In this document: piece after piece, positions 1 to 64,000 of the stretch | Layout of the letters: each line of letters opens with the position of its first letter | Position numbering within the stretch: position 1 is the stretch's first letter | The notes under the pieces: generated by a model | Seen by the model: only the letters and a program-made list of their open reading frames with translations | Databases searched by the model: none | Told to the model about the DNA's origin: nothing | From: Kineococcus endophyticus | GTDB taxonomy: Bacteria > Actinomycetota > Actinomycetes > Actinomycetales > Kineococcaceae | Direction of reading: 5' to 3' | NCBI RefSeq assembly: GCF_040796495.1 | Contig: NZ_JBFNQN010000019.1 | Span: forward strand, 1 to 64,000 | Length of the DNA stretch: 64,000 bases | Translations under genes and position numbers: made by a program

Positions 1-450
1 GCCGCCACCTGCGACGCCGACCTGTCCGTCGCGGTCCTGGACCGCCTCGGCCGGCCCCGCTCCCTGCACTCCCAGGACCGGCACGCCACCCCCGCCCAGC
101 GCCTCCTGGTCGCCGAACGCGACCGCGACTGCACCGCCCCCGGCTGCGGCGCACCGGCGTGGGCCTGCCACTACCACCACGTCGTCCACTGGTCCGACGG
201 CGGACCCACCAGCATCGAGAACCTGATCCTGCTCTGCGGCCGGCACCACCGGGCCCTGCACGCCGGACGACTCGAAGCAAGGTTCGCCGAGAACGGGCTC
301 CCGGAGACCCGCACCCTGCACCGCCACCTCGGACGGCTCGCCGACCCCGGACCGTGGACCCGCAACGACCACCCCGGCCTCCTGGCCCGAGCCCGGGAAC
401 TCGCCCTCGCCCTCCGAAGCGACGACCCACCCGAGCGCACTGCTGCCTGA
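1..450 (+). CDS. HNH endonuclease domain protein, C-terminal part (DUF222/HNH family)
   Basis: The frame is open from the first base of the window to a TGA at 448-450, so only the last 149 residues are seen. An HNH nuclease motif is clear: a Cys pair (CTAPGC), then the H-H of CHYHHVVHW, the Asn of SIENLILLC and the final HH of GRHHRALH. Actinobacterial genomes carry many such proteins with an N-terminal DUF222 region, which would lie upstream of the window. The family is predicted to bind metal and cut DNA; its in vivo role is mostly unknown, and some copies are linked to mobile elements. No other mobile gene is seen here. The family call is firm, the function inferred. Confidence 0.85.
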   Translation, partial: AATCDADLSVAVLDRLGRPRSLHSQDRHATPAQRLLVAERDRDCTAPGCGAPAWACHYHHVVHWSDGGPTSIENLILLCGRHHRALHAGRLEARFAENGLPETRTLHRHLGRLADPGPWTRNDHPGLLARARELALALRSDDPPERTAA

Positions 451-566
451 GCCGCGGGGCGGAGGGGTGCCGTGGTCCTGGCAGGTGATTACCAGGGACC
501 GCCGGTACCGCTTACCTCGCCCGGCGCGTACGGTGTCGTCGTACACACCCGCGACGAGGAGGTCCT

Positions 567-1796
567 GTGGTCCACACGCCCGCCCCCGGACGGAGCGTCG
601 TCTTCGCCGACGGCGTCCGCACCCCGTTCGGCAAGGCCCGCCCCGACGGCATCCACGCCCAGACGCGCGCGGACGACCTCGTCGTCGCCTGCCTGCGCGA
701 ACTGCTGCGCCGCAACCCGTCCCTGCCGCCCGAGCGGATCGAGGAGGTCGCCGTCGCGGCAGCCACCCAGTCCGGCGACCAGGGCCTCGTGCTCGGCCGC
801 AGCGCCGCCCTGCTCGCGGGCCTGCCGGTCACGACGCCCGGGTACGCCATCGACCGCTGGTGCGCCGGCGCCATGACGGCCGTGACGACGAGCGCGGCCT
901 CCATCGCCGTCGGCGCCCTCGACGTGGCGCTGGCCGGCGGCGTCGAGCACATGGGCCACCACCCGCTGGGCGCGGGCATGGACCCGAACCCGCGCTTCCT
1001 GACCGAGCGCATCGTCTCCCCCGACGCCCTCGACATGGGCAAGACGGCCGAGGCGCTGCACGACCGGTTCCCGCAGCTGACGAAGGAACGCGCCGACGCC
1101 TTCGCCGTCGCGAGCCAGGAGAAGTTCGCCAAGGCCGTCGCGAACGGGCAGGTCGAGGCCGACCTCGTCCCCGTCGCCTCCGCGAGCGCCGAGCTGGGCT
1201 GGGGCCTGGCCACCGCCGACGAGCTGGCCCGGCCGGGGACGACGGTCGAGGGGCTGGCCAACCTGCGCACGCCGTTCCGCCCGCACGGTCGCGTCACCGC
1301 CGGGAACGCCTCCCCGCTGACCGACGGCGCCACCGCGTGCGTCCTGGCCGCCGAGGACGTCGCCACCGAGCTCGGGCTGACCCCGAAGATGCGCCTCGTC
1401 GGGTTCGGGTTCGCCGGCGTCGAACCGGAGGTCATGGGCCTGGGCCCGGTCCCCTCCACGGAGAAGGTGCTGCAGCGCACCGGTTTGAGCATCGACGACA
1501 TCGGCCTGTTCGAGCTGAACGAGGCCTTCGCCGTGCAGGTGCTCAGCTTCCTCGACCACTTCGGCATCGCCGACGACGACCCGCGCGTGAACCTGTACGG
1601 CGGCGCCATCGCCATCGGCCACCCGCTGGCGGCGTCCGGCGTGCGCCTCATGACGCAGCTCGCCCGGCAGTTCTCCGAGCACCCCGAGGTCCGCTACGGG
1701 CTGACCGCGATGTGCGTCGGCCTCGGCCAGGGCGGTTCGGTCGTCTGGGAGAACCCGGCCTGGGAAGGTTTCGCGCACGAGGGGACGGCCGCCTGA
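567..1796 (+). CDS. fadA: acetyl-CoA C-acyltransferase (thiolase)
   Basis: A 409-residue thiolase catalysing the last step of beta-oxidation: CoA-dependent cleavage of 3-ketoacyl-CoA to acetyl-CoA and a shortened acyl-CoA. Visible catalytic features are the nucleophilic Cys near residue 99 (DRWCAGAM), the NEAF loop, the His of GGAIAIGHPLAASG and the second Cys of TAMCVGLGQGG. The GTG start at 567 follows a good GAGGAGGT ribosome site at about 555-562. The stop overlaps the ATG of the next gene by one base (TGATG), so it is translationally coupled to the FadB-like gene, as in fadAB operons. Length is normal. Whether it works degradatively or synthetically cannot be told from sequence, but the partner points to degradation. 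Confidence 0.93.
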   Translation: MVHTPAPGRSVVFADGVRTPFGKARPDGIHAQTRADDLVVACLRELLRRNPSLPPERIEEVAVAAATQSGDQGLVLGRSAALLAGLPVTTPGYAIDRWCAGAMTAVTTSAASIAVGALDVALAGGVEHMGHHPLGAGMDPNPRFLTERIVSPDALDMGKTAEALHDRFPQLTKERADAFAVASQEKFAKAVANGQVEADLVPVASASAELGWGLATADELARPGTTVEGLANLRTPFRPHGRVTAGNASPLTDGATACVLAAEDVATELGLTPKMRLVGFGFAGVEPEVMGLGPVPSTEKVLQRTGLSIDDIGLFELNEAFAVQVLSFLDHFGIADDDPRVNLYGGAIAIGHPLAASGVRLMTQLARQFSEHPEVRYGLTAMCVGLGQGGSVVWENPAWEGFAHEGTAA

Positions 1797-3847
1797 TGAC
1801 CGTCCACGTCCGCACGCTCGACCTGCCCCGCACCCCCGCCGGGGTGCGCCCCGGGAAGATGGCGCTGCTCACGCTCGACTCCGGCGACCCGCGCCGGCCG
1901 TTCGTCCTCGGCCAGCCGGGCCTGGCCGACCTGGAGGCGGCCCTGGACCGCGCCGAGGCGCTCGTGCGCGACGAAGGCGTCGTCGCGCTCGGTGTGACCG
2001 GGGTGAACCACGTGTTCTGCGCCGGGGCCGACCTCAAGGCGGTCGCCTCCATCGGCGACCTCGAGGACAGCCGCGCCGTCGGGGCCCTCGGCCACCGCGT
2101 CCTGCGCCGCTTCGCCGACGCCGGCGTCCCGACGTTCGCGTTCGTCAACGGCCTCGCCCTCGGCGGCGGGCTGGAGACGGCGCTGCACTGCACGTACCGG
2201 ACGATCTCCGGCGCCGTGCGCGGCATCGGGCTGCCCGAGGCGTACCTGGGTCTCGTGCCCGGCTGGGGCGGGACGTACCTGCTCCCCCGCCTCGCGGGGC
2301 CGGACGTCGCGGTCAAGGTCGCCATCGAGAACGCGCTGGCGAACAACAAGACGCTGTCCGGGCCGCAGGCCTTCCAGGCCGGCGTCGCGGACGCCCTGTT
2401 CGAGCCGGCCGACTTCCTCGTGCAGTCGCTGCGCTGGGCCGGGACGGTCCTGCTCGGCGAGACGACGGTGGACCGTGCCGAACCCGCCGACGAGGCCACC
2501 TGGGCGGCGGCCGTCGCCCGCGGCCGGGCCGTCGCCGACGCCCGCGTGCACGGGGCTGCGCCCGCGCCGTACCGGACGCTGGACCTCCTCGAGGCCGCGC
2601 GCACGAACGACCGGGACACCCACTTCACCGCCGAGGACCAGGCGCTCGCCGACCTCGGGATCTCCCCCGAGCTCAAGGCGGGGCTGTACGCGTTCGACCT
2701 CGTGCAGCGCTACGGCCGCAAGCCGACCGGTGCGCCGCAGGTGGATCCCCGCAAGGTGACCTCGGTCGGCGTCGTCGGCGCCGGGCTCATGGCCTCCCAG
2801 CTCGCGCTGCTGTTCCTGCACCGGCTGCAGGTCCCCGTCGTCCTCACCGACGTCTCGGCCGAGCGCGTAGAGAAGGGCGTCGGGTTCGTGCGCCAGGGTG
2901 TGCAGGACCTGCTGGCCAAGGGCCGGATCTCCTCCGACACGGCCAACCGGCTGTCGGCGTCGGTGTCGGGCTCGGTCGAGAAGTCGGCCCTCGCCGACTG
3001 CGACTTCGTCATCGAGGCCGTCTTCGAGGAGATGTCCGTCAAGCAGGACGTCCTGCGCGAACTCGAACCCCTGCTGCGCGAGGACGCCGTCGTCGCCACG
3101 AACACCAGTTCCCTGTCGGTCACCGAGATGGCGTCGGTGCTGAAGAACCCCGAGCGGTTCGTCGGGTTCCACTTCTTCAACCCCGTCGCCGTCCTGCCGC
3201 TCGTCGAGGTCGTGCGGACGGAGACGACCGACGACGTCGCGCTGGCCACGGCGTTCGCGGTGGGACGCAAGCTGAAGAAGACGTGCGTGCTCGTCCGGGA
3301 CGCCCCGGCGTTCGTCGTGAACCGCATCTCCACGCGCATGTTCGACGAGGTCGTCAAGGCCGTCGACGCGGGCACGCCGCTGCTGGACGTCGAGCACAGC
3401 CTGGACGAGCTGGGACTCCCGATGACCCCGTTCCGGCTGGGGCACTTCGTCGGCCCGGCGGTCATGCTGCACGTCCACGAGACGCTGGCCGCCGCGTTCC
3501 CCGACCGCTACACGGTCTCGGACAACCTGCGGCGCTGGGTCGAGGCGGGCGGGCCGGAACTGGTCACCCCGAAGGGCCCGGTCGCGCTGACCGGCGCCCA
3601 CGAGGGCCTGTTCCGGACCGGGGACTCCCCGCTGACGCGCGAGGAGGTCCTGCGCACCGTGCAGGACGCCCTGGCCGACGAGATCCGCCGCGTCCTCGAC
3701 GAGGGCGTCGTCGCGGGTCCCGAGGACGTCGACGTGTGCCTCGTCCTGGGCACGGGTCACCCGCTGTTCACGGGTGGGATCACGCCGTACCTCGACCGGG
3801 TCGGCGCGAGCGAGCGGGTCACCGGACGCCGCTTCCACCAGGGCTGA
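1796..3847 (+). CDS. fadB: 3-hydroxyacyl-CoA dehydrogenase / enoyl-CoA hydratase (FadB-type bifunctional protein)
   Basis: A 683-residue fusion. The N-terminal crotonase half (about 1-300) has FCAGADLK near residue 73 and keeps both catalytic glutamates, in GGGLE and GLPEAYLG. The C-terminal half has the NAD-binding GAGLMASQLALLF near 328, the 3-hydroxyacyl-CoA dehydrogenase signature with catalytic His in GFHFFNP near 459, and a C-terminal GHFVGP domain. It hydrates enoyl-CoA and oxidises the 3-hydroxy product with NAD, handing 3-ketoacyl-CoA to the adjacent thiolase. The nucleotide loop reads GAGLMAS rather than the common GAGxMGxGI. I chose the ATG at 1796 because it overlaps the fadA stop; the frame is open much further upstream, but that part is a shadow of fadA. 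Confidence 0.93.
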   Translation: MTVHVRTLDLPRTPAGVRPGKMALLTLDSGDPRRPFVLGQPGLADLEAALDRAEALVRDEGVVALGVTGVNHVFCAGADLKAVASIGDLEDSRAVGALGHRVLRRFADAGVPTFAFVNGLALGGGLETALHCTYRTISGAVRGIGLPEAYLGLVPGWGGTYLLPRLAGPDVAVKVAIENALANNKTLSGPQAFQAGVADALFEPADFLVQSLRWAGTVLLGETTVDRAEPADEATWAAAVARGRAVADARVHGAAPAPYRTLDLLEAARTNDRDTHFTAEDQALADLGISPELKAGLYAFDLVQRYGRKPTGAPQVDPRKVTSVGVVGAGLMASQLALLFLHRLQVPVVLTDVSAERVEKGVGFVRQGVQDLLAKGRISSDTANRLSASVSGSVEKSALADCDFVIEAVFEEMSVKQDVLRELEPLLREDAVVATNTSSLSVTEMASVLKNPERFVGFHFFNPVAVLPLVEVVRTETTDDVALATAFAVGRKLKKTCVLVRDAPAFVVNRISTRMFDEVVKAVDAGTPLLDVEHSLDELGLPMTPFRLGHFVGPAVMLHVHETLAAAFPDRYTVSDNLRRWVEAGGPELVTPKGPVALTGAHEGLFRTGDSPLTREEVLRTVQDALADEIRRVLDEGVVAGPEDVDVCLVLGTGHPLFTGGITPYLDRVGASERVTGRRFHQG

Positions 3848-3866
3848 GGAGCCCGACCCCCGACGG

Positions 3867-3901
3867 CCGGCTGCGCGGTGACACCCCTCCCGCGCAGCCG
3901 G
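3867..3901 (+). terminator. hairpin terminator after fadAB
   Basis: An 11-bp perfect stem (CCGGCTGCGCG at 3867-3877 pairing with 3891-3901) around a 13-nt loop lies 20 bp past the fadB stop. No U tract follows, as is common in GC-rich actinobacteria. Confidence 0.6.
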
Positions 3902-4001
3902 TCAGCACGTCCTGCACCCGGACGGGTCAAGACCGGCCCCGCGCACGTCGACGTCTGAGGAGACCCTCGAGCAGCGGGGGCCGACCCCGGAGGGCAGGAC
4001 C

Positions 4002-5963
4002 GTGCGCAGCATCAGGACGCGACTCGTCGCGAGCACCTCGGCGATGGTCGTCACCACGCTGACGCTCCTCGTCGTCGTCGTGACGGCCAGGAGCGACGCG
4101 TTCGGGCAGGAGCAGGCCACCCGCTACACCTCGCAGCTGGCCCAGACCACGGCCGCGCAGGTGCAGCAGGAGCTCGCCGGCGCCGTCCGCACGGTGTCGG
4201 ACGTCGCGGACTCGATGGCCTCCCTGCACCAGCAGGGCGTCCTGACCCGCCCCGCCGCCACCGACCTCGTGCGCGCCGGGCTCGCCGCGCACCCGGAGTT
4301 CGTGGGCATGGGCACCGGCTGGGAACCGAACGCCCTCGACGGCCAGGACGCACGCTTCGCCGGCACCCCCGAGAGCGACGCCAGCGGCCGCCTCATCCCC
4401 TACTGGTTCCGCAGCGGCAGCACGCTGGCCGTGACCCCGCTCACCGACCTCGACGACCCGGCCAAGAGCGCCTGGTACTGGACGCCGAAGCAGACCGGGA
4501 AGGTCTACTTCACCGAGCCGTACGAGTACGAGGTCGACGGCAAGACGGTCCTCATGTCGACGGCGGCGGCGCCCGTCCTGGACGGGACCACCGTCCTCGG
4601 CGTCGTGACGGCCGACCTGGCGCTGACGAGCCTGACGGCCTCGATGGCCGAGGTGAAGCCCTACGGCACGGGGTACGCGTCGCTGCTGACCGACGCGGGC
4701 ACCGTCGTCACCCACCCCGACGCCGAGCGCCTCGGCAAGGCCGCCGCGGAGGCGACGAAGACCCTTGCGCTGTCCGCGACGACGTCGGGGCAGCCGCGCA
4801 CCGCCACCCGCACCGACGACGTCCTGGGGCGCGAGGCCCTCGTCGCCGTCGCGCCGGTGCGCGTGGACGACACCCAGACGTGGACGCTGCTCGTCAGCGC
4901 GCCGGTGTCCTCCGCGCTGGCCGCCAGCCACTCGCTGCGCACCACGACCGTGGTCCTCGGTCTGCTCGCGGTGCTGCTCGCCGGAGTCGTCAGCTGGTTC
5001 ATCGGGACCGGCATCGGCCGGCCGGTGCGCCGCCTGCGCGACAGCCTCGCCGAGATCGCCGACGGGGACGGTGACCTCACCAAGCGGGTCGACGCCTCCC
5101 GCCGCGACGAGCTCGGGGAGCTCGGCGCCGCCTTCAACCGGTTCGCCGAGTCGATCGCCGGGACCGTCCGCGAGGTGGGCGCCGAGGCCGACGTCCTGAA
5201 CTCCGCGGCCGGCCGGCTCGACCGGACCAGCCGCGCGCTGGGTTCGGACGTGGCCGAGACCGCGCAGCGCTCCGGGCTCGTGGCCGAGCAGGCCGACGCG
5301 GCCAGCGGCGAGGTCACCGGCATCGCCGCGGCCGCCGAGGAGATGGGCGCCAGCATCTCCGAGATCGCCCGCGGCACGCACGAGGCCGCCCGCATCGCCG
5401 CCGAGGCCGTGGACGTGGCCCGGTCGACCGAGCAGGCCGTCTCGACGTTGTCCTCCAGCTCCGCCGAGATCAGCGAGATCGTCGCGGCCATCACCTCGAT
5501 CGCCCAGCAGACGAACCTGCTGGCCCTCAACGCGACCATCGAGGCCGCCCGCGCCGGGGACGCCGGCAAGGGGTTCGCCGTCGTCGCCGGGGAGGTCAAG
5601 GAGCTCAGCACCCAGACGGCACGGGCCACCGAGGACATCGAACGCAAGATCGCTGCGCTGCAGCAGGACGTGCAGCAGGCCGCGTCGTCGGTCGCGCACA
5701 TCGGGACCGTCGTGGACCGCCTCGACGAGATCCAGGCGACGGTCGCGGCCGCCGTCGAGGAGCAGTCGGCCGTCACCGGGGAACTCGCCGGCGGCGTCTC
5801 GCGGGCCGCCTCGGCGACCCGGACCATCGCCGGCACGATCGGGGAGGTCGCGCAGGTCGCCGAGCGGACCACCGCGAGCGCGACGGAGACGGACGCGTGC
5901 GCGCGTCAGGTCGCCGACACCGCCGACCACGTGCGCGCGCTCATGGGGCGCTTCAAGGTCTGA
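4002..5963 (+). CDS. methyl-accepting chemotaxis protein
   Basis: A 653-residue membrane chemoreceptor. Layout: short cytoplasmic start, TM1 at about 11-30, a large extracellular sensor region (about 31-310) resembling dCache domains, TM2 at about 312-335, HAMP domain ([21 protein letters not shown]), then a long helical signalling domain with the conserved hairpin tip [20 protein letters not shown] near 498. The tip binds CheW/CheA. The ligand is unknown; dCache receptors often sense amino or organic acids. The GTG start at 4002 is preceded by GGAGG at about 3989-3993. It stands alone, with hairpins on both sides, so it is probably monocistronic, and it implies flagellar motility genes elsewhere. 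Confidence 0.92.
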
Positions 5964-5971
5964 CTCCCCCG

Positions 5972-5992
5972 CCCCGGGCGGTGCGCCCGGGG
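5972..5992. terminator. bidirectional hairpin between the chemoreceptor and acyl-CoA dehydrogenase genes
   Basis: A 9-bp stem (CCCCGGGCG, 5972-5980, with 5984-5992) and a 3-nt loop lie between two convergent genes, so the hairpin could end both transcripts. Confidence 0.6.
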
Positions 5993-6010
5993 ACGGAGGA
6001 GCGCGCGCCG

Positions 6011-7219
6011 TCAGGTGAAGCTGGACACGCCCGTGAGGTGACGCCCGACGATGAGGGTCTGGATCGACTCCGTGCCCTCGTAGGTGTGCAGCGCCTCGAC
6101 GTCGGCCATGTGGCGGGCGACGCGGTGCTCCAGGAGGATCCCGTTGCCGCCGAGCAGGTCGCGCGCCATCGCCGTCACGGCACGCGCCTTGCGGGTCGCG
6201 TTGACCTTGGCCAGCGAGGCCTGGGTGTCCGTGAGGCGCCCGGCGTCGGCGAGCTTGCCCACCCGCAGGCAGAACAACTGCATGGCCGTGACCTCGGCGA
6301 GCATCTGCACGAGCTTGTCCTGCACGAGCTGGAAGCTCGCCAGCGGCTGCCCGAACTGCTTGCGCTCCAGGGAGTAGGCCAGCGCCGTCTCGTAGGCCGC
6401 GGTCGCGTGCCCGAGCGCGCCCCAGGCGATGCCGGCGCGGGTCGCGGACAGGACGCGGCCGGTGTCGCGGAAGCTGCGCGCGCCGGGCAGCTTGTTCGCC
6501 GCCGGCACCCGGACCCCTTCGAGCGTGATGGCCGCGTTGTGGATCGCGCGCAGCGACGCCTTGCCCTCGATGACGGTCGCCTCGTACCCGGGCGTCCCGC
6601 GCTCGACGAGGAACCCCTGGACCTGACCGTCCTCCCCGCGGGCCCACACGACGCAGACGTCGCAGACGGTCCCGAACCCGATCCAGCGCTTGGCGCCGTC
6701 GAGGACGTACTCGTCGCCGTCCCTGCGCGCCGTGGTCCCCAGGGCGACGGCGTCGGAACCGTGGTCGGGTTCGGTGAGGCCGAACGCACCGAGCACCTCC
6801 AGCCGCGCCATGGGCGGCAGCCAGCGCTCCTTCTGCTCCTCCGAACCGAGGAACTCGATGGAGCGCATGGCCAGCCCCGCCTGCACCCCGAGCATGGTGG
6901 CGAAGCTGCCGTCACCGCGGGACAGTTCCATGGTCACCAGGCCGGCGGCGGTGTGGCTGAGCCGCGGGACGCCCGGTCCCTCGAGCCCGTCGCCGACGAG
7001 GTTCAGCTGCCCGTACTCCTTGAGCAGCTCCATGGGCATCTCGGCCCGTTCCCAGTACCCACCGGCGACCGGGATGACCTTCTCGTCGACGAAGGAGCGG
7101 ACGGTCGCCCACACCTCGCGTTCGGCGTCGGTGAGGTCCGCGGCGATCTCGTAGTAGTCGACGCCCGTGGGGACCGTGTCGCTGGAGGTGCTGGTGCTCG
7201 CGTGCTGGGGGGTGCTCAT
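6011..7219 (-). CDS. acyl-CoA dehydrogenase, glutaryl-CoA dehydrogenase-like
   Basis: A 402-residue FAD flavoenzyme that introduces the alpha-beta double bond into acyl-CoA. It has the substrate/FAD segment LTEPDHGSDA, the KRWIGFG strand, the RKQFGQPLASFQ motif, and the C-terminal catalytic glutamate in HTYEGTESIQTLIVGR. The SLRAIHNAAITLEGVRVP segment and overall likeness favour the glutaryl-CoA dehydrogenase branch, but substrate choice (glutaryl- versus other short acyl-CoA) is not settled. Its ATG overlaps the stop of the upstream acyl-CoA ligase by 4 bp (ATGA), so the two are one operon that activates and oxidises an acid. The last electron acceptor would be electron-transfer flavoprotein, not encoded here. 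Confidence 0.9.
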   Translation of the reverse strand: MSTPQHASTSTSSDTVPTGVDYYEIAADLTDAEREVWATVRSFVDEKVIPVAGGYWERAEMPMELLKEYGQLNLVGDGLEGPGVPRLSHTAAGLVTMELSRGDGSFATMLGVQAGLAMRSIEFLGSEEQKERWLPPMARLEVLGAFGLTEPDHGSDAVALGTTARRDGDEYVLDGAKRWIGFGTVCDVCVVWARGEDGQVQGFLVERGTPGYEATVIEGKASLRAIHNAAITLEGVRVPAANKLPGARSFRDTGRVLSATRAGIAWGALGHATAAYETALAYSLERKQFGQPLASFQLVQDKLVQMLAEVTAMQLFCLRVGKLADAGRLTDTQASLAKVNATRKARAVTAMARDLLGGNGILLEHRVARHMADVEALHTYEGTESIQTLIVGRHLTGVSSFT

Positions 7220-8733
7220 GCCGGGGAGTCCTCCGTCCGTGCAGGGGGTGTGATCTCGCGCTTGAGGATCTTGCCCGTGGGGCCCTTGGGGAGCTCGGAC
7301 ACGATCCAGACCCGCCGCGGGTACTTGTAGGCGGCGAGCTGGGCCTTGACGTGCTGCTGCAGTTCCTCCGGGGTGGCGGACGCGCCCTGCTTCAGGACCA
7401 CCGCCGCCCCGATCTCCTCGCCCACCAGGGGGTCGGGGAAACCCACGACGGCCGCCTGCTCGACGGCCGGGTGCTCGTAGAGGACCTCCTCGACCTCGCG
7501 CGGGTACACGTTGTAGCCGCCGCGGTCGATCATGTCCTTGGCCCGGTCGACGATCGTGTAGTACCCGTCGGCGTCCCGGGTGGCGAGGTCACCGCTGCGG
7601 AACCAGCCGTCGGTGATCGCCTGGGCCGTGGCGCTCTCGTTGCGCCAGTAGCCCTTCATGACGTTCTCGCCCTTGATGACGATCTCGCCGACCTCCCCGG
7701 GTGCGACCGCGGAACCGTCGGCGGAGCGCAGGTCCATCTCGCACCCGCGGACGGGGACGCCGATCGTGCCGGGTTTGCGCGGGACGTCGGGCAGGTTGAA
7801 GGAGGCGACGGGCGAGGTCTCGGACAGGCCGTAGCCCTCGAGGATCATCACGCCGTACTTCTCCTCGAAACCCCGCAGCACCTCGACGGGCAGCGACGCC
7901 CCGCCCGAGACGCAGGACCGCCAGGAGGACAGGTCCCGCTGGTCCGCGGTGGGTTCGTTGAGCATCGCCACGTACATCGTGGGGACCCCGGCGAAGTGGG
8001 TGACGCGGTCGCGTTCGACGACCGCGAGCGCCGCCTCGGCGGTGAACCGGGGCAGCAGCGTCATGGTCCGGCCCGCCACGAGGGCGGTGTTCATGGCGCA
8101 GGTCTGGCCGAACGCGTGGAACAGCGGCAGCGCGCCGAGGATCACGTCGCCCTCGTCCATCTGGACGAGGGACTCCTGCGACGTCACCGCGTTGCTGACG
8201 AGGTTGTGGTGGGTGAGTTCGGCGCCCTTGGGTGCCCCCGTCGTCCCGGAGGTGTAGAGGATGACGGCGGTGTCCTGCGGGTCGGGGTCCAGCAGGTCGG
8301 CGGCGGGGTCGGGCTCGACGGAGGCGAGCAGGGCCGCGGTCGCGGACGGTTCGACCTCCACGACGCGGGTGGGCGTCCCGACGGCACCGGCGTGCGCCGC
8401 CTCGGCCACGGCGTGCCAGACGAGGGCGAGGACGGCCCCGGAGTCGGTGAAGTGGTGGTTCACCTCCCGGCCGCGCAGCAGCGGGTTCATCGGCACGACG
8501 ACCCCTCCGGCGCGCAGGATCCCGTGGTAGAGCACCGGGAAGTGCGGGACGTTGGGGGCGATGAGGGCGACCCGGTCCCCCCGCCGGACGCCCTGCGCGC
8601 GCAGCAGCGCGGCGACGCGCGCGGTGGCGTCGTCGAGGGCGCGCCACGTGAGGGCGTGGTCGTCGAGCCGGACCGCGACGCCGTCGGGACGGGCGCGGGC
8701 GTGCTCGGTGAGGATGCTGGCGAAGCTCTGCAT
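7216..8733 (-). CDS. long-chain-fatty-acid--CoA ligase (AMP-binding enzyme)
   Basis: A 505-residue member of the adenylate-forming family (ANL): activates a carboxylic acid with ATP, then forms acyl-CoA. Motifs: P-loop LYTSGTTGAPKGAELTHHN, GYGLSETSPV, GWFRSGDLATRDADGYY, DRAKDMIDRGG and the C-terminal catalytic lysine in PTGKILKREI. I chose ATG 8733 because AGGAG sits just upstream (about 8741-8745); the frame stays open 17 codons further but that stretch is Arg/Gln-rich with no ribosome site. It is the first gene of a two-gene operon with the acyl-CoA dehydrogenase. Chain length cannot be read from sequence. Confidence 0.9.
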   Translation of the reverse strand: MQSFASILTEHARARPDGVAVRLDDHALTWRALDDATARVAALLRAQGVRRGDRVALIAPNVPHFPVLYHGILRAGGVVVPMNPLLRGREVNHHFTDSGAVLALVWHAVAEAAHAGAVGTPTRVVEVEPSATAALLASVEPDPAADLLDPDPQDTAVILYTSGTTGAPKGAELTHHNLVSNAVTSQESLVQMDEGDVILGALPLFHAFGQTCAMNTALVAGRTMTLLPRFTAEAALAVVERDRVTHFAGVPTMYVAMLNEPTADQRDLSSWRSCVSGGASLPVEVLRGFEEKYGVMILEGYGLSETSPVASFNLPDVPRKPGTIGVPVRGCEMDLRSADGSAVAPGEVGEIVIKGENVMKGYWRNESATAQAITDGWFRSGDLATRDADGYYTIVDRAKDMIDRGGYNVYPREVEEVLYEHPAVEQAAVVGFPDPLVGEEIGAAVVLKQGASATPEELQQHVKAQLAAYKYPRRVWIVSELPKGPTGKILKREITPPARTEDSPA

Positions 8734-8785
8734 GGCGTTCTCCTGCGGACGTCGTCGTCGCTGGTTGCGTGCAGCTTCGCACACG

Positions 8786-10261
8786 TCAGGCCGCGGAGTG
8801 CACCGACCCCGCGCCGCGGTCGGCCGTCCGGGTGCAGGCCCGCCCCGCGTGCTTGGCCGCGTACAGCGCGGTGTCGGCGCGGGCGACGAGGGCGTCCAGC
8901 GGTTCGGCGCCGTCCCAGACCGCCAGCCCCGCCGAGAACGACTGCCCCTGCGGGACGACGGCGCGCAGGTCGGCCAGCAGCCGTTCCATCCGCGCCGGGG
9001 TGATGCCGGCCGCGAGGACGGCGAACTCCTCCCCGCCCCAGCGGGCCAGGGCGACCCCGGTGCCCGCGAGCGCCGTCCGCCACGCCGTCGCGGCGCCCAC
9101 GAGCAGGCGGTCGCCCGCGGGGTGGCCGTGGGTGTCGTTGAAGACCTTGAAGCGGTCGAGGTCGAGGAGTCCGACGACGAGGTGGGTGTCGTCGAGCTGG
9201 GCCCGGTCGCCCAGGCGCTGCAGCTCGGCGCCGGCGCTGCGGCGGTTGAGCAGACCCGTCAGGGGGTCGGTGCGGGCGAGGTCGGCGAGCTGGGCGGCCT
9301 GCTCGCGGACGCGACCGAGCAGGGCGTGCATGCGCAGGACGACGAGCAGGAACAGGACGGTCGAGCCGGCGACGACGGCCCAGACCTGCGGCGGCAGCCC
9401 CAGCAGCAGCTGCAGGGCGAGCGTGGCGGGCGCGAGCAGGCTGGCCCCCGTCAGCACGAGCAGCCGGCCGGTGGAGAACTCGGTGGCCCCCTGGGTGGGG
9501 GCCGGGTCGGACAGGCGGCGCATCGAGGGGTGCAGCGCGGCGGTCCCCCACAGCACGTACGACGCCTGCCACAGCCAGTCGAACCCGGACCCGTCGTAGG
9601 AGCCGAACGACGTCGCGTACTGGTAGACGGAGTCGGCCACGAGCATGACGACGGCGGCCGAGGCGAGCAGGCGGAAGGCGAGCGACCGGTGCCCGGCGGC
9701 GGCGAAGACGCGCACGAGGGCGCCGAGCACGACGACGTCGCCCAGCGGGTAGGCCACGGAGACGGCGGCGCCGAGGGGGTCGGCGCCGAACCCGCTCAGC
9801 GTGGGCGCGATGAGGAAGGTCCACGACAGCAACCCGCAGCCGACCACGAGGATGGCCGCGTCGATGCCGCCCTCGACGTCGCGGCCGGGACGGGCCTGCT
9901 TCGCCAACCGCAGCAGGGCGGCGGCGAGCAGGGGGTAGGCGGCGACGTAGAAGACGTCGGAGGGCCCGGGGAAGCCGCGCAGGTCCAGCACCCACCAGCA
10001 GAGCCAGTACGCGACGTCGCCGAGCGCCCACGCGCCCAGGCCCGCGGCGAGCAGCCACCACGCGGACGCCCGCTGCGGGCGGTGCAGCCGGGCCCCGACG
10101 GCCGTGGCGATGCCCGCCCCGCAGCTCGTGACGACGAAGAGGCCGTCGTGGACGGGTCCCTGCGGCACGACCTGCACGGTGAGGGCGACCAGGCCGCCGA
10201 GGAGCGCGTAGGCGCGCCACGGGGACCGCAGTCCCCGCACGCTCCGCCGCCACCACTCCAC
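8786..10261 (-). CDS. membrane-anchored diguanylate cyclase (GGDEF), paralogue 1
   Basis: About 491 residues: a multi-pass N-terminal region (roughly nine hydrophobic segments to about residue 320) followed by a GGDEF domain with DPLTGLLNRRS, DLDRFKVFNDTHGHPAGD and an intact RWGGEEF active site near residue 408. It should make c-di-GMP from two GTP. No clear RxxD inhibitory site is seen just before GGEEF. The upstream gene is a close paralogue sharing motifs such as PGRDVEG and the AVSxAYPxxD block, so the pair looks like a tandem duplication. The start is uncertain: GTG 10261 lies 31 bp after the stop of the paralogue and lacks a good ribosome site; coupled re-initiation is possible. The membrane half is probably a sensor, with unknown input. 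Confidence 0.85.
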   Translation of the reverse strand: MEWWRRSVRGLRSPWRAYALLGGLVALTVQVVPQGPVHDGLFVVTSCGAGIATAVGARLHRPQRASAWWLLAAGLGAWALGDVAYWLCWWVLDLRGFPGPSDVFYVAAYPLLAAALLRLAKQARPGRDVEGGIDAAILVVGCGLLSWTFLIAPTLSGFGADPLGAAVSVAYPLGDVVVLGALVRVFAAAGHRSLAFRLLASAAVVMLVADSVYQYATSFGSYDGSGFDWLWQASYVLWGTAALHPSMRRLSDPAPTQGATEFSTGRLLVLTGASLLAPATLALQLLLGLPPQVWAVVAGSTVLFLLVVLRMHALLGRVREQAAQLADLARTDPLTGLLNRRSAGAELQRLGDRAQLDDTHLVVGLLDLDRFKVFNDTHGHPAGDRLLVGAATAWRTALAGTGVALARWGGEEFAVLAAGITPARMERLLADLRAVVPQGQSFSAGLAVWDGAEPLDALVARADTALYAAKHAGRACTRTADRGAGSVHSAA

Positions 10262-10292
10262 GGTCAGCGATCGGCGCGGGCGGGCCGTGGCT

Positions 10293-11858
10293 TCAGCTCC
10301 GCTGCGCAGGTTCCGCCGAACGGCGCACCTGCCGGGCGGGGACCGCGGGGACGAGGGGGACCGCGGGCGCGGCGTCCGGCGCCACGGCCGTCGCCACCGG
10401 GTCCGGGGCCCAGCAGGTGCGGTCCCGCCCCGCCGCCTTGGCGGCGTAGAGGGCCTCGTCGGCGGTGGCGACGAGGGTCGCGACGTCCCCACCGGCGCCG
10501 GGGTCCCGGCGGGCGGCGCCGGCCGAGAACGTGCGGCCCTCGGGGACGACGTCGCGCATCCGGTCCAGGAGGGCCTCGACCGCGGGCCGGTCCACACCGG
10601 CGAGGACGACGAGGAACTCCTCCCCGCCCCAGCGGGCCAGCTGGGCGCCCGTGCCGGCGAGGACCTCACCCCAGGCGCGGGCGGCGCCGACGAGCAGCCG
10701 GTCCCCCGCGGGGTGGCCGTGCGTGTCGTTGAACGCCTTGAAGTGGTCGAGGTCGAGGAGGACGACGACGAGGTCGGAGCCCTCCTGGGCGCACCGGCTC
10801 AGCATCCGCTGGAGCACGGCGTCGCCGCTGCGGCGGTTGAGCAGACCCGTCAGCGGGTCGGTGCGGGCGAGCGCGCTGAGCTGCTCGGCCTGCACGCGCA
10901 GCCGGCGCAGCAGGGTCCACATCCTGGCCACGACCAGGAGGAACAGGACCGCGGACGTGATGGCCACCGCCCACGAGGAGGGGTGCCGCTGCAGCAGGAG
11001 CTGCAGCGTGAGGGTCGCCGGCGCCAGGAGGCTCGCACCGGCCAGGAGCAGCAGGCGGCCGCCGCCGAGCTCGCCGCGGCCCGTGCCGGGGCCGGGGTCC
11101 GAGAGCCGGCGCATCGAGGGGTGCAGCGCGCAGGCCCCCCACAACAGGTACCCGACCAGCCAGGCCGGGTCCAGGGCCGAACCGTCGTAGCCGACGGCCG
11201 CGTAGGCGAGCTGGTAGGAGGCGTCGGCGACGAGCATGCTCACCGCGGCGGCGCACAGCATGACGAAGCTCGGCGACCGGGCCCCGGCGGCCGAGGTGAG
11301 GCGCACGAGCATCGCGAGGACGAAGACGTCGGCCACCGGGTACGCGGCCGAGACCGCGCCGCCCAGGAGGTCGTCGGACAGGGTCTGCAGCGCCGGGGCG
11401 AGCAGGAACACCCAGCTCAGCAACCCGGCCCCGACGGCGAGGATCGTGGCGTCGATGACGCCCTCGACGTCACGTCCGGGGCGGGCCTTGCGGGCCAGCG
11501 CCAGCAGCGACAGGCCCAGCAGGGGGTAGGCGAGCAGGTAGGCGACGTCCGGCGGGGCCGGGTACGCCTGCGAGCCGCCGACGTCGTAGACGAGGACGTA
11601 CGACACGTCGCCGACGCCCCAGCAGGCCATGCCCGCCGCCATGGCCCACCAGGCGCCTGGCTGGACGGGCCGGTGGACGCGGACGCCGACGGCGATGGCG
11701 ACGGCGCAGCTGCAGGACACGGCGGCCAGCAGGGCGTCGTGCAGGGTGCCGCTCGTCAGCAGGCAGGCCACCGCCACCGCCCCGCCGAGCAGGAGGTATC
11801 CCGCCCACAGGGGCGGACGGCGCGGGACGTGGCTCACCGGGTGAACATCGGCTGTCAC
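10293..11858 (-). CDS. membrane-anchored diguanylate cyclase (GGDEF), paralogue 2
   Basis: About 521 residues with the same design as its downstream neighbour: a multi-spanning N-terminal sensor region (starting WAGYLLLGGAVAVACLL) and a GGDEF domain with DPLTGLLNRRS, LDLDHFKAFNDTHGHPAGD and an intact RWGGEEF near residue 407. It ends in a Pro/Ala/Val-rich tail of about 40 residues that the paralogue lacks. Expected activity is c-di-GMP synthesis. GTG 11858 is chosen because the frame would otherwise run into valS, which starts on the other strand at 11938; GTG 11837 is an alternative. It is first in a two-gene operon and diverges from valS across 79 bp. Confidence 0.85.
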   Translation of the reverse strand: MTADVHPVSHVPRRPPLWAGYLLLGGAVAVACLLTSGTLHDALLAAVSCSCAVAIAVGVRVHRPVQPGAWWAMAAGMACWGVGDVSYVLVYDVGGSQAYPAPPDVAYLLAYPLLGLSLLALARKARPGRDVEGVIDATILAVGAGLLSWVFLLAPALQTLSDDLLGGAVSAAYPVADVFVLAMLVRLTSAAGARSPSFVMLCAAAVSMLVADASYQLAYAAVGYDGSALDPAWLVGYLLWGACALHPSMRRLSDPGPGTGRGELGGGRLLLLAGASLLAPATLTLQLLLQRHPSSWAVAITSAVLFLLVVARMWTLLRRLRVQAEQLSALARTDPLTGLLNRRSGDAVLQRMLSRCAQEGSDLVVVLLDLDHFKAFNDTHGHPAGDRLLVGAARAWGEVLAGTGAQLARWGGEEFLVVLAGVDRPAVEALLDRMRDVVPEGRTFSAGAARRDPGAGGDVATLVATADEALYAAKAAGRDRTCWAPDPVATAVAPDAAPAVPLVPAVPARQVRRSAEPAQRS

Positions 11859-11875
11859 GGGGGTGTGCCTGACTG

Positions 11876-11901
11876 GGCCGTCCGGGGGTCTCCGGACGGC
11901 C
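11876..11901. promoter_or_regulatory. hairpin in the valS / GGDEF divergent region
   Basis: A perfect 10-bp stem (GGCCGTCCGG at 11876-11885 with 11892-11901) and a 6-nt loop (GGGTCT) sits between the two divergent starts. It could be a leader hairpin of valS or an operator. No T-box features (such as the conserved TGGN bulge) are recognised. Confidence 0.35.
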
Positions 11902-11937
11902 TGCGGACCGGCTGCGTCGGTGCGGGATGATGGAGGC

Positions 11938-14598
11938 ATGTCCGACGCCACCACCCCCTCCCCCGACGGCGCCGCCGCCGCGCCGGCTCCCTTCCGCGCG
12001 ACCACCGCTCCCGGCGTCGAGGTACCCGACCGTCCGACGGTCGACGGGCTGGAGGAGCGCTGGGCCCCCGCGTGGCAGGACCAGGGCACCTACGCCTTCG
12101 ACCGTTCCGCGCAGCGCGCCGACGTGTACTCCATCGACACCCCGCCGCCGACCGTGTCCGGGTCGCTGCACGTGGGGCACGTCTTCAGCTACACGCACAC
12201 CGACGTCGTCGCCCGCTTCCAGCGCATGCGCGGCAAGTCCGTCTTCTACCCGATGGGCTGGGACGACAACGGCCTGCCCACCGAGCGGCGCGTGCAGAAC
12301 TACTACGGCGTCCGCTGCGACCCGACGCTGCCGTACGACGCCTCGTTCGTGCCGCCGGAGAAGGCGCCGAAGAACGACCGCGACTTCGTCCAGGTCTCCC
12401 GGCGCAACTTCGTCGAGCTGTGCGACCGGCTGACGGCCGAGGACGAGCAGGTCTTCGAGTCGCTGTGGCGGCGCCTGGGTCTGTCGGTCGACTGGTCGCA
12501 CACCTACTCGACGATCTCGGCGACCTCACGGGCGACGGCCCAGCGCGCGTTCCTGCGCAACCTGGCCCGCGGCGAGGCGTACACGGCCGAGGCGCCGACG
12601 CTGTGGGACACGACGTTCCGCACGGCGGTCGCGCAGGCCGAGCTGGAGGACAAGGACACCGAGGGCGCCTACCACCGGCTCGGCTTCCAGCCCACCGCCG
12701 GCGGCGACCCCGTCTTCATCGAGACGACGCGCCCCGTGCTGCTGCCCGCGTGCGTCGCCCTCGTGGCCCACCCCGACGACGAGCGCTACCAGCCACTGTT
12801 CGGCACGACGGTGCGCACGCCGCTGTTCGGCGTCGAGGTGCCCGTCGTGGCCCACAAGCTCGCCGACCCCGAGAAGGGGTCCGGCATCGCGATGATCTGC
12901 ACCTTCGGCGACACGACCGACATCACGTGGTGGCGCGAGCTGCAGCTGCCCAACCGCGCCGTGATCGGCCGCGACGGCCGGCTGCTGCGCGAGACGCCGG
13001 CGTGGCTGTCCGGGGCGGGCGCGGAGTTCTACGCCACGCTGGCCGGCCAGACGGTGTTCTCGGCGCAGAAGGCGATCGTCGAGGCCCTGCAGGCCTCCGG
13101 CGACATGGTCGGGGAGCCGAAGCGGATCACCCACCCGGTGAAGTTCTACGAGAAGGGCGACCGCCCGCTCGAGATCGTCTCGACCCGCCAGTGGTACCTG
13201 CGCAACGGCGGCCGCGACACGGGTCTGCGCTCGGACCTGCTCGCGCGCGGCGGGGAACTCGCCTGGCACCCCGAGCACATGAAGCACCGGTACGACCACT
13301 GGGTGTCCGGGCTCAACGGCGACTGGCTGATCTCCCGGCAGCGGTTCTTCGGCGTGCCGTTCCCCGTCTGGTACCCCCTGGACGCCGACGGCGAACCCGT
13401 CTACGACTCCCCCGTCGTGCCCGACGAGGCCGCGCTGCCGGTCGACCCGGCGGCCGAACCGGCGCCGGGCTACACCGAGGACCAGCGCGGCGTGCCGGGC
13501 GGTTTCGCGGCCGACCCCGACGTCATGGACACGTGGGCGACGTCGTCGCTGACCCCGCTGCTGGCCGGTGGGTGGGAACGCGACGAGGACCTGTTCTCCC
13601 GCGTGTACCCGATGGACCTGCGCCCGCAGGGCCAGGACATCATCCGCACCTGGCTGTTCTCCACCGTCGTGCGCTCGCACCTGGAGTTCGACGGGCTGCC
13701 GTGGGCGCGGACCGCGCTGTCGGGGTGGATCCTCGACCCGGACCGCAAGAAGATGTCGAAGTCCAAGGGCAACGTCGTGACGCCGCTGGCGCTGCTGGAG
13801 GAGTTCGGCTCCGACGCGGTGCGCTACTGGGCCGCGTCCTCGCGGCTCGGCACGGACGCGACGTTCGACACCGGGCAGATGAAGATCGGCCGCCGGCTGG
13901 CCATGAAGCTGCTCAACGCCTCGAAGTTCGTGCTCGGCCTCGGCGTCGAACGCGGCACCGCCGCGGACCCGGAGGCCGTGACCGAACCGATCGACGCCGG
14001 TGTCCTCGCGGGGCTGGCGACCGTGGTCGCGCAGGCGACCGACGCGTTCGAGCGCTACGACCACGCCACCGCCCTCGACGTCACCGAGAAGTTCTTCTGG
14101 AACTTCTGCGACGACTGGGTGGAACTGGTCAAGGACCGCGCCTACGGCTCCCGCGGTGAGGGACCGGCGGCCTCCGCGCGGGCGACGGCGGCACTGACCC
14201 TGCGGACGCTGCTGCGGCTGTTCGCGCCGTTCCTGCCCTACGCGGCCGAGGAGGTCTGGTCGTGGTGGCAGGACGGTTCCGTCCACACCGCACCGTGGCC
14301 GACGACCTCCGAGCTCGGGGCCCGTGCCTCCGATGGGGACGCGGGCACCAGCCTCGTGCTCCCCGCTGCGGGGCAGGCGCTCTCGGCGCTGCGGAAGGTC
14401 AAGAGCGAGGCGAAGGTCTCGCAGAAGACGCCGCTCACGGCGGCGACGATCTCCGGCCCGGCGCACCTCGTCGAGGCGGGCCGCCGGGCGGAGGCCGACG
14501 TCCTCGCGGCCTCGCGGGCGGCGTCGATCGAGTGGGCCGTCGTCGAGGGGGCCGAGGGCCTCACCGCCGTCGCGGAGATCGCGCCGACCGAGGGCTGA
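11938..14598 (+). CDS. valS: valine--tRNA ligase
   Basis: An 886-residue class I aminoacyl-tRNA synthetase that charges tRNA-Val. The HIGH-type motif is in VSGSLHVGHVFSYTHTD and the KMSKS loop is DRKKMSKSKGN. An editing domain lies between them, and the anticodon-binding helical domain follows (about residue 650 on). The segment GWDDNGLPTERRVQNYYGV and the absence of an evident C-terminal coiled-coil arm resemble the archaeal-like ValS found in many actinobacteria rather than the E. coli type; this is from memory and inspection. ATG 11938 has GGAG just upstream (TGGAGGC). The only gene in its transcript, with a hairpin after the stop. Confidence 0.95.
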   Translation: MSDATTPSPDGAAAAPAPFRATTAPGVEVPDRPTVDGLEERWAPAWQDQGTYAFDRSAQRADVYSIDTPPPTVSGSLHVGHVFSYTHTDVVARFQRMRGKSVFYPMGWDDNGLPTERRVQNYYGVRCDPTLPYDASFVPPEKAPKNDRDFVQVSRRNFVELCDRLTAEDEQVFESLWRRLGLSVDWSHTYSTISATSRATAQRAFLRNLARGEAYTAEAPTLWDTTFRTAVAQAELEDKDTEGAYHRLGFQPTAGGDPVFIETTRPVLLPACVALVAHPDDERYQPLFGTTVRTPLFGVEVPVVAHKLADPEKGSGIAMICTFGDTTDITWWRELQLPNRAVIGRDGRLLRETPAWLSGAGAEFYATLAGQTVFSAQKAIVEALQASGDMVGEPKRITHPVKFYEKGDRPLEIVSTRQWYLRNGGRDTGLRSDLLARGGELAWHPEHMKHRYDHWVSGLNGDWLISRQRFFGVPFPVWYPLDADGEPVYDSPVVPDEAALPVDPAAEPAPGYTEDQRGVPGGFAADPDVMDTWATSSLTPLLAGGWERDEDLFSRVYPMDLRPQGQDIIRTWLFSTVVRSHLEFDGLPWARTALSGWILDPDRKKMSKSKGNVVTPLALLEEFGSDAVRYWAASSRLGTDATFDTGQMKIGRRLAMKLLNASKFVLGLGVERGTAADPEAVTEPIDAGVLAGLATVVAQATDAFERYDHATALDVTEKFFWNFCDDWVELVKDRAYGSRGEGPAASARATAALTLRTLLRLFAPFLPYAAEEVWSWWQDGSVHTAPWPTTSELGARASDGDAGTSLVLPAAGQALSALRKVKSEAKVSQKTPLTAATISGPAHLVEAGRRAEADVLAASRAASIEWAVVEGAEGLTAVAEIAPTEG

Positions 14599-14605
14599 CG
14601 CACCG

Positions 14606-14638
14606 CGGCCCCGCTCTCCCGGGAGGAGGGCGGGGCCG
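14606..14638. terminator. bidirectional hairpin between valS and ino1
   Basis: CGGCCCCGC (14606-14614) pairs with 14630-14638 around a 15-nt loop that itself contains the palindrome CTCCCGGGAG. It lies between convergent genes. Confidence 0.6.
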
Positions 14639-14661
14639 TGGTCAGCGTGGGGCCGGTGGGG

Positions 14662-15744
14662 TCAGCGCTCGACGGTGCCCGCGATGAACGCCTCGACGCC
14701 GGCGCGGCCGGACTCGTCGTCGCGCTGCTGCGGCGGGGACTTCATGAAGTAGGCCGACGGGGACAGCAGCGGGCCGCCGATCCCCCGGTCCAGGCCGATC
14801 TTGGCGGCGCGGACGGCGTCGATGATGACGCCCGCGGAGTTCGGGGAGTCCCAGACCTCGAGCTTGTACTCCAGGTTCAGCGGCACGTCCCCGAACGCCT
14901 TGCCCTCCAGGCGGACGTAGGCCCACTTGCGGTCGTCGAGCCACTGGACGTAGTCGCTGGGGCCGATGTGGACGTTGCGGGTGCCGAAGTCGGCCTCGAC
15001 GTTGGAGGTGACGGCCTGCGTCTTGGAGATCTTCTTGGACTCCAGGCGGTCCCGCTCCAGCATGTTCTTGAAGTCCATGTTGCCGCCGACGTTCAGCTGG
15101 TAGGTCCGCTCCAGCTTGATGCCGCGGTCCTCGAGCAGCTTGGCCAGGACGCGGTGGGTGATGGTCGCGCCGACCTGGGACTTGATGTCGTCGCCGACGA
15201 TCGGGACCCCGGCGTCGGTGAACTTCTGCGCCCACTCGGGGGTGCCGGCGATGAAGACGGGGAGCGCGTTGACGAAGGCGACCTTCGCGTCGATCGCGCA
15301 CTGGGCGTAGAACTCCGCGGCGTCCTGGGACCCCACGGGCAGGTAGCAGACGAGGACGTCCGCGCGCGCCTCGCGCAGGGCGGCGACGACGTCGACCGGT
15401 TCGGCCGCCGATTCGCTGATCGTCTCGCGGTAGTACTTCCCCAGGCCGTCGAGGGTGTGCCCGCGCTGCACCGTCACACCGGTGGTGGGGACGTCGCAGA
15501 TCTTCACCGTGTTGTTCTCCGACGCGCCGATCGCGTCGGCCAGGTCCAGACCGACCTTCTTGTCGTCGACGTCGAACGCGGCGACGAACTCCACGTCGCG
15601 CACGTGGTACTCGCCGAACTGCACGTGCATGAGCCCGGGGACGGACTGCGAAGGGTCGGCGTCGCGGTAGTAGTGCACGCCCTGGACGAGCGAGGCGGCG
15701 CAGTTGCCGACGCCGACGATCGCGACGCGGATGGGACCGGCCAT
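14662..15744 (-). CDS. ino1: inositol-3-phosphate synthase
   Basis: A 360-residue NAD-dependent enzyme that turns glucose-6-phosphate into 1D-myo-inositol 3-phosphate, the precursor of phosphatidylinositol and mycothiol. The N-terminal nucleotide motif is [16 protein letters not shown] (residues about 7-22); MIPS-type blocks include [26 protein letters not shown] and NVGGNMDF. The size fits the short actinobacterial form rather than the ~530-residue eukaryotic one. ATG 15744 has GGAG upstream and shares its A with the TGA of the PadR gene (TGATG), so the two are co-transcribed and coupled. Its job fits the other thiol-redox genes in the window. Confidence 0.93.
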
Positions 15745-16331
15745 CAGGGGGTCTCCTTCGGGGTGGGGATCGGGGTGGGACTCGGGTGGTGTTCGGCGGT
15801 GATGAGTCGTTCGAGCCAGTCGACCTCGCTGCGCACGGTCTCCACGCCGTGCCGCTGGGCCTCCAGGGCGTAGACGTCGAGCTGGGTCTGGGTGCGCTCG
15901 ATGGAGCGGTTCATCTGCTCCAGTCGTTCGAGCAGGCGGGCGCGACGGCCCTCGAGGATGCGCAGCCGGGTGCGGGGTGCCACCCGGCCGAAGAGCGCGA
16001 AGTGGACGCCGAACGCGTCGTCCTCCCACGCCTCCGGGCCCGACTCCTCGAGCATGTCGGCGAGCCGGTCGCGGCCGTGCGCGGTGATCTCGTAGACGAC
16101 GCGGGCCCGCTTGGGGCTGATGGTGCCCGGGAGCCGCTGCTCGGTGGTCTCGGTGATGCAGCCGCCGGCCTGCAGGGCGCGCAGCGCGGGGTAGAGCGTC
16201 CCGTAGCTGAGGGCGCGGAAGACGCCCAGCCGCTGGTCGAGGCGCTTGCGCACCTCGTACCCGTGCATCGGACCGTCGGCCAGCAACGCCAGGACGGCCA
16301 GCAGGACCACGTCACCACGCTTGCGGACCAC
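15744..16331 (-). CDS. PadR-family transcriptional regulator
   Basis: 195 residues. The N-terminal winged helix ([22 protein letters not shown]) is typical PadR, and a C-terminal helical Vir_act_alpha_C-like domain (about 95-180) would mediate dimerisation. GTG 16331 has AAGGAGC 8-9 nt upstream. It is the first gene of the operon with ino1; the two-gene order is common in actinobacteria. Two copies of GATGCATC lie in its leader and suggest autoregulation, which would also control inositol synthesis. The inducer is not known. Confidence 0.9.
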
Positions 16332-16354
16332 GGACCAGCTCCTTCAGACACGAC

Positions 16355-16415
16355 TCGATGCATCGGTTCGATGCATCTGCCCGGGACATTAGGGGGTGCT
16401 CGCGCCGTCCGACAA
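16355..16415 (-). promoter_or_regulatory. padR-ino1 promoter with direct-repeat operator
   Basis: Read on the minus strand: -35-like TTGTCG (16415-16410), 18-bp spacer, -10-like TAATGT (16391-16386), then two copies of the 10-mer GATGCATCGA (16377-16368 and 16364-16355), with the palindrome GATGCATC in each, 13 bp apart. They lie about at and just after the expected transcription start, a good place for a repressor. That the PadR protein binds here is inferred. Confidence 0.55.
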
Positions 16416-16481
16416 CCCCGGACGCCCCGGCGCGCCGCGGGTCCGTCCTGCGCCGGGCCTGCGGGCCGGTAGGTTCCGGGG

Positions 16482-16910
16482 ATGGTCAGTGGCCCTGCTG
16501 AAGCGCTGGAACGCGAACTCGCCGTGCTCTTGCGGCGCTCACGCGCCATCAACCGGGAGACCGCGCGCAGCGTGCACCCCGACCTGGAACCGGAGGCCTA
16601 CAGCCTGCTGGTGCGCCTCGACGACGTCGGGGAGTCCCGCCCCTCGGACCTGGCGACCTTCTTCGGCATCGGCAAGCCCACGCTGTCCCGGCAGGTCCAA
16701 CTGCTGGAGCGCCTCGGCCTCGTCAGCCGCGAGGCCGACCCGACCGACGGGCGGGCCGTCAAGCTGACCCTCTCCCCCGACGGCCTGGAGAAGGTCCACG
16801 CCGCCCGCGCCGCGCGCCGGCAGCGGCTGCACACCCGCCTCGAGGGCTGGCCCGAGGGCGACATGACGGCGCTCGCCGACCTCCTGCACCGCCTCAACTC
16901 GGCCATCTGA
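16482..16910 (+). CDS. MarR-family transcriptional regulator
   Basis: 142 residues with a winged-helix core: SRPSDLATFFGIGKPTLSRQVQLLERLGLVSREADPTDGR includes the recognition helix and the wing with the DxRxxxLxLT-like block (DGRAVKLTLS). N- and C-terminal helices would form the dimer. ATG 16482 is preceded by a weak purine stretch. It diverges from padR-ino1 and is followed by a strong hairpin, so it is monocistronic. Its target is not evident; it is distinct from the MarR-type gene of the next operon. Confidence 0.88.
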   Translation: MVSGPAEALERELAVLLRRSRAINRETARSVHPDLEPEAYSLLVRLDDVGESRPSDLATFFGIGKPTLSRQVQLLERLGLVSREADPTDGRAVKLTLSPDGLEKVHAARAARRQRLHTRLEGWPEGDMTALADLLHRLNSAI

Positions 16911-16941
16911 GCCCCGCCGGGACCGCCCGGCGCCTCCCTCT

Positions 16942-16975
16942 GCGAGCCCGCACCCCGCTCCGGGTGCGGGCTCGC
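16942..16975 (+). terminator. strong hairpin after the MarR gene
   Basis: A perfect 14-bp stem (GCGAGCCCGCACCC, 16942-16955, with 16962-16975) and a 6-nt loop, 31 bp past the stop, isolates this gene from the following operon. Confidence 0.7.
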
Positions 16976-16994
16976 TCGACGTGGGCCACCCTCG

Positions 16995-17028
16995 GGTTGC
17001 ATGGAGCAACCAATCCTCGTATGGTTGC
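16995..17028 (+). promoter_or_regulatory. promoter and inverted-repeat operator of the MarR/MFS/YceI operon
   Basis: TTGCAT (16997-17002), a 17-bp spacer and TATGGT (17020-17025) form a credible sigma-70-type promoter. Overlapping it are three half-sites: GGTTGC (16995-17000), GCAACC (17006-17011) and GGTTGC (17023-17028), making GGTTGC-N5-GCAACC over the -35 and GCAACCA-N9-TGGTTGC reaching the -10. This is what a MarR autorepressor operator would look like. Binding by the adjacent MarR protein is inferred. Confidence 0.6.
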
Positions 17029-17064
17029 TTGCACACACCAACCGAGTCGTCACCCGAGGTCGTC

Positions 17065-17550
17065 ATGGCCACACCCCACGCGTGCGCCGCGCTCGTCGAC
17101 GTGTTCCCGGACCTGCTCCGGACCCGTCGCGCGCTGGTCGGCACGCAGAACACGCCGGCGATCGTCGCCCTGACGGTCGTCCTCCAGCACGGACCGCTGC
17201 GCATCAGCGAGGTCGCCGACCACCTGGCGCTGGACCTGTCGACGGTCAGCCGCCAGATCAGCCACCTCAAGCAGCGCGGTCTGCTGACCTCCTCCCCCGA
17301 CCCGGCCGACGGTCGCTCCCAGCGGCTGAGCGTCACCCCGGCCGGCCTCGAGGAGCTGCGGACGGTGCGCCGTGCCGTCGTCGACCGGCTCGTCGACCAC
17401 CTCGACGGCTGGGGGGACGACGAGGTCGAGCACCTGACCCGCCTCCTCGGCCGGCTCACCGGGACCGAGCCACCACCGGAGACCGTCGACCTCACCGACC
17501 ACCAGTCCAGCCCGACCCGCCACGAGATGCAGTTGCAGGGGAACGCATGA
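17065..17550 (+). CDS. MarR-family transcriptional regulator of the MFS/YceI operon
   Basis: 161 residues from ATG 17065 (GAGG 6-8 nt upstream). The winged helix is LRISEVADHLALDLSTVSRQISHLKQRGLL followed by the wing SSPDPADGRSQRLSVT. The frame is open to 16981, but that part overlaps the promoter and would put the start ahead of the -10, so it is excluded. The stop overlaps the MFS start by 4 bp (ATGA). MarR proteins beside DHA2 exporters usually repress them and release on binding the exported compound; the inverted repeats over the promoter support that here. Confidence 0.88.
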   Translation: MATPHACAALVDVFPDLLRTRRALVGTQNTPAIVALTVVLQHGPLRISEVADHLALDLSTVSRQISHLKQRGLLTSSPDPADGRSQRLSVTPAGLEELRTVRRAVVDRLVDHLDGWGDDEVEHLTRLLGRLTGTEPPPETVDLTDHQSSPTRHEMQLQGNA

Positions 17551-20150
17551 GCACCACGACCGACGTCCACGCGACGTCCAGCACGGCCACCGGACCCGGT
17601 GGCACCCCGAAGATGACCCACGCGCAGATCCTCGAGGCGCTCTCGGGGCTGCTGCTGGGCATGTTCGTCGCCATCCTGTCCTCGACCGTCGTCTCGAACG
17701 CGCTGCCGCGCATCGTGAGCGACCTCAAGGGCACCGAGTCCGGCTACACCTGGGTCGTCACGGCGGCGCTGCTCGCCACCACGATCTCGACCCCGATCTG
17801 GGGCAAGCTGTCCGACCTCTTCTCCAAGAAGCTGCTCGTCCAGATCGCCCTCGTCATCTTCGTCGTCGCCTCGGCCATCGCCGGGCTGTCGACGAGCATG
17901 GGCATGCTCATCACGCTGCGCGTGTTCCAGGGCCTCGGCGGCGGCGGTCTGCTCGCGCTGGCGCAGGTCATCCTGGCCTCGATGGTGAGCCCCCGGGAGC
18001 GCGGCCGGTACTCCGGCTACCTCGGCGCCACCTTCGCCCTGGCGACCGTCGGCGGCCCGCTCATCGGCGGGGTGCTCACCGAGCACCTGTCGTGGCACTG
18101 GTGCTTCTACGTCGGGATCCCGTTCGCGGTCATCGCGTTCATCGTCCTGCAGACCCGCCTGAAGCTGCCCGAGCAGCCCAAGCGCGCGGTCTCCATCGAC
18201 TACCTCGGCGCGACCCTGCTGGCCGCCGGCATCTCCGCCCTGCTGATCTGGGTCTCCCTGGCCGGCACGCAGTTCGACTGGGCCTCGTGGTGGACCGTCG
18301 GCCTCGTCGCGGCCGGTGTCGTCCTGCTGGGCCTGGCCGTGCTCGCCGAGCACCGCGCCAAGGAGCCGATCGTCCCGCTGAAGTTCTTCCGCAACCCGAC
18401 GATCGCGCTGTCGGCCGCGGCCAGCCTCTTCGTCGGTGTCGCCATGTTCGGCGCCACCATCTTCCTCAGCCAGTACTTCCAGCTCGCCCGCGGCGAGTCC
18501 CCGACCATGGCCGGCGTCATGACCATCCCGATGATCGTCGGGCTGTTCCTCGCCTCCACCGTCGCCGGGCAGTTCATCACCCGCACCGGCCGCTGGAAGG
18601 GCTGGCTCGTCACCGGCGGTGTGCTGCTGACCGCGGGCCTCGGCCTCATGGGCACCATCGAGTACGACACGAACTACTGGGTCGTCGCCCCGTTCATGGC
18701 CCTCATCGGCCTGGGCGTCGGCATGATGATGCAGAACCTCGTCCTGGCCGTGCAGAACGTCGCGGACCCGCGCGACCTCGGCTCGGCCAGCTCCTTCGTC
18801 GCCTTCGCCCGCAGCCTCGGTGGGGCCATCGGGGTCTCCGCGCTCGGTGCCGTCCTCGGCCACCGGGTCACCGACCACCTCGAGAGCGGCCTGCGCGCCG
18901 CCCGCATCGACCCGGGCCAGGCCCTGTCCTCGATGGGCTCCTCGACCGGCGTGCCGGACCTGGGCGCCATCCCCGAGCCCGTGCGCTCCATCGTGCAGTC
19001 GGCGTACGGCTCCTCCATCGCGGACGTCTTCCTCATCGCCGCCCCGTTCGCGCTCGTCGCGTTCCTCATCACGCTGTTCTTCAAGGAGCGCGCGCTGCGC
19101 ACCGGCGACGAGACCTCGCAGACCCCCGAGGCCACGCAGACGCCGGACGCCACGACCCGCACCGCGGCCACGGCCGTCACGGCCACGACGGGCCAGGAGG
19201 GCGTCGGCAGTGCGAGGATCGGCACCGCGACGGTGAACGGCCACCCGCACCCCGACCGGGAGGAGATCCCCAGCGTGCCCGCCCAGCCCTCGCGCACCGA
19301 CGCCGGTCTCACCGTGTCCGGCACGGTCCGCCACCACGACCGCCGGCCGCTGCCGGGTGCCGTCGTGACCCTCGCCGACCAGTCCGGTCAGCAGGTCGCC
19401 CGCACCAGCACCCGCGAGGACGGCGGGTACACGCTCGAGCTGCCCACCGGCGGCACGTACCTGCTCATCGTCGCCGCGGCCCACGTGGCCCCCTCCGCCA
19501 CGCTCGTCGGCGTCGGGGACAGCTCGGTCACCCGCGACGTCGTCCTGTCCGGCCGCTCGGCCATCACCGGCCGCGTCCTGACCCACGCGCTGCCCGACGA
19601 CTTCGGCGCGGGCCACGACGGCCGCACGACGGGCGTCCACGGGGCCCTGGTGACCCTGACGGACGTCACCGGCGAGGTCGTCGGCTCCACCCGCAGCGAC
19701 GACGGCGGCGGCTACTCCTTCGACCAGCTCATGGGCGGCACCTACGTGCTGACCGCGCAGAGCGAGTCGCACCGGCCGCTGGCCCGCAGCATCGAGGTCC
19801 CCGACTCCGGGGCCCTGGCCTGCGACCTCGTCCTCACCGGCGGGGGCCGCCTCACCGGCACCGTCGTCGCCGCCAGCGACGGCCGCGTCCTGCGCGAGGC
19901 GACCGTCACGCTCGTGGACGCCGACGGCGAGGTCGTCGGGTCGGTCGTCACGAGCGCCGACGGCAGCTACTCCTTCGAGGACCTCGCCGGCGGCCACTAC
20001 ACGCTGACCGCCGCCGGGTACGCCCCCGTCGCCACGTCCGTCGACGTCGAGGAGGACACCGTGTCCGCCGCCCAGATCACGCTCGGCGCCCGCGACGCCG
20101 GCGCCACGCTGGACCTGACCCGGTTCGAGTCCCGCTCGGAGCAGCGGTGA
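17547..20150 (+). CDS. MFS transporter (DHA2/EmrB type) fused to three carboxypeptidase-regulatory-like domains
   Basis: 867 residues. Residues about 25-515 form a 14-TM DHA2 drug:proton antiporter core (TM1 LSGLLLGMFVAILSSTVVS; motif A-like PIWGKLSDLFSKK; motif C-like GATFALATVGGPLIGGVL; last TM ending FFKERAL). A Thr/Ala-rich linker (about 515-588) leads to three tandem beta-sandwich repeats of 80-100 residues starting near 589, 670 and 766, each with a GxVxxxDGxxLxGAxVTLxD core and a DGxYSFxxLxxGxYxLTA ending. These resemble CarboxypepD_reg/CnaB-like folds. A 14-TM core puts the tail in the cytoplasm, which is odd for this usually extracellular fold. The gene overlaps marR and the YceI gene by 4 bp each. 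Substrate unknown. Confidence 0.9.
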   Translation: MSTTTDVHATSSTATGPGGTPKMTHAQILEALSGLLLGMFVAILSSTVVSNALPRIVSDLKGTESGYTWVVTAALLATTISTPIWGKLSDLFSKKLLVQIALVIFVVASAIAGLSTSMGMLITLRVFQGLGGGGLLALAQVILASMVSPRERGRYSGYLGATFALATVGGPLIGGVLTEHLSWHWCFYVGIPFAVIAFIVLQTRLKLPEQPKRAVSIDYLGATLLAAGISALLIWVSLAGTQFDWASWWTVGLVAAGVVLLGLAVLAEHRAKEPIVPLKFFRNPTIALSAAASLFVGVAMFGATIFLSQYFQLARGESPTMAGVMTIPMIVGLFLASTVAGQFITRTGRWKGWLVTGGVLLTAGLGLMGTIEYDTNYWVVAPFMALIGLGVGMMMQNLVLAVQNVADPRDLGSASSFVAFARSLGGAIGVSALGAVLGHRVTDHLESGLRAARIDPGQALSSMGSSTGVPDLGAIPEPVRSIVQSAYGSSIADVFLIAAPFALVAFLITLFFKERALRTGDETSQTPEATQTPDATTRTAATAVTATTGQEGVGSARIGTATVNGHPHPDREEIPSVPAQPSRTDAGLTVSGTVRHHDRRPLPGAVVTLADQSGQQVARTSTREDGGYTLELPTGGTYLLIVAAAHVAPSATLVGVGDSSVTRDVVLSGRSAITGRVLTHALPDDFGAGHDGRTTGVHGALVTLTDVTGEVVGSTRSDDGGGYSFDQLMGGTYVLTAQSESHRPLARSIEVPDSGALACDLVLTGGGRLTGTVVAASDGRVLREATVTLVDADGEVVGSVVTSADGSYSFEDLAGGHYTLTAAGYAPVATSVDVEEDTVSAAQITLGARDAGATLDLTRFESRSEQR

Positions 20151-21007
20151 GCCCGGACCCGGCGGCGCCCTCGCACCTCGCCGGCGGCCCGGCCGGCACC
20201 ACCTCCGGGGTGACCGGGGAGGGGCGGGTCCTCGACCGCGAGGGCTGGCCCGTCACGGGGGCGTCGGTGACGCTCCTGGGGGCCGACGGCTCCCAGGTCG
20301 CCCGCGCCGTCACCGGCCGCGACGGCGGCTTCGCCCTCCTCGGGGTGCCCGCGGGGGCGGCGACCATGCTCGTCGCCGCCGCGGCCCACGAACCACGGGC
20401 CACGAGCGTCGTCGTCCCCGGCGGGGGCGCCTGGCGCATCGGCGAGGTCCGGCTGCGGCGCCAGGGCGGCAGCGACGTGCCGCCGCCCGGCGTGTGGGCC
20501 ATCGACGTCACGCACTCCTCGATCTCCGCCCGGGCCCACCACCTCGGCCTGGCCGCGGTGAACGGCCGGTTCACGGGCTTCACGGGAGTCATCACGGTCC
20601 CCGAGGACGTGACGCGGGCCAGCGTGCAGGTCGAGATCGACGCGACGACGATCGACACCGGCAACGCCGTGCGCGACGAGCACCTGCGGTCGGCGGACTT
20701 CCTCGACACCGACCGCTACCCCACCCTGACCTTCTCGGCCACGGGGGTGCAGCGCGGTGCCGACGGGTGGGTCCTGTCCGGCGACCTCACGCTGCTGGCC
20801 ACGACCCGGCCCGTCCAGCTGCAGCTGTCCTACGCAGGCTCCGGCCCGGATCCGTGGGGCGGCACCCGCGCCGCGTTCTCCGCGACGGCCGAGCTGCACC
20901 GCGACGACTTCAAGATGAACTGGAACCAGGCCGTCGGGATCGGCGTGGCCGTCTTCGGCACGACGCTGAAGGTCCAGATCGACGTCGAGGCCGTCCTGCA
21001 GCAGTAG
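20147..21007 (+). CDS. YceI-family protein with N-terminal carboxypeptidase-regulatory-like domain
   Basis: 286 residues. About 15-95 is one beta-sandwich repeat (GEGRVLDREGWPVTGASVTLLGADG ... GRDGGFALLGVPAG) matching the tail repeats of the MFS protein; about 110-286 is a YceI domain (VWAIDVTHSSISARAHHLGLAAVNGRF, SADFLDTDRYPTLTFSATG, FKMNWNQAVGIGVAVFGTTLKV). YceI proteins form a lipocalin-like barrel that in known structures holds a polyisoprenoid. No signal peptide is visible, so it is predicted cytoplasmic. GTG 20147 overlaps the MFS stop (GTGA). Shared domains and coupling suggest the two proteins act together, perhaps on an isoprenoid or other lipid; this is inference. Confidence 0.88.
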   Translation: MSPDPAAPSHLAGGPAGTTSGVTGEGRVLDREGWPVTGASVTLLGADGSQVARAVTGRDGGFALLGVPAGAATMLVAAAAHEPRATSVVVPGGGAWRIGEVRLRRQGGSDVPPPGVWAIDVTHSSISARAHHLGLAAVNGRFTGFTGVITVPEDVTRASVQVEIDATTIDTGNAVRDEHLRSADFLDTDRYPTLTFSATGVQRGADGWVLSGDLTLLATTRPVQLQLSYAGSGPDPWGGTRAAFSATAELHRDDFKMNWNQAVGIGVAVFGTTLKVQIDVEAVLQQ

Positions 21008-21025
21008 GACTCCCACCCCGATACG

Positions 21026-21059
21026 CGAGAGCCCCGCACCCTCCGGTGCGGGGCTCTCG
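21026..21059. terminator. hairpin after the YceI gene
   Basis: A perfect 15-bp stem (CGAGAGCCCCGCACC, 21026-21040, with 21045-21059) and a 4-nt loop, 18 bp past the stop. Its core is nearly identical to that of the next hairpin. Confidence 0.75.
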
Positions 21060-21092
21060 TGCGTCCGGGCTGCGGGGTAGGGGCGGAACGCG

Positions 21093-21127
21093 GAGGAGCC
21101 CCGCACCGGGTCGGTGCGGGGCTCCTC
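21093..21127. terminator. hairpin after clpX
   Basis: A perfect 15-bp stem (GAGGAGCCCCGCACC, 21093-21107, with 21113-21127) and a 5-nt loop, just beyond the clpX stop on the minus strand. It shares the 11-mer AGCCCCGCACC with the YceI-side hairpin. Confidence 0.75.
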
Positions 21128-21142
21128 GTCGTGCGGGGTGGG

Positions 21143-22444
<1,302 letters not shown>

Positions 22445-22622
22445 CGACGAATCCTCTCCTCGACGTGCGGGGTGTCCCGACGACCGGCACTCAGGTCCGG
22501 TCGTCCGGGACCGTGCGTCCCGCCGGTTGGACCCACGCTACCTGCCGGGTCCGACTCGCCCGACTCATTAGACGCCCCCGGGGGACACGGTGCCAGACCG
22601 GCCCCCCGGAAGCTCGCCATCT

Positions 22623-22650
22623 CGTCACTCGCTGCTGCAGGTGAGTGACG
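22623..22650 (-). terminator. hairpin between clpP2 and clpX
   Basis: CGTCACTC (22623-22630) pairs with GAGTGACG (22643-22650) around a 12-nt loop, 9 bp past the clpP2 stop. It may end or attenuate the clpP1P2 transcript before clpX. The rest of 22445-22658 shows no gene and would hold the clpX promoter. Confidence 0.45.
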
Positions 22651-22658
22651 CTTCGTGC

Positions 22659-23321
22659 TCACAGCGAGGGAGCGGACGCCTTCCGGCTCTCCAGGACCTC
22701 GTCGATGAGGCCGTACTCGACGGCCTCCTTGGCGGTGAGGAACTTGTCGCGCTCGATGTCCTCGCGGACCTGGTCGGCCGTCCGGTTCGAGTGGAAGGCG
22801 AGCGTGCTCTCCAGCCAGGAGCGCATCCGCAGGATCTCGTTGGCCTGGATCTCCAGGTCGGAGGCCTGCCCGTAGTCGCCGCCGGCCATGGCCGGCTGGT
22901 GGATGAGGATGCGGGAGTTGGGGAGGGCGAAGCGCTTGCCCGGGGCCCCGGCGGCCAGCAGGACGGCGGCGGCCGAGGCCGCCTGGCCCATGCAGTACGT
23001 CTGGATGTCCGGGCGGATGTACATCATCGTGTCGTAGATCGCCGTGAGGGCCGTGAAGGACCCGCCCGGGGAGTTGATGTACATGATGATGTCGCGCTCG
23101 GTGTCCTGGGACTCCAGGACGATGAGCTGGGCGATGATGTCGTCGGCCGAGGCGTCGTCCACCTGCACGCCGAGGAAGATGATGCGGTCCTCGAAGAGCT
23201 TGGTGTACGGGTCCGACCGCTTCATGCCGTAGGACGTGCGCTCCTCGAACTGCGGGAGCACGTAGCGCGCGGACTGGTCGTAGGCCGGGTTGAGCCGGGC
23301 CTGCGGGTTGTGCGGGTTCAT
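22659..23321 (-). CDS. clpP2: ATP-dependent Clp protease proteolytic subunit 2
   Basis: 220 residues. Serine peptidase with catalytic Ser in MGQAASAAAVLLAAG, His in RILIHQPAM and Asp in the DIERDKFLTAKEAVEYGLID segment. The MYINSPGGS substrate-binding strand is intact. Start: ATG 23321 with GGGGAG upstream; 17 more codons are open but lack support. Second gene of the clpP1-clpP2 pair (43 bp apart). In actinobacteria the active protease is usually a mixed ClpP1P2 tetradecamer, and the long N-terminal region before LFEDRIIFLG fits the ClpP2 type. Confidence 0.95.
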   Translation of the reverse strand: MNPHNPQARLNPAYDQSARYVLPQFEERTSYGMKRSDPYTKLFEDRIIFLGVQVDDASADDIIAQLIVLESQDTERDIIMYINSPGGSFTALTAIYDTMMYIRPDIQTYCMGQAASAAAVLLAAGAPGKRFALPNSRILIHQPAMAGGDYGQASDLEIQANEILRMRSWLESTLAFHSNRTADQVREDIERDKFLTAKEAVEYGLIDEVLESRKASAPSL

Positions 23322-23364
23322 CGGGCGGTCTCCCCTCGAGGCGGTGAACGGCGGGCGGAACAGC

Positions 23365-24003
23365 TCAGGCACCGGTGCCGCCCCCGCCCTCGACCTCGCT
23401 GGTGTGGCCCACGACGTGGTCGATGAGGCCGTACTCCTTGGCCTCCTGCGCCGAGAACCAGCGGTCGCGGTCGGAGTCGCGGGTGATGGTCTCGAACGTC
23501 TGGCCCGAGTGCTGCGCGATGAGCTCGGCCATCTGCTTCTTGGTGGCGATGATCTGCTCGGCCAGGATCTTGATGTCCGAGGCCGAACCGCCCAGGCCGC
23601 CCAGCGGCTGGTGCATCATGATCTTCGCGTGCGGCAGCGCCGAGCGCTTGCCCGCGGCCCCCGCGCAGAGCAGGAACTGCCCCATCGAGGCCGCCATGCC
23701 GGTGGCGATGGTCGCCACGTCGGGCTTGATGTACTGCATGGTGTCGTAGATCGACATGCCCGCGGACACCGAGCCGCCGGGCGAGTTGATGTACATGAAG
23801 ATGTCCGCGTCCGGGTCCTCCGCGGCCAGCAGCAGCAGCTGCGCGCAGATGGCGTTGGCCATGTCGTCCCGGACCTCGGTCCCGAGCCAGATGATCCGCT
23901 GCTGCAGCAGCCGCTGGTAGACGTTGTCGTCCAGGCCCATGCCCGGCTGACCCGTGCGGGCCTGCGGCGTCACCAGTCCCGGTGCGCTCAAGATCTCGCT
24001 CAC
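23365..24003 (-). CDS. clpP1: ATP-dependent Clp protease proteolytic subunit 1
   Basis: 212 residues from GTG 24003. Catalytic Ser in [15 protein letters not shown], His in [10 protein letters not shown], Asp in the [22 protein letters not shown] segment; MYINSPGGS is intact. The core begins at [15 protein letters not shown], so about 25 N-terminal residues are likely a propeptide or a misplaced start; an ATG inside (GMGLDDN) is an alternative. It precedes clpP2, and the trigger factor gene lies upstream on the same strand, the usual actinobacterial order tig-clpP1-clpP2-clpX. ClpX (and ClpC elsewhere) would dock on the heteromeric ring. Confidence 0.94.
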
Positions 24004-24136
24004 GCTGTTCCCTGGCCCTCTCCTGGCGTCGACCACCCACCCCGGACGTGTCCGGGAGGGTCCGGCGGATGCTCCGCCGATCTCGATCGACCCTAACGCG
24101 CAGGTCCCGACGACCATGTCGGGACCGGGGCCTTTT

Positions 24137-24172
24137 CGCTGTGGGCGCACCGTCACCGGTGCGCCCACAGCG
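24137..24172 (-). terminator. hairpin after tig
   Basis: A perfect 15-bp stem (CGCTGTGGGCGCACC, 24137-24151, with 24158-24172) with a 6-nt loop starts 8 bp beyond the tig stop (minus strand). The clpP1P2 promoter should lie in the remaining part, 24004-24136. Confidence 0.65.
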
Positions 24173-24179
24173 ACGGGGA

Positions 24180-25607
24180 TCAGCTCTTGTCCGACTCCTG
24201 CGCGGCGTCGGAGGACGCGACCTGCTCGGCCGCGGCCTGCTCGTCCTCACCGGTCGGGTCGACGGTCTCGCCGGCCTCGGTGGCGGGGCTCTCGACGGCC
24301 TCGTCCCCCGACGCCCCGGTCGCCTCGTCCTCGTCCTCGCCGCCGACGAGCTCCTCGAGGTCGACGGTGTTGCCCGAGGCGTCCGTCACGGTGGCCTTCT
24401 CCATGGCGACCGCGAGCGCCTTGCGGCGGCGGACCTCGGAGACCATGGACGGCACCTGGCCGGCACCGTCGACCATCTGCACGAACTGGTTGGGGTCCAT
24501 CCCGTACTGCTGGGCCTGACCGACGAGGTACTCGATCAGCTCGCCCTGCTCGACACCGATCTCCTCGCGCTCGGCGAGCGCGTCGAGCAGGAGCTGGCTG
24601 CGGATGGCCTGCTCGGTGGACTCGGTGATCTCGGCGCGGTGCTCGGCGTCCTCGAGACGGCTCTCGCGCTCGAGGTGGGCGTGGATCTCGGCCTCGACGA
24701 GGGAGGCCGGGACCGGCACGTCGACGATCTCGAGGAGCTTCTCGAGGACCTTGTCGCGCGCCTGCAGGCCCTGCTCGAACTTCTTGGACTGCTCGACCTG
24801 CTGGAGCAGGTCGGCCTTGAGCTCCTCAAGGGTGTCGAACTCGCTCGCCAGCTGGGCGAAGTCGTCGTCGGCCTCGGGCAGCACGCGCTCCTTCACCGAC
24901 TGCACGGTGACGGTGATGCTGGCGTCCTCGCCCTTGCGGTCGCCGCCGGCCAGCGGGGCCGTGAAGGTCGTGGTGCCCTCGGCGGCGACGCCCGTGAGCG
25001 CCTCGTCGAGGCCGTCGATCATGTTGCCCTGGCCGATGCGGTAGCTGATTCCCTTGGCGCTCTCGATCTCCTCGCCGTCGATCTCGGCGAGGAGGTCGAT
25101 GGAGACGAAGTCGCCGTCCGCGGCGGCGCGGTCGACGCCGGTGAGGGTGCCGAAGCGCTCGCGCAGGGCGGTCAGACGGGTCTCGACCTCCTCCTCGGGG
25201 ACCTGCAGGTCGTCGACCGTGACCTCGATGGTCGACAGGTCGGGCAGCTCCAGGGTCGGGCGGACGTCCACCTCGACGGAGAACTTCAGGTCGCCGCCCG
25301 TGGCGGGGTCGGGCGCCTGGGAGACGTCGACGGTGGGCTGGCCCAGGGGCAGGAAGTCCGAGGCCTCGACGGCCTGCTGGTAGAACTTCGGCAGCGCGTC
25401 GTTGACGGCCTCCTCGAGCACGACGGCCCGACCGAAGCGCTGGTCGATGACGCGCGCGGGGACCTTGCCCTTGCGGAAGCCCGGCACCTGCACCTGACCC
25501 GCGATCGACTTGTACGCCTTGTCGAGACTGGGCTTCAGCTCGTCGTAGCCGACCTCGACGGTGAACTTCACCCGGGTCGCGTTGAGGGTCTCGACGTCGC
25601 TCTTCAC
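24180..25607 (-). CDS. tig: trigger factor (ribosome-associated chaperone / prolyl isomerase)
   Basis: 475 residues. N-terminal ribosome-binding domain with the signature [12 protein letters not shown] near residue 40; central FKBP-type prolyl isomerase domain (about 155-240, with [17 protein letters not shown] and [12 protein letters not shown]); C-terminal helical chaperone arms (about 250-425); and an acidic, low-complexity tail of about 50 residues, common in actinobacterial Tig. GTG 25607 follows GGAGA. It is followed by a hairpin and then clpP1, so folding and degradation genes sit side by side. Confidence 0.95.
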
Positions 25608-25731
25608 AGCAGGGGTCTCCTGGGGTCTCTCCGCGCACGGCGGAGGTCGTGGTCAGGCGTGCGGCACGCCGGGGCAGCCCCGACGCACCGCGAAAGCGTA
25701 GCCGTCCGCGACGGGGCCCATCACTGCGCGA

Positions 25732-25750
25732 CCGTCCGCACTGCGGACGG
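25732..25750 (-). terminator. hairpin after tRNA-Pro
   Basis: CCGTCCGC (25732-25739) pairs with GCGGACGG (25743-25750), 3-nt loop, starting about 12 nt past the tRNA 3' end on the minus strand. Confidence 0.5.
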
Positions 25751-25761
25751 ACGCGTGTCCG

Positions 25762-25835
25762 TCGGGGTACCCGGATTCGAACCGGGGGCCTTCCGCTCCC
25801 AAAGCGGACGCGCTACCAAGCTGCGCCACACCCCG
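25762..25835 (-). tRNA. tRNA-Pro (UGG)
   Basis: On the minus strand a full cloverleaf is seen: acceptor CGGGGTG/TACCCCG with discriminator A, D-arm GCGC-AGCTTGGTA-GCGC, anticodon arm TCCGC-TTTGGGA-GCGGA with anticodon TGG, and T-arm with GGTTCGAATCC. CCA is not encoded and must be added after transcription. Confidence 0.95.
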
Positions 25836-25936
25836 CGCACCACCGCACGGGCGGCACAGGCAGCAGGCTACCGCTCACGACCCGCTACGCTGTTCCCCGA
25901 GGCGCCCCGCAGGGCGTCTCGAGCACGTGTTCACAT

Positions 25937-26007
25937 GCGGGCGTAGCTCAATGGTAGAGCCCTAGTCTTCCAAACTAGCTACGCGGGTTCGATTCCCGTC
26001 GCCCGCT
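25937..26007 (+). tRNA. tRNA-Gly (UCC)
   Basis: Acceptor GCGGGCG/CGCCCGC, D-arm GCTC-AATGGTA-GAGC, anticodon arm CTAGT-CTTCCAA-ACTAG with anticodon TCC, T-arm GCGGG-TTCGATT-CCCGT. The CCA end is encoded at 26008-26010, unlike the two other tRNA genes here. Confidence 0.95.
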
Positions 26008-26014
26008 CCACACC

Positions 26015-26047
26015 GCAGCGGCCGTGTCCCCCGGAGGCGGCCGCTGC
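26015..26047 (+). terminator. hairpin after tRNA-Gly
   Basis: GCAGCGGCCG (26015-26024) pairs with 26038-26047 around a 13-nt loop, five bases past the encoded CCA. It separates the tRNA from the glycerate kinase gene. Confidence 0.55.
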
Positions 26048-26080
26048 GTCGTCTCCGGGCCCGTCGGTAGGGTCGCCGCC

Positions 26081-27316
26081 ATGCCGCTGCCCGAGAAGAC
26101 GGCCTTCCACGTGGTCGTGGCGCCCGACAAGTTCAAGGGGTCGCTGACGGCGACCGAGGTCGCGCACACGATCGCCGAGCACTTCCGCGAGAGCTTCCTC
26201 AGCGCCCTGTCGGCGGGAGCGCGGGACCGCGGGTTCGACACGACCGGCTGGGGCGTGGTGTCCACCGAACTGCCCGTCGCCGACGGCGGGGAAGGCACCG
26301 TGGAGGCCGCCGTCCGCTCCGCGGGCTTCGGGACCGTGACCGTCCGCGTGGCCGGCCCCACCGGCGAACCCGTGGAGGCGACCTACGCCCGCGACGGGGA
26401 CACGGTGATCGTTGAGATGGCTCAGGCCTCCGGGCTGGACCGGCTGCCCGGCGGCGTCCGCGCCCCCCTGACCGCCTCGACCCGCGGCACGGGCGAGCTC
26501 GTGCGCCACGCGCTGGACGCCGGGGCCCGGCACGTCGTGCTCGCCGTGGGCGGCAGCGCGAGCACCGACGGCGGCGCCGGGATCCTGTCCGCGCTCGGCG
26601 GGCGCCTGCTCGACGCCGACGGCCGCGACCTGCCCGACGGCGGGGCGGCGCTGCTCGACCTGGACCGCGTCGACCTGTCCGGGCTGGACCCGCTGGTGCG
26701 CCGGACGTGGTGGACGCTCGCGGCCGACGTCGACAACCCGCTCCTCGGGGCGCGGGGCGCCGCGGCCGTCTTCGGACCCCAGAAGGGGGCGAGCACGGCG
26801 GACGTCGAGCTGCTGGACCGGGCACTGACGCGCTTCGCCGACGCGCTCGGCGACGCCACGGGCACCGACGCGCGCGAGCAGCCCGGTGCGGGCGCGGCCG
26901 GTGGCGTCGGGTTCCTCGCGCTGGGACTGCTCGGGGCCCGGCGCCGGCCGGGCGTGGAGGTCGTGCTGGAGCTCGCGGGCTGGGAGCACCGGACCGCCGG
27001 CGCCTCGCTCGTCGTCACCGGCGAGGGCAGCTTCGACGAGCAGTCCCTCGGCGGCAAGACACCCGTCGGGGTCGCGGTCGCGGCGGCGCGGATCCCGGCT
27101 CCCGTGGTCGTGGTGAGCGGCCGGCGGACCCTGTCCGAGGAGCGGTGGCGTGCCGCCGGCTTCGCCGACGCCCGGGCCCTGACCGACCTCGAACCCGACC
27201 CCGCAGTGTGCGTGCGCGACGCGCGGCGACTCCTCGCCGAGCTGGCCGGGCAGCTCGGGGCCGAGCACGGGGCCCGCGTCGCGCAGGCGTGGACGACCGA
27301 CGGTCCCGGCGCCTGA
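26081..27316 (+). CDS. glxK: glycerate kinase (GckA/GlxK family)
   Basis: 411 residues of the GK-I family, phosphorylating D-glycerate with ATP and linking glyoxylate or serine breakdown to lower glycolysis. Marks: VVAPDKFKGSLTATEVA near the N-terminus, PVADGGEGT, the VGGSASTDGGAG loop, VFGPQKGA, and VTGEGSFDEQSLGGKTPVGVA near the C-terminus. An insertion of about 20 residues follows the first helix (FRESFLSALSAGARDRGFDT) compared with the ~380-residue norm. ATG 26081 is chosen; an upstream in-frame stretch overlaps the tRNA hairpin. The stop lies one base from the convergent phosphatase stop. Confidence 0.9.
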   Translation: MPLPEKTAFHVVVAPDKFKGSLTATEVAHTIAEHFRESFLSALSAGARDRGFDTTGWGVVSTELPVADGGEGTVEAAVRSAGFGTVTVRVAGPTGEPVEATYARDGDTVIVEMAQASGLDRLPGGVRAPLTASTRGTGELVRHALDAGARHVVLAVGGSASTDGGAGILSALGGRLLDADGRDLPDGGAALLDLDRVDLSGLDPLVRRTWWTLAADVDNPLLGARGAAAVFGPQKGASTADVELLDRALTRFADALGDATGTDAREQPGAGAAGGVGFLALGLLGARRRPGVEVVLELAGWEHRTAGASLVVTGEGSFDEQSLGGKTPVGVAVAAARIPAPVVVVSGRRTLSEERWRAAGFADARALTDLEPDPAVCVRDARRLLAELAGQLGAEHGARVAQAWTTDGPGA

Positions 27317-27317
27317 C

Positions 27318-28424
27318 TCAGGCGTCGTCCCGCCACAGCAGCAGCGCGGTCCGGTCGTCGGCCTCCCCCGGCGCGACGTCGTCGACGAGACCGGCCAGGG
27401 CACCGGCCCGGGCGCCCGGCGCCAGGGACAGCAGCCGGGTGACCAGCGCGCCGATCCCCTCGCCGAGGTCGACGTCCCGCTGCTCCACGACGCCGTCGGA
27501 GTAGACGAGCAGCGCATCGCCGGGGGCGAGCGTGGCCTCGACGGCCGGGAACGCCGCGGACGGGACGAGCCCGAGGGGTGGTCCGGGCGTCGTCTCGAGC
27601 AGCTCGGCCTCGCCGGCGCCGTGGGCGTGCACGGCCGGCGGGTGGCCGGCCGAGGCCACCGAGACCGCCCCCGAGGTCAGGTCGACGGCGACGTGCACAG
27701 CGGTGGCGAAGCCCTCGAACCAGCCCTGGCGCAGGACGTAGCGGTTGGCCGCGGGCAGGAACTCGTGCGGGGGCACGGCCCCCAGCAGCCCGCCGAGGGC
27801 ACCGGACAGCAGCAACCCGCGGCTGCCGGCGTCCTGGCCCTTGCCCGAGACGTCGACGAGCGCGACCTCGAGCCGCTCCCCCACCAGGCACGACAGCAGC
27901 ACGTCCCCGGAGAACGCGTCGCCGTGGGCGGGACGGACCAGTCCCTCGGCGTGCCAGCCCGGCGGCAGCTGCGGGAGCCGGCCCTGGGCGAGGAGCCGGT
28001 CGCGCAGGTCGACGAGCATCGCCTCCCCGAGGTAGCCCGTCAGGCCGAGCTGCTCGCGGCCGCGGGCGAACTGCACGGCCATGAGGGTCGTGAGCACGAT
28101 GACCACGACGAGGCTGGGGGTCACTGGTCCGCGGTGCTCGGCGCGCAGGAGGATCGAGGCGACGAGCGCCAGGACGGTCGCGGCGGCCAGCACCAGCATC
28201 GGTGTGAGGCGCAGGAGCAGCGCGCCGACGAGCACCAGCGGGACGACCGAGGTGAGCGGGACGGCGCCGGTCCTGGCGGAGGCGATCCCGACGACGAGGA
28301 CCAGCAGCACGAGCACGCCCGCCGTGGAGCGCTGGGGAGGGCGCGCCAGCAGCCGCCGGACCGCCGCCCGCCGGCCGGGGCTCAGGCCGAACCACGGGGC
28401 CCGGCGCGGGACGGGCCGCTGCAT
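27318..28424 (-). CDS. membrane-anchored PP2C-type (SpoIIE) serine phosphatase
   Basis: 368 residues: four to five hydrophobic segments in the first ~125 residues (for example GVLVLLVLVVGIASA and VVPLVLVGALLL), then a SpoIIE/PPM phosphatase domain with metal ligands in GDAFSGDVLL, DVSGKGQDAG, the SAGHPPAV block and LLVYSDGVVEQRD, ending GEADDRTALLLW. Such enzymes dephosphorylate anti-anti-sigma factors in partner-switching circuits; no sigma or anti-sigma gene is adjacent, so the substrate is elsewhere. ATG 28424. Its stop meets the glycerate kinase stop, and the next gene upstream (nei) ends 53 bp away. Confidence 0.9.
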   Translation of the reverse strand: MQRPVPRRAPWFGLSPGRRAAVRRLLARPPQRSTAGVLVLLVLVVGIASARTGAVPLTSVVPLVLVGALLLRLTPMLVLAAATVLALVASILLRAEHRGPVTPSLVVVIVLTTLMAVQFARGREQLGLTGYLGEAMLVDLRDRLLAQGRLPQLPPGWHAEGLVRPAHGDAFSGDVLLSCLVGERLEVALVDVSGKGQDAGSRGLLLSGALGGLLGAVPPHEFLPAANRYVLRQGWFEGFATAVHVAVDLTSGAVSVASAGHPPAVHAHGAGEAELLETTPGPPLGLVPSAAFPAVEATLAPGDALLVYSDGVVEQRDVDLGEGIGALVTRLLSLAPGARAGALAGLVDDVAPGEADDRTALLLWRDDA

Positions 28425-28445
28425 GCCCGCATCCTAGGAGTGACT

Positions 28446-28475
28446 CAGCGTATGACTCCAATCACAAGAGGTGAT
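28446..28475 (-). promoter_or_regulatory. possible CRP/GlxR-like site before the SpoIIE gene
   Basis: Minus strand TGTGATTGGAGTCATA (28466-28451) matches the CRP/GlxR pattern TGTGA-N6-TCACA at 9 of 10 core positions. An adjacent inverted repeat ATCAC-N5-GTGAT (28461-28475) overlaps it. It lies 27-42 bp ahead of the start codon. Binding is a guess from sequence. Confidence 0.3.
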
Positions 28476-28477
28476 CT

Positions 28478-29272
28478 CTAGGGTTGGCAGGAGGGACACC
28501 ACGTGAGGTTCCGCTGGGCGAGCTGCGCGTAGGCGATCTCCGTCCCGCACACCCGGCACGGCTGCCCCTGACGGCGGTAGACGTAGAACGAGTCCGCCCG
28601 CGTCGCCCGCCCTGTGCGGCGCGAGCGGTGCTCGGGCCGGGTGGTGACGATGCGACCGGCCCGGACCCCGGCCGCCATCAGGGTCGAGAGGTCCTCCCAG
28701 AGCGCGGTCCACTCGCTCTCCTCGAGCTCGCGGCCGGGCCGGTAGGGGTTGACGCCGGCCCGGAAGAGGACCTCGGCGCGGTAGACGACCCCCACGCCGG
28801 CGACGACCTCCTGCTGCATGAGCAGCCCCGCCGTGCTCGACCGGCTGCGGTGGATCCGCGCCCACGCGACCGTCGGGTCGGCGTCCGGGCGCAACGGGTC
28901 CTCCCCGAGCCGGGCGTGCAGCGCGTCGACGCCGGCCGGGTCGAGGACCTCGCAGGCCGTCGGACCGCGCAGGTCGGCCCAGCCGCGCTCCCCCTCGAGC
29001 CGGACGCGGACCTGTCCCCGGGGGGCCTCGGGCACGCCGTCGCCGGTCGTCCACTTCCCGTAGAGGCCGAGGTGGACGTGCAGGGTGCGCCCGTCGTCGA
29101 AGTCGGCGAGCAGGTGCTTGCCGTGGGCGTCCGTCGCCACCAGCGTCCGGCCGTCGAGCAGGGCCGCGCCGTCCTCGAAGCGTCCCTGCGGACTGCTCAC
29201 GACGACGGGCGAGCCCGCGAAGCGCTCCCCCAGCCGCCGGGCGTCGCGCCGGACGGTGTGACCCTCGGGCAC
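28478..29272 (-). CDS. nei: DNA glycosylase of the Fpg/Nei family (endonuclease VIII-like, Nei2)
   Basis: 264 residues. Start PEGHTV gives the catalytic Pro2 and Glu3; the conserved Lys is in DAHGKHLL; a helix-two-turn-helix and a C-terminal zinc finger (CRVCGTEIAYAQLAQRNLTWCPSC) bind DNA. It removes oxidised pyrimidines and nicks the abasic site. The PEGHT start fits Nei rather than Fpg (PELPE). GTG 29272. It follows rpiB by 9 bp on the same strand, a pair often seen in actinobacteria. Confidence 0.92.
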   Translation of the reverse strand: MPEGHTVRRDARRLGERFAGSPVVVSSPQGRFEDGAALLDGRTLVATDAHGKHLLADFDDGRTLHVHLGLYGKWTTGDGVPEAPRGQVRVRLEGERGWADLRGPTACEVLDPAGVDALHARLGEDPLRPDADPTVAWARIHRSRSSTAGLLMQQEVVAGVGVVYRAEVLFRAGVNPYRPGRELEESEWTALWEDLSTLMAAGVRAGRIVTTRPEHRSRRTGRATRADSFYVYRRQGQPCRVCGTEIAYAQLAQRNLTWCPSCQP

Positions 29273-29281
29273 CGCCCCGGG

Positions 29282-29755
29282 TCAGGCGCCGGGCAGGGGC
29301 GGGAGCTCGCCCGTGCGCGCGTACTCGTCGAGCATCGCGATGCGGCGGACGTGGCGGGGGTCCTGCGAGAACGGGGTGGACAGGAAGGTGTCCGCGAGGA
29401 GGGTCGCCTCCTCCAGGGTGTGCATGCGGGCCCCGATGCCCACGCACTGCGCGTCGTTGTGCTCGCGCGCCAGCCGCGCCGTGTCCACCGACCAGGCCAG
29501 CGCGCACCGGACGCCCGGGACGACGTTCGCGGCGATCTGCTCACCGTTGCCGGACCCGCCGATGACGATGCCGAGGCTGCCCGGCTCCTGCGCCACGGCG
29601 TGCGCGGCCCGCAGGACGAACGGCGGGTAGTCGTCCTGCCCGTCGTAGACGGGGGCACCGTGGTCGACGACGTCGTGGCCCTGCTCGCGCAGGTGGGCGA
29701 CGAGGTGCTCCTTGAGCTCGAACCCGGCGTGGTCGGTGCCGATGTGGACGCGCAT
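29282..29755 (-). CDS. rpiB: ribose-5-phosphate isomerase B
   Basis: 157 residues. Interconverts ribose-5-phosphate and ribulose-5-phosphate. RpiB marks: HIGTDHAGFELKEHL at the N-terminus, GIVIGGSGNGEQIAANVVPGVRCAL (the loop has Ser where some RpiB have the catalytic Cys, as in the actinobacterial form), and EHNDAQCVGIGARM. ATG 29755. It heads an operon with nei. Divergent from the DUF429 gene across 36 bp, which must hold both promoters. Confidence 0.93.
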   Translation of the reverse strand: MRVHIGTDHAGFELKEHLVAHLREQGHDVVDHGAPVYDGQDDYPPFVLRAAHAVAQEPGSLGIVIGGSGNGEQIAANVVPGVRCALAWSVDTARLAREHNDAQCVGIGARMHTLEEATLLADTFLSTPFSQDPRHVRRIAMLDEYARTGELPPLPGA

Positions 29756-29791
29756 GGGGCCAGCTTGGCAGCCCGGTGCGACGATCGCGCC

Positions 29792-30508
29792 GTGGGGTCG
29801 GGTGCGGCGGTGGGCGTCGTGGTGCTGGGGGTGGACGGGCGTCGCGGCGGGTGGGCCGTCGCCGTCGTCGAGGGCGGACCGCAGCGGGCGGAGGTGCGCG
29901 ACTGGGTCAGCCTGGTCGGCCAGGACGCCCGACCCGTCCTCGACCTCGCGCGGCGCCACGACGCCGCCGCCGTCGGGTTCGACGTCCCGGTGGGGCTGCC
30001 CGCGGACGACTGGCGCCCCGTGGACCTGCTGGCCAAGAAGGCCCTGGGCCGAGCGCACGCGCGCGTCTTCCTCGTCCCGCCGCGCGAGGTCCTGCGCCGG
30101 CCCGACTACGCCGCGGCCCGGGCCCGCTGCCGCGACCTGCTGGGCGGCAAGGGTCTGTCGGCGCAGACGTGGGGTCTGCGCGGCCCGGTCCTGGCCGTCG
30201 ACGACGCCCTCGCGCAGGACACAGCGGCCCGCGGGCTCGTCGTGGAGACCCACCCGGAGCTGTCGTTCGCGCAGATGACGGGCACCGTCCTGCCCTCGAA
30301 GAAGACCGTCGAAGGCCGCGCCGCACGGGAGCAGGCGCTCGCCGGCTGGCTGGACGGACCCGCCGCCCCACCGGGCGACGACCACCTCGACGCGGCCGCG
30401 TGCGCCTGGTCGGCGCTGCGGTGGGCGGGGTGGGCGCCCGGGGGCACCGCGCGCGTCCTCGGCGGGGACGAGGACGAGCGCGGACTGCCCCAGCGGATCG
30501 TCGTGTGA
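29792..30508 (+). CDS. DUF429 protein (RNase H-like fold predicted nuclease)
   Basis: 238 residues. Acidic residues sit at the expected positions of an RNase H-like core: Asp in LGVDGRRGGWAVA, Asp in VGFDVPVGLP, Glu in VETHPELSF and Asp in DDHLDAAACAWSA. Other family blocks are RVFLVPPREVL and GLSAQTWGL. The biochemical function of DUF429 proteins is not established; a nuclease is predicted from fold. GTG 29792 is likely; a GTG at about 29810 is possible. It stands alone between rpiB (divergent) and the DsbA-like gene (convergent). Confidence 0.85.
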   Translation: MGSGAAVGVVVLGVDGRRGGWAVAVVEGGPQRAEVRDWVSLVGQDARPVLDLARRHDAAAVGFDVPVGLPADDWRPVDLLAKKALGRAHARVFLVPPREVLRRPDYAAARARCRDLLGGKGLSAQTWGLRGPVLAVDDALAQDTAARGLVVETHPELSFAQMTGTVLPSKKTVEGRAAREQALAGWLDGPAAPPGDDHLDAAACAWSALRWAGWAPGGTARVLGGDEDERGLPQRIVV

Positions 30509-30526
30509 CCGCGCGGCCCGGGGACC

Positions 30527-31177
30527 TCAGTCGAAGACGGGCCCCTGGGTCCGGGTGCGCTTGAGCTCGAAGAACCCGGGCACGCCCGCGACGAGCAGGC
30601 AGCCGTCCCACAGCCGGCCCGCGGCCTCGCCCTTGGGAGCGGGCGTCACCACCGGGCCGAAGAACGCGACGTCGTCGAAGGCCACGACGGGCGTCCCGAC
30701 GTCCTCGCCGACCTTGGTGATGCCCTCGGTGTGCGAGGCGCGCAGCTCGGCGTCGTAGGTGGAGGAGTGCGCGGCCGCAGCGAGGTCGGCGGGCAGGCCG
30801 ACCTCCTCGAGCGCCTCGCGGACGACCACGTCGAAGTCCTTGTTCCCGCCGGGGTGGATGCGCGTGCCCATCGCCGTGTAGAGGGGCAGCACGACGTCCT
30901 CGCCGTGCAGGACGCGGGCGGCCGTGACGACGCGGACGGGCCCCCAGCCCTTGTCCATGAGCTCGCGGTACTCCTCGGGCAGGTCCCGGCCCTCGTTGAG
31001 GACCGACAGGCTCATGACGTGCCAGCGGACGGTGATGTCGCGGACCTTCTCGACCTCGAGCATCCAGCGCGAGGTCATCCAGGCCCAGGGGCACAGCGGG
31101 TCGAACCAGAAGTCGGCCTGGGCCCCGTTGCGCGGGCTGCCCTGCTCGGGGCTCTGGTCGGTGGTCGGCGAGGTCAT
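30527..31177 (-). CDS. DsbA-family thioredoxin-fold protein, Rv2466c-like
   Basis: 216 residues resembling the mycothiol-dependent nitroreductase Rv2466c of mycobacteria: [16 protein letters not shown] near residue 24, helical insertion with [11 protein letters not shown], and cis-Pro loop [10 protein letters not shown]. The active site reads CPWA, so the second (resolving) cysteine of the CPWC motif is absent; such a protein could work by a monothiol mechanism through mycothiol. ATG 31177 is chosen; ATG 31186 has a closer GGAG and is possible. It diverges from pepN. Fits the mycothiol/ergothioneine theme of the window. Confidence 0.85.
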
Positions 31178-31320
31178 GCGCCCCATCCTGCTCCGCGGCT
31201 CCGACACCCGGCTGCGGGGGTCGGTGTCGCAGCGCCGTGGCAGAGTCGTCCGCGAACACCGGCCGCCGCAGCGGGCGGGCCGGACCGGTGCCCCGGGTGG
31301 GCTCGAGGAGAGGACGTGCA

Positions 31321-33879
31321 GTGCCTGGCGAGAACCTGACGCGCGAGGAGGCCCGGACGCGGGCCGGCCTGGTGCAGGTCGAGCACTACGAGGTGGACCT
31401 GGACCTGACGACGGGTCCGGAGACGTTCCGCTCGACCACCACGGCGCGGTTCACGGCCACGCCGGGCGCGTCGACGTTCATCGACCTCATCAGCGCCGCC
31501 GTCCACGAGGTCGTGCTCAACGGGACGGCGCTGGACGTCGCGGCCGTGAACGACGGCGTGCGCATCCAGCTGGACGACCTTGCGGCCGAGAACGAGCTCC
31601 TCGTCGTGGCCGACTGCCGCTACATGAACACGGGCGAGGGCCTGCACCGCTTCGTCGACCCGGTCGACGACGAGGTCTACCTCTACTCCCAGTTCGAGGT
31701 GGCCGACTCCCGCCGCGTCTACGCGGTCTTCGAGCAGCCCGACCTCAAGGCCGAGTTCACCTTCACCGTCACCGCGCCGGCGCACTGGCGCGTCATCTCG
31801 AACTCCCCCGTCGAGCACCGCCACCCCGTCGAGGCGGGCACGCGCTGGACGTTCGAGCGGACGCCGCGGCTGTCGTCCTACGTCACGGCGGTCATCGCCG
31901 GCCCCTACGAGGGCTCGGAGGACTCCCTCGTGTCGGCCGACGGCCGGACGGTCCCGCTGGGGGTCTACTGCCGCAAGTCGCTCGTGCAGCACCTCGACGC
32001 CGACAACGTCGTGCGCGCCACGAAGCAGGGTTTCGAGTTCTTCGAGCGCGAGTTCGACCGCGCCTACCCGTTCGCGAAGTACGACCAGGTCTTCGTGCCG
32101 GAGTTCAACGCGGGCGCGATGGAGAACGCGGGCGCGGTGACGTTCGTCGAGAGCTACGTCTTCCGCTCCAAGGTGCCGCAGGCCACGGTCGAGCGCCGCG
32201 TCGTCACCGTGCTGCACGAGCTGGCGCACATGTGGTTCGGCGACCTCGTGACCATGCGCTGGTGGAACGACCTGTGGCTCAACGAGTCCTTCGCCGAGTT
32301 CGCCTCCACGCTGGCCGCCGCCGAGGCGACGGAGTGGAAGGGGTCGTGGACGACCTTCAACTCCCTCGAGAAGTCCTGGGCCTACCGGCAGGACCAGCTG
32401 CCGACGACGCACCCGATCGTCGCCGAGATCAACGACCTCGAGGACGTCGCCGTCAACTTCGACGGCATCACCTACGCCAAGGGCGCGAGCGTCCTCAAGC
32501 AGCTCGTCGCCTACGTGGGCCGGGAGGAGTTCCTGGCCGGTGTGCGGGCGTACTTCGCCCGGCACGCGTTCGGCAACACCGAGCTCGTCGACCTGCTGCG
32601 CGAGCTGGAGGCCACGTCGGGCCGGGACCTGTCGGCCTGGTCGCGCGAGTGGCTGGAGACGGCCGGTGTGGCGACCCTGCGCCCGGTCGTGGAGACGGAC
32701 GCCGACGGCACGATCACGGCGGCCCGCCTGCTGCAGGAGGCGCCCGCGGCGCACCCGCACCTGCGCGCGCACCGCATCGCGCTCGGTTGCTACGACCTCG
32801 TCGACGGCAGCTTCGAGCGCACCCACCGCGTCGAGCTCGACGCCGCGGGGGCCAGCACCGAGCTGCCGCAGCTCGTCGGCCGCCGCCGCCCGGACCTGCT
32901 GCTGGTCAACGACGACGACCTCGCCTACGCCAAGATCCGCCTCGACGAGGCCTCGCTGGCCACGGCGCTGCAGCACCTCGACGCGTTCCGCGACTCCCTG
33001 CCCCGCTCGCTGGTCGCGGCGGCGCTGTGGGACATGACGCGCGACGGGGAGTCCCCCGCCCGCGACTACGTCGACCTGCTGCTGACGACGTTGCTGCCCG
33101 GCGACGCGGCCCGGGCCGACTCGACCGTCGCGCTCGTGCTGCTGCGCCAGCTCACGACGACGGTCGAGCTCTACACCGCGCCGGCCCACCGGGAGGAGGT
33201 GCGCGCCCGCACGGCGAGCACGCTCCTGGAGCTGCTGCGCGCCGCCGCCCCCGGCAGCGACACCCAGCTGCAGTTCGCCCGGGCCTTCGCCTCCTCGGCC
33301 CACAGCCCCGAGCACCTCGCGGTCGTCGCGGGCCTCTACGACGGCTCGCAGGTCATCGAGGGCCTGGAGGTCGACGCCGACATGCGCTGGGCGCTGCTCA
33401 CGGCCCTCGTCGCCGGCGGCGTCCTGGGCCCGGAGGCCGTCGACGCCGAGCTGGAGCGGGACGCCACCGCGACGGGCCAGCGCTCGGCCGCCGCGGCCCG
33501 CGCGGCGGTGCCCACGGCCGAGGCCAAGCAGCGCGCGTGGGCCGACGTCGTCGAGCGCGGCGACCTGCCCAACGCGGTCCAGGCCTCGGTCATCGCCGGG
33601 TTCTCGCGGGTCCACGACGAGGAGCTGCTCCGGCCCTTCGTCGAGCCCTACTTCGCCGTGCTGCGCACGGTGTGGGCCGAGCGGACCAACGAGATGGCCC
33701 AGCAGATCGTCACGGGCCTCTACCCGCTGGAGCTCGCCGACCACGCCCTCATCGAACGCACCGACGCGTGGCTGGAGGCCGAGCCGGACGCGCCGCCCGC
33801 GCTGCGCCGCCTCGTCCTGGAGAACCGCGACGGGGTGGCCCGTGCGCTGCGGGCCCAGGAGCGCGACGCGCAGCGGTGA
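31321..33879 (+). CDS. pepN: aminopeptidase N (M1 family)
   Basis: 852 residues. Zinc metallopeptidase removing N-terminal residues. The exopeptidase motif GAMEN is near residue 264, the zinc site HELAH near 299 with WFGDLVT after it, and the third ligand is Glu in NESFAEF. The C-terminal ~400 residues are the ERAP1-like helical domain. GTG 31321 is preceded by GAGGAGAGGA; an open stretch upstream lacks M1 similarity. No signal peptide, so cytoplasmic. Normal length for the actinobacterial enzyme. Ends just before a strong hairpin. Confidence 0.96.
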
Positions 33880-33887
33880 TCCCGACG

Positions 33888-33918
33888 TCCCGGGGTGGTG
33901 CCGGTCACCACCCCGGGA
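33888..33918. terminator. bidirectional hairpin between pepN and malQ
   Basis: A 13-bp perfect stem (TCCCGGGGTGGTG, 33888-33900, with 33906-33918) and a 5-nt loop between two convergent genes. Confidence 0.75.
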
Positions 33919-33933
33919 ACGCCGTGGCGTCGG

Positions 33934-36075
33934 TCAGCGGCGCAGGGCCTCGTCGACCGCGCGGGCCAGCGACTGCGCGCGGACGTCGTCCGCGAGGTCG
34001 TCGAGCAGCACGACCTTCCCGTCCGACCCCGTCAGCGGCATCCGCCAGTTCGGGTACTCCTGCGACGTGCCGGGCTGGTTCTGGGTGCGCCGGTCCCCGA
34101 CGGCGTCGACGAGGGAGACGCCGACCATGAGCGAGGGCGAGAGCGCCAGGTAGCGGTGCAGGGCCTCGACCGTGGCCTGTTCGTCGGCGCCCTCCGCCAG
34201 GAGGCCGCGGTCGCGGACGAGGCCGAGGATGCGTTCCTGCTCGGCGGCGTCCTGGGCGCGCTCCTCGGCCACGGGCCGGGTCAGCAGCCCGAGGCGGTCG
34301 CGCAGGCTGACGTGCTCCTGGGCGAGGTAGCCGGCCGTCGGCGGCAGGTCGTGGACGGTGACGCTGGCCAGAGCCAGTTCGCGGTAGGCCTCCGGCGCCT
34401 TGGGGCTCTCCCCCTCGTACTCGAACCACAGGACGGCGCTGCCGAGGATCCCGCGATCGGCGAGGTAGTCGCGCACCCACGGTTCGACGGTGCCGAGGTC
34501 CTCCCCGACGAGGACGGCGCCGGCCCGCTGCGCCTCCAGCGCGAGGATCCCGATGAGCGCGTCGTGGTCGTAGCGGACGTACGTCCCGGCCGACGGCTCG
34601 GCGTCCTGCGGGATCCACCAGAGCCGGAACAGCCCGATGATGTGGTCGATCCGCAGCCCACCGGCGTGCCGCAGGATCGTGCGCACCATGTCGCGGAAGG
34701 GCGCGTAGGCGACGTCCGCGAGCCGGTCGGGCCGCCACGGGGGCTGGCTCCAGTCCTGGCCCTGCTGGTTGAAAGCGTCCGGTGGCGCCCCGACGGTGAC
34801 CCCGCGGGCCAGCGCGTCGCCCAAGGTCCACACGTCGGCGCCGTCGGGGTGCACGCCGACGGCGAGGTCGTGGACGATGCCCGGCCCCGTGCCCGGCGCC
34901 GTCGCGGCGTCCTGGGCGGTGCGCAGCTGCTCGTCGCACTGCCACTGCAGCCAGCGGTGGAAGTCGACGCGCTCGGCGAGCTCGACGGCGAGGCCGCTGT
35001 CGTGCGCGGCCTGCGGCGAGGCCGCCTCGGCGGGCCAGTCGGCGGCGGGCAGCCCGAACCGCTCGGCGAGGGCGCACCACGTCGCGAAGCCGGTCAGTCC
35101 CGGGTCCTCCGCGGCGACGTACCGGCGGAAGGCGGCCTCGCGCGCCGCGGTCCGGCCGTGGGCGAAGACGACCTCGAGCGCCTCCCGCTTGGCGGCCCAG
35201 GACGCGTCGCGGTCGATCTCGGAGCTGTCGTGGACGGCCGGTCGGACGCGCTCGGCGAGCCGCTCGACGTGGGCCCGGTCGCCCGGGGACAGGTAGGCGA
35301 CCTCGCGGACGTCCTCGACGCGCAGGTACAGCGGGTTGACGAAGCGCCGCGTCGTCGGCAGGTACGGCGAGGGCTCCATGGGCGGCACGGGCTGCGCGGC
35401 GGCCAGGGGGTTGACCAGGATCCAGCCGGCGCCCTGGTCGGCGGCCACGGCGGACAGCTCGGCGAGGTCGGCCAGGTCCCCCACGCCCCACGAGCGCGAC
35501 GAGCGCACCGAGTACAGCTGCGTCTGGTAGCCCCAGCTGCGTCCGGTGCGCAGCGCGAGCGGCAGCTCCAGGACGTCGGGGGTGACGACCACCGGGCACT
35601 GCGAGACGCCGTCGGGGGTGCGCGCCGTCAGCACGTGCCAGCCGAGCGGGAGGTCGTCGGGAAGCTCGAAGGTGGCCCGGCCGGTGAGGCGGCCGTCGAC
35701 GAGGACGGGGTCGATCCAGCGGTCGAGCTGCCGCAGCGGGGCCCAGCCCTGGTCGTCCTCGAGCTCGACCGTGACGTCGACGGGGTCGCCGTGGGCCACG
35801 TGGACGGGCACGGGGTGCGGACGGCCCTCACGGGCCACGACGACGGGCGGCAGGACGCGGCGCCAGGGGCGCAGCTTGACTTCCTGCAGGGCCTCGCGGA
35901 CCGCCTCGCGCGAGGAGACGTCCAGGCCCATCGCGGTCAGGACGGCCGTCACGGTGGAGGCCGGGACGGTCGTCGGCCGCCCCCGCCAGTCGGTGAAGGT
36001 GGTGGCGACCCCGCAGGCCGTCGCGAGGTCGGTGAGCTCGGCGCCCAGCTCGGCGGTCGAGGAGTCTGTGGCCAC
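33934..36075 (-). CDS. malQ: 4-alpha-glucanotransferase (amylomaltase)
   Basis: 713 residues of GH77. Transfers alpha-1,4-glucan segments between maltodextrins. An N-terminal ~150-residue extension precedes the barrel, as in the longer actinobacterial/E. coli form. Landmarks: WGYQTQLYSVRSSRSWGVGDL, PYLPTTRRFVNPLY, the nucleophile Asp in GGLRIDHIIGLFRLWWIP, the acid Glu in VGEDLGTVEPWV, and the stabilising Asp in VHDLPPTAGY. GTG 36075 starts at VATDSSTAELGAEL; 15 more open codons are Arg-rich and unsupported. It diverges from the oligopeptidase gene. It would help feed maltose or glycogen into metabolism. Confidence 0.94.
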   Translation of the reverse strand: MATDSSTAELGAELTDLATACGVATTFTDWRGRPTTVPASTVTAVLTAMGLDVSSREAVREALQEVKLRPWRRVLPPVVVAREGRPHPVPVHVAHGDPVDVTVELEDDQGWAPLRQLDRWIDPVLVDGRLTGRATFELPDDLPLGWHVLTARTPDGVSQCPVVVTPDVLELPLALRTGRSWGYQTQLYSVRSSRSWGVGDLADLAELSAVAADQGAGWILVNPLAAAQPVPPMEPSPYLPTTRRFVNPLYLRVEDVREVAYLSPGDRAHVERLAERVRPAVHDSSEIDRDASWAAKREALEVVFAHGRTAAREAAFRRYVAAEDPGLTGFATWCALAERFGLPAADWPAEAASPQAAHDSGLAVELAERVDFHRWLQWQCDEQLRTAQDAATAPGTGPGIVHDLAVGVHPDGADVWTLGDALARGVTVGAPPDAFNQQGQDWSQPPWRPDRLADVAYAPFRDMVRTILRHAGGLRIDHIIGLFRLWWIPQDAEPSAGTYVRYDHDALIGILALEAQRAGAVLVGEDLGTVEPWVRDYLADRGILGSAVLWFEYEGESPKAPEAYRELALASVTVHDLPPTAGYLAQEHVSLRDRLGLLTRPVAEERAQDAAEQERILGLVRDRGLLAEGADEQATVEALHRYLALSPSLMVGVSLVDAVGDRRTQNQPGTSQEYPNWRMPLTGSDGKVVLLDDLADDVRAQSLARAVDEALRR

Positions 36076-36212
36076 CCGGCGACTCTGCCAGACCCGCTGC
36101 GCGCTGGCGCGTCCGAGCACGAGGGTTCACGTGGACGTCACACGGGCACGCCGCGGAGGGCCTGTGGAGGGTGCCCCCGCCGTGTCGGAGCGCCGACCTA
36201 GGGTGGTCGACC

Positions 36213-38402
36213 ATGGACTCCCAGCCCTCCCCCGCCCGCCCGTCCGCGGGTCCGGGCCCCGACGTGGCGCCCCGCCTCGACCTGGTCGAGGAGCTGCACG
36301 GCGTCCCGGTGGCCGACCCCTACCGCTGGCTCGAGGACCCGGCCGACGCGCGCACGCGGGCGTGGTCGCAGTGGCAGGACGAGGCGTGGGAGCACTGGGC
36401 CGCGCAGCTGCCCGGCCGGGCGGGCCTGGAGCGCCGGGTGCGCGAGCTCATGGCGACGGGGTCGGTGGGCGCGCCCGTGCACCGGGGGGGACGGGTGTTC
36501 CGGACGCGCCGGGAGCCCGACGCCGAGCACGGGGTGCTGACCGTCACCGACCCGGGAGCACGGCCGCGCGTGCTCGTCGACCCGGTCGCGCTGGACCCGT
36601 CGGGCACGACGACGCTGGACGCGTGGCGGCCCGACGTCGAGGGCGACCTCGTGGCCTACCAGCTGTCCGAGGGCGGCAGCGAGGAGAGCGTCCTGCGGGT
36701 CCTGGACGCGACGACGGGTGAGGTCGTGGACGGCCCGATCGACCGTGCGCGCTACTCCCCCGTGGCCTGGCTGCCCGCCCGCGACGGCGTGCGGTCCTTC
36801 TACTACGTCCGCCGGCAGCCGCCGGAGTCCGTCCCGGAGGACGAGCGGCAGTACCACCGGCGGGTGCACCTGCACGTCGTCGGCACCGACCCCGCCACCG
36901 ACGTCGAGGTGTTCGGGGCCGGCCGCGCCCTGACGAACTACTACGGCGTCTGGACCTCGCGCGACGGCCGCTGGCTCGTCGTCACCGCCGCCGAGGGCAC
37001 GGCCCCGCGCAACGACGTGTGGATCGCCGACCTCGAGGGCGGTGACCCCGCCCGCCCGCAGTTGCGGCCGGTGGTGGAGGGCCGGGACGCGAGCACGAGC
37101 GCCTGGGTCGGCCGCGACGGCCGCCTCTACCTGTTCACCGACCTCGACGCCCCGCGCGGCCGCCTCGCCGTCGCCGACCCGGGCACCCCGGGGGTCGAGC
37201 ACTGGACGGACCTCGTCCCGCAGGCCGACGCCCTGCTCGACGACGTCGCGGTCCTCGACGGCGCCGAGCTGCCGGAGCCGTTGCTCGTCGTCGGCTGGAC
37301 TCAGCACGCGGTCAGCTCCGTCACGGTGCACGACCTGGTGACGGGCCGGCAGCTGGAGGGGGCCGCCGGTCGCGTGGACCTGCCCGGGACGGGTTCCATC
37401 GGTGGTCTGGTCGGTCGTCCCGACGGCGGGCACGAGCTGTGGTTCGGGTACACCGACACCACGACGCCCTCGCACGTGTGGCACTTCGACGCCCGCACCC
37501 GGGCCCTGACGGTCGAGGCCGCGCCGCCGGGGGCCGTGGAGGTGCCCGCCGTCGTCAGCCGGCTGCTGGAGTACCCCAGCGCCGACGGCACGGTCGTCCG
37601 GCTGCAGGTGACGGCACGCGCCGACCTGCTCGACGCGGACGGGGTGCCGCGCACCCCCGCGCCGACGGTCCTGTACGGCTACGGCGGCTTCGGGATCAGC
37701 CTCTCGCCGCACTACGCCCCCGACGCGCTCGCGTGGGTCGAGGCCGGCGGCGTCTACGCCGTCGCGAACCTGCGCGGCGGCGGGGAGGAGGGCGAGGACT
37801 GGCACCGGGCCGGCATGCGCGGGTCCAAGCAGAACGTCTTCGACGACTTCCACGCCGCCGCCCGCTTCCTCGTCGACCGCGGGTTCACGACGCCGGCGCA
37901 GCTGTGCGTGCACGGCGGGTCGAACGGCGGGCTGCTCGTGGGCGCGGCGGCGACGCAGGAGCCGGCCCTGTTCGCCGGGGTGGTGTGCTCGGCGCCGCTG
38001 CTGGACATGGTCCGCTACGAGCTGCACGGGCTCGGTGCGACGTGGAGCGACGAGTACGGGACGGCGGCCGACCCCGAGGAGTTCGGCTGGTTGCACGGCT
38101 ACTCCCCCTACCACCGGGTCGTCGACGGGACGGAGTACCCGGCGGTGCTGTTCACCGTCTTCGACGGCGACAGCCGCGTCGACCCGCTGCACGCGCGCAA
38201 GCTGTGCGCCGCCCTGCAGCACGCGACCGCCTCGGACCCGGCCGTGCGGCCCGTGCTGCTGCGCCGCGAGAAGGACGTCGGGCACGGCGCGCGGTCGGTC
38301 TCGCGCAGCGCCGGGCTCGTCCGCGACACCCTGGCCTTCGCCGCCCGGGCGACGGGCCTGCCGCTCGACCACCTCGACGCGTCCACCGACCAGCACGTCT
38401 GA
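36213..38402 (+). CDS. prolyl oligopeptidase-family serine peptidase (S9)
   Basis: 729 residues: N-terminal beta-propeller domain (about 75-430) and a C-terminal alpha/beta hydrolase. The start VADPYRWLEDP is typical of S9A. Catalytic Ser in HGGSNGGLLVGA near 569, Asp in FDGDSRVDPLHARKL, His in VGHGARSV. It cleaves short peptides, likely after proline; no signal peptide, so cytoplasmic. ATG 36213. The next gene (MscS) starts 19 bp after the stop and may be co-transcribed. Confidence 0.93.
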   Translation: MDSQPSPARPSAGPGPDVAPRLDLVEELHGVPVADPYRWLEDPADARTRAWSQWQDEAWEHWAAQLPGRAGLERRVRELMATGSVGAPVHRGGRVFRTRREPDAEHGVLTVTDPGARPRVLVDPVALDPSGTTTLDAWRPDVEGDLVAYQLSEGGSEESVLRVLDATTGEVVDGPIDRARYSPVAWLPARDGVRSFYYVRRQPPESVPEDERQYHRRVHLHVVGTDPATDVEVFGAGRALTNYYGVWTSRDGRWLVVTAAEGTAPRNDVWIADLEGGDPARPQLRPVVEGRDASTSAWVGRDGRLYLFTDLDAPRGRLAVADPGTPGVEHWTDLVPQADALLDDVAVLDGAELPEPLLVVGWTQHAVSSVTVHDLVTGRQLEGAAGRVDLPGTGSIGGLVGRPDGGHELWFGYTDTTTPSHVWHFDARTRALTVEAAPPGAVEVPAVVSRLLEYPSADGTVVRLQVTARADLLDADGVPRTPAPTVLYGYGGFGISLSPHYAPDALAWVEAGGVYAVANLRGGGEEGEDWHRAGMRGSKQNVFDDFHAAARFLVDRGFTTPAQLCVHGGSNGGLLVGAAATQEPALFAGVVCSAPLLDMVRYELHGLGATWSDEYGTAADPEEFGWLHGYSPYHRVVDGTEYPAVLFTVFDGDSRVDPLHARKLCAALQHATASDPAVRPVLLRREKDVGHGARSVSRSAGLVRDTLAFAARATGLPLDHLDASTDQHV

Positions 38403-38421
38403 GAAGGAGTTGTCCCCCCTC

Positions 38422-39489
38422 GTGCTCGACTCGATCACCCAGGCCCTCGGTGGCGTGGACTCCGCCGAGGCCCAGGCCGGCGCCTCCGACGTCGTGGCGT
38501 TCCTGCTCGACAAGCCGCTGAAGGTCGTCGTCGTCCTGCTGGTCTGCTGGATCGCGCGGTACCTGGCGATGCGGCTCATCGGCCGGGTCGCCACGGGCAT
38601 CGCCACCGGCGCCGGCCGGCTCGGCGGTGGCCGGCGCAACGGCTTGCTGGAGTCCTCGCCGTTGCTCAACGAACGCCGCCAGCAGCGCGCCGAGACCCTG
38701 GCCTCGGTGCTCAAGAGCACCGTGACGTTCGTCCTGGGGATGCTCGCGATCCTCGTGGTGCTCGACACGGTCGGCATCGCGATCGCGCCGTTCCTGGCCT
38801 CGGCGGGGATCGCCGGCGTCGCGCTGGGGTTCGGCGCCCAGGCCCTCGTCAAGGACTTCCTGTCGGGCATCTTCATGCTCGCCGAGGACCAGTACGGCGT
38901 CGGCGACTCGGTCGACCTCGGCGACGCCGCCGGCACCGTCGAGGCCGTGGGCCTGCGCGTCACGCGGCTGCGCGACGTCAAGGGGACGGTCTGGTACGTC
39001 CGCAACGGCGAGATCCTGCGGGTCGGCAACCAGAGCCAGGGCTGGGCCCGCGCCGTCGTCGACGTCTCGGTCGCCTACGGGGAGAACCTCGCCCGCGCCC
39101 AGGAGGTGCTGCAGCGCCTGGCCGACCACCTCGTCGAGGAGGAGGAGTGGAAGCCCCTCGTCCTGGACAAGCCCGAGGTCTGGGGCGTGGAGCAGATGAC
39201 GACCGACGGCATCGTGCTGCGGCTGGTCGTCAAGACGGCCCCGTTGCAGCAGTGGGCCGTCCAGCGCGAGCTGCGGCGCCGGATCAAGGCCGCGTTCGAC
39301 GCCGAGGGCATCGAGTTCCCCCTGGCCCAGCGCGTCTTCCTGCGCCACGACGACGCGCCGCGGCAGGCCCGGCCGCTGGCGGACCCGAACGCCGCGGTGG
39401 CCCCGCAACCGCCCCCGCCCAGCGAGGCCGACGTGGCCGCGCAGGACGCCGCGGCGGCCGACCCGGCCCGGACGAACCGGGGGCTCTGA
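38422..39489 (+). CDS. small-conductance mechanosensitive channel (MscS family)
   Basis: 355 residues. Three TM segments: PLKVVVVLLVCWIARYLAM, VTFVLGMLAILVVLDTVG and the pore helix APFLASAGIAGVALGFGAQALVKDF, followed by the MscS beta domain (QYGVGDSVDLGDAAGTVEAVGLRVTRLRD) and an alpha/beta C-terminal domain. A Pro/Ala-rich tail of ~45 residues ends it. It releases osmolytes on hypo-osmotic shock. GTG 38422 is chosen, with AAGGAG at 38404-38409 (12 nt, long spacing); a TTG at 38410 touches that site and is rejected. Confidence 0.92.
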   Translation: MLDSITQALGGVDSAEAQAGASDVVAFLLDKPLKVVVVLLVCWIARYLAMRLIGRVATGIATGAGRLGGGRRNGLLESSPLLNERRQQRAETLASVLKSTVTFVLGMLAILVVLDTVGIAIAPFLASAGIAGVALGFGAQALVKDFLSGIFMLAEDQYGVGDSVDLGDAAGTVEAVGLRVTRLRDVKGTVWYVRNGEILRVGNQSQGWARAVVDVSVAYGENLARAQEVLQRLADHLVEEEEWKPLVLDKPEVWGVEQMTTDGIVLRLVVKTAPLQQWAVQRELRRRIKAAFDAEGIEFPLAQRVFLRHDDAPRQARPLADPNAAVAPQPPPPSEADVAAQDAAAADPARTNRGL

Positions 39490-39541
39490 CCCGCCCGCCC
39501 GCCGGGTCGCGCGCCGGGGCCCGGGCTCGGAGACTGTCGGC

Positions 39542-41137
39542 ATGAGTGAGCCCACGCCCGACGCCCCCACCGGGTCCCTCGACGACGTCCTGGCCGGGAA
39601 CGGGCGCCTGGCCCTGGTGACGGGGGTGACGGGGTACATCGGCGGCCGGCTGGTGCCGGAGCTGCTGGCGGCCGGGTTCCGCGTCCGCGCCCTGGCCCGC
39701 CGCCCCGAGCAGCTGCGGGACCGGCCGTGGATCGACGAGGTCGAGGTCGTGGGTGCGGACGCCTCCGACCGCGACCAGGTGACCGCGGCGCTGGAGGGCG
39801 TCGACGTCGCCTACTACCTGATCCACGCCATGAGCGGAGGGTCCTCGTTCGCGGCGAAGGACCGCCGCACGGCCCGCACCTTCGCCCGCGCCGCCGCCGA
39901 CCAGGACGTGCGCCGCATCGTCTACCTCGGCGGGCTGCACCCCGAGGACGAGGAGCTGTCGACGCACCTGGAGTCACGCCGGGAGGTCGGGGAGATCCTC
40001 CTGGACGCCCCGGTGCCCGCGACGGTGCTGCAGGCCGCGGTCATCCTCGGGTCGGGGTCGGCGAGCTTCGAGATGATGCGCTACCTCACCGAGCGCCTGC
40101 CGGTCATGGTCTGCCCCTCGTGGGTCTACAACCGGATCCAGCCGATCGCAGTGCGCGACGTCCTGCGCTACCTCGTCGGGTCGGCCTCGATGCCCGACGA
40201 CGTCAACCGCACCTTCGACGTCGGTGGCCCGGACGTCATGACGTACCTGGACATGATGCGCGGCTACGCCGAGGTGGCCGGGCTGCCCAAGCGGCACGTG
40301 CTGCCCGTCAAGGTCATGTCCCCGCGGCTGTCGAGCCACTGGGTGGGGACCATCACCCCGGTCCCCGGCTCGATCGCCCGACCGCTCGTGGAGAGCCTCG
40401 TGCACGAGGTCGTCTGCAAGGAGAAGGACGTCGCGCGGTACGTGCCGGACCCGCCCGAGGGCCTCATCCCGTTCCGCCGCGCGGTGCAGCTGGCGCTCAA
40501 GCGCATCCAGGAGGCGGACGTCACGACGCGCTGGAGCTCGGCCTCCGTGCCCGGCGCCCCGAGCGACCCGCTGCCCACCGACCCCGACTGGGCCGGCGGC
40601 AACCTCTACGTGGACGAGCGCACGACGGTCGTGGACGCCTCCCCGCACGAGCTGTGGGAGGTGCTCGAGGGCATCGGTGGTGAGCAGGGCTGGTACTCCT
40701 GGCCGATGGCCTGGGCGGTCCGGGGGGTCATGGACCGGTTCTCCGGCGGCCCCGGCCTGCGCCGCGGCCGGCGCGACCCGCGCCACCTCATGGTCGGTGA
40801 CGCCGTGGACTGGTGGCGCGTGGAGGAGCGGCAGGAGGACGAGCTGCTGCGTCTGCGGGCCGAGATGAAGCTCCCCGGGCTGGCGTGGCTGGACCTGCGG
40901 GTGGGCCGGGACCCGGTGGGCCGCACGCTCTTCCAGCAGCGCGCCCTGTTCCACCCCAAGGGCCTGGCCGGGCAGGCGTACTGGGCGGCGATCAGCCCGT
41001 TCCACGACGTCGTCTTCGGTGGCATGCAGGAGAACGTCAAGGAGGCCGCGGAAGCCCTGGCCCGCGCGAACGCCGCGGGTGCCGCGGACGCCCCCGCGAC
41101 GGTCGACGTCCGCCCGGAGGCGACACTGGTGCGGTGA
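39542..41137 (+). CDS. NAD(P)-binding SDR-type protein with C-terminal DUF2867 domain
   Basis: 531 residues. N-terminal Rossmann fold (ALVTGVTGYIGGRLVPELL near residue 21; YYLIHAMSGG; RIVYLGGLHP) of the atypical SDR/NmrA-like type, to about residue 330, then DUF2867 (about 355-515; YVDERTTVVDASPHELWEVLEGIGG, GWYSWPMAW, AYWAAISPFHDVVFGGM). Two-domain proteins of this kind are widespread in actinobacteria, function undefined. ATG 39542. Its stop overlaps the start of the truncated hemoglobin gene by 4 bp, which suggests a shared role, perhaps redox. Confidence 0.88.
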   Translation: MSEPTPDAPTGSLDDVLAGNGRLALVTGVTGYIGGRLVPELLAAGFRVRALARRPEQLRDRPWIDEVEVVGADASDRDQVTAALEGVDVAYYLIHAMSGGSSFAAKDRRTARTFARAAADQDVRRIVYLGGLHPEDEELSTHLESRREVGEILLDAPVPATVLQAAVILGSGSASFEMMRYLTERLPVMVCPSWVYNRIQPIAVRDVLRYLVGSASMPDDVNRTFDVGGPDVMTYLDMMRGYAEVAGLPKRHVLPVKVMSPRLSSHWVGTITPVPGSIARPLVESLVHEVVCKEKDVARYVPDPPEGLIPFRRAVQLALKRIQEADVTTRWSSASVPGAPSDPLPTDPDWAGGNLYVDERTTVVDASPHELWEVLEGIGGEQGWYSWPMAWAVRGVMDRFSGGPGLRRGRRDPRHLMVGDAVDWWRVEERQEDELLRLRAEMKLPGLAWLDLRVGRDPVGRTLFQQRALFHPKGLAGQAYWAAISPFHDVVFGGMQENVKEAAEALARANAAGAADAPATVDVRPEATLVR

Positions 41138-41583
41138 GTCCCGACCTGCCCTTCGTCCGCCCCCAGAACCTCCTGGGGCGCAAGCCCGCGGGGCCGGACG
41201 GCGGCACGCAGACGTTCTACGACGAGGTGGGCGGGCACGAGACGTTCGTCCGCCTCGTCGACGTCTTCTACGACGGCGTCGCCGAGGACGACGTGCTGCG
41301 GCCCATGTACCCCGAGGCCGACCTCGGCCCGGCCAAGGAGCGCCTGCTGCTGTTCCTGGAGCAGTACTGGGGCGGTCCGTCGACGTACTCCGAGCAGCGC
41401 GGTCACCCGCGGCTGCGGATGCGGCACGCGCCCTTCAAGGTCAACCCCGACGCCCGGGACCGCTGGCTGACGCACATGCGCGCCGCCGTCGAGGCGCTCG
41501 GGCTGCCGCCCGCGCAGGAGGGACTCCTCTGGGACTACCTCGACCGCGCCGCGCACAGCATGCTCAACACCTTCGAGGACTGA
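41134..41583 (+). CDS. glbO: group II truncated hemoglobin (trHbO)
   Basis: 149 residues. Truncated globin with FYDEVGGHETFVRLVDVFYDGV (B helix and Tyr), the proximal His in LRMRHAPF, and the Trp of the G helix in DRWLTHM; the PMYPEADLGPAKERLLLFLEQYWGG segment is typical of trHbO. It binds O2 or NO and may protect or assist respiration. GTG 41134 overlaps the SDR/DUF2867 stop (GTGA). The ~20-residue N-terminal lead (LPFVRPQNLLGRKP) before the globin core is short and Pro-rich. Ends 3 bp from the convergent HxlR stop. Confidence 0.92.
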   Translation: MSPDLPFVRPQNLLGRKPAGPDGGTQTFYDEVGGHETFVRLVDVFYDGVAEDDVLRPMYPEADLGPAKERLLLFLEQYWGGPSTYSEQRGHPRLRMRHAPFKVNPDARDRWLTHMRAAVEALGLPPAQEGLLWDYLDRAAHSMLNTFED

Positions 41584-41586
41584 GCC

Positions 41587-41949
41587 TCACGCGCCCCGGG
41601 CGCAGTCCCCGGGCAGGTTCGCGCGCGCCCAGGCCGTGAGCTCGGCCAGGGCCGGCGCGAGCGCGCGGCCCGCGTCGGTGAGGTCGTAGACGACCGCGAC
41701 GGGCGGCCCCTCGTGCACGGTGCGCTGGACGAGGCCGGCCCGGGCGAGCTCGGTGAGGCGGTCGGACAGCACGGAGTCGCTGATGCCCGCCACGGTCCGG
41801 CGCAGGTCGGAGAACCCGGCGGGACCGTTGCCGAGGGTGGCGAGCAGGATCCCGTTCCACCGCTTGCCGAGGAACCCGAAGGCGCGGGCCAGCGCCCCGT
41901 CGCACGCCCGCGCGCTGTGCTCCCCGTCGACCTCTCGCACGTCCTCCAC
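41587..41949 (-). CDS. HxlR-family transcriptional regulator
   Basis: About 120 residues. HxlR winged helix: LGKRWNGILLATLGNGPAGFSDLRRTVAGISDSVLSDRLTELARAGLVQR with a wing (VHEGPPVAVVYDLTDAGRAL). Lys-Trp at the start of the first helix is diagnostic. One Cys is present near the N-terminus (ARACDGALA), as in redox-sensing members of the family, so it may sense oxidants or quinones (inference). GTG 41949 is a likely start; an ATG farther upstream overlaps the divergent promoter. Divergent from the nitroreductase gene, its probable target. Confidence 0.85.
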   Translation of the reverse strand: MEDVREVDGEHSARACDGALARAFGFLGKRWNGILLATLGNGPAGFSDLRRTVAGISDSVLSDRLTELARAGLVQRTVHEGPPVAVVYDLTDAGRALAPALAELTAWARANLPGDCARGA

Positions 41950-41966
41950 ACCCGTCAGCCTACTCC

Positions 41967-41994
41967 TTGACGCTTCACGATCCAGTGCTACTCT
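41967..41994 (+). promoter_or_regulatory. promoter of the nitroreductase gene
   Basis: TTGACG (41967-41972), a 16-bp spacer and TACTCT (41989-41994) form a good sigma-70-type promoter, with a start about 40 bp before the ATG at 42043. The region is shared with the divergent HxlR gene, so the regulator may act here. Confidence 0.55.
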
Positions 41995-42042
41995 CATTTT
42001 CGAAGCAGCCCCGTCATCAGTAGTGAGTTCGAGGAGACGAGC

Positions 42043-42657
42043 ATGACCGCCCTGGACGACCGCCCCCTGGGTCTGGACTCGAGCGCCCGCGCCGCGCTGT
42101 TCACCGATGCGCACACCGTGCAGCACTTCTCCCCCACCCCCGTGTCCGACGCCCAGCTCACCGAGATCTGGGACCTGGCGCGCTGGGCGCCCACCGCGGC
42201 GAACCTGCAGCCCCTCCGCCTGCTGTTCGTCCGCTCGGCGCAGGGCCGCGAGCGGCTGCTACCCCTGCTGGACGAGAAGAACCGCGACCGCGCGGCGACG
42301 GCTCCGGTGACGGCCGTCCTCGCCCGCGACGACCGCTTCCACGACGCGATCCCGCAGGTGGCGCCGTTCCTGTCCGGTCTGCAGCCGGTCCTGGACGGCA
42401 ACGCCGAGATGCGGGCGCAGATGGGCGGCTACAGCGCTGCACTCCAGGCCGGGTACCTCATCCTCGCCGTCCGCGCGCTGGGCCTGGCCGCCGGGCCGAT
42501 GGCCGGGTTCGACAAGGCCGGCGTCGACGCGGAGTTCTTCGCCGGGACGTCGTGGCGCTCCGAGCTCGTCGTCAACATCGGGCACCCCGCCACCGAGGAC
42601 GCCTACCGGCCGCGCATGCCGCGCCTGGCCGCCGAGGACGTCGTCCGCTTCGCCTGA
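42043..42657 (+). CDS. nitroreductase-family protein (malonic-semialdehyde-reductase-like)
   Basis: 204 residues with the FMN-binding nitroreductase fold: HTVQHFSPTPVSDAQLTEIWDLARWAPTAANLQP, then GYLILAVRALGLAAGPMAGFDKAGVDAEFF near the C-terminus and NIGHPATEDAYRPRMPR. It matches the RutE/HadB-type branch (3-hydroxypropionate or nitro/quinone reduction) best by eye. ATG 42043 follows GAGGAGACGAGC. With the divergent HxlR gene it looks like an inducible reductase module for electrophiles. Substrate unproven. Convergent with egtC, only 7 bp apart. Confidence 0.85.
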   Translation: MTALDDRPLGLDSSARAALFTDAHTVQHFSPTPVSDAQLTEIWDLARWAPTAANLQPLRLLFVRSAQGRERLLPLLDEKNRDRAATAPVTAVLARDDRFHDAIPQVAPFLSGLQPVLDGNAEMRAQMGGYSAALQAGYLILAVRALGLAAGPMAGFDKAGVDAEFFAGTSWRSELVVNIGHPATEDAYRPRMPRLAAEDVVRFA

Positions 42658-42664
42658 CGGGTCC

Positions 42665-43354
42665 CTACAAGGGGGTGACGCGGACCCCCGCCGCGTCGAC
42701 CTGCACCAGGGACCGGTCCGGCACGTCCTCCCAGCGCGGGTCGTCGTCGTGGGGTTCGCTCGCGACGACGACCCCGTCGTCGGTCCGCAGGACGCTGAGG
42801 GTGTCGCCCCACGCGGTGGCGACCAGGCGGGCGCCGTCGGCGGCCAGGACGTTGAGGCGGGCGGTGGGGTCGGCCTCCCCCGCGGTGCGCACGCGCGGGC
42901 CGATCTCGTCGGGTGCCGCGAGGAGCCAGGACGCGAGCACCGCGGAGTCGCACACCGACTCCGCGGTGGGCCAGGCCTCCGCGGGCAGCACGGACCGCTC
43001 GACCCGGCCGTTGTGCGACAGCGCCCAGGCACCCCGGACGAAGGGCGCGCACGCCGTCTCGTCCGCGGGCATGCCGACGGTGGCGTCGCGCACGGCACCC
43101 AGCACGCAGCCCGCCGCCACGTGCGGGGCGACGGAGGCGAGCGAGGCGTCCGCCCACAGCGGCGCGGCCCGGCGCCACCGGGCCGGTGCGCTGCGGGCTG
43201 CGGTCCACCAGGCGGCCCCCCAGCCGTCGGCGTTGACGCTCCCGTGGTGCTGCCGCCGCGGAGCCCAGCTCTGCTGCAGCAGCCCGTGCTCGCGCTCCAG
43301 GAGCAGGTCGGCCAGGCTGCGCTCGGCGCCCAGCCAGGCCGTGTGCCGGCACAC
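42665..43354 (-). CDS. egtC: ergothioneine biosynthesis amidohydrolase EgtC
   Basis: 229 residues. Class II glutamine amidotransferase-type hydrolase; the catalytic Cys is residue 2 (CRHTAWLG), followed by DLLLEREHGLLQQSWAPRRQ, HGSVNADGWGAAWW and ALSHNGRVERS. In ergothioneine synthesis it removes glutamate from gamma-glutamyl-hercynylcysteine S-oxide. GTG 43354 starts 2 bp after the egtB stop, so it is coupled. Third gene of egtA-egtB-egtC. The known next gene, egtD, is not here; a convergent nitroreductase gene follows instead. Confidence 0.93.
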   Translation of the reverse strand: MCRHTAWLGAERSLADLLLEREHGLLQQSWAPRRQHHGSVNADGWGAAWWTAARSAPARWRRAAPLWADASLASVAPHVAAGCVLGAVRDATVGMPADETACAPFVRGAWALSHNGRVERSVLPAEAWPTAESVCDSAVLASWLLAAPDEIGPRVRTAGEADPTARLNVLAADGARLVATAWGDTLSVLRTDDGVVVASEPHDDDPRWEDVPDRSLVQVDAAGVRVTPL

Positions 43355-43356
43355 GC

Positions 43357-44676
43357 TCAGGCGTCCCAGGCCAGGCGGACACCCGTGAAGATCTGCCGTC
43401 GCACGGGCCAGTCCCAGTTCCGGAACGAGGGTCGCACCGACACGGACGTGCTGGCCCAGGACCCGCCGCGCAGCACGCGGTAGCCACCGCCGAAGAACGG
43501 CGCGGAGTAGGTGTCGTAGAGCATCGGGGAGAACCCCGGCCACGGCGCGAAGTCCGAGGACGTCCACTCCCACACGTCGCCCATGAGCTGCTCGACGCCG
43601 TACGCACTGGCCCCGGCCGGGTACGCCCCGACCTGCGCGGGCCCGAGCGCGTGCCCGCCGAGGTTGGCCCGCTCCGCGGTCGGGGCCTCATCACCCCACG
43701 GCCACCGGCGACGGCGGCCCAGCGCCGGGTCCCAGGCGCACGCCTTCTCCCACTCGACCTCGGTGGGCAGCCGGGCGCCGGCCCACCGCGCGAAGGCCTC
43801 CGCCTCGTGGCAGTCGACGTGCTGCACGGGCGCCGCGGGGTCGAGGGCGACCTCGACGGCGAACCGCCGCTGGGTCCACCCGCCCGCACCGTCGCGGGCC
43901 CAGCCGAGCGGGGTCGTGATGCCCTCCGCCCGCCGGTGCGCCCAGCCCGCGCGGGTCCAGTGCCGGGGGTCCTCGTACCCGCCGTCCTCGACGAAGGCCG
44001 CCCACTCACCGTTCGTCACCGGGACGCGGCCGATGCGGAACGCCGGGACGTGGACGCGGTGCTGCGGGTGCTCGTTGTCCAGGGCCCACGGCTCCTGCGC
44101 CGGGTCGACGCCGAGGAGGAACTCCCCCGCCGGGACGAGCACCGGTTCGGCCGGGACGACCCGGCCGGGCGGCGTCGGCGCGGCCGCGAGCAGCGGGTCG
44201 CCCGAGCGCAGGTTGTGCGTCGCGAACATCGTCTCGTCGTGCTGGTGCTCGTGCTGGGCGACCATCGCCACCGCGAACGCCGCCTCGCGCGGGTCGTCCG
44301 CGCGGACGCGCGCGACGCGGTCCAGGACGCGGTTGCGCACGTCGGCGAGCGCCCGCCGGGACGCGCGCGGGTCCAGCAGCGGCAGCTGCGTCCGCGTCGC
44401 GCGCGGGTGCTCGGCCGCGTCGTAGAGGCAGGCGATCGTGGGGTGGAAGACGGGCGTCCGGTCGGCACCCGCCCCCTGCCGCAGGAGCCACAGCTCCTCC
44501 TGCTGCCCGATGTGGGCGAGGTCCCAGACGAGCGGACTCATGAGCGGGGAGTGCTGGACGGTCAGCTCGGCGTCGGCGGCCTCGGTGAGGCGGGCCGTCG
44601 TGCGGCGGCCGGCCTGCAGGGCCGCGACCGCGCCCTCGAGCGGGTGGACGGTCGAGTGGTCGTCGAGCGTGGTCAC
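43357..44676 (-). CDS. egtB: ergothioneine biosynthesis sulfoxide synthase EgtB
   Basis: 439 residues. N-terminal DinB-like domain with the iron-binding histidines: His55 in [11 protein letters not shown] and the H-x3-H-x-E set His142/His146 in QHEHQHDE. The C-terminal ~230 residues are an FGE/sulfatase-modifying domain ([59 protein letters not shown]). It uses iron and O2 to join gamma-glutamylcysteine and hercynine. GTG 44676 overlaps the egtA stop by 4 bp. Hercynine must come from EgtD encoded elsewhere. Confidence 0.95.
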
Positions 44677-45920
44677 CGGAGGTCCTCCGCGGTCAGGCAG
44701 GCGTCCGGTCCGTCGGCGCGGAACCGGTCGGTCACGAGGTCGGCGGGGCTGCGTCCCGCCGCGAGCAGCTCCGTCCAGGCGTGGACGGCGGCCACGAGCG
44801 AGGGGTCGACCCGGGGCGTGGCCGCGGCGAGCACCCCGAGCGCGGCCCGGCGCAGGGCCGGGTCGGCGAGCCCGAACCGGACGGCGTCGGCCCCGCGGTC
44901 GGCCACCGGCTCGGCGGCCTCGGCGGCGGCGCCCGCCGCCACCGGGTCGTCGACGACGGTCGTGACGACGGCGGCCAGGCCCGGGCGCAGGGCCGCCGGG
45001 ACGGCGTCGAGGAACCGCAGCTCGAGGAAGCCCCGCAACCGCACGGGCGGCCAGAGCGTCGTGAGGTGCGCGTCGACGTCGTCGGTGCCGGGGCGGCGGT
45101 CGTCGAGCAGGACCCGGCCCGCGGCCCAGTCGGCGAAGGGGACGTGCTCGCGGACGGGCGCGAACTCCCCGCTCGCCTGCACGCGGACGAACATGACGGG
45201 CGCCGCGAACGCGAACTCCACCCACTCCGCGACCGGGTCGCTGCCGTCCCCGGACGCCCGGCACCGGCCCGGTTCCAGCCGTCCCCAGACCTCCTGCCGG
45301 CCGCACACCGCTCCGGTCGGGACGCCGTGGCGCAGCGGCGACGTCGCCGCGAGCGCGACGAGCACGGGCGTCAGCCGGCGCACGTGCGCCAGCCGGTCGG
45401 CCCACCCCGCGGTGGGCCCGGCGTCGAGGTTGACCTGCAGGGAGGCCGTCGAGGCCATCATCGTGGCGCCGTCGAGGTGGTGGCCCACGGCGTCGAAGTG
45501 CGCCTCCATCGCCCGGTACCGCGACCCCGGGTGGACGCGGACGGGAGCGCGCACGGGGTCCAGGCCGGTGGCGAGCGCGACGAGCCCGTCGGACGCCAGC
45601 AGGGCGTCGACCGCGGTCGCGTCCTGCTCCAGGCCCGCGACGGTCGCCACGAGGTCGCCCGGCGGGGTGGACAGCTCCACCTGGCCCCCGGGTTCGAGGG
45701 TGAGGCGCGAGCCCGCGGGTGGCACGAACCCCGCCACGAGCGACGTCAGCCGGTCCCAGTCCACGCGGCGGCGCGGGGCGCGGACGTCGACCACGTGCCG
45801 TTCGAGCTCGAGCCCGACGGTGCCCGTCCCCGAGGGGCGCAGGGCGGTGGCGGCGACGTGGGCGCGCAGGGCGTCGGGCGGCGAGACCGCCTCGACGACG
45901 CGGGGGACGGTGAGCGACAC
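44673..45920 (-). CDS. egtA: glutamate--cysteine ligase EgtA
   Basis: 415 residues of the GCS2/YbdK-like family (ATP-dependent glutamate-cysteine ligase), which makes gamma-glutamylcysteine for EgtB. Marks: [11 protein letters not shown] near residue 40, [14 protein letters not shown], and the [14 protein letters not shown] segment. GTG 45920 follows GGAAGGGG. First gene of egtABC on the minus strand; a perfect 15-bp palindrome lies 59 bp upstream. Order egtA-B-C matches mycobacteria. Confidence 0.92.
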
Positions 45921-45978
45921 GGTGGTGCGAGCCCCTTCCAGGTCCGGACCGGTCCTGGGGGACCGCGGGTCGGCGTGG

Positions 45979-45993
45979 GGCCAGTTACTGGCC
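45979..45993. promoter_or_regulatory. perfect palindrome ahead of egtA
   Basis: GGCCAGT-T-ACTGGCC is a 7-bp inverted repeat with one central base, between the start of egtA (45920) and the stop of the RamB-like gene (46042). An operator or promoter element for egtABC is possible; no cognate regulator is known to me. A hairpin ending the ramB transcript is the alternative, but the stem is short. Confidence 0.35.
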
Positions 45994-46041
45994 TCGTCGT
46001 CACCCTCGCACGCGGCCCCAGCCGTCGCACCCCCGGGCCGC

Positions 46042-47559
46042 TCACGACGGCGGGGTGCGCGGGGCGTGGGAGTCCAGGAAGGAGTAGACCTCCAGGTCGT
46101 CGACGCCGGGGAACCGCCCCGAGGGCAGCGGCGCCAGCGTCTGGGCGTGCAGCCGGGCGCTCGGCCAGGCGTGGTCGGCCCACCGTTCGGCCACCCCCGC
46201 CGGCGGACGGCGGCAGCACGCCGCCTCCGGGCACGTGCTCTTCGCCCGCACCCGGGTGTCCCGGCCGCGGAACCACTTCGCGTGCGCGTACGGGACGCCG
46301 ACCGTGATGGAGAACCCGCCGTCGTCGCTCGTCCCCGTCTGGCTCGAGCACCAGAACGTCCCCGCGGGCGTGTCGGTGTACTGGTAGTTCTCCGTGGTGC
46401 GGTTCCGCACGTCGAACACCGTGCGCGCGGTCCACTGCCGGCACACGGGTTGCCCCTCGATGGCACCCGAGGAGTCCTCGGGGAACGGGACCCCGTCGTT
46501 CTCGTACCCGCGGTAGAGCGCACCGTCGTCGCCGACGCGCAGGAAGTGGACGGGGATCCCCAGGTGCGACGTCAGCAGGTTCGTGAGCCGGTGCGCCGCA
46601 GCCTCGTGCGTCACACCGAACGCGTCGCGGAAGTCCTCCACCGCCAGGTCCTTGTCGGCCTTGGCCGCGGACAGGAACTCCACCGCGGCGCTGCGCGGGA
46701 GCAGGCAGCACGCCGCGAAGTAGTTGATCTCCAGTCGCTGGCGCAGGAACTGCGTGTAGCTCGCGGGCCGTTCGTGCTCCAGCACGCGGTGCGCGATCGC
46801 CTGCAGCGCCAGGGACCGCAGCCCGTGCCCGCCCGGGATCGAGGCGGGCGGGAGGTAGATGCGACCGTTGGCCAGGTCGGTGACGGTCCGCGTGGAGTGC
46901 GGCAGGTCCTCGACGTGGATGATGCTGAACCCGAGGTCGGCGGCCATCCGCGCGACCTGCCGGTGGGTCAGGGCACCGACCGTGTACCCGGCCGCCCGCA
47001 CGAGGTCCTCGGCGAGTTCCTCGATCTCGGGCAGGTGGTTGTCCACCGCCCGCAGCAGGTGCCGGATCTCGGTGTTCGCCCGCCGCGCCTCCTCCGGTGT
47101 CGCGTTGGACGCGTCGTGCCGGCGCGCGAGTTCGCGGTGCAGTTCCACCAGGGCCTCGAGCGCGTCGGTCGGCAGCTTCCGGCTCGACCGGACCTCCGGC
47201 AGTCCGAGCGTGCGGGCCAGCGGGGACCGCTGGGCGTGGTCGAGCTCGATCTCGAGCGCGGCGCGGCGGCTCGGCGGCGGCGCCGGGTCGAGCAGGTCCG
47301 AGGGCGGGACCCCGAGGGCGCGGGCGACGGCGGTGATGAGGGACAGCCGGGGTTCGCGCTTGCCGTTCTCCACCTGCGAGAGCTGGCTCTGCGCGGCCCC
47401 GACCTCCTCCCCGAGCTGCGCCAGCGTCCACCCCCTGGCCTGCCGGTGGTGCCGGATCCGTCGGCCCACCGTGAGGGCGTCCAGACCCGTCTCCGGGACC
47501 GGCGGGGCGAGCGCCGGATCGGTCAGCGGTTCGAGCGCAGCGACGCGCAGCGGAGCCAT
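46042..47559 (-). CDS. ramB: RamB/ScfR-family transcriptional regulator
   Basis: 505 residues. N-terminal XRE helix-turn-helix (about 30-85: [42 protein letters not shown]), then a DUF955/ImmA-IrrE-like region (about 195-310) and a DUF2083-type C-terminal domain with the Cys-rich stretch [12 protein letters not shown], as in RamB. The zinc-peptidase HExxH is degenerate (HRVLEH), so it is probably not a protease. In Corynebacterium RamB represses acetate/glyoxylate genes; here it diverges from pckG, so gluconeogenic control is likely. ATG 47559; GTG 47568 is an alternative. The gene symbol is by family likeness. Confidence 0.85.
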
Positions 47560-47563
47560 GCGG

Positions 47564-47596
47564 TTCACGGTAGGTGAAGAACGGCGGATCTTCACC
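47564..47596. promoter_or_regulatory. overlapping inverted repeats between the RamB-like gene and pckG
   Basis: Half-sites TTCAC (47564-47568), GTGAA (47574-47578) and TTCAC (47591-47595) occur in a row. They form TTCAC-N5-GTGAA and the perfect GGTGAAGA-N8-TCTTCACC (47573-47580 and 47589-47596). The array begins 5 bp before the RamB-like start codon, so it could serve autoregulation and control of pckG. A weak promoter toward pckG (TTGTCC 47608-47613, 17 bp, CATGCT 47631-47636) lies next to it. Confidence 0.5.
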
Positions 47597-47686
47597 CCTC
47601 TCCGTCGTTGTCCGGGGGTTGCGTGCACCACATGCTCGGAAGACGACGAACGAGACCACCACCGCTCCCGAAGGAGGCACGCCGAC

Positions 47687-49630
47687 GTGACCATCGAGTT
47701 GACGCGTGACGTCCCCGTCCAGCCGACGGGGGCCCTGCGCCCGGCACACGTTCCCGCCCCGCTCCCCCAGCAGCCCTCCCGGCTCCGGGTCCAGCACGCG
47801 GCGGCCGACCCGTCCGTCGTGGCGTGGGTGCGCCGGGTCGCGGCCCTCACCGAACCGGACGCCGTGGTGTGGTGCGACGGCTCCCAGGAGGAGTTCGAGC
47901 GGCTGACGACGCAGATGGTGCAGGTCGGCACACTGGTCCGCCTCAACGAGGACCTGCGGCCCGGTTCGTTCCTGGCGCGGTCGGCCCCGACGGACGTGGC
48001 GCGCGTGGAGTCGCGGACGTTCATCGCCTCCCACCGCCGCGAGGACGCGGGCCCGACGAACAACTGGCGCGAACCCACCGCCCTGCGCGAGGAGCTCGCC
48101 GGGGTGTTCGCCGGCTCGATGCGCGGCCGGACGATGTACGTGGTGCCGTTCTCGATGGGCCCGGTCGGCGGCCCGATCTCCCAGCTCGGCGTGCAGGTGA
48201 CCGACTCCCCCTACGCCGTCGTCTCGATGCGCACCATGACCCGGATGGGCGCCGACGCGCTCGCCGCCATCGGCCCGGACACCACCTGGGTGCCCGCCGT
48301 GCACTCCGTCGGGTACCCGCTCGTCGACGCGGTCGGCCGTTCCCGCGCGGACGTCGCCTGGCCGTGCAACGACCTGAAGTACATCGCCCACTTCCCCGAG
48401 ACCCGGGAGATCTTCTCCTTCGGTTCCGGCTACGGCGGGAACGCGTTGCTGGGCAAGAAGTGCTTCGCCCTGCGCATCGCCTCGGCCATGGGCCGGGACG
48501 AGGGCTGGCTGGCCGAGCACATGCTGCTCGTCAAGGTGACCGACCCGCAGCAGCGGCAGTTCCACCTGGCCGCCGCGTTCCCCTCGGCGTGCGGCAAGAC
48601 GAACCTCGCGATGCTGCGCCCGACGCTGCCCGGCTGGACGGTCGAGACGATCGGGGACGACATCGCCTGGATGCGCCCCGACGCCGAGGGCCGGTTGCGG
48701 GCCATCAACCCCGAGGCCGGGTTCTTCGGCGTGGCCCCGGGCACGGGCTGGTCGACGAACCCGACCGCCATGCAGATGCTCGACCGCGACGTCATCTTCA
48801 CCAACGTCGCCCTGACCGACGACGGGGACGTGTGGTGGGAGGGCATGACCGAGGAGGTCCCCGAGCACCTCCTCGACTGGCAGGGCCGGGACTGGACCCC
48901 GGCGTCGGGAACCCCCGCGGCGCACCCGAACGCCCGGTTCACCGTCTCGGCGGCGCAGTGCCCGTCCATCGCCGAGGAGCTGGACGACCCGCAGGGCGTG
49001 GTCGTGGACGCGGTGCTGTTCGGCGGCCGCCGCCGCACGAACGTGCCGCTGGTGTCCCAGGCGCCGGACTGGAAGGCCGGGGTGTTCCTGGGCGCGTCGG
49101 TCTCCAGCGAGCAGACCGCGGCGGCCGAGGGGACGGTCGGGCAGTTGCGGCACGACCCGTTCGCGATGCTGCCCTTCGCCGGGTACGACATGGCCGACTA
49201 CTTCGCGCACTGGCTGGGCATGGAGGACCGGTTGTCGCAGCCGCCGGCGGTGTTCGGGGTGAACTGGTTCCGCCGCGGGGACGACGGCCGTTTCCTGTGG
49301 CCGGGGTTCGGCGAGAACTCCCGCGTCATCGCGTGGATCTGCGCCCGCCTGGCCGGGCGGGTCGGTGCCGTACCGACCCCGGTGGGTCTGGTCCCGGCCT
49401 CCGGTGACCTCGACGTCGCCGGCCTGGACGTCCCCGCGCAGGACCTGGCCGAGTTGTTCGCGGTCGACCCCGCCGCCTGGACCGCGGAACTGGACGAGCT
49501 CGAGAGCTACTTCGCGCAGTTCGGCGCCAAGCTGCCCCGCGACCTGACACTCCGCCTCGAGGACGTCCGCGCGGAACTGCGCGCGGCCCGCTGGGAGCAG
49601 CGCCGCTGGGAGGAGTGGACGACCGACTGA
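47687..49630 (+). CDS. pckG: phosphoenolpyruvate carboxykinase (GTP)
   Basis: 647 residues. Gluconeogenic enzyme turning oxaloacetate and GTP into PEP. Kinase-1 loop FPSACGKTN near residue 300, metal/GTP site block [24 protein letters not shown], and the [12 protein letters not shown] and GVNWFRR blocks confirm the GTP-dependent family. GTG 47687 has the strong site AAGGAGG at 47671-47677 with 9-nt spacing. Divergent from the RamB-like gene and followed by a hairpin, so probably monocistronic and controlled by it. Confidence 0.97.
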
Positions 49631-49646
49631 GTCGTCCCCCACGATC

Positions 49647-49701
49647 CACCGCCGTCACGTCCACCGGGCACCGGGCTCGCCGGGAGGACGTGACGGCGGT
49701 G
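49647..49701. terminator. long inverted repeat between pckG and the quinone-oxidoreductase gene
   Basis: A 16-bp perfect stem (CACCGCCGTCACGTCC, 49647-49662, with 49686-49701) with a 23-nt loop that can fold further. It lies between convergent genes. Confidence 0.65.
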
Positions 49702-49711
49702 AACTCCGTCC

Positions 49712-50677
49712 TCAGACCTGGACGAGGACCTTGCCGACGGCCTGGCCGGACTCCAGCCGGGCGAACGCCTCGCGGGCGTCGGTCAGCGCGTGCACCGAGT
49801 CGACCTCGGGCGCGAGGCCGGCGGTGTCGCAGAACTGCAGCAGCCGCTCGAACTCCTCGCGCGTCCCCATGGTCGAGCCGAGGACGCGCAACTGCTTGAA
49901 GAACACGTTCTCAAGCATCGCCGGCGCGTCCCCACCCGTCGTCGCCCCGGCCACGACGACGCAGCCGCCGGGTTTCAGCGACTGCACCGAGTGCTTCCAC
50001 GTCGCCTTGCCCACCGTCTCGAACACCGCGTCCACGCGGCCGGGCAGCCGTTCCCCCGTCGCGAACGTCGCCGCCGCGCCCCAGGAGCTCGCCCGCTCGA
50101 GGCGTTCGGGCGAGCGCCCGGTCACCCACACCCGCAGGCCCGCCGCCGACCCGAGCGCGACGAGCGCGTTCGAGACGCCACCGGCGGCCCCCTGCACGAG
50201 GACGGTCTGCCCGGGCACGGCCCGCGCCTGGGTGAAGAGCATCCGGTAGGCCGTCAGCCACGCCGTCCCCAGCGACGCCGCGCGCTCGGCCGTCCAGCCC
50301 GCCGGGCGCGGCAGCACGTTGCGCCGGGGCACCCAGACGTGCTCGGCGATCGTCCCCGGGTGCAGTTCGGACAGCAGCGTCCGCCGCGGGTCGAGGGTCT
50401 CGTCCCCGCGGAAGTCCTCGTCGGAGACGACGGCGTGCACGACGACCGCCGAACCGTCCTCGAGCGTCCCGGTCGCGTCGCAGCCCAGGACCATGGGCAG
50501 CCGCTCGGCGGGCAGTCCGACTCCGCGCAGGCTCCACAGGTCGTGCCGGTTGAGCGCGGCGCCCTCGACGTCGACGCGCACCCACCCCGCGGGCGGCTCG
50601 GCCGCGGGGGCGTCGGCCACCTCGAGGGCGGACAGCGGGTCGTCGGAACTGGCGCGGACGGCGCGGGCGGCGAGCAC
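49712..50677 (-). CDS. zinc-binding-type dehydrogenase / quinone oxidoreductase-like (MDR family)
   Basis: 321 residues of the medium-chain dehydrogenase/reductase family. GroES-like catalytic domain with ALNRHDLWSLRGVG and GCDATGTL, then an NAD(P) Rossmann fold with VLVQGAAGGVSNALVALG and GCVVVAGATTGGDA. The structural zinc cysteines are absent, so it is closest to quinone oxidoreductase/enoyl reductase types. GTG 50677. Convergent with pckG, divergent from tesB across 64 bp. Substrate not predictable. Confidence 0.88.
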   Translation of the reverse strand: MLAARAVRASSDDPLSALEVADAPAAEPPAGWVRVDVEGAALNRHDLWSLRGVGLPAERLPMVLGCDATGTLEDGSAVVVHAVVSDEDFRGDETLDPRRTLLSELHPGTIAEHVWVPRRNVLPRPAGWTAERAASLGTAWLTAYRMLFTQARAVPGQTVLVQGAAGGVSNALVALGSAAGLRVWVTGRSPERLERASSWGAAATFATGERLPGRVDAVFETVGKATWKHSVQSLKPGGCVVVAGATTGGDAPAMLENVFFKQLRVLGSTMGTREEFERLLQFCDTAGLAPEVDSVHALTDAREAFARLESGQAVGKVLVQV

Positions 50678-50741
50678 GCGCCGACGCTACCCCCGGCCGC
50701 CGCCCCGCACCCCCGGTGCAGCGGCTCGGTACGGTGCCCGG

Positions 50742-51620
50742 GTGCCCGACCACCACGACGTGTCCCCGTTGCTCGAGGTCCTCGACGTCCGCCCGGCCGG
50801 CTCCCCCGGCGACGCGGCCGCCGACGTCTTCACCGGCCCGAACCTCCCGCACTGGCGCCAGCGCCTCTTCGGTGGGCAGGTGCTCGGTCAGGTGGCGGTG
50901 GCGGCGGGGCGGACGGTGGCGCCCGACCGCAGCCTGCACTCCCTGCACGCCTACTTCCTGCGTCCCGGCGATCCGGCGGTCCCCGTGGCCTTCGCCGTCG
51001 AACGGCTGCGCGACGGCCGGTCCTTCTCCGCCCGCCGCGTGCAGGCCACGCAGAACGGCGTGCCGATCCTGTCGGGCATCGCCTCCTTCCAGGCCCCCGC
51101 CGAGGGCCTGGACCACGCCGAGCCGGCCCCCGAGGTGCCCGACCCCGAGGACGTCGTCAGTGACTACGCCGTCCTGGACGCCGTCGACCACCCGCTGGCC
51201 CGGCAAATGGGTCGCGGGCGGCACGTGGAGCTGCGCCACGTCGAACCGGCCCTGTACCTGGCCCCCGACCCCGAGCGCCGGGCCCGGCAGTCGGTGTGGT
51301 TCCGCCTCGACGCGCCCCTGCCCGGCGACGACCTCGTGCAGCGGGGGGCCCTGGCCTACGCCAGCGACCTGAGCATCCTCGAACCCGTGCTGCGCCGGAA
51401 CGGGATGGCGTGGGCGACCCCGGGCACCAGCGTGGCCAGCCTGGACCACGCCATGTGGTGGCACCGCCCGGCCCGGGCCGACGACTGGATCCTCTACGTG
51501 GCCGAGAGCCCCAACGCCTCCGGCGCCCGGGGGCTGTCCACCGGCCGCATGTACGACCGCCAGCGGCGGCTCGTCGCCACGGTGGCCCAGGAGGGCATGG
51601 TCCGGGTCCCGCAGGGCTGA
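50742..51620 (+). CDS. tesB: acyl-CoA thioesterase II
   Basis: 292 residues, a double hotdog fold hydrolysing acyl-CoA to free acid and CoA. Marks: RLFGGQVLGQVAVAAGRT, LHSLHAYFLRPGD, FSARRVQATQNG, the catalytic-region Asp in YASDLSILEP, SLDHAMWWHRP and the Gln of VATVAQEGMVR. GTG 50742 begins VPDHHDVSPLLEVL. It could balance the CoA pool with the fad genes at the start of the window. Followed after 34 bp by the lipoprotein gene, perhaps co-transcribed. Confidence 0.92.
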   Translation: MPDHHDVSPLLEVLDVRPAGSPGDAAADVFTGPNLPHWRQRLFGGQVLGQVAVAAGRTVAPDRSLHSLHAYFLRPGDPAVPVAFAVERLRDGRSFSARRVQATQNGVPILSGIASFQAPAEGLDHAEPAPEVPDPEDVVSDYAVLDAVDHPLARQMGRGRHVELRHVEPALYLAPDPERRARQSVWFRLDAPLPGDDLVQRGALAYASDLSILEPVLRRNGMAWATPGTSVASLDHAMWWHRPARADDWILYVAESPNASGARGLSTGRMYDRQRRLVATVAQEGMVRVPQG

Positions 51621-51654
51621 TCCGGGCGCGGCGGGCGTGGAAGGATCACGGACC

Positions 51655-52908
51655 GTGCGCGCGCTGCCGACGACGGTCGTGACCCCCGCCCTCCTCCTGT
51701 CCCTGGCCCTGGCCGCGGGCCTCGGCGCGTGCACCGCGCAGCGCCAGGCGGCGCCGTCGGGCACCGGGTCCCCGTCCTCCCCCGCCTCCCCGACCGGCAG
51801 CGCCTCGACCGGCGGCTCGACCGGCGGCTCGACACCGCAGGTCCCCGTCGTGCCGGGCCTGCGCCCCGGGGAGGTCCCGCCCGTCCCGCTCATCACCGTG
51901 CCCGACGTCACGGCGCTCACCGCCTCCCAGCGCGCGACGTCCGACCGGCTCGCCGAGAGCCTGTCGGCCATCGCCGGCGCCACCCCGGGACTGGAGGTGA
52001 CGGCGGCCCGCTGCGACGGCACGGGCGCCGTGGTCAACGGCGCGGGCACGCTCGTGCCCCACGGCGAGGGCGCCGGCGTCGTCAGCGACGGCCGCGGCAC
52101 CGTCGTCGTCGAGGGCGACGGCGCGGGGGTCTCCACGACCGACGGCGTCACGATCGTCAACAACGGCGACGGCACGGGGTCCTACAGCGACGGGACCACC
52201 TCGATCAGCCTGGACGGCGGCGGCGCCGGGAGCTACGTCGACGGCCGCCGCACCGTGACCCTCTCGGGGGACGGGGCGGGCACGTCGGTCGACGGGTCGA
52301 GGACGACGACCGTGAACGCCGACGGGTCCGGCACGTGGACGGACGGCACCCGGACCACCACCAACGAGGGCGACGGGTCGGGGACCTACACCGACGGCAC
52401 GCTGACCATCGTCAACGACGGGACGGGCCAGGCCCTGGTCGACGGGGTGCCGGTGGCGGCCGACCCCCTGCCCCCGGTGGGCCGGGCCGGGTCGTTCCCG
52501 CCGGTGCAGGCGCTGGCCCCGCTGGGGAACGTGTGCGGCACGCTCGTGCGCCTGCCCGGCGACGTGCTGTTCGACTTCGACTCCGCCCGGGTGCGGGCCG
52601 ACGCGGCTCCCGTCCTGCAGGTGCTCGCGGACGCGCTGCAGGCCTCCCCGCCGGCGCAGCCCGTCCGCGTCGACGGGCACACCGACGGCTTCGGCACCGA
52701 CGCCTACAACCAGGACCTGTCGGTGCGGCGCGCGACGGCGGTCGCGTCCTGGCTCGGCGGGCACGGCGTCACCGCGTCGCTGGCGCCGCAGGGGTTCGGC
52801 GAGACCCGCCCGATCGCGCCCGAGACCGTCGACGGCCACGACGACCCCGCGGGACGGCAGCTGAACCGGCGCGTGGAGTTCGTGCTGCCCGGCCCGTCCG
52901 CCCCCTGA
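51655..52908 (+). CDS. lipoprotein with 17-residue repeats and OmpA-like C-terminal domain
   Basis: 417 residues. Signal peptide with lipobox LGAC (Cys26), a Ser/Thr/Gly/Pro-rich linker (27-65), a short conserved region (66-119), eight-plus copies of a 17-residue Gly/Asp repeat (about 120-264), then an OmpA/MotB-type peptidoglycan-binding domain (about 285-415: LFDFDSARVRADA, VRVDGHTDGFGTDAYNQDLSVRRA, LNRRVEFV). It should sit on the outer face of the membrane and touch the wall through the OmpA domain. OmpA-like domains are less usual in Gram-positive organisms. GTG 51655 has AAGGA 9 nt upstream. No functional partner is evident. Confidence 0.85.
   Translation: MRALPTTVVTPALLLSLALAAGLGACTAQRQAAPSGTGSPSSPASPTGSASTGGSTGGSTPQVPVVPGLRPGEVPPVPLITVPDVTALTASQRATSDRLAESLSAIAGATPGLEVTAARCDGTGAVVNGAGTLVPHGEGAGVVSDGRGTVVVEGDGAGVSTTDGVTIVNNGDGTGSYSDGTTSISLDGGGAGSYVDGRRTVTLSGDGAGTSVDGSRTTTVNADGSGTWTDGTRTTTNEGDGSGTYTDGTLTIVNDGTGQALVDGVPVAADPLPPVGRAGSFPPVQALAPLGNVCGTLVRLPGDVLFDFDSARVRADAAPVLQVLADALQASPPAQPVRVDGHTDGFGTDAYNQDLSVRRATAVASWLGGHGVTASLAPQGFGETRPIAPETVDGHDDPAGRQLNRRVEFVLPGPSAP
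52012..52449 (+). repeat. tandem 51-bp coding repeats (17-residue Gly/Asp repeats)
   Basis: Seven consecutive exact 17-residue units, then a 16-residue unit and a partial one, with the pattern [GD]-x-G-x-G-x-x-x-D-G-x-x-T-x-x-x-x. Examples: GDGTGSYSDGTTSISLD, GGGAGSYVDGRRTVTLS, GDGAGTSVDGSRTTTVN, ADGSGTWTDGTRTTTNE. Alternating Thr/Val and Gly-Asp turns suggest a beta-solenoid or beta-roll stalk. Confidence 0.85.
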
Positions 52909-53014
52909 GACCACCCCCGGCTGCGCCGGACGAGTGGCCCCCGTCAAGGGACCGAGCGCGGGAGTCGACCTCTTCTCCAGGGCAGTTCTAGATACATCTG
53001 GAAGGGGAACGGGG

Positions 53015-55369
53015 ATGGCGGTGCGTCAAGACCACGGCCGGGCTGTCGTCGCGGCCGTGCGGGACTGGTACCTGCACGGGGACGTCGTGGACCGCGCCCG
53101 GCGGTTGTTCTTCCTCGTCGCGATCGGCAGCACGCTGCTCACCGCGGCCGGGGCCGAGGTCGACACCGGCGCCGGACGCCTCGTCGTCCTCGCAGCCGTC
53201 GTCGTCCTCATCGCCTCCTGGACGCACGGCTACCTGCGCGCCGCGGCGCGGCCCCGCCCCGACCTCTTCGACGCGGCCGACGCCGTCGCGCGCGCGGCCT
53301 TCGTCGCCGCGGTCGCCGACCCGCCCGCCGTCCTCGGCTTCCTCTTCTGGGCCGTGTGGTTCCGCTCGCAGTACGGCTCGGGTCGCACCGCGCTGCTGCG
53401 GTGCGTCCACCACGTCGCGGCCGTGACCGTCGGGGCGGCCGTGTGGTGGGCCCTGCCCGCGAACACGGAGACCTCCACGGTGTGGGGGGTGGCCGGGGCG
53501 TTCCCGGTCGTCTTCCTCGGCCTGGCGGTGGCGCGTCGCGTCCACTCCGCGGCGGCCCGCATCGTCCGGGACCAGCGCCGCGAGGCCGCCCTCAGCACCC
53601 TGGGTGCCGCCGTCGTCGGGCTCGTCGACCGCGCCGAGGTCGTGCGGGCGGGGATGGCCGCGGCCCGCGAGATCGCCGCCGCGACCCCCGGCCTGCGACT
53701 GGCCCTCGTGCGGGTCCGGGACGGTGTCGGCGACGCCGACCTGCGCGCCGGCGACTGGGCGACCCCCCTCACCCTCGCCCGCGTCCCCGCGGAGGCGTCG
53801 GGCGCGGCAGCCCTCCCGACGGACGCGGCCCTCGACGCCGCGGCGGGCACCACCGGCAGCTGGACGTCCTACGCCTCCCCGGTCCCCGACGGGCAGACCT
53901 GGCTCGTCGCCGGCGGGGACGAGCTGGCGGCCGAGGGCCTGCACGCGGCCTCGCTGCTCAACAACGGGATCGCGCTGGCGCTCAACCGGTGCGCCGCCCA
54001 CGCCGCGCTGACCCGGCGGGCGGACACCGACAGCCTCACGGGGCTCGCCAACCGCGGCGCCTTCCGCGACGCCGTCGACCTGGCCCTGCTGGACCACGAG
54101 CGCTCGGACGGCGAGGCGGGACCCTTCGTCCTCTTCGTCGACCTCGACGACTTCAAGTACGTCAACGACGGCTTCGGGCACGGCGCCGGCGACGACGTGC
54201 TGACGGCGACCGCCGACCGGCTGCGCGCGACGGTCGGGGCCGCCGGGCTGTGCGCCCGTCTCGGCGGCGACGAGTTCGCCGTCCTGCTGCCCTCGACGAC
54301 CACGGACGTCGCCGAGGCGCTGGCCCAGGCCGTCGTCGACGCGGTGACGGTCCCCGTCGCCGTCGTCACCGGGGTCGCGGAGATGGCCGCCGAGGAGGTG
54401 CAGGTCGGCTGCAGCGTCGGCGTCGCCCGCTGCGCCGGCGCCACCGGGGGCGTCGACGAGGTCGTCCAGCGCGCCGACGTGGCCATGTACTCCGCCAAGA
54501 CCGGCGGGGGCGGGGTGGCGGTCTTCGGGCGGCGGTCCGCGGCGGCGGAGGCCGAGGCCGTGCTGCTGCGCGAACTGGCCGGCGCCACGGCCCGGGGCCA
54601 GATCGAGGTCCACTACCAGCCCGTCGTCGACCTGGCCGAGGACGCCGCCGACGTCTCGTGCAGCGGGATGGAGGCGCTCGTGCGCTGGAACCACCCCGAG
54701 CGCGGGCTGGTGGGCCCGCAGGACTTCATCGCCCGCGCCGAGCGGTCCGGCGCCATCCACGAGATCGGCGCGCACGTGCTCGACCAGGCCTGCCGCGACG
54801 CGGCCGCCTGGACGGTCGCGGGTCGCCCCCTCACCGTGCACGTCAACGTCTCGGTGGCCCAGCTCGCCGACGACCGGCTGCTCACCGTGGTGCGGTCCTG
54901 CCTGCGGCGCAGCGGGTTGCCGCCCGAGCAGCTCGTCCTGGAGATCACCGAGAGCATGGTCCTGGAGGCCCCCGACGCCCTGCGCCGGGTGCACGACCTC
55001 GCCGCGACCGGCGTGCGCATCGCCGTCGACGACTTCGGGACGGGCTACGCGAGCCTCACCGCGCTGCGGCGGCTGCCGGTCTCGCTGGTCAAGGTCGACC
55101 GGTCCTTCGTGGCCGGCGCGACGAGCAACCCCGCCGACCTGGCCATCATCGAGGCCGTCGTGCAGATGGCCGGACGCCTCGGCGTCGAGGTCGTGGCCGA
55201 GGGCGTGGAGGAGGTGGCACAGGCGCAGCTGCTCGCGGCCGCCGGCGCCCACCACGCCCAGGGGTTCCTCTACGCGACGCCGCTGCCGCGGGCCGCGTTC
55301 GACGAGTGGCTGGCCACCCGCACCCCCCTGCACCCGCGCCCGGTCCGCCGGCGCACGACGGCCGACTGA
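53015..55369 (+). CDS. membrane GGDEF-EAL protein (diguanylate cyclase/phosphodiesterase)
   Basis: 784 residues. About four to five TM segments in residues 25-190, a GAF-like spacer (about 200-320), GGDEF domain (about 340-510; TDSLTGLANRGAF, RLGGDEFAVLL) and EAL domain (about 515-770). EAL residues are complete: MEALVRW, NVSVAQL, EITESMV, DDFGTGYASL, VKVDRSF, VVAEGVE and AQGFLYATP. Both activities could therefore be real. ATG 53015 follows GGAAGGGG. Third c-di-GMP gene of the window. A 19-bp hairpin follows. Confidence 0.92.
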   Translation: MAVRQDHGRAVVAAVRDWYLHGDVVDRARRLFFLVAIGSTLLTAAGAEVDTGAGRLVVLAAVVVLIASWTHGYLRAAARPRPDLFDAADAVARAAFVAAVADPPAVLGFLFWAVWFRSQYGSGRTALLRCVHHVAAVTVGAAVWWALPANTETSTVWGVAGAFPVVFLGLAVARRVHSAAARIVRDQRREAALSTLGAAVVGLVDRAEVVRAGMAAAREIAAATPGLRLALVRVRDGVGDADLRAGDWATPLTLARVPAEASGAAALPTDAALDAAAGTTGSWTSYASPVPDGQTWLVAGGDELAAEGLHAASLLNNGIALALNRCAAHAALTRRADTDSLTGLANRGAFRDAVDLALLDHERSDGEAGPFVLFVDLDDFKYVNDGFGHGAGDDVLTATADRLRATVGAAGLCARLGGDEFAVLLPSTTTDVAEALAQAVVDAVTVPVAVVTGVAEMAAEEVQVGCSVGVARCAGATGGVDEVVQRADVAMYSAKTGGGGVAVFGRRSAAAEAEAVLLRELAGATARGQIEVHYQPVVDLAEDAADVSCSGMEALVRWNHPERGLVGPQDFIARAERSGAIHEIGAHVLDQACRDAAAWTVAGRPLTVHVNVSVAQLADDRLLTVVRSCLRRSGLPPEQLVLEITESMVLEAPDALRRVHDLAATGVRIAVDDFGTGYASLTALRRLPVSLVKVDRSFVAGATSNPADLAIIEAVVQMAGRLGVEVVAEGVEEVAQAQLLAAAGAHHAQGFLYATPLPRAAFDEWLATRTPLHPRPVRRRTTAD

Positions 55370-55400
55370 CCGTCACCGCGGGGCGCCCTCCGGAGGTGGG

Positions 55401-55445
55401 TCGTTGACGCAGCCGGCTCACAGGTCGAGCCGGCTGCGTCAACGA
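55401..55445. terminator. strong bidirectional hairpin between the GGDEF-EAL gene and ettA
   Basis: A perfect 19-bp inverted repeat (55401-55419 with 55427-55445; core GTTGACGCAGCCGGCTC) with a 7-nt loop between convergent genes. It is the longest perfect stem in the window. Confidence 0.75.
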
Positions 55446-55474
55446 TCCTCAACCGTGGAGCGCAGTGGTGACGC

Positions 55475-57157
<1,683 letters not shown>

Positions 57158-57260
57158 GTCCCCAGGCTAGTCGCAGGCGCCGGGCGGCCCACCATCCGCC
57201 GGGTCGCTAGGCTGACGACCACGGTGCGACCTGCTCCACCCGCCGGTCCGCCGGTGCCCT

Positions 57261-57333
57261 GCGCTCGTAGCTCAACGGACAGAGCGACCGGCTTCTACCC
57301 GGTTGGTTGGGGGTTCGAATCCCTCCGAGCGCG
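57261..57333 (+). tRNA. tRNA-Arg (UCU)
   Basis: Acceptor GCGCTCG/CGAGCGC with discriminator G, D-arm GCTC...GAGC, anticodon arm ACCGG-CTTCTAC-CCGGT (anticodon TCT), T-loop TTCGAAT. CCA is not encoded. Confidence 0.95.
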
Positions 57334-57335
57334 CC

Positions 57336-59033
57336 TCAGCGGCTGCCACCGCGCAGGCGCAGCCGCACGACGCCCGGCGTCCGGCCCGTGAGGTAGACGC
57401 GCTCGCCGGCCGCCGCGTGGCTGCCCTGCAGGTAGTCGTACTGCTCCCCGCCGTCGTAGCGCGCCGGCTGGTGCTCACCGGCCGCGCCACCCCCGCCCTC
57501 GCGGACGAGGACCACCTCGTCACCGGCGACGCGGTACCGCAGCTCGGGCCCGGTGAGCACCCGGGCGCCGTCGGCCGACGGCTCGGCGCCGGTCAGCGTC
57601 CCGCCGGGGCGGAAGGACAGCTCGAGCGCGTACGACGTCGCGGCCCCGCTGAACCCGACGGTGACGTCGGCCCCGTCGTCGAGCAGCTCCACCCGGACGG
57701 TCGTGGTGAGCTCGACCGCGTCCACGGCGCGGCGGCCGAAGGCCATCGCGGCGTGGAAGCGGCCCTCGTCGCCCAGGGGGTAGTCCCCGGCCGGGTCGCG
57801 GTCGGCGGCGGCGAGCGGCTGGTAGTACCCGGCGCGCAGCTCCTGGCACAGGACGAAGGTCCCGGCGGCCTCCTGCTCCAGCGTCGCGCTGCGGAACGGC
57901 CCGAGGCCGAAGAAGGCGGTCGACAGGCGCAGCGACTCCAGGACGGCCGCGCCGTGCCGGAACCGCAGGAAGGTCGCGGTGTTCGCCGTGCCGGACCGGA
58001 TCGTGCCGACGGCGGGCTGGTCGCTGCCGCCGAAGACGACGGTCCGCGTGCGGCCCGCGGCGTGGACGGCCAGGCCGGACGCGGGCAGCACGGCCTCCCC
58101 CGCCCACGGACGCCCGCTGCCCGCGGGCAGGACACCGGCCAGCCCCGGGTGGGCGAGGAGTTCGGGCAGCACCGAGCGGCCGTCGACGCCGTGGGACTGC
58201 AGCGTCCGGGCGGCGTCGGCGAAGTCGGCGCGGTCCTCGGCGAGGGCGAAGCGCCGGTACGGCAGCAGCAGGTCGGCGCCGGGGTGGCCGGCGGTGTGCT
58301 GGTCCTGCCGGCGCGAGTGCACCGACTCCAGCAGGCCGTCCTCGTCGAGCAGCGGCAGGAACGCCTCCAGGTTGCGGCGCACGGGGTCCAGCAGGTCGGG
58401 CCGGTCGAGCAGGTCGGCGACGACGAGCAGCGACGGGCTGCTGACGGCCCCGGCGTACAGGGGGCTGCGCTCGGAGTACATGCCGTCGGCCTGCAGGTCG
58501 ACGCCCTCGGCGAGCCACTCCTCGACCCGGCCGCGCACGACGTCGGGGGCCCCGAGCAGGGCACCGAGCCGCGCCAGCGCGCTGGAGATCTCCCAGCGGT
58601 GGTTGGGCGTGTGGACCCCGCCGGTCAGCAGCGGCGGCAGCGTCCGCTCCGCGACGGCCCGCAGCCCGGAGGCGACGCCGGCCAGCGCGGACTCGCGCCC
58701 GGCGAGCTCGGCCGTCAGGCACAGGTCGTTGACGGTGAAGGCCGTGTCGGGCGGGGAGGCGAGGTTCGTGCTGTCGAAGAGGCCGCTCGGCGTCTGCGCC
58801 ACGCTCAGCAGCTCCACGAGCCGGGTCGCGACCGGCAACAGCCGCACGTCGTGGTGGTGGGCGGAGGCCGGATGGGAGAAGGCGGTCACCAGACCCTTCA
58901 GGCGCGCCGTCGTCTCGCGGTGGGCCAGGGGGCTGAGCGCCAGGGCGTCGCCGGCGAGGAGCGCGTCGACGCGCCGGTCGAGGTCGGCCACCAGCGCGGC
59001 GGTGAAGGTGGTGTCCTCGAGGTGCTCGGGCAC
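57336..59033 (-). CDS. putative polysaccharide lyase / heparinase II/III-like protein
   Basis: 565 residues. N-terminal all-helical half (about 1-320) with HTPNHRWEISSALARLG and DGMYSERSPLYAG, then a beta-rich half. This is the layout of (alpha/alpha)-toroid polysaccharide lyases and heparinase II/III-like enzymes, where an Asn/His-Arg and a Tyr form the active site; the family call is from pattern, not from a match I can run. No signal peptide, so intracellular, acting on imported oligosaccharide. GTG 59033 follows GGAGG. It diverges from a sugar ABC transporter over 274 bp, which supports a shared substrate. Confidence 0.65.
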   Translation of the reverse strand: MPEHLEDTTFTAALVADLDRRVDALLAGDALALSPLAHRETTARLKGLVTAFSHPASAHHHDVRLLPVATRLVELLSVAQTPSGLFDSTNLASPPDTAFTVNDLCLTAELAGRESALAGVASGLRAVAERTLPPLLTGGVHTPNHRWEISSALARLGALLGAPDVVRGRVEEWLAEGVDLQADGMYSERSPLYAGAVSSPSLLVVADLLDRPDLLDPVRRNLEAFLPLLDEDGLLESVHSRRQDQHTAGHPGADLLLPYRRFALAEDRADFADAARTLQSHGVDGRSVLPELLAHPGLAGVLPAGSGRPWAGEAVLPASGLAVHAAGRTRTVVFGGSDQPAVGTIRSGTANTATFLRFRHGAAVLESLRLSTAFFGLGPFRSATLEQEAAGTFVLCQELRAGYYQPLAAADRDPAGDYPLGDEGRFHAAMAFGRRAVDAVELTTTVRVELLDDGADVTVGFSGAATSYALELSFRPGGTLTGAEPSADGARVLTGPELRYRVAGDEVVLVREGGGGAAGEHQPARYDGGEQYDYLQGSHAAAGERVYLTGRTPGVVRLRLRGGSR

Positions 59034-59123
59034 GGGTGTCCTCCGGGGACGGGGTGGGGTGAGCGGACGCGGGCGGCTCGGGAGCCGCGACCCGGCGTCA
59101 GGAACCGTGACGTTAGCGTGCAC

Positions 59124-59196
59124 ATGACCTGACGTGAAGTCATCCGGACGACGAGCGGCGTCGAGCCTTGACCCGGTAAGCCCTTTCCACTTACCG
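59124..59196. promoter_or_regulatory. candidate operators between the lyase-like gene and the sugar ABC operon
   Basis: Two inverted repeats: ATGAC-N10-GTCAT (59124-59128/59139-59143) and CGGTAAG-N9-CTTACCG (59174-59180/59190-59196). The second overlaps a promoter-like TTGACC (59168-59173) with a 17-bp spacer before TTACCG. A LacI/GntR-type repressor encoded elsewhere could bind here. The rest of 59034-59307 shows no gene. Confidence 0.45.
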
Positions 59197-59307
59197 TCCT
59201 GGACACCGCAGGAACGGCGGTGCCGCCACCTCGACGCGCTCTGGACGACCGGTCCGGAACGGGTCCGCAGGAGGCGGCTGGGGACCGGGAGACGAGGAAG
59301 TCCAACC

Positions 59308-60612
59308 ATGAGCCAGAACAGCACCAGCCGACGGTCCGTCCTCCTCGGCTCCCTCGCGGCCGCTGCCGCGGGTGGCGCCCTGACCGCCTGCGGCGGAGGG
59401 GACTCCGCGTCGGGCAGCGGAGGCGGCGACGCGAAGAAGATCAGCTTCTGGCTCTCGGCCAGCGACGCGCAGGCGAAGGGCTACTACGACCTCGCCGACG
59501 AGTTCAAGACGAAGCAGGGCATCACGGTCGAGATCGTCAACGTCCCCTACGACGGCTACCAGACCAAGCTGCGCCAGGCCGCCCAGGCCGACTCGCTGCC
59601 GGACGTCGCCAGCGCGCCGTCGCTGGACCCGATCTGGACGAACAAGCTGCAGGACCTGACGGCCGTGGCGACCAGCTCGACGAACAAGATCGACGAGAAG
59701 CTGTACCAGAAGACCGACGACGGCAAGATCCTCACGATCCCCTCCGACATCACCGCCGCCGGCCTGTTCATCAACGCCTCGTTGTTCCAGAAGGCGGGCG
59801 TCGCCTACCCGACGGACCCCGCGAGCACCTGGACGTGGGACGCGTTCCTCGCGGCCGCCACGCAGGTCCGCACCGCGACCGGGGCGAAGTACGACCTCGT
59901 CTACGACGCCTCCCCCGCCCGCATCCGCGCGTTCGTCTACGAGCACGGGGCCAAGGGCTTCCAGCTGAACTCCGAGGGCACCGAGTACTCCGTCGACGAC
60001 GCGACGGTCGAGGTGCTGCAGAAGTTCGTGGACATCAACGACGACGTGGTCATGCCCAAGTCGGTGTGGACGTCGGGCGCCGACCCGAACGCCCTGTTCA
60101 AGAGCGGTCAGGTCGTGGCGTACTTCTCCGGCGTCTGGCAGGTCGCCGACTTCGCCGAGAGCATCACGCAGTTCGAGTGGGCCGCCGTCCCGACCCCGGC
60201 CCAGCCGACGCAGGCGACCGACATCAACACCGGCGGGAAGATCGTCGCCTTCGACAACGGCGACACCAAGGACGCGGCGATGAAGTTCGTCGAGTTCCTC
60301 TACGACCCGACGAACTACGCCAAGGTCGCGGCCACCAACGGCTGGCTGCCGGTGGAGACCGGGCTGGACATCGCCTACCCGGGCACCAACCAGGCCGCCC
60401 TCGACGGCTACGCGCTCTACCAGAAGGAGATCGAGCTCGCCGACCCGATCTCCACCTCCGGCAGCGACGCGGGTGAGAAGCTCACCCTGGCGGGCAAGGC
60501 CATCACGACCGACCCCACCAAGGACGAGATGGGCAAGGCCATCAACGGTCAGCAGACCGTGCAGCAGACGGTGGACAACATCGTCAAGCTGCTCAACGAG
60601 CAGATCGCCTGA
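59308..60612 (+). CDS. sugar ABC transporter substrate-binding lipoprotein
   Basis: 434 residues of the family-1 solute-binding proteins. N-terminal SRRSVLLGSLAAAAAGGALTAC combines a Tat-like twin Arg and a lipobox (Cys near 33). The mature part has KKISFWLSASDAQAKGYYDLADEFKTKQGITVEIV and the C-terminal-lobe block YFSGVWQVADFAE. It would capture an oligosaccharide outside the cell. ATG 59308 has GAGGAAG upstream. First gene of binding protein-permease-permease; a hairpin after it suggests higher expression than the permeases. Confidence 0.93.
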   Translation: MSQNSTSRRSVLLGSLAAAAAGGALTACGGGDSASGSGGGDAKKISFWLSASDAQAKGYYDLADEFKTKQGITVEIVNVPYDGYQTKLRQAAQADSLPDVASAPSLDPIWTNKLQDLTAVATSSTNKIDEKLYQKTDDGKILTIPSDITAAGLFINASLFQKAGVAYPTDPASTWTWDAFLAAATQVRTATGAKYDLVYDASPARIRAFVYEHGAKGFQLNSEGTEYSVDDATVEVLQKFVDINDDVVMPKSVWTSGADPNALFKSGQVVAYFSGVWQVADFAESITQFEWAAVPTPAQPTQATDINTGGKIVAFDNGDTKDAAMKFVEFLYDPTNYAKVAATNGWLPVETGLDIAYPGTNQAALDGYALYQKEIELADPISTSGSDAGEKLTLAGKAITTDPTKDEMGKAINGQQTVQQTVDNIVKLLNEQIA

Positions 60613-60622
60613 CGTCACCCGA

Positions 60623-60650
60623 CCGGACCCGGGTCGCCCCCCGGGTCCGG
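60623..60650 (+). terminator. intercistronic hairpin after the binding-protein gene
   Basis: An 11-bp stem (CCGGACCCGGG, 60623-60633, with 60640-60650) and a 6-nt loop before the permease start. Such hairpins often stabilise or partly terminate the upstream message. Confidence 0.5.
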
Positions 60651-60672
60651 GACCACCACCCCAGGAGGTTCC

Positions 60673-61641
60673 ATGACCCCCAGCGCACCGGGTCCGGTCC
60701 CCGCCGCGGTCGGGACCGACCCCGCCGCCCTCGTGCGGGCGCCGCAGCCCTCCGCCGGCCGCGCCAGCCGCCGCCGTGCGGCGCGCTACCGCCTCGCGCC
60801 ACTGCTGTTCGTCGGCGTCAACGTGGTGCTGTTCTTCCTCTTCTTCGTCTGGCCCGCGGTGACGGGGCTGTACTACTCCTTCACCAGCTACACCGGGGTC
60901 GGGTCGGCCCCGTGGGTGGGCCTGGCCAACTACGAGAAGCTGTTCGGGGACGCCGCGTTCTACTCGGCCTTCGGCCGCACGGTCCTGTTCGCCGTCATGG
61001 CGGTGCCGCTGAACTACGTGCTGTCGCTGACGATGGCGACGCTGCTGACGAGCCCGCACGCCAAGGGCAAGACCGTCGCCCGCGTGCTGTTCTTCATCCC
61101 CTGGCTCATCTCCCCCATCGTCGCCGGCGTCATCTGGCGGTGGATCTTCGGGGAGAACTTCGGGCTGGTGAACTACCTCATCACCTCCCTGGGCGGCTCG
61201 GCCGTCCCGTGGCAGTCCAACGCCGACCTGTCGCTGGTCATCGTCGCCATCGCCGGAGCCTGGGGCGGGACCGCCTTCAACATGCTGCTGTTCGTCGCGG
61301 CCCTGCGGAACGTCCCGACCTCCTACTACGAGGCCGCCTCGATCGACGGGGCCTCGCCCTGGCAGCGGTTCCGCTACATCACCCTGCCGAGCATCGCGCC
61401 GACGTCGTTCATCGTCATCCTCCTCGGCAGCCTCGGTGCCATGAAGGAGTACGCGTTGCTGCAGTCCCTCAACGGCGGTGGGCCGGGCACCGAGAACAAC
61501 CTCGTCGTCCAGTACATCTTCCGCACGGGCTTCCAGCAGGGCCAGATCGGCTACGCCAGCGCCGCCTCGTTCGTCCTCATGGCAGTGCTCATGGCCATCG
61601 CCCTGCTCCAGGTCCTCGTCAACCGACGCAAGGAGGCCTGA
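60673..61641 (+). CDS. sugar ABC transporter permease (first)
   Basis: 322 residues, six TM helices of the MalF type. It holds the EAA loop YYEAASIDGASPWQRFRYITLP that docks on the ATPase. Extra N-terminal ~40 residues are Ala/Pro-rich. ATG 60673 has AGGAGG at about 60663-60668. Followed 1 bp after its stop by the second permease start, so it is coupled. Confidence 0.94.
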   Translation: MTPSAPGPVPAAVGTDPAALVRAPQPSAGRASRRRAARYRLAPLLFVGVNVVLFFLFFVWPAVTGLYYSFTSYTGVGSAPWVGLANYEKLFGDAAFYSAFGRTVLFAVMAVPLNYVLSLTMATLLTSPHAKGKTVARVLFFIPWLISPIVAGVIWRWIFGENFGLVNYLITSLGGSAVPWQSNADLSLVIVAIAGAWGGTAFNMLLFVAALRNVPTSYYEAASIDGASPWQRFRYITLPSIAPTSFIVILLGSLGAMKEYALLQSLNGGGPGTENNLVVQYIFRTGFQQGQIGYASAASFVLMAVLMAIALLQVLVNRRKEA

Positions 61642-61642
61642 G

Positions 61643-62530
61643 ATGGCCCTCTCCTCGCTGCCCCGCCCCACGGCGCCGGCCCTGCGCCGCAGCACCCTCG
61701 AGCGCGAGGGCGGTTCGCCCGTCCGCACCGTCGGCGCCACGGTCCTGCTGTGGCTGCTCGCCGTGCTCTACGGCTTCCCGGTCCTGTGGTTCGTGCTGTC
61801 CTCGTTCAAGCCGGCGGGCGACCTCTTCTCGTATCCGCTGACCATGCTGCCCAAGACCTGGACGTTCGCCGGGTACGAGCAGGCGTGGACCAGCTTCAAC
61901 TTCGCCGGGTACTTCACGAACACGCTCATCGTGGCCGTCAGCACGACCGTGCTGACCGTGCTCGCGAGCGCCATGACGGGGTACGCCCTGGCCAAGTACC
62001 AGAACTGGTGGCTGAAGGCGTTCTTCCTCTGCATCCTCGCCACGACGATGCTGCCGACCGAGGTCATCCTGTCGCCGTCGTTCCTCGTCATCCGCGACCT
62101 CGGGCTGTACAACCACCTCGCCGGCATCGTCGTCCCCTCGATCATCACGGCGACCGGGTGCTTCATGTTCCGGCAGTTCTTCTCCACCGTCCCGAACGAG
62201 CTGCTCGAGGCCGCGCGCATCGACGGCTCGAACGAGCTGACGACGTTCGTCCGCGTCATGCTGCCGATCGCCCGGCCGATCATGGTGACGCTGGCGATCT
62301 TCTCCTTCCAGTGGCGGTGGAACGACTACATCTGGCCGCTCATCGTCCTCAACGACCCGAGCAAGTTCACGCTGCAGATCGGCATCCAGAGCATCGTCGG
62401 GGCGCAGAACGTCAACTGGTCGGTGCTGCTGGGCGCCTCGGTCATCTCGATCGTCCCGCTCGTCGTCCTCTACCTCGTGTTCCAGCGCTACGTCATGAAC
62501 GCCGACATGAACGCCGGTCTGAAGGACTGA
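61643..62530 (+). CDS. sugar ABC transporter permease (second)
   Basis: 295 residues, six TM helices of the MalG type, with EAA loop LLEAARIDGSNELTTFVRVMLP. ATG 61643 has AAGGAGG at about 61630-61636, inside the end of the first permease. No ATPase gene follows; a multi-use MsmK-type ATPase elsewhere is the usual solution in actinobacteria. Confidence 0.94.
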   Translation: MALSSLPRPTAPALRRSTLEREGGSPVRTVGATVLLWLLAVLYGFPVLWFVLSSFKPAGDLFSYPLTMLPKTWTFAGYEQAWTSFNFAGYFTNTLIVAVSTTVLTVLASAMTGYALAKYQNWWLKAFFLCILATTMLPTEVILSPSFLVIRDLGLYNHLAGIVVPSIITATGCFMFRQFFSTVPNELLEAARIDGSNELTTFVRVMLPIARPIMVTLAIFSFQWRWNDYIWPLIVLNDPSKFTLQIGIQSIVGAQNVNWSVLLGASVISIVPLVVLYLVFQRYVMNADMNAGLKD

Positions 62531-62554
62531 GCGGGCCGCGAGGACACTGGCCCG

Positions 62555-63394
62555 GTGGACTCCTTCACCCGCGCCGGCCTGCACTTCCGCGTCGACGACC
62601 ACGGCCCCGCCTCCGCACGTGAGGACGGGGCCGTGGTCGTCTGCCTGCACGGCTTCCCGCAGGGGCCGGAGGCGTACGACGCCGTCGTCCCCCTGCTGAC
62701 GGCGGCCGGTCTGCGCGTGCTGGTGCCCGAGCAGCGGGGCTACGGCGCCGGAGCCCGACCGTCGCGGCGCCGCGACTACGCGCTGCCGGAGCTCGTCGCC
62801 GACGTCGTCGCGCTGCTCGACGTCCTGCCCAGGCCCGTCCACCTCGTCGGCCACGACTGGGGCGGGGTCGTCGCGTGGGCGGTCGCGGCCGCCCACCCGG
62901 AACGCCTCGCCTCGCTCACCGTGCTCTCCCAGGCCCACCCGGCCGCCTACCGCGCCGCGGTGACGAGCTCATCGCAGGCGTGGCGCTCGGCGTACGTCGG
63001 GGCCTTCCAGGTGCCGGTGCTGCCCGAGGCGCTGCTGACGGCCGGCGGGGGACGGCTGCTCGGAGCGTCGTTGCGGCGCAGCGGGTTGCCGGCCGACCTG
63101 GCCGCGGGGTACGCGCGCCGGCACAGTGCGCCCGGCGCCCTGCGCGCCGCGCTCGGCTGGTACCGGGCGCTGCCGTTCGCCTCCGGCGTCGGCCGTGTGC
63201 GCGTCCCGACGACGTACCTGCACGGCGCCCGGGACCCCTTCTACTCCGCGGCCGCGGTCGAGCGGACCGCGGAGTTCGTCCGGGCACCCTTGCGCCGGGT
63301 CGAGCTCGACACGGGCCACTGGATCCCCGAACTGCGCCCGGAGGCGGTCGCGGAGGCGGTGCTCGCCGCTGCGGGCGGTGCCGACCGGACGTAG
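62555..63394 (+). CDS. alpha/beta hydrolase (epoxide-hydrolase-like)
   Basis: 279 residues. Nucleophile elbow VGHDWGGVVAW uses Asp, as in epoxide hydrolases and haloalkane dehalogenases; oxyanion region LHGFPQGPEAYD; acid Asp in HGARDPFYS; His in DTGHWIPEL. GTG 62555 lies 24 bp after the second permease gene and could be read with it. Physiological substrate unknown. Confidence 0.88.
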   Translation: MDSFTRAGLHFRVDDHGPASAREDGAVVVCLHGFPQGPEAYDAVVPLLTAAGLRVLVPEQRGYGAGARPSRRRDYALPELVADVVALLDVLPRPVHLVGHDWGGVVAWAVAAAHPERLASLTVLSQAHPAAYRAAVTSSSQAWRSAYVGAFQVPVLPEALLTAGGGRLLGASLRRSGLPADLAAGYARRHSAPGALRAALGWYRALPFASGVGRVRVPTTYLHGARDPFYSAAAVERTAEFVRAPLRRVELDTGHWIPELRPEAVAEAVLAAAGGADRT

Positions 63395-63404
63395 CGTCGC
63401 GCAG

Positions 63405-64000
63405 GTGAGCGACTCCCCCGCGACCACCGCCCTGCGCGTGCCCGTCCGCACCGTCGACGGCACCCTCGACCTGCCGCTCGTCGGCCTCGGCACCTACGGC
63501 CTGCGCGGCGACGCCGGGTACCGGTCCCTGCGCGACGCCCTCGACGTCGGGTACCGGCTGCTGGACACCGCGACGATGTACGAGAACGAGGACGAGGTGG
63601 GTCGCGCCGTCGCCGACGCGGCGCTGCCCGACGTCCGGATCACCACGAAGCTGCACCACGAGCACGCGGGCCGCGAGGACGAGTTCCTCGAGCGCAGCCT
63701 GCGCCTGCTCCGCGTCGACGTGCTGGACCTCTGGCTCATCCACTGGCCGCCGGGAGGGCAGGCCCGTCCCGACGTGTGGGAGCGGATGGTCGCCGCCCGC
63801 GAGGCGGGCCGCGTCCGCGCCGTCGGCGTCTCGAACTACTCGCTCGCCCAACTCGACGAGCTGACGCAGGCCACGGGCGTCACCCCGGCCGTGAACCAGG
63901 TGAAGTGGGGTCCGGCGCTGCACGACGCCGACCTGGTCGCCGCCCACCGCGACCGCGGGGTCGTCCTGGAGGGCTACTCCCCCTTCAAGGCCACCGACCG
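63405..64000 (+). CDS. aldo/keto reductase, N-terminal part
   Basis: 198 residues seen; the frame runs off the window end. The catalytic tetrad is complete: Asp and Tyr in LLDTATMYENEDEVG, Lys in ITTKLHHEH and His in DLWLIHWPPGG. Later blocks GRVRAVGVSNYS and PAVNQVKW fit family 5 AKRs. NADPH-dependent carbonyl reduction. GTG 63405 lies 10 bp past the hydrolase stop, so co-transcription is likely. A weak site (GCAG) precedes it. Confidence 0.9.
   Translation, partial: MSDSPATTALRVPVRTVDGTLDLPLVGLGTYGLRGDAGYRSLRDALDVGYRLLDTATMYENEDEVGRAVADAALPDVRITTKLHHEHAGREDEFLERSLRLLRVDVLDLWLIHWPPGGQARPDVWERMVAAREAGRVRAVGVSNYSLAQLDELTQATGVTPAVNQVKWGPALHDADLVAAHRDRGVVLEGYSPFKATD

Follow-up and report, generated by a model that had tools for sequence, protein, structure and literature searches.

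A probable MarR-controlled efflux operon in Kineococcus endophyticus with related domains on its exporter and its YceI protein, and circumstantial support for a link between the two

The window, that is the whole stretch of 64,000 nucleotides of Kineococcus endophyticus DNA that was analysed, contains a probable efflux operon in which a MarR-type repressor, a tailed exporter and a YceI protein are encoded one after the other. The features of the locus are the following, where CPD denotes the CarboxypepD_reg domain (PF13620) and the YceI family is PF04264.

16482 to 16910, plus strand: marR1, MarR-family regulator (Pfam MarR_2, 49.2 bits)
16997 to 17009, no strand assigned: operator-like site TTGCATGGAGCAA, TTGC/GCAA arms intact
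17029 to 17041, no strand assigned: second conserved promoter site TTGCACACACCAA, from the Kineococcus promoter alignment
17065 to 17550, plus strand: marR2, SAV4189-type repressor, 161 aa, ATG start (Pfam MarR, 44 bits)
17547 to 20150, plus strand: DHA2-family MFS exporter with C-terminal tail, 867 aa, ATG start (Pfam, NCBIfam, AlphaFold2)
19278 to 20147, plus strand: three-CPD tail of the exporter, residues 578-867 (Pfam CPD matches, AlphaFold2)
20147 to 21007, plus strand: YceI protein with N-terminal CPD, 286 aa, GTG start (Pfam, AlphaFold2 model)
20219 to 20437, plus strand: CPD domain of the YceI protein (43.0-46.3 bits, cut-off 32.3)
20495 to 20992, plus strand: YceI barrel (146.2-147.8 bits, cut-off 23.7)
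21026 to 21059, no strand assigned: terminator-like perfect 15-bp inverted repeat with a 4-base loop (read from the sequence, positions checked)

The reading frames confirm the description in an earlier note on this DNA that marR2, the exporter gene and the YceI gene overlap by 4 bp each (ATGA and GTGA). The same note took 16995-21007 as three genes, and this has to be corrected at its upstream end. Positions 16995-17064 are promoter with an operator-like site and hold no gene, and marR1, which had been missed, is part of the module. Relatives of marR1 flank the operon elsewhere, upstream in Saccharopolyspora and downstream of the YceI gene in genus g55. The terminator-like repeat sits between the operon and a convergent gene at 21143-22444.

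The motif TTGCN5GCAA occurs a single time in the window, as TTGCATGGAGCAA, with 0.17 occurrences expected, and the exact TTGC/GCAA arms are present in 10 of 12 aligned Kineococcus promoters. The second site TTGCACACACCAA is exact in 11 of these promoters and is found in all 12 if one mismatch is allowed. Compared with the published 13-bp operator TTGCCYKHRSCAA, TTGCATGGAGCAA has two mismatches, both at inner positions. The published strict motif lies upstream of marR, at the published spacing, in 55 of 62 promoters of Streptomyces-type relatives, the 62 being those loci out of 80 that have a clear marR start; in 73 of the 80 named loci the exporter gene is preceded by a marR gene. From gene order and operator we infer that marR2 and the exporter are orthologues of SAV4189-SAV4190 of S. 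avermitilis, an antibiotic-responsive repressor with its efflux protein (PMC6036246), whose counterparts in S. coelicolor are SCO4032-SCO4031. Both hygromycin B and thiostrepton release the SAV4189 repressor (PMC6036246), and novobiocin leads to upregulation of sco4032 and sco4031 within 10 min (PMC6637917).

The exporter matches Pfam MFS_1 with 181.7 bits and NCBIfam TIGR00711 (DHA2, efflux_EmrB) with 242.8 bits, above the curated cut-off of 230.2. Hydropathy gives 13 transmembrane helices for the core, and the AlphaFold2 model (mean pLDDT 78.7) yields 14 if the long helix 149-204 is counted as two. In this model a low-confidence linker (521-585) precedes residues 588-846, which hold three beta domains. 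The CarboxypepD_reg match of the exporter amounts to 114.8 bits over three stretches (cut-off 32.3), located at 19311-19547 (52.4 bits), 19629-19835 (39.8 bits) and 19851-20084 (57.0 bits). With the copy on the YceI protein all four CPDs pass the curated cut-off, at 39.8 to 57.0 bits, which bears out the earlier description of three CPDs at the C-terminus of the exporter and one at the N-terminus of the YceI protein. Comparison of the CPDs with the PDB gave weak matches, for example to NOMO2, carboxypeptidases D and N and cellulosome X-dockerin modules, which are extracellular or lumenal proteins.

The AlphaFold2 model of the YceI protein (mean pLDDT 79.7) matches 1y0g, 7bwl and 1wub with TM-scores of 0.82-0.89 by target length (0.88 for 1y0g), and the fold search also returned BcnA/BcnB (5ixg, 5ixh). 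Among these matches 7bwl is an antibiotic sequester and 1wub is TT1927b, titled a polyisoprenoid-binding protein. The resemblance to TT1927b speaks for a version of the proposal in the earlier note in which the carrier and its exporter or sensor are dedicated to a single lipid of isoprenoid type. We consider this version very unlikely, since the orthologous repressor responds to unrelated antibiotics, the YceI protein stays while the exporter core is swapped (see below), and none of the genes near the operon in the window, judged by eye, is isoprenoid-related. Nothing signal-like was found at the YceI N-terminus; across 113 relatives, whose start sites were those of the gene caller, the 15-residue mean hydropathy reached 1.25 at most, so that the protein would probably act in the cytosol. 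Co-production of exporter and YceI protein in a soil bacterium, and the small domain that they have in common, suggest that the YceI protein may act on the inner side of the pump.

How close this common domain is depends on the level of comparison. The matching sequence patterns that the earlier note had seen hold at family level but not at a finer one: in the domain tree the YceI CPDs form a group separate from the repeats of the tail (93/89, below the star level of the tool and based on few columns), and they carry an invariant Trp. Recent copying of a tail domain into the YceI protein was considered and finds no support in this tree. The Trp (W34) is invariant in class I YceI CPDs and missing in class II, a split that was made after the scores were seen. 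No MFS-YceI fusion polypeptide occurs among 110 adjacent pairs.

The two fusions almost always co-occur, and the rare co-occurrence that the earlier note had named as a refutation is clearly not what is seen. The tailed exporter stands upstream of the YceI fusion in all 80 named loci, adjoins it in 35 of the 37 YceI-fusion genomes of a 394-genome class sample, and tail and YceI gene are adjacent at 110 of 116 loci examined, where the 110 pairs count some genomes twice. Plasmid records gave only matches below 60% identity, and 10 of 201 cover at least 80% of the query. A partnership dedicated to one transporter, as suggested earlier, finds no support, as the three-CPD tail is also carried by MMPL transporters and by members of several MFS subfamilies and outlasts the loss of YceI; in addition, three CPDs can make up a protein of their own (L263, L264). 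Every one of the 83 CPD domains found in nine Kineococcus genomes lies within a tail-type stretch or a YceI protein (8 of 10 same-genus genomes form part of this census), and a third kind of CPD protein above threshold was not found there. Tail-type stretches that are unlinked occur in G003 and G005-G010.

The core tree and the tail tree of the exporters conflict; the tail tree covers 36 of 39 tails (L257, L258 and L273 left out), the core tree has 34 rows, the two MMPL rows being absent from it, and the naming of the groups followed the comparison of the 39 tails. YceI divergence tracks the tail and not the core. With the core controlled, YceI distances correlate with tail distances at partial r of 0.86 and 0.84, and with the tail controlled they correlate with core distances at 0.08 and -0.08 (78 of the 110 pairs, leaving out L194, L077, L085, short tails and cores at least 95% alike). 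The exporter core has been swapped with tail (81%) and YceI protein (98%) kept, and in L194 the exchange point is the core-tail border. Linkage combined with core-tail recombination is a possible source of both the co-divergence and the core swap, and this counts against a YceI protein that serves the tail. The link would then be a genetic artefact, with the tail adjoining the YceI gene, cores being lost by recombination and CPD coding repeats exchanging readily. The adjacency and the exchange point in L194 would be expected in this case, but the unlinked Kineococcus tails (second MFS and MMPL) are 51% and 47% like the operon tail, compared with 38% for the Streptomyces operon tail, and G411 holds tail and YceI gene unlinked. 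We regard an artefact as quite unlikely.

Several genomes depart from the pairing and count against service of the tail by YceI. Many tailed exporters have no YceI neighbour, YceI is lost and the tail kept in G211 and G232, the operon exporter of G353 has lost its tail with the YceI-CPD kept, and in G018 a YceI-CPD is present and a genome-wide search found no tail. Class II YceI-CPDs also show no link to a tail (2 of 5 genomes), and 20 class II loci have no tailed exporter alongside. Hygromycin B is a hydrophilic compound and would fit poorly into a hydrophobic YceI barrel, which likewise counts against capture and service. The tail might instead serve as a general scaffold, bringing exporters together or binding some other factor in the cytosol, with the YceI fusion as an optional client. 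Its presence on MFS and MMPL proteins, its persistence after YceI loss, the stand-alone proteins and the 16 of 53 genomes with a three-CPD match that lack a class I YceI-CPD point this way; the tail in all 37 class I YceI genomes, the YceI distances that track it and the missing third kind of CPD protein in Kineococcus argue against, and we judge a mere scaffold to be unlikely. We also doubt, to a similar degree, that the YceI protein soaks up drugs or damaged lipids on its own and is merely co-induced with the pump, its CPD only stabilising or oligomerising it. YceI proteins elsewhere sequester antibiotics alone (PMC5350466), and the class II loci and G018 would fit, but the closed Kineococcus CPD set, the core swap and the Trp, which behaves as if it made a special contact in class I, speak against it.

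We favour, with a probability of about 0.5, a SAV4189-SAV4190-type operon for the inducible efflux of xenobiotics, in which a cytosolic lipocalin serves CPD-tailed exporters. The MarR repressor would sit on TTGCN5GCAA operators and be released upon binding a toxic small molecule, whereupon exporter and YceI protein would be co-produced. These steps are very probable; they are published for the Streptomyces orthologues, for repressor and exporter only (PMC6036246, PMC6637917), and by gene order and operator the operon described here would be the same system. The barrel of the YceI protein would then capture amphipathic or hydrophobic molecules in the cytosol, as its N-terminus and antibiotic capture by other YceI proteins suggest. 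Domain distribution and co-divergence point to a last step, in which the YceI CPD would associate with three-CPD tails at the inner face of exporters, including the tail of its operon partner and perhaps serving any other tailed exporter, and would deliver what the barrel has captured to the pumps. That tail and YceI protein are functionally linked is rather likely, while direct docking and hand-off stay a tentative proposal that may well prove wrong. It seems doubtful that actinomycetes share a cytosolic docking system built on a portable tail that has moved as a unit between MFS and MMPL pumps and whose copies are kept in step in each lineage. Such a tail would recruit a lipocalin tagged with a CPD, which would capture drugs inside the cell and hand them to any tailed pump, an export-side analogue of the periplasmic binding proteins that serve importers. 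The closed Kineococcus CPD set, the tail-YceI co-divergence and the core swap lend circumstantial support to a link via like domains, and the earlier interpretation as a whole is partly supported.

If the YceI protein does bind the tail, this would be, to our knowledge, the first case in which a soluble binding protein of the cytosol supplies several unrelated drug exporters via a common tail, and one class of YceI proteins would gain a role. Should the two not bind, actinomycete efflux would still have an unexplained feature in this tail, which moves between MFS and MMPL pumps and whose evolution follows the lineage. We found no printed account of the portable tail, the core-tail tree conflict, the YceI-tail co-divergence or the closed Kineococcus CPD set. 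The first two genes of such an operon have already been used to raise avermectin yield (PMC6036246), and hence both ideas are testable in Streptomyces.

Compared with known systems, the exporter resembles DHA2 (EmrB-type) exporters of TIGR00711 in scoring above the cut-off but extends into an additional tail, about 290 residues long, that holds three CPDs. The CPDs belong to the same Pfam family as CarboxypepD_reg/transthyretin-like proteins, yet here they lie at the presumably cytosolic end of exporters. The YceI fold is common to the lipocalins BcnA/BcnB, which capture antibiotics and are induced by them (PMC5350466). However, BcnA is secreted, while the YceI protein described here has no signal-like N-terminus, carries a CPD and is encoded beside an MFS exporter instead of the cytochrome b561 that is reported as the partner of the Bcn lipocalin (PMC9113575). 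SCO4121-SCO4122 of S. coelicolor is also reported to be a MarR-regulated MFS multidrug exporter system (PMC11944582); it was set aside as a counterpart, since its neighbour SCO4120 is annotated not as a YceI protein but as an orphan histidine kinase. The statement in the earlier note that it knew of no characterised example is partly wrong: SAV4189-SAV4190 is characterised as repressor and efflux protein, and the text of PMC6036246 mentions neither a YceI gene nor SAV4191 nor a tail. In both systems the MarR gene is located upstream of the efflux gene, with which it is co-transcribed in S. avermitilis (PMC6036246), and palindromic sites with TTGC...GCAA arms are present, the operator-like one described here having the two inner mismatches given above. 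The deletion coordinates imply a length of at least 2.4 kb for SAV4190 (PMC6036246), as a tailed exporter requires. In Kineococcus the MarR gene (17065-17550) is likewise followed at once, on the same strand, by an MFS gene that exceeds about 2.4 kb (17547-20150).

The earlier note had described a trio of genes for a MarR regulator, a DHA2 exporter and a YceI protein joined by two 4-bp overlaps, and this arrangement stands, with the domains of the operon proteins scoring above the curated cut-offs of Pfam and NCBIfam. A second MarR gene had been overlooked, and 16995-17064, which lies within the range given in the earlier note, is promoter.

Features of the operon in the window
16482-16910, plus strand: marR1, the second MarR gene
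16997-17009: operator-like site TTGCATGGAGCAA, pattern TTGCN5GCAA, upstream of marR2
17029-17041: conserved promoter site TTGCACACACCAA
17065-17550, plus strand: marR2
17547-20150, plus strand: exporter with a C-terminal tail (residues 578-867) of three CarboxypepD_reg (CPD) domains
20147-21007, plus strand: YceI protein with one CPD domain

Relatives of marR1 adjoin the operon in other genera too. TTGCATGGAGCAA is the only TTGCN5GCAA match in the window (0.17 expected; at least one in 16 of 100 shuffles), and in 12 aligned Kineococcus promoters, two of which (L111 and L123) come from the same strain, its arms are exact in 10 and TTGCACACACCAA in 11. At 14662-16331 (minus strand), divergent from marR1, a PadR-family regulator overlaps a gene that by eye resembles inositol-phosphate synthase; by eye, three genes at 42665-45920 (minus strand) resemble an ergothioneine cluster.

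The full-length YceI fusion was looked for in 59 relatives: all 11 same-genus genomes (the window's own included) have it, the sole same-family genome of another genus lacks it, and 1 of 47 genomes of the order (G018) has it. In the class sample it is present in 37 of 394 genomes (E<=1e-58, N-terminal domain covered). Co-occurrence of the two fusions, which the earlier note had proposed to check, was found in 35 of these 37, where a tailed exporter lies directly upstream, with the exporter of G087 cut by a contig end. The exceptions are G411, whose tailed exporter is encoded elsewhere in the genome (L208), and G353, which retains the YceI fusion beside an operon exporter (609 aa) that has lost its tail. 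The best 80 of at least 577 named relatives (74 Streptomyces, 3 Streptacidiphilus, 2 Saccharopolyspora and 1 Kineococcus loci) have a tailed exporter in 80/80 and marR upstream in 73/80, which are not unbiased rates since these loci were picked by similarity. Exporter and YceI genes lie a median of 104 nt apart, and the 4-bp overlap is seen in 17 of 110 pairs. At L077 (G404) a YceI-CPD is paired with another MFS subfamily, its membrane core 36% identical to that of the window exporter.

A profile built from the tail matches 53 of 394 class-sample genomes and 14 of 396 in a phylum sample, all 14 from the same class; not all matches are proven exporter tails, as the match in G139 is a protein made of CPD domains alone (278 aa, L263) and the one in G124 meets the end of its contig. 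Ten proteins scanned with Pfam comprised five MFS-CPD proteins (L203, L194, L205, L258, L268), two MMPL-CPD proteins (L204, L257), two with CPD domains only (L263, L264) and one MFS protein without tail (L223, from G018).

Three-CPD proteins outside the MFS exporters
L204:4596-8123, contig C2 of the window's own genome: MMPL-type transporter with three-CPD tail (Pfam)
L226:5125-8244, G001: MMPL-type transporter with three-CPD tail (by likeness only)
L263:5227-6063, G139: three-CPD-only protein, soluble-looking
L264:5097-6215, G411: three-CPD-only protein, soluble-looking

The last two may be the tail in free form. Next to both MMPL-type transporters stands a gene that looks TetR-like by eye. 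In a domain tree the CPD repeats cluster mostly by their position in the tail, so the tail travels as one unit with its repeats in order. The core and tail trees of the exporters disagree: with groups named after an earlier tree had been seen, operon-type cores form one clade (100/100), while a tree made to unite the operon-type tails is worse by 245 log-likelihood units (p-AU 0.00014), and the same constraint on a second MFS subfamily of Kineococcus and Streptomyces gives p-AU 6.5e-63. The likeness of the Kineococcus operon exporter to the second Kineococcus MFS protein is 51% in the tail and 28% in the core, versus 38% and 60% to the Streptomyces operon exporter. Tails of three Kineococcus exporter families cluster with that of G261 at a support (91/84) below the tool's star level.

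Several observations bear on a possible link between tail and YceI fusion. All 37 genomes with the operon-type (class I) YceI fusion have a tail match somewhere, versus 16 of 357 others; by genus the figures are 7/7 versus 6/131, and within the Streptomyces-like genus 27/27 versus 5/12. Inheritance of one operon accounts for much of this co-occurrence. The window's own genome has ten CPD domains above the cut-off: three exporter tails account for nine and YceI for the tenth, and two weaker matches lie outside these. Eight more Kineococcus genomes yield 73 CPD matches at E<=1e-7, of which 65 belong to tail-profile stretches and the other 8 to YceI; the proteins carrying unlinked tail-type stretches were identified for the own genome and for two such stretches of G001. 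Of three further genomes searched, G011 has no CPD match, G018 has two, one of them in YceI, and G261 has nine, of which three lie in the tail, one lies in YceI and five are outside both. One Streptacidiphilus fuscans strain holds two copies of the pair, L188 and L194, in which the L194 core is foreign (43% identical) while the tail is 81% and YceI 98% identical, the break falling at the core-tail border. A TrmB-like gene (by eye) takes marR's place there. Across 78 non-redundant pairs, the distances of YceI track those of the tail with the core held constant (partial r 0.86 for the barrel, 0.84 for the CPD domain; 0.39 for CPD with core and barrel held) but not the core with the tail held (0.08 and -0.08). 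In 64 Streptomyces-type pairs the values are 0.71 and 0.68 for tail given core versus 0.04 and -0.07 for core given tail, and none of 500 permutations was as high for tail and CPD. Linkage could produce both the S. fuscans core swap and this co-divergence.

Several findings speak against tail and YceI forming a simple pair. G211, where a YceI remnant is left, and G232 have kept the tail after losing YceI. Conversely, YceI-CPD is retained in G353 beside its tail-less exporter and in G018, whose orthologous exporter is a 606-aa MFS protein without CPD and whose genome gave no match in a tail-profile search. For the more distant class II YceI-CPD type of Streptomyces-like genomes (L066, L067, L069, L072, L073, L086-L100), none of the 20 loci has an adjacent tailed exporter, and a tail match occurs in only 2 of the 5 genomes with class II alone. 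Trp at position 34 is found in 15/15 class I domains, 0/10 class II domains and 0/69 tail repeats; class I domains were excised partly by this Trp motif, and in the full alignments the Trp is constant over 15 and 30 rows.

For the YceI protein, AlphaFold2 predicts a small beta domain and a YceI barrel (mean pLDDT 79.7; poorly modelled at residues 1-19 and 256-271). With Foldseek the barrel matched 1y0g, 7bwl ('antibiotic sequester'), 1wub ('polyisoprenoid-binding protein') and BcnB/BcnA (TM-scores 0.82-0.89 by target length), and weak matches of the model were transthyretin-like domains, carboxypeptidase D and X-dockerin modules. In the exporter model (mean pLDDT 78.7) the core is helical; it is followed by a linker of low confidence (521-585) and by three beta domains that extend to residue 846. 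By hydropathy no signal-like N-terminus was found in the YceI protein, and, going by their families, DHA2 and MMPL proteins have cytosolic C-termini; hence tail and YceI CPD would share a compartment. Elsewhere, YceI proteins bind a number of antibiotics, which also induce them (PMC5350466), and a Marinobacter yceI confers higher tolerance to certain terpenes (PMC8791446). Taken together, this is most simply read as an inducible efflux operon in which the lipocalin-like YceI protein would act at the exporter tails, with docking, as the earlier note had suggested, ligand and hand-off all putative.

Searches of the openly licensed literature found nothing joining YceI and an extra domain or polyisoprenoid with an MFS transporter, nothing of apparent relevance on YceI with Streptomyces and MarR or with efflux, no SAV4191 and, among the matches listed, no phrase for the CPD domain. 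In S. coelicolor, 10 min of novobiocin raised sco4032 (log2 3.58) and sco4031 (log2 2.25), which the authors attribute to supercoiling (PMC6637917); alternatively, it could be that the MarR protein senses the drug. In S. avermitilis, according to PMC6036246, which makes no mention of YceI or SAV4191, SAV4189 is the repressor of its own gene and of sav_4190, the MFS gene co-transcribed with it. It binds TTGCCYKHRSCAA, which is present three times, and hygromycin B and thiostrepton release it; deletion of sav_4190 raised avermectin by about 56-67%. Of 62 Streptomyces-type loci, 55 have the strict SAV4189 motif upstream of marR and 60 have TTGCN5GCAA there, commonly near -100, -59 and -30, matching the published footprints (PMC6036246). 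From gene order and operator we infer that the window operon is probably the same system as SAV4189-SAV4190.
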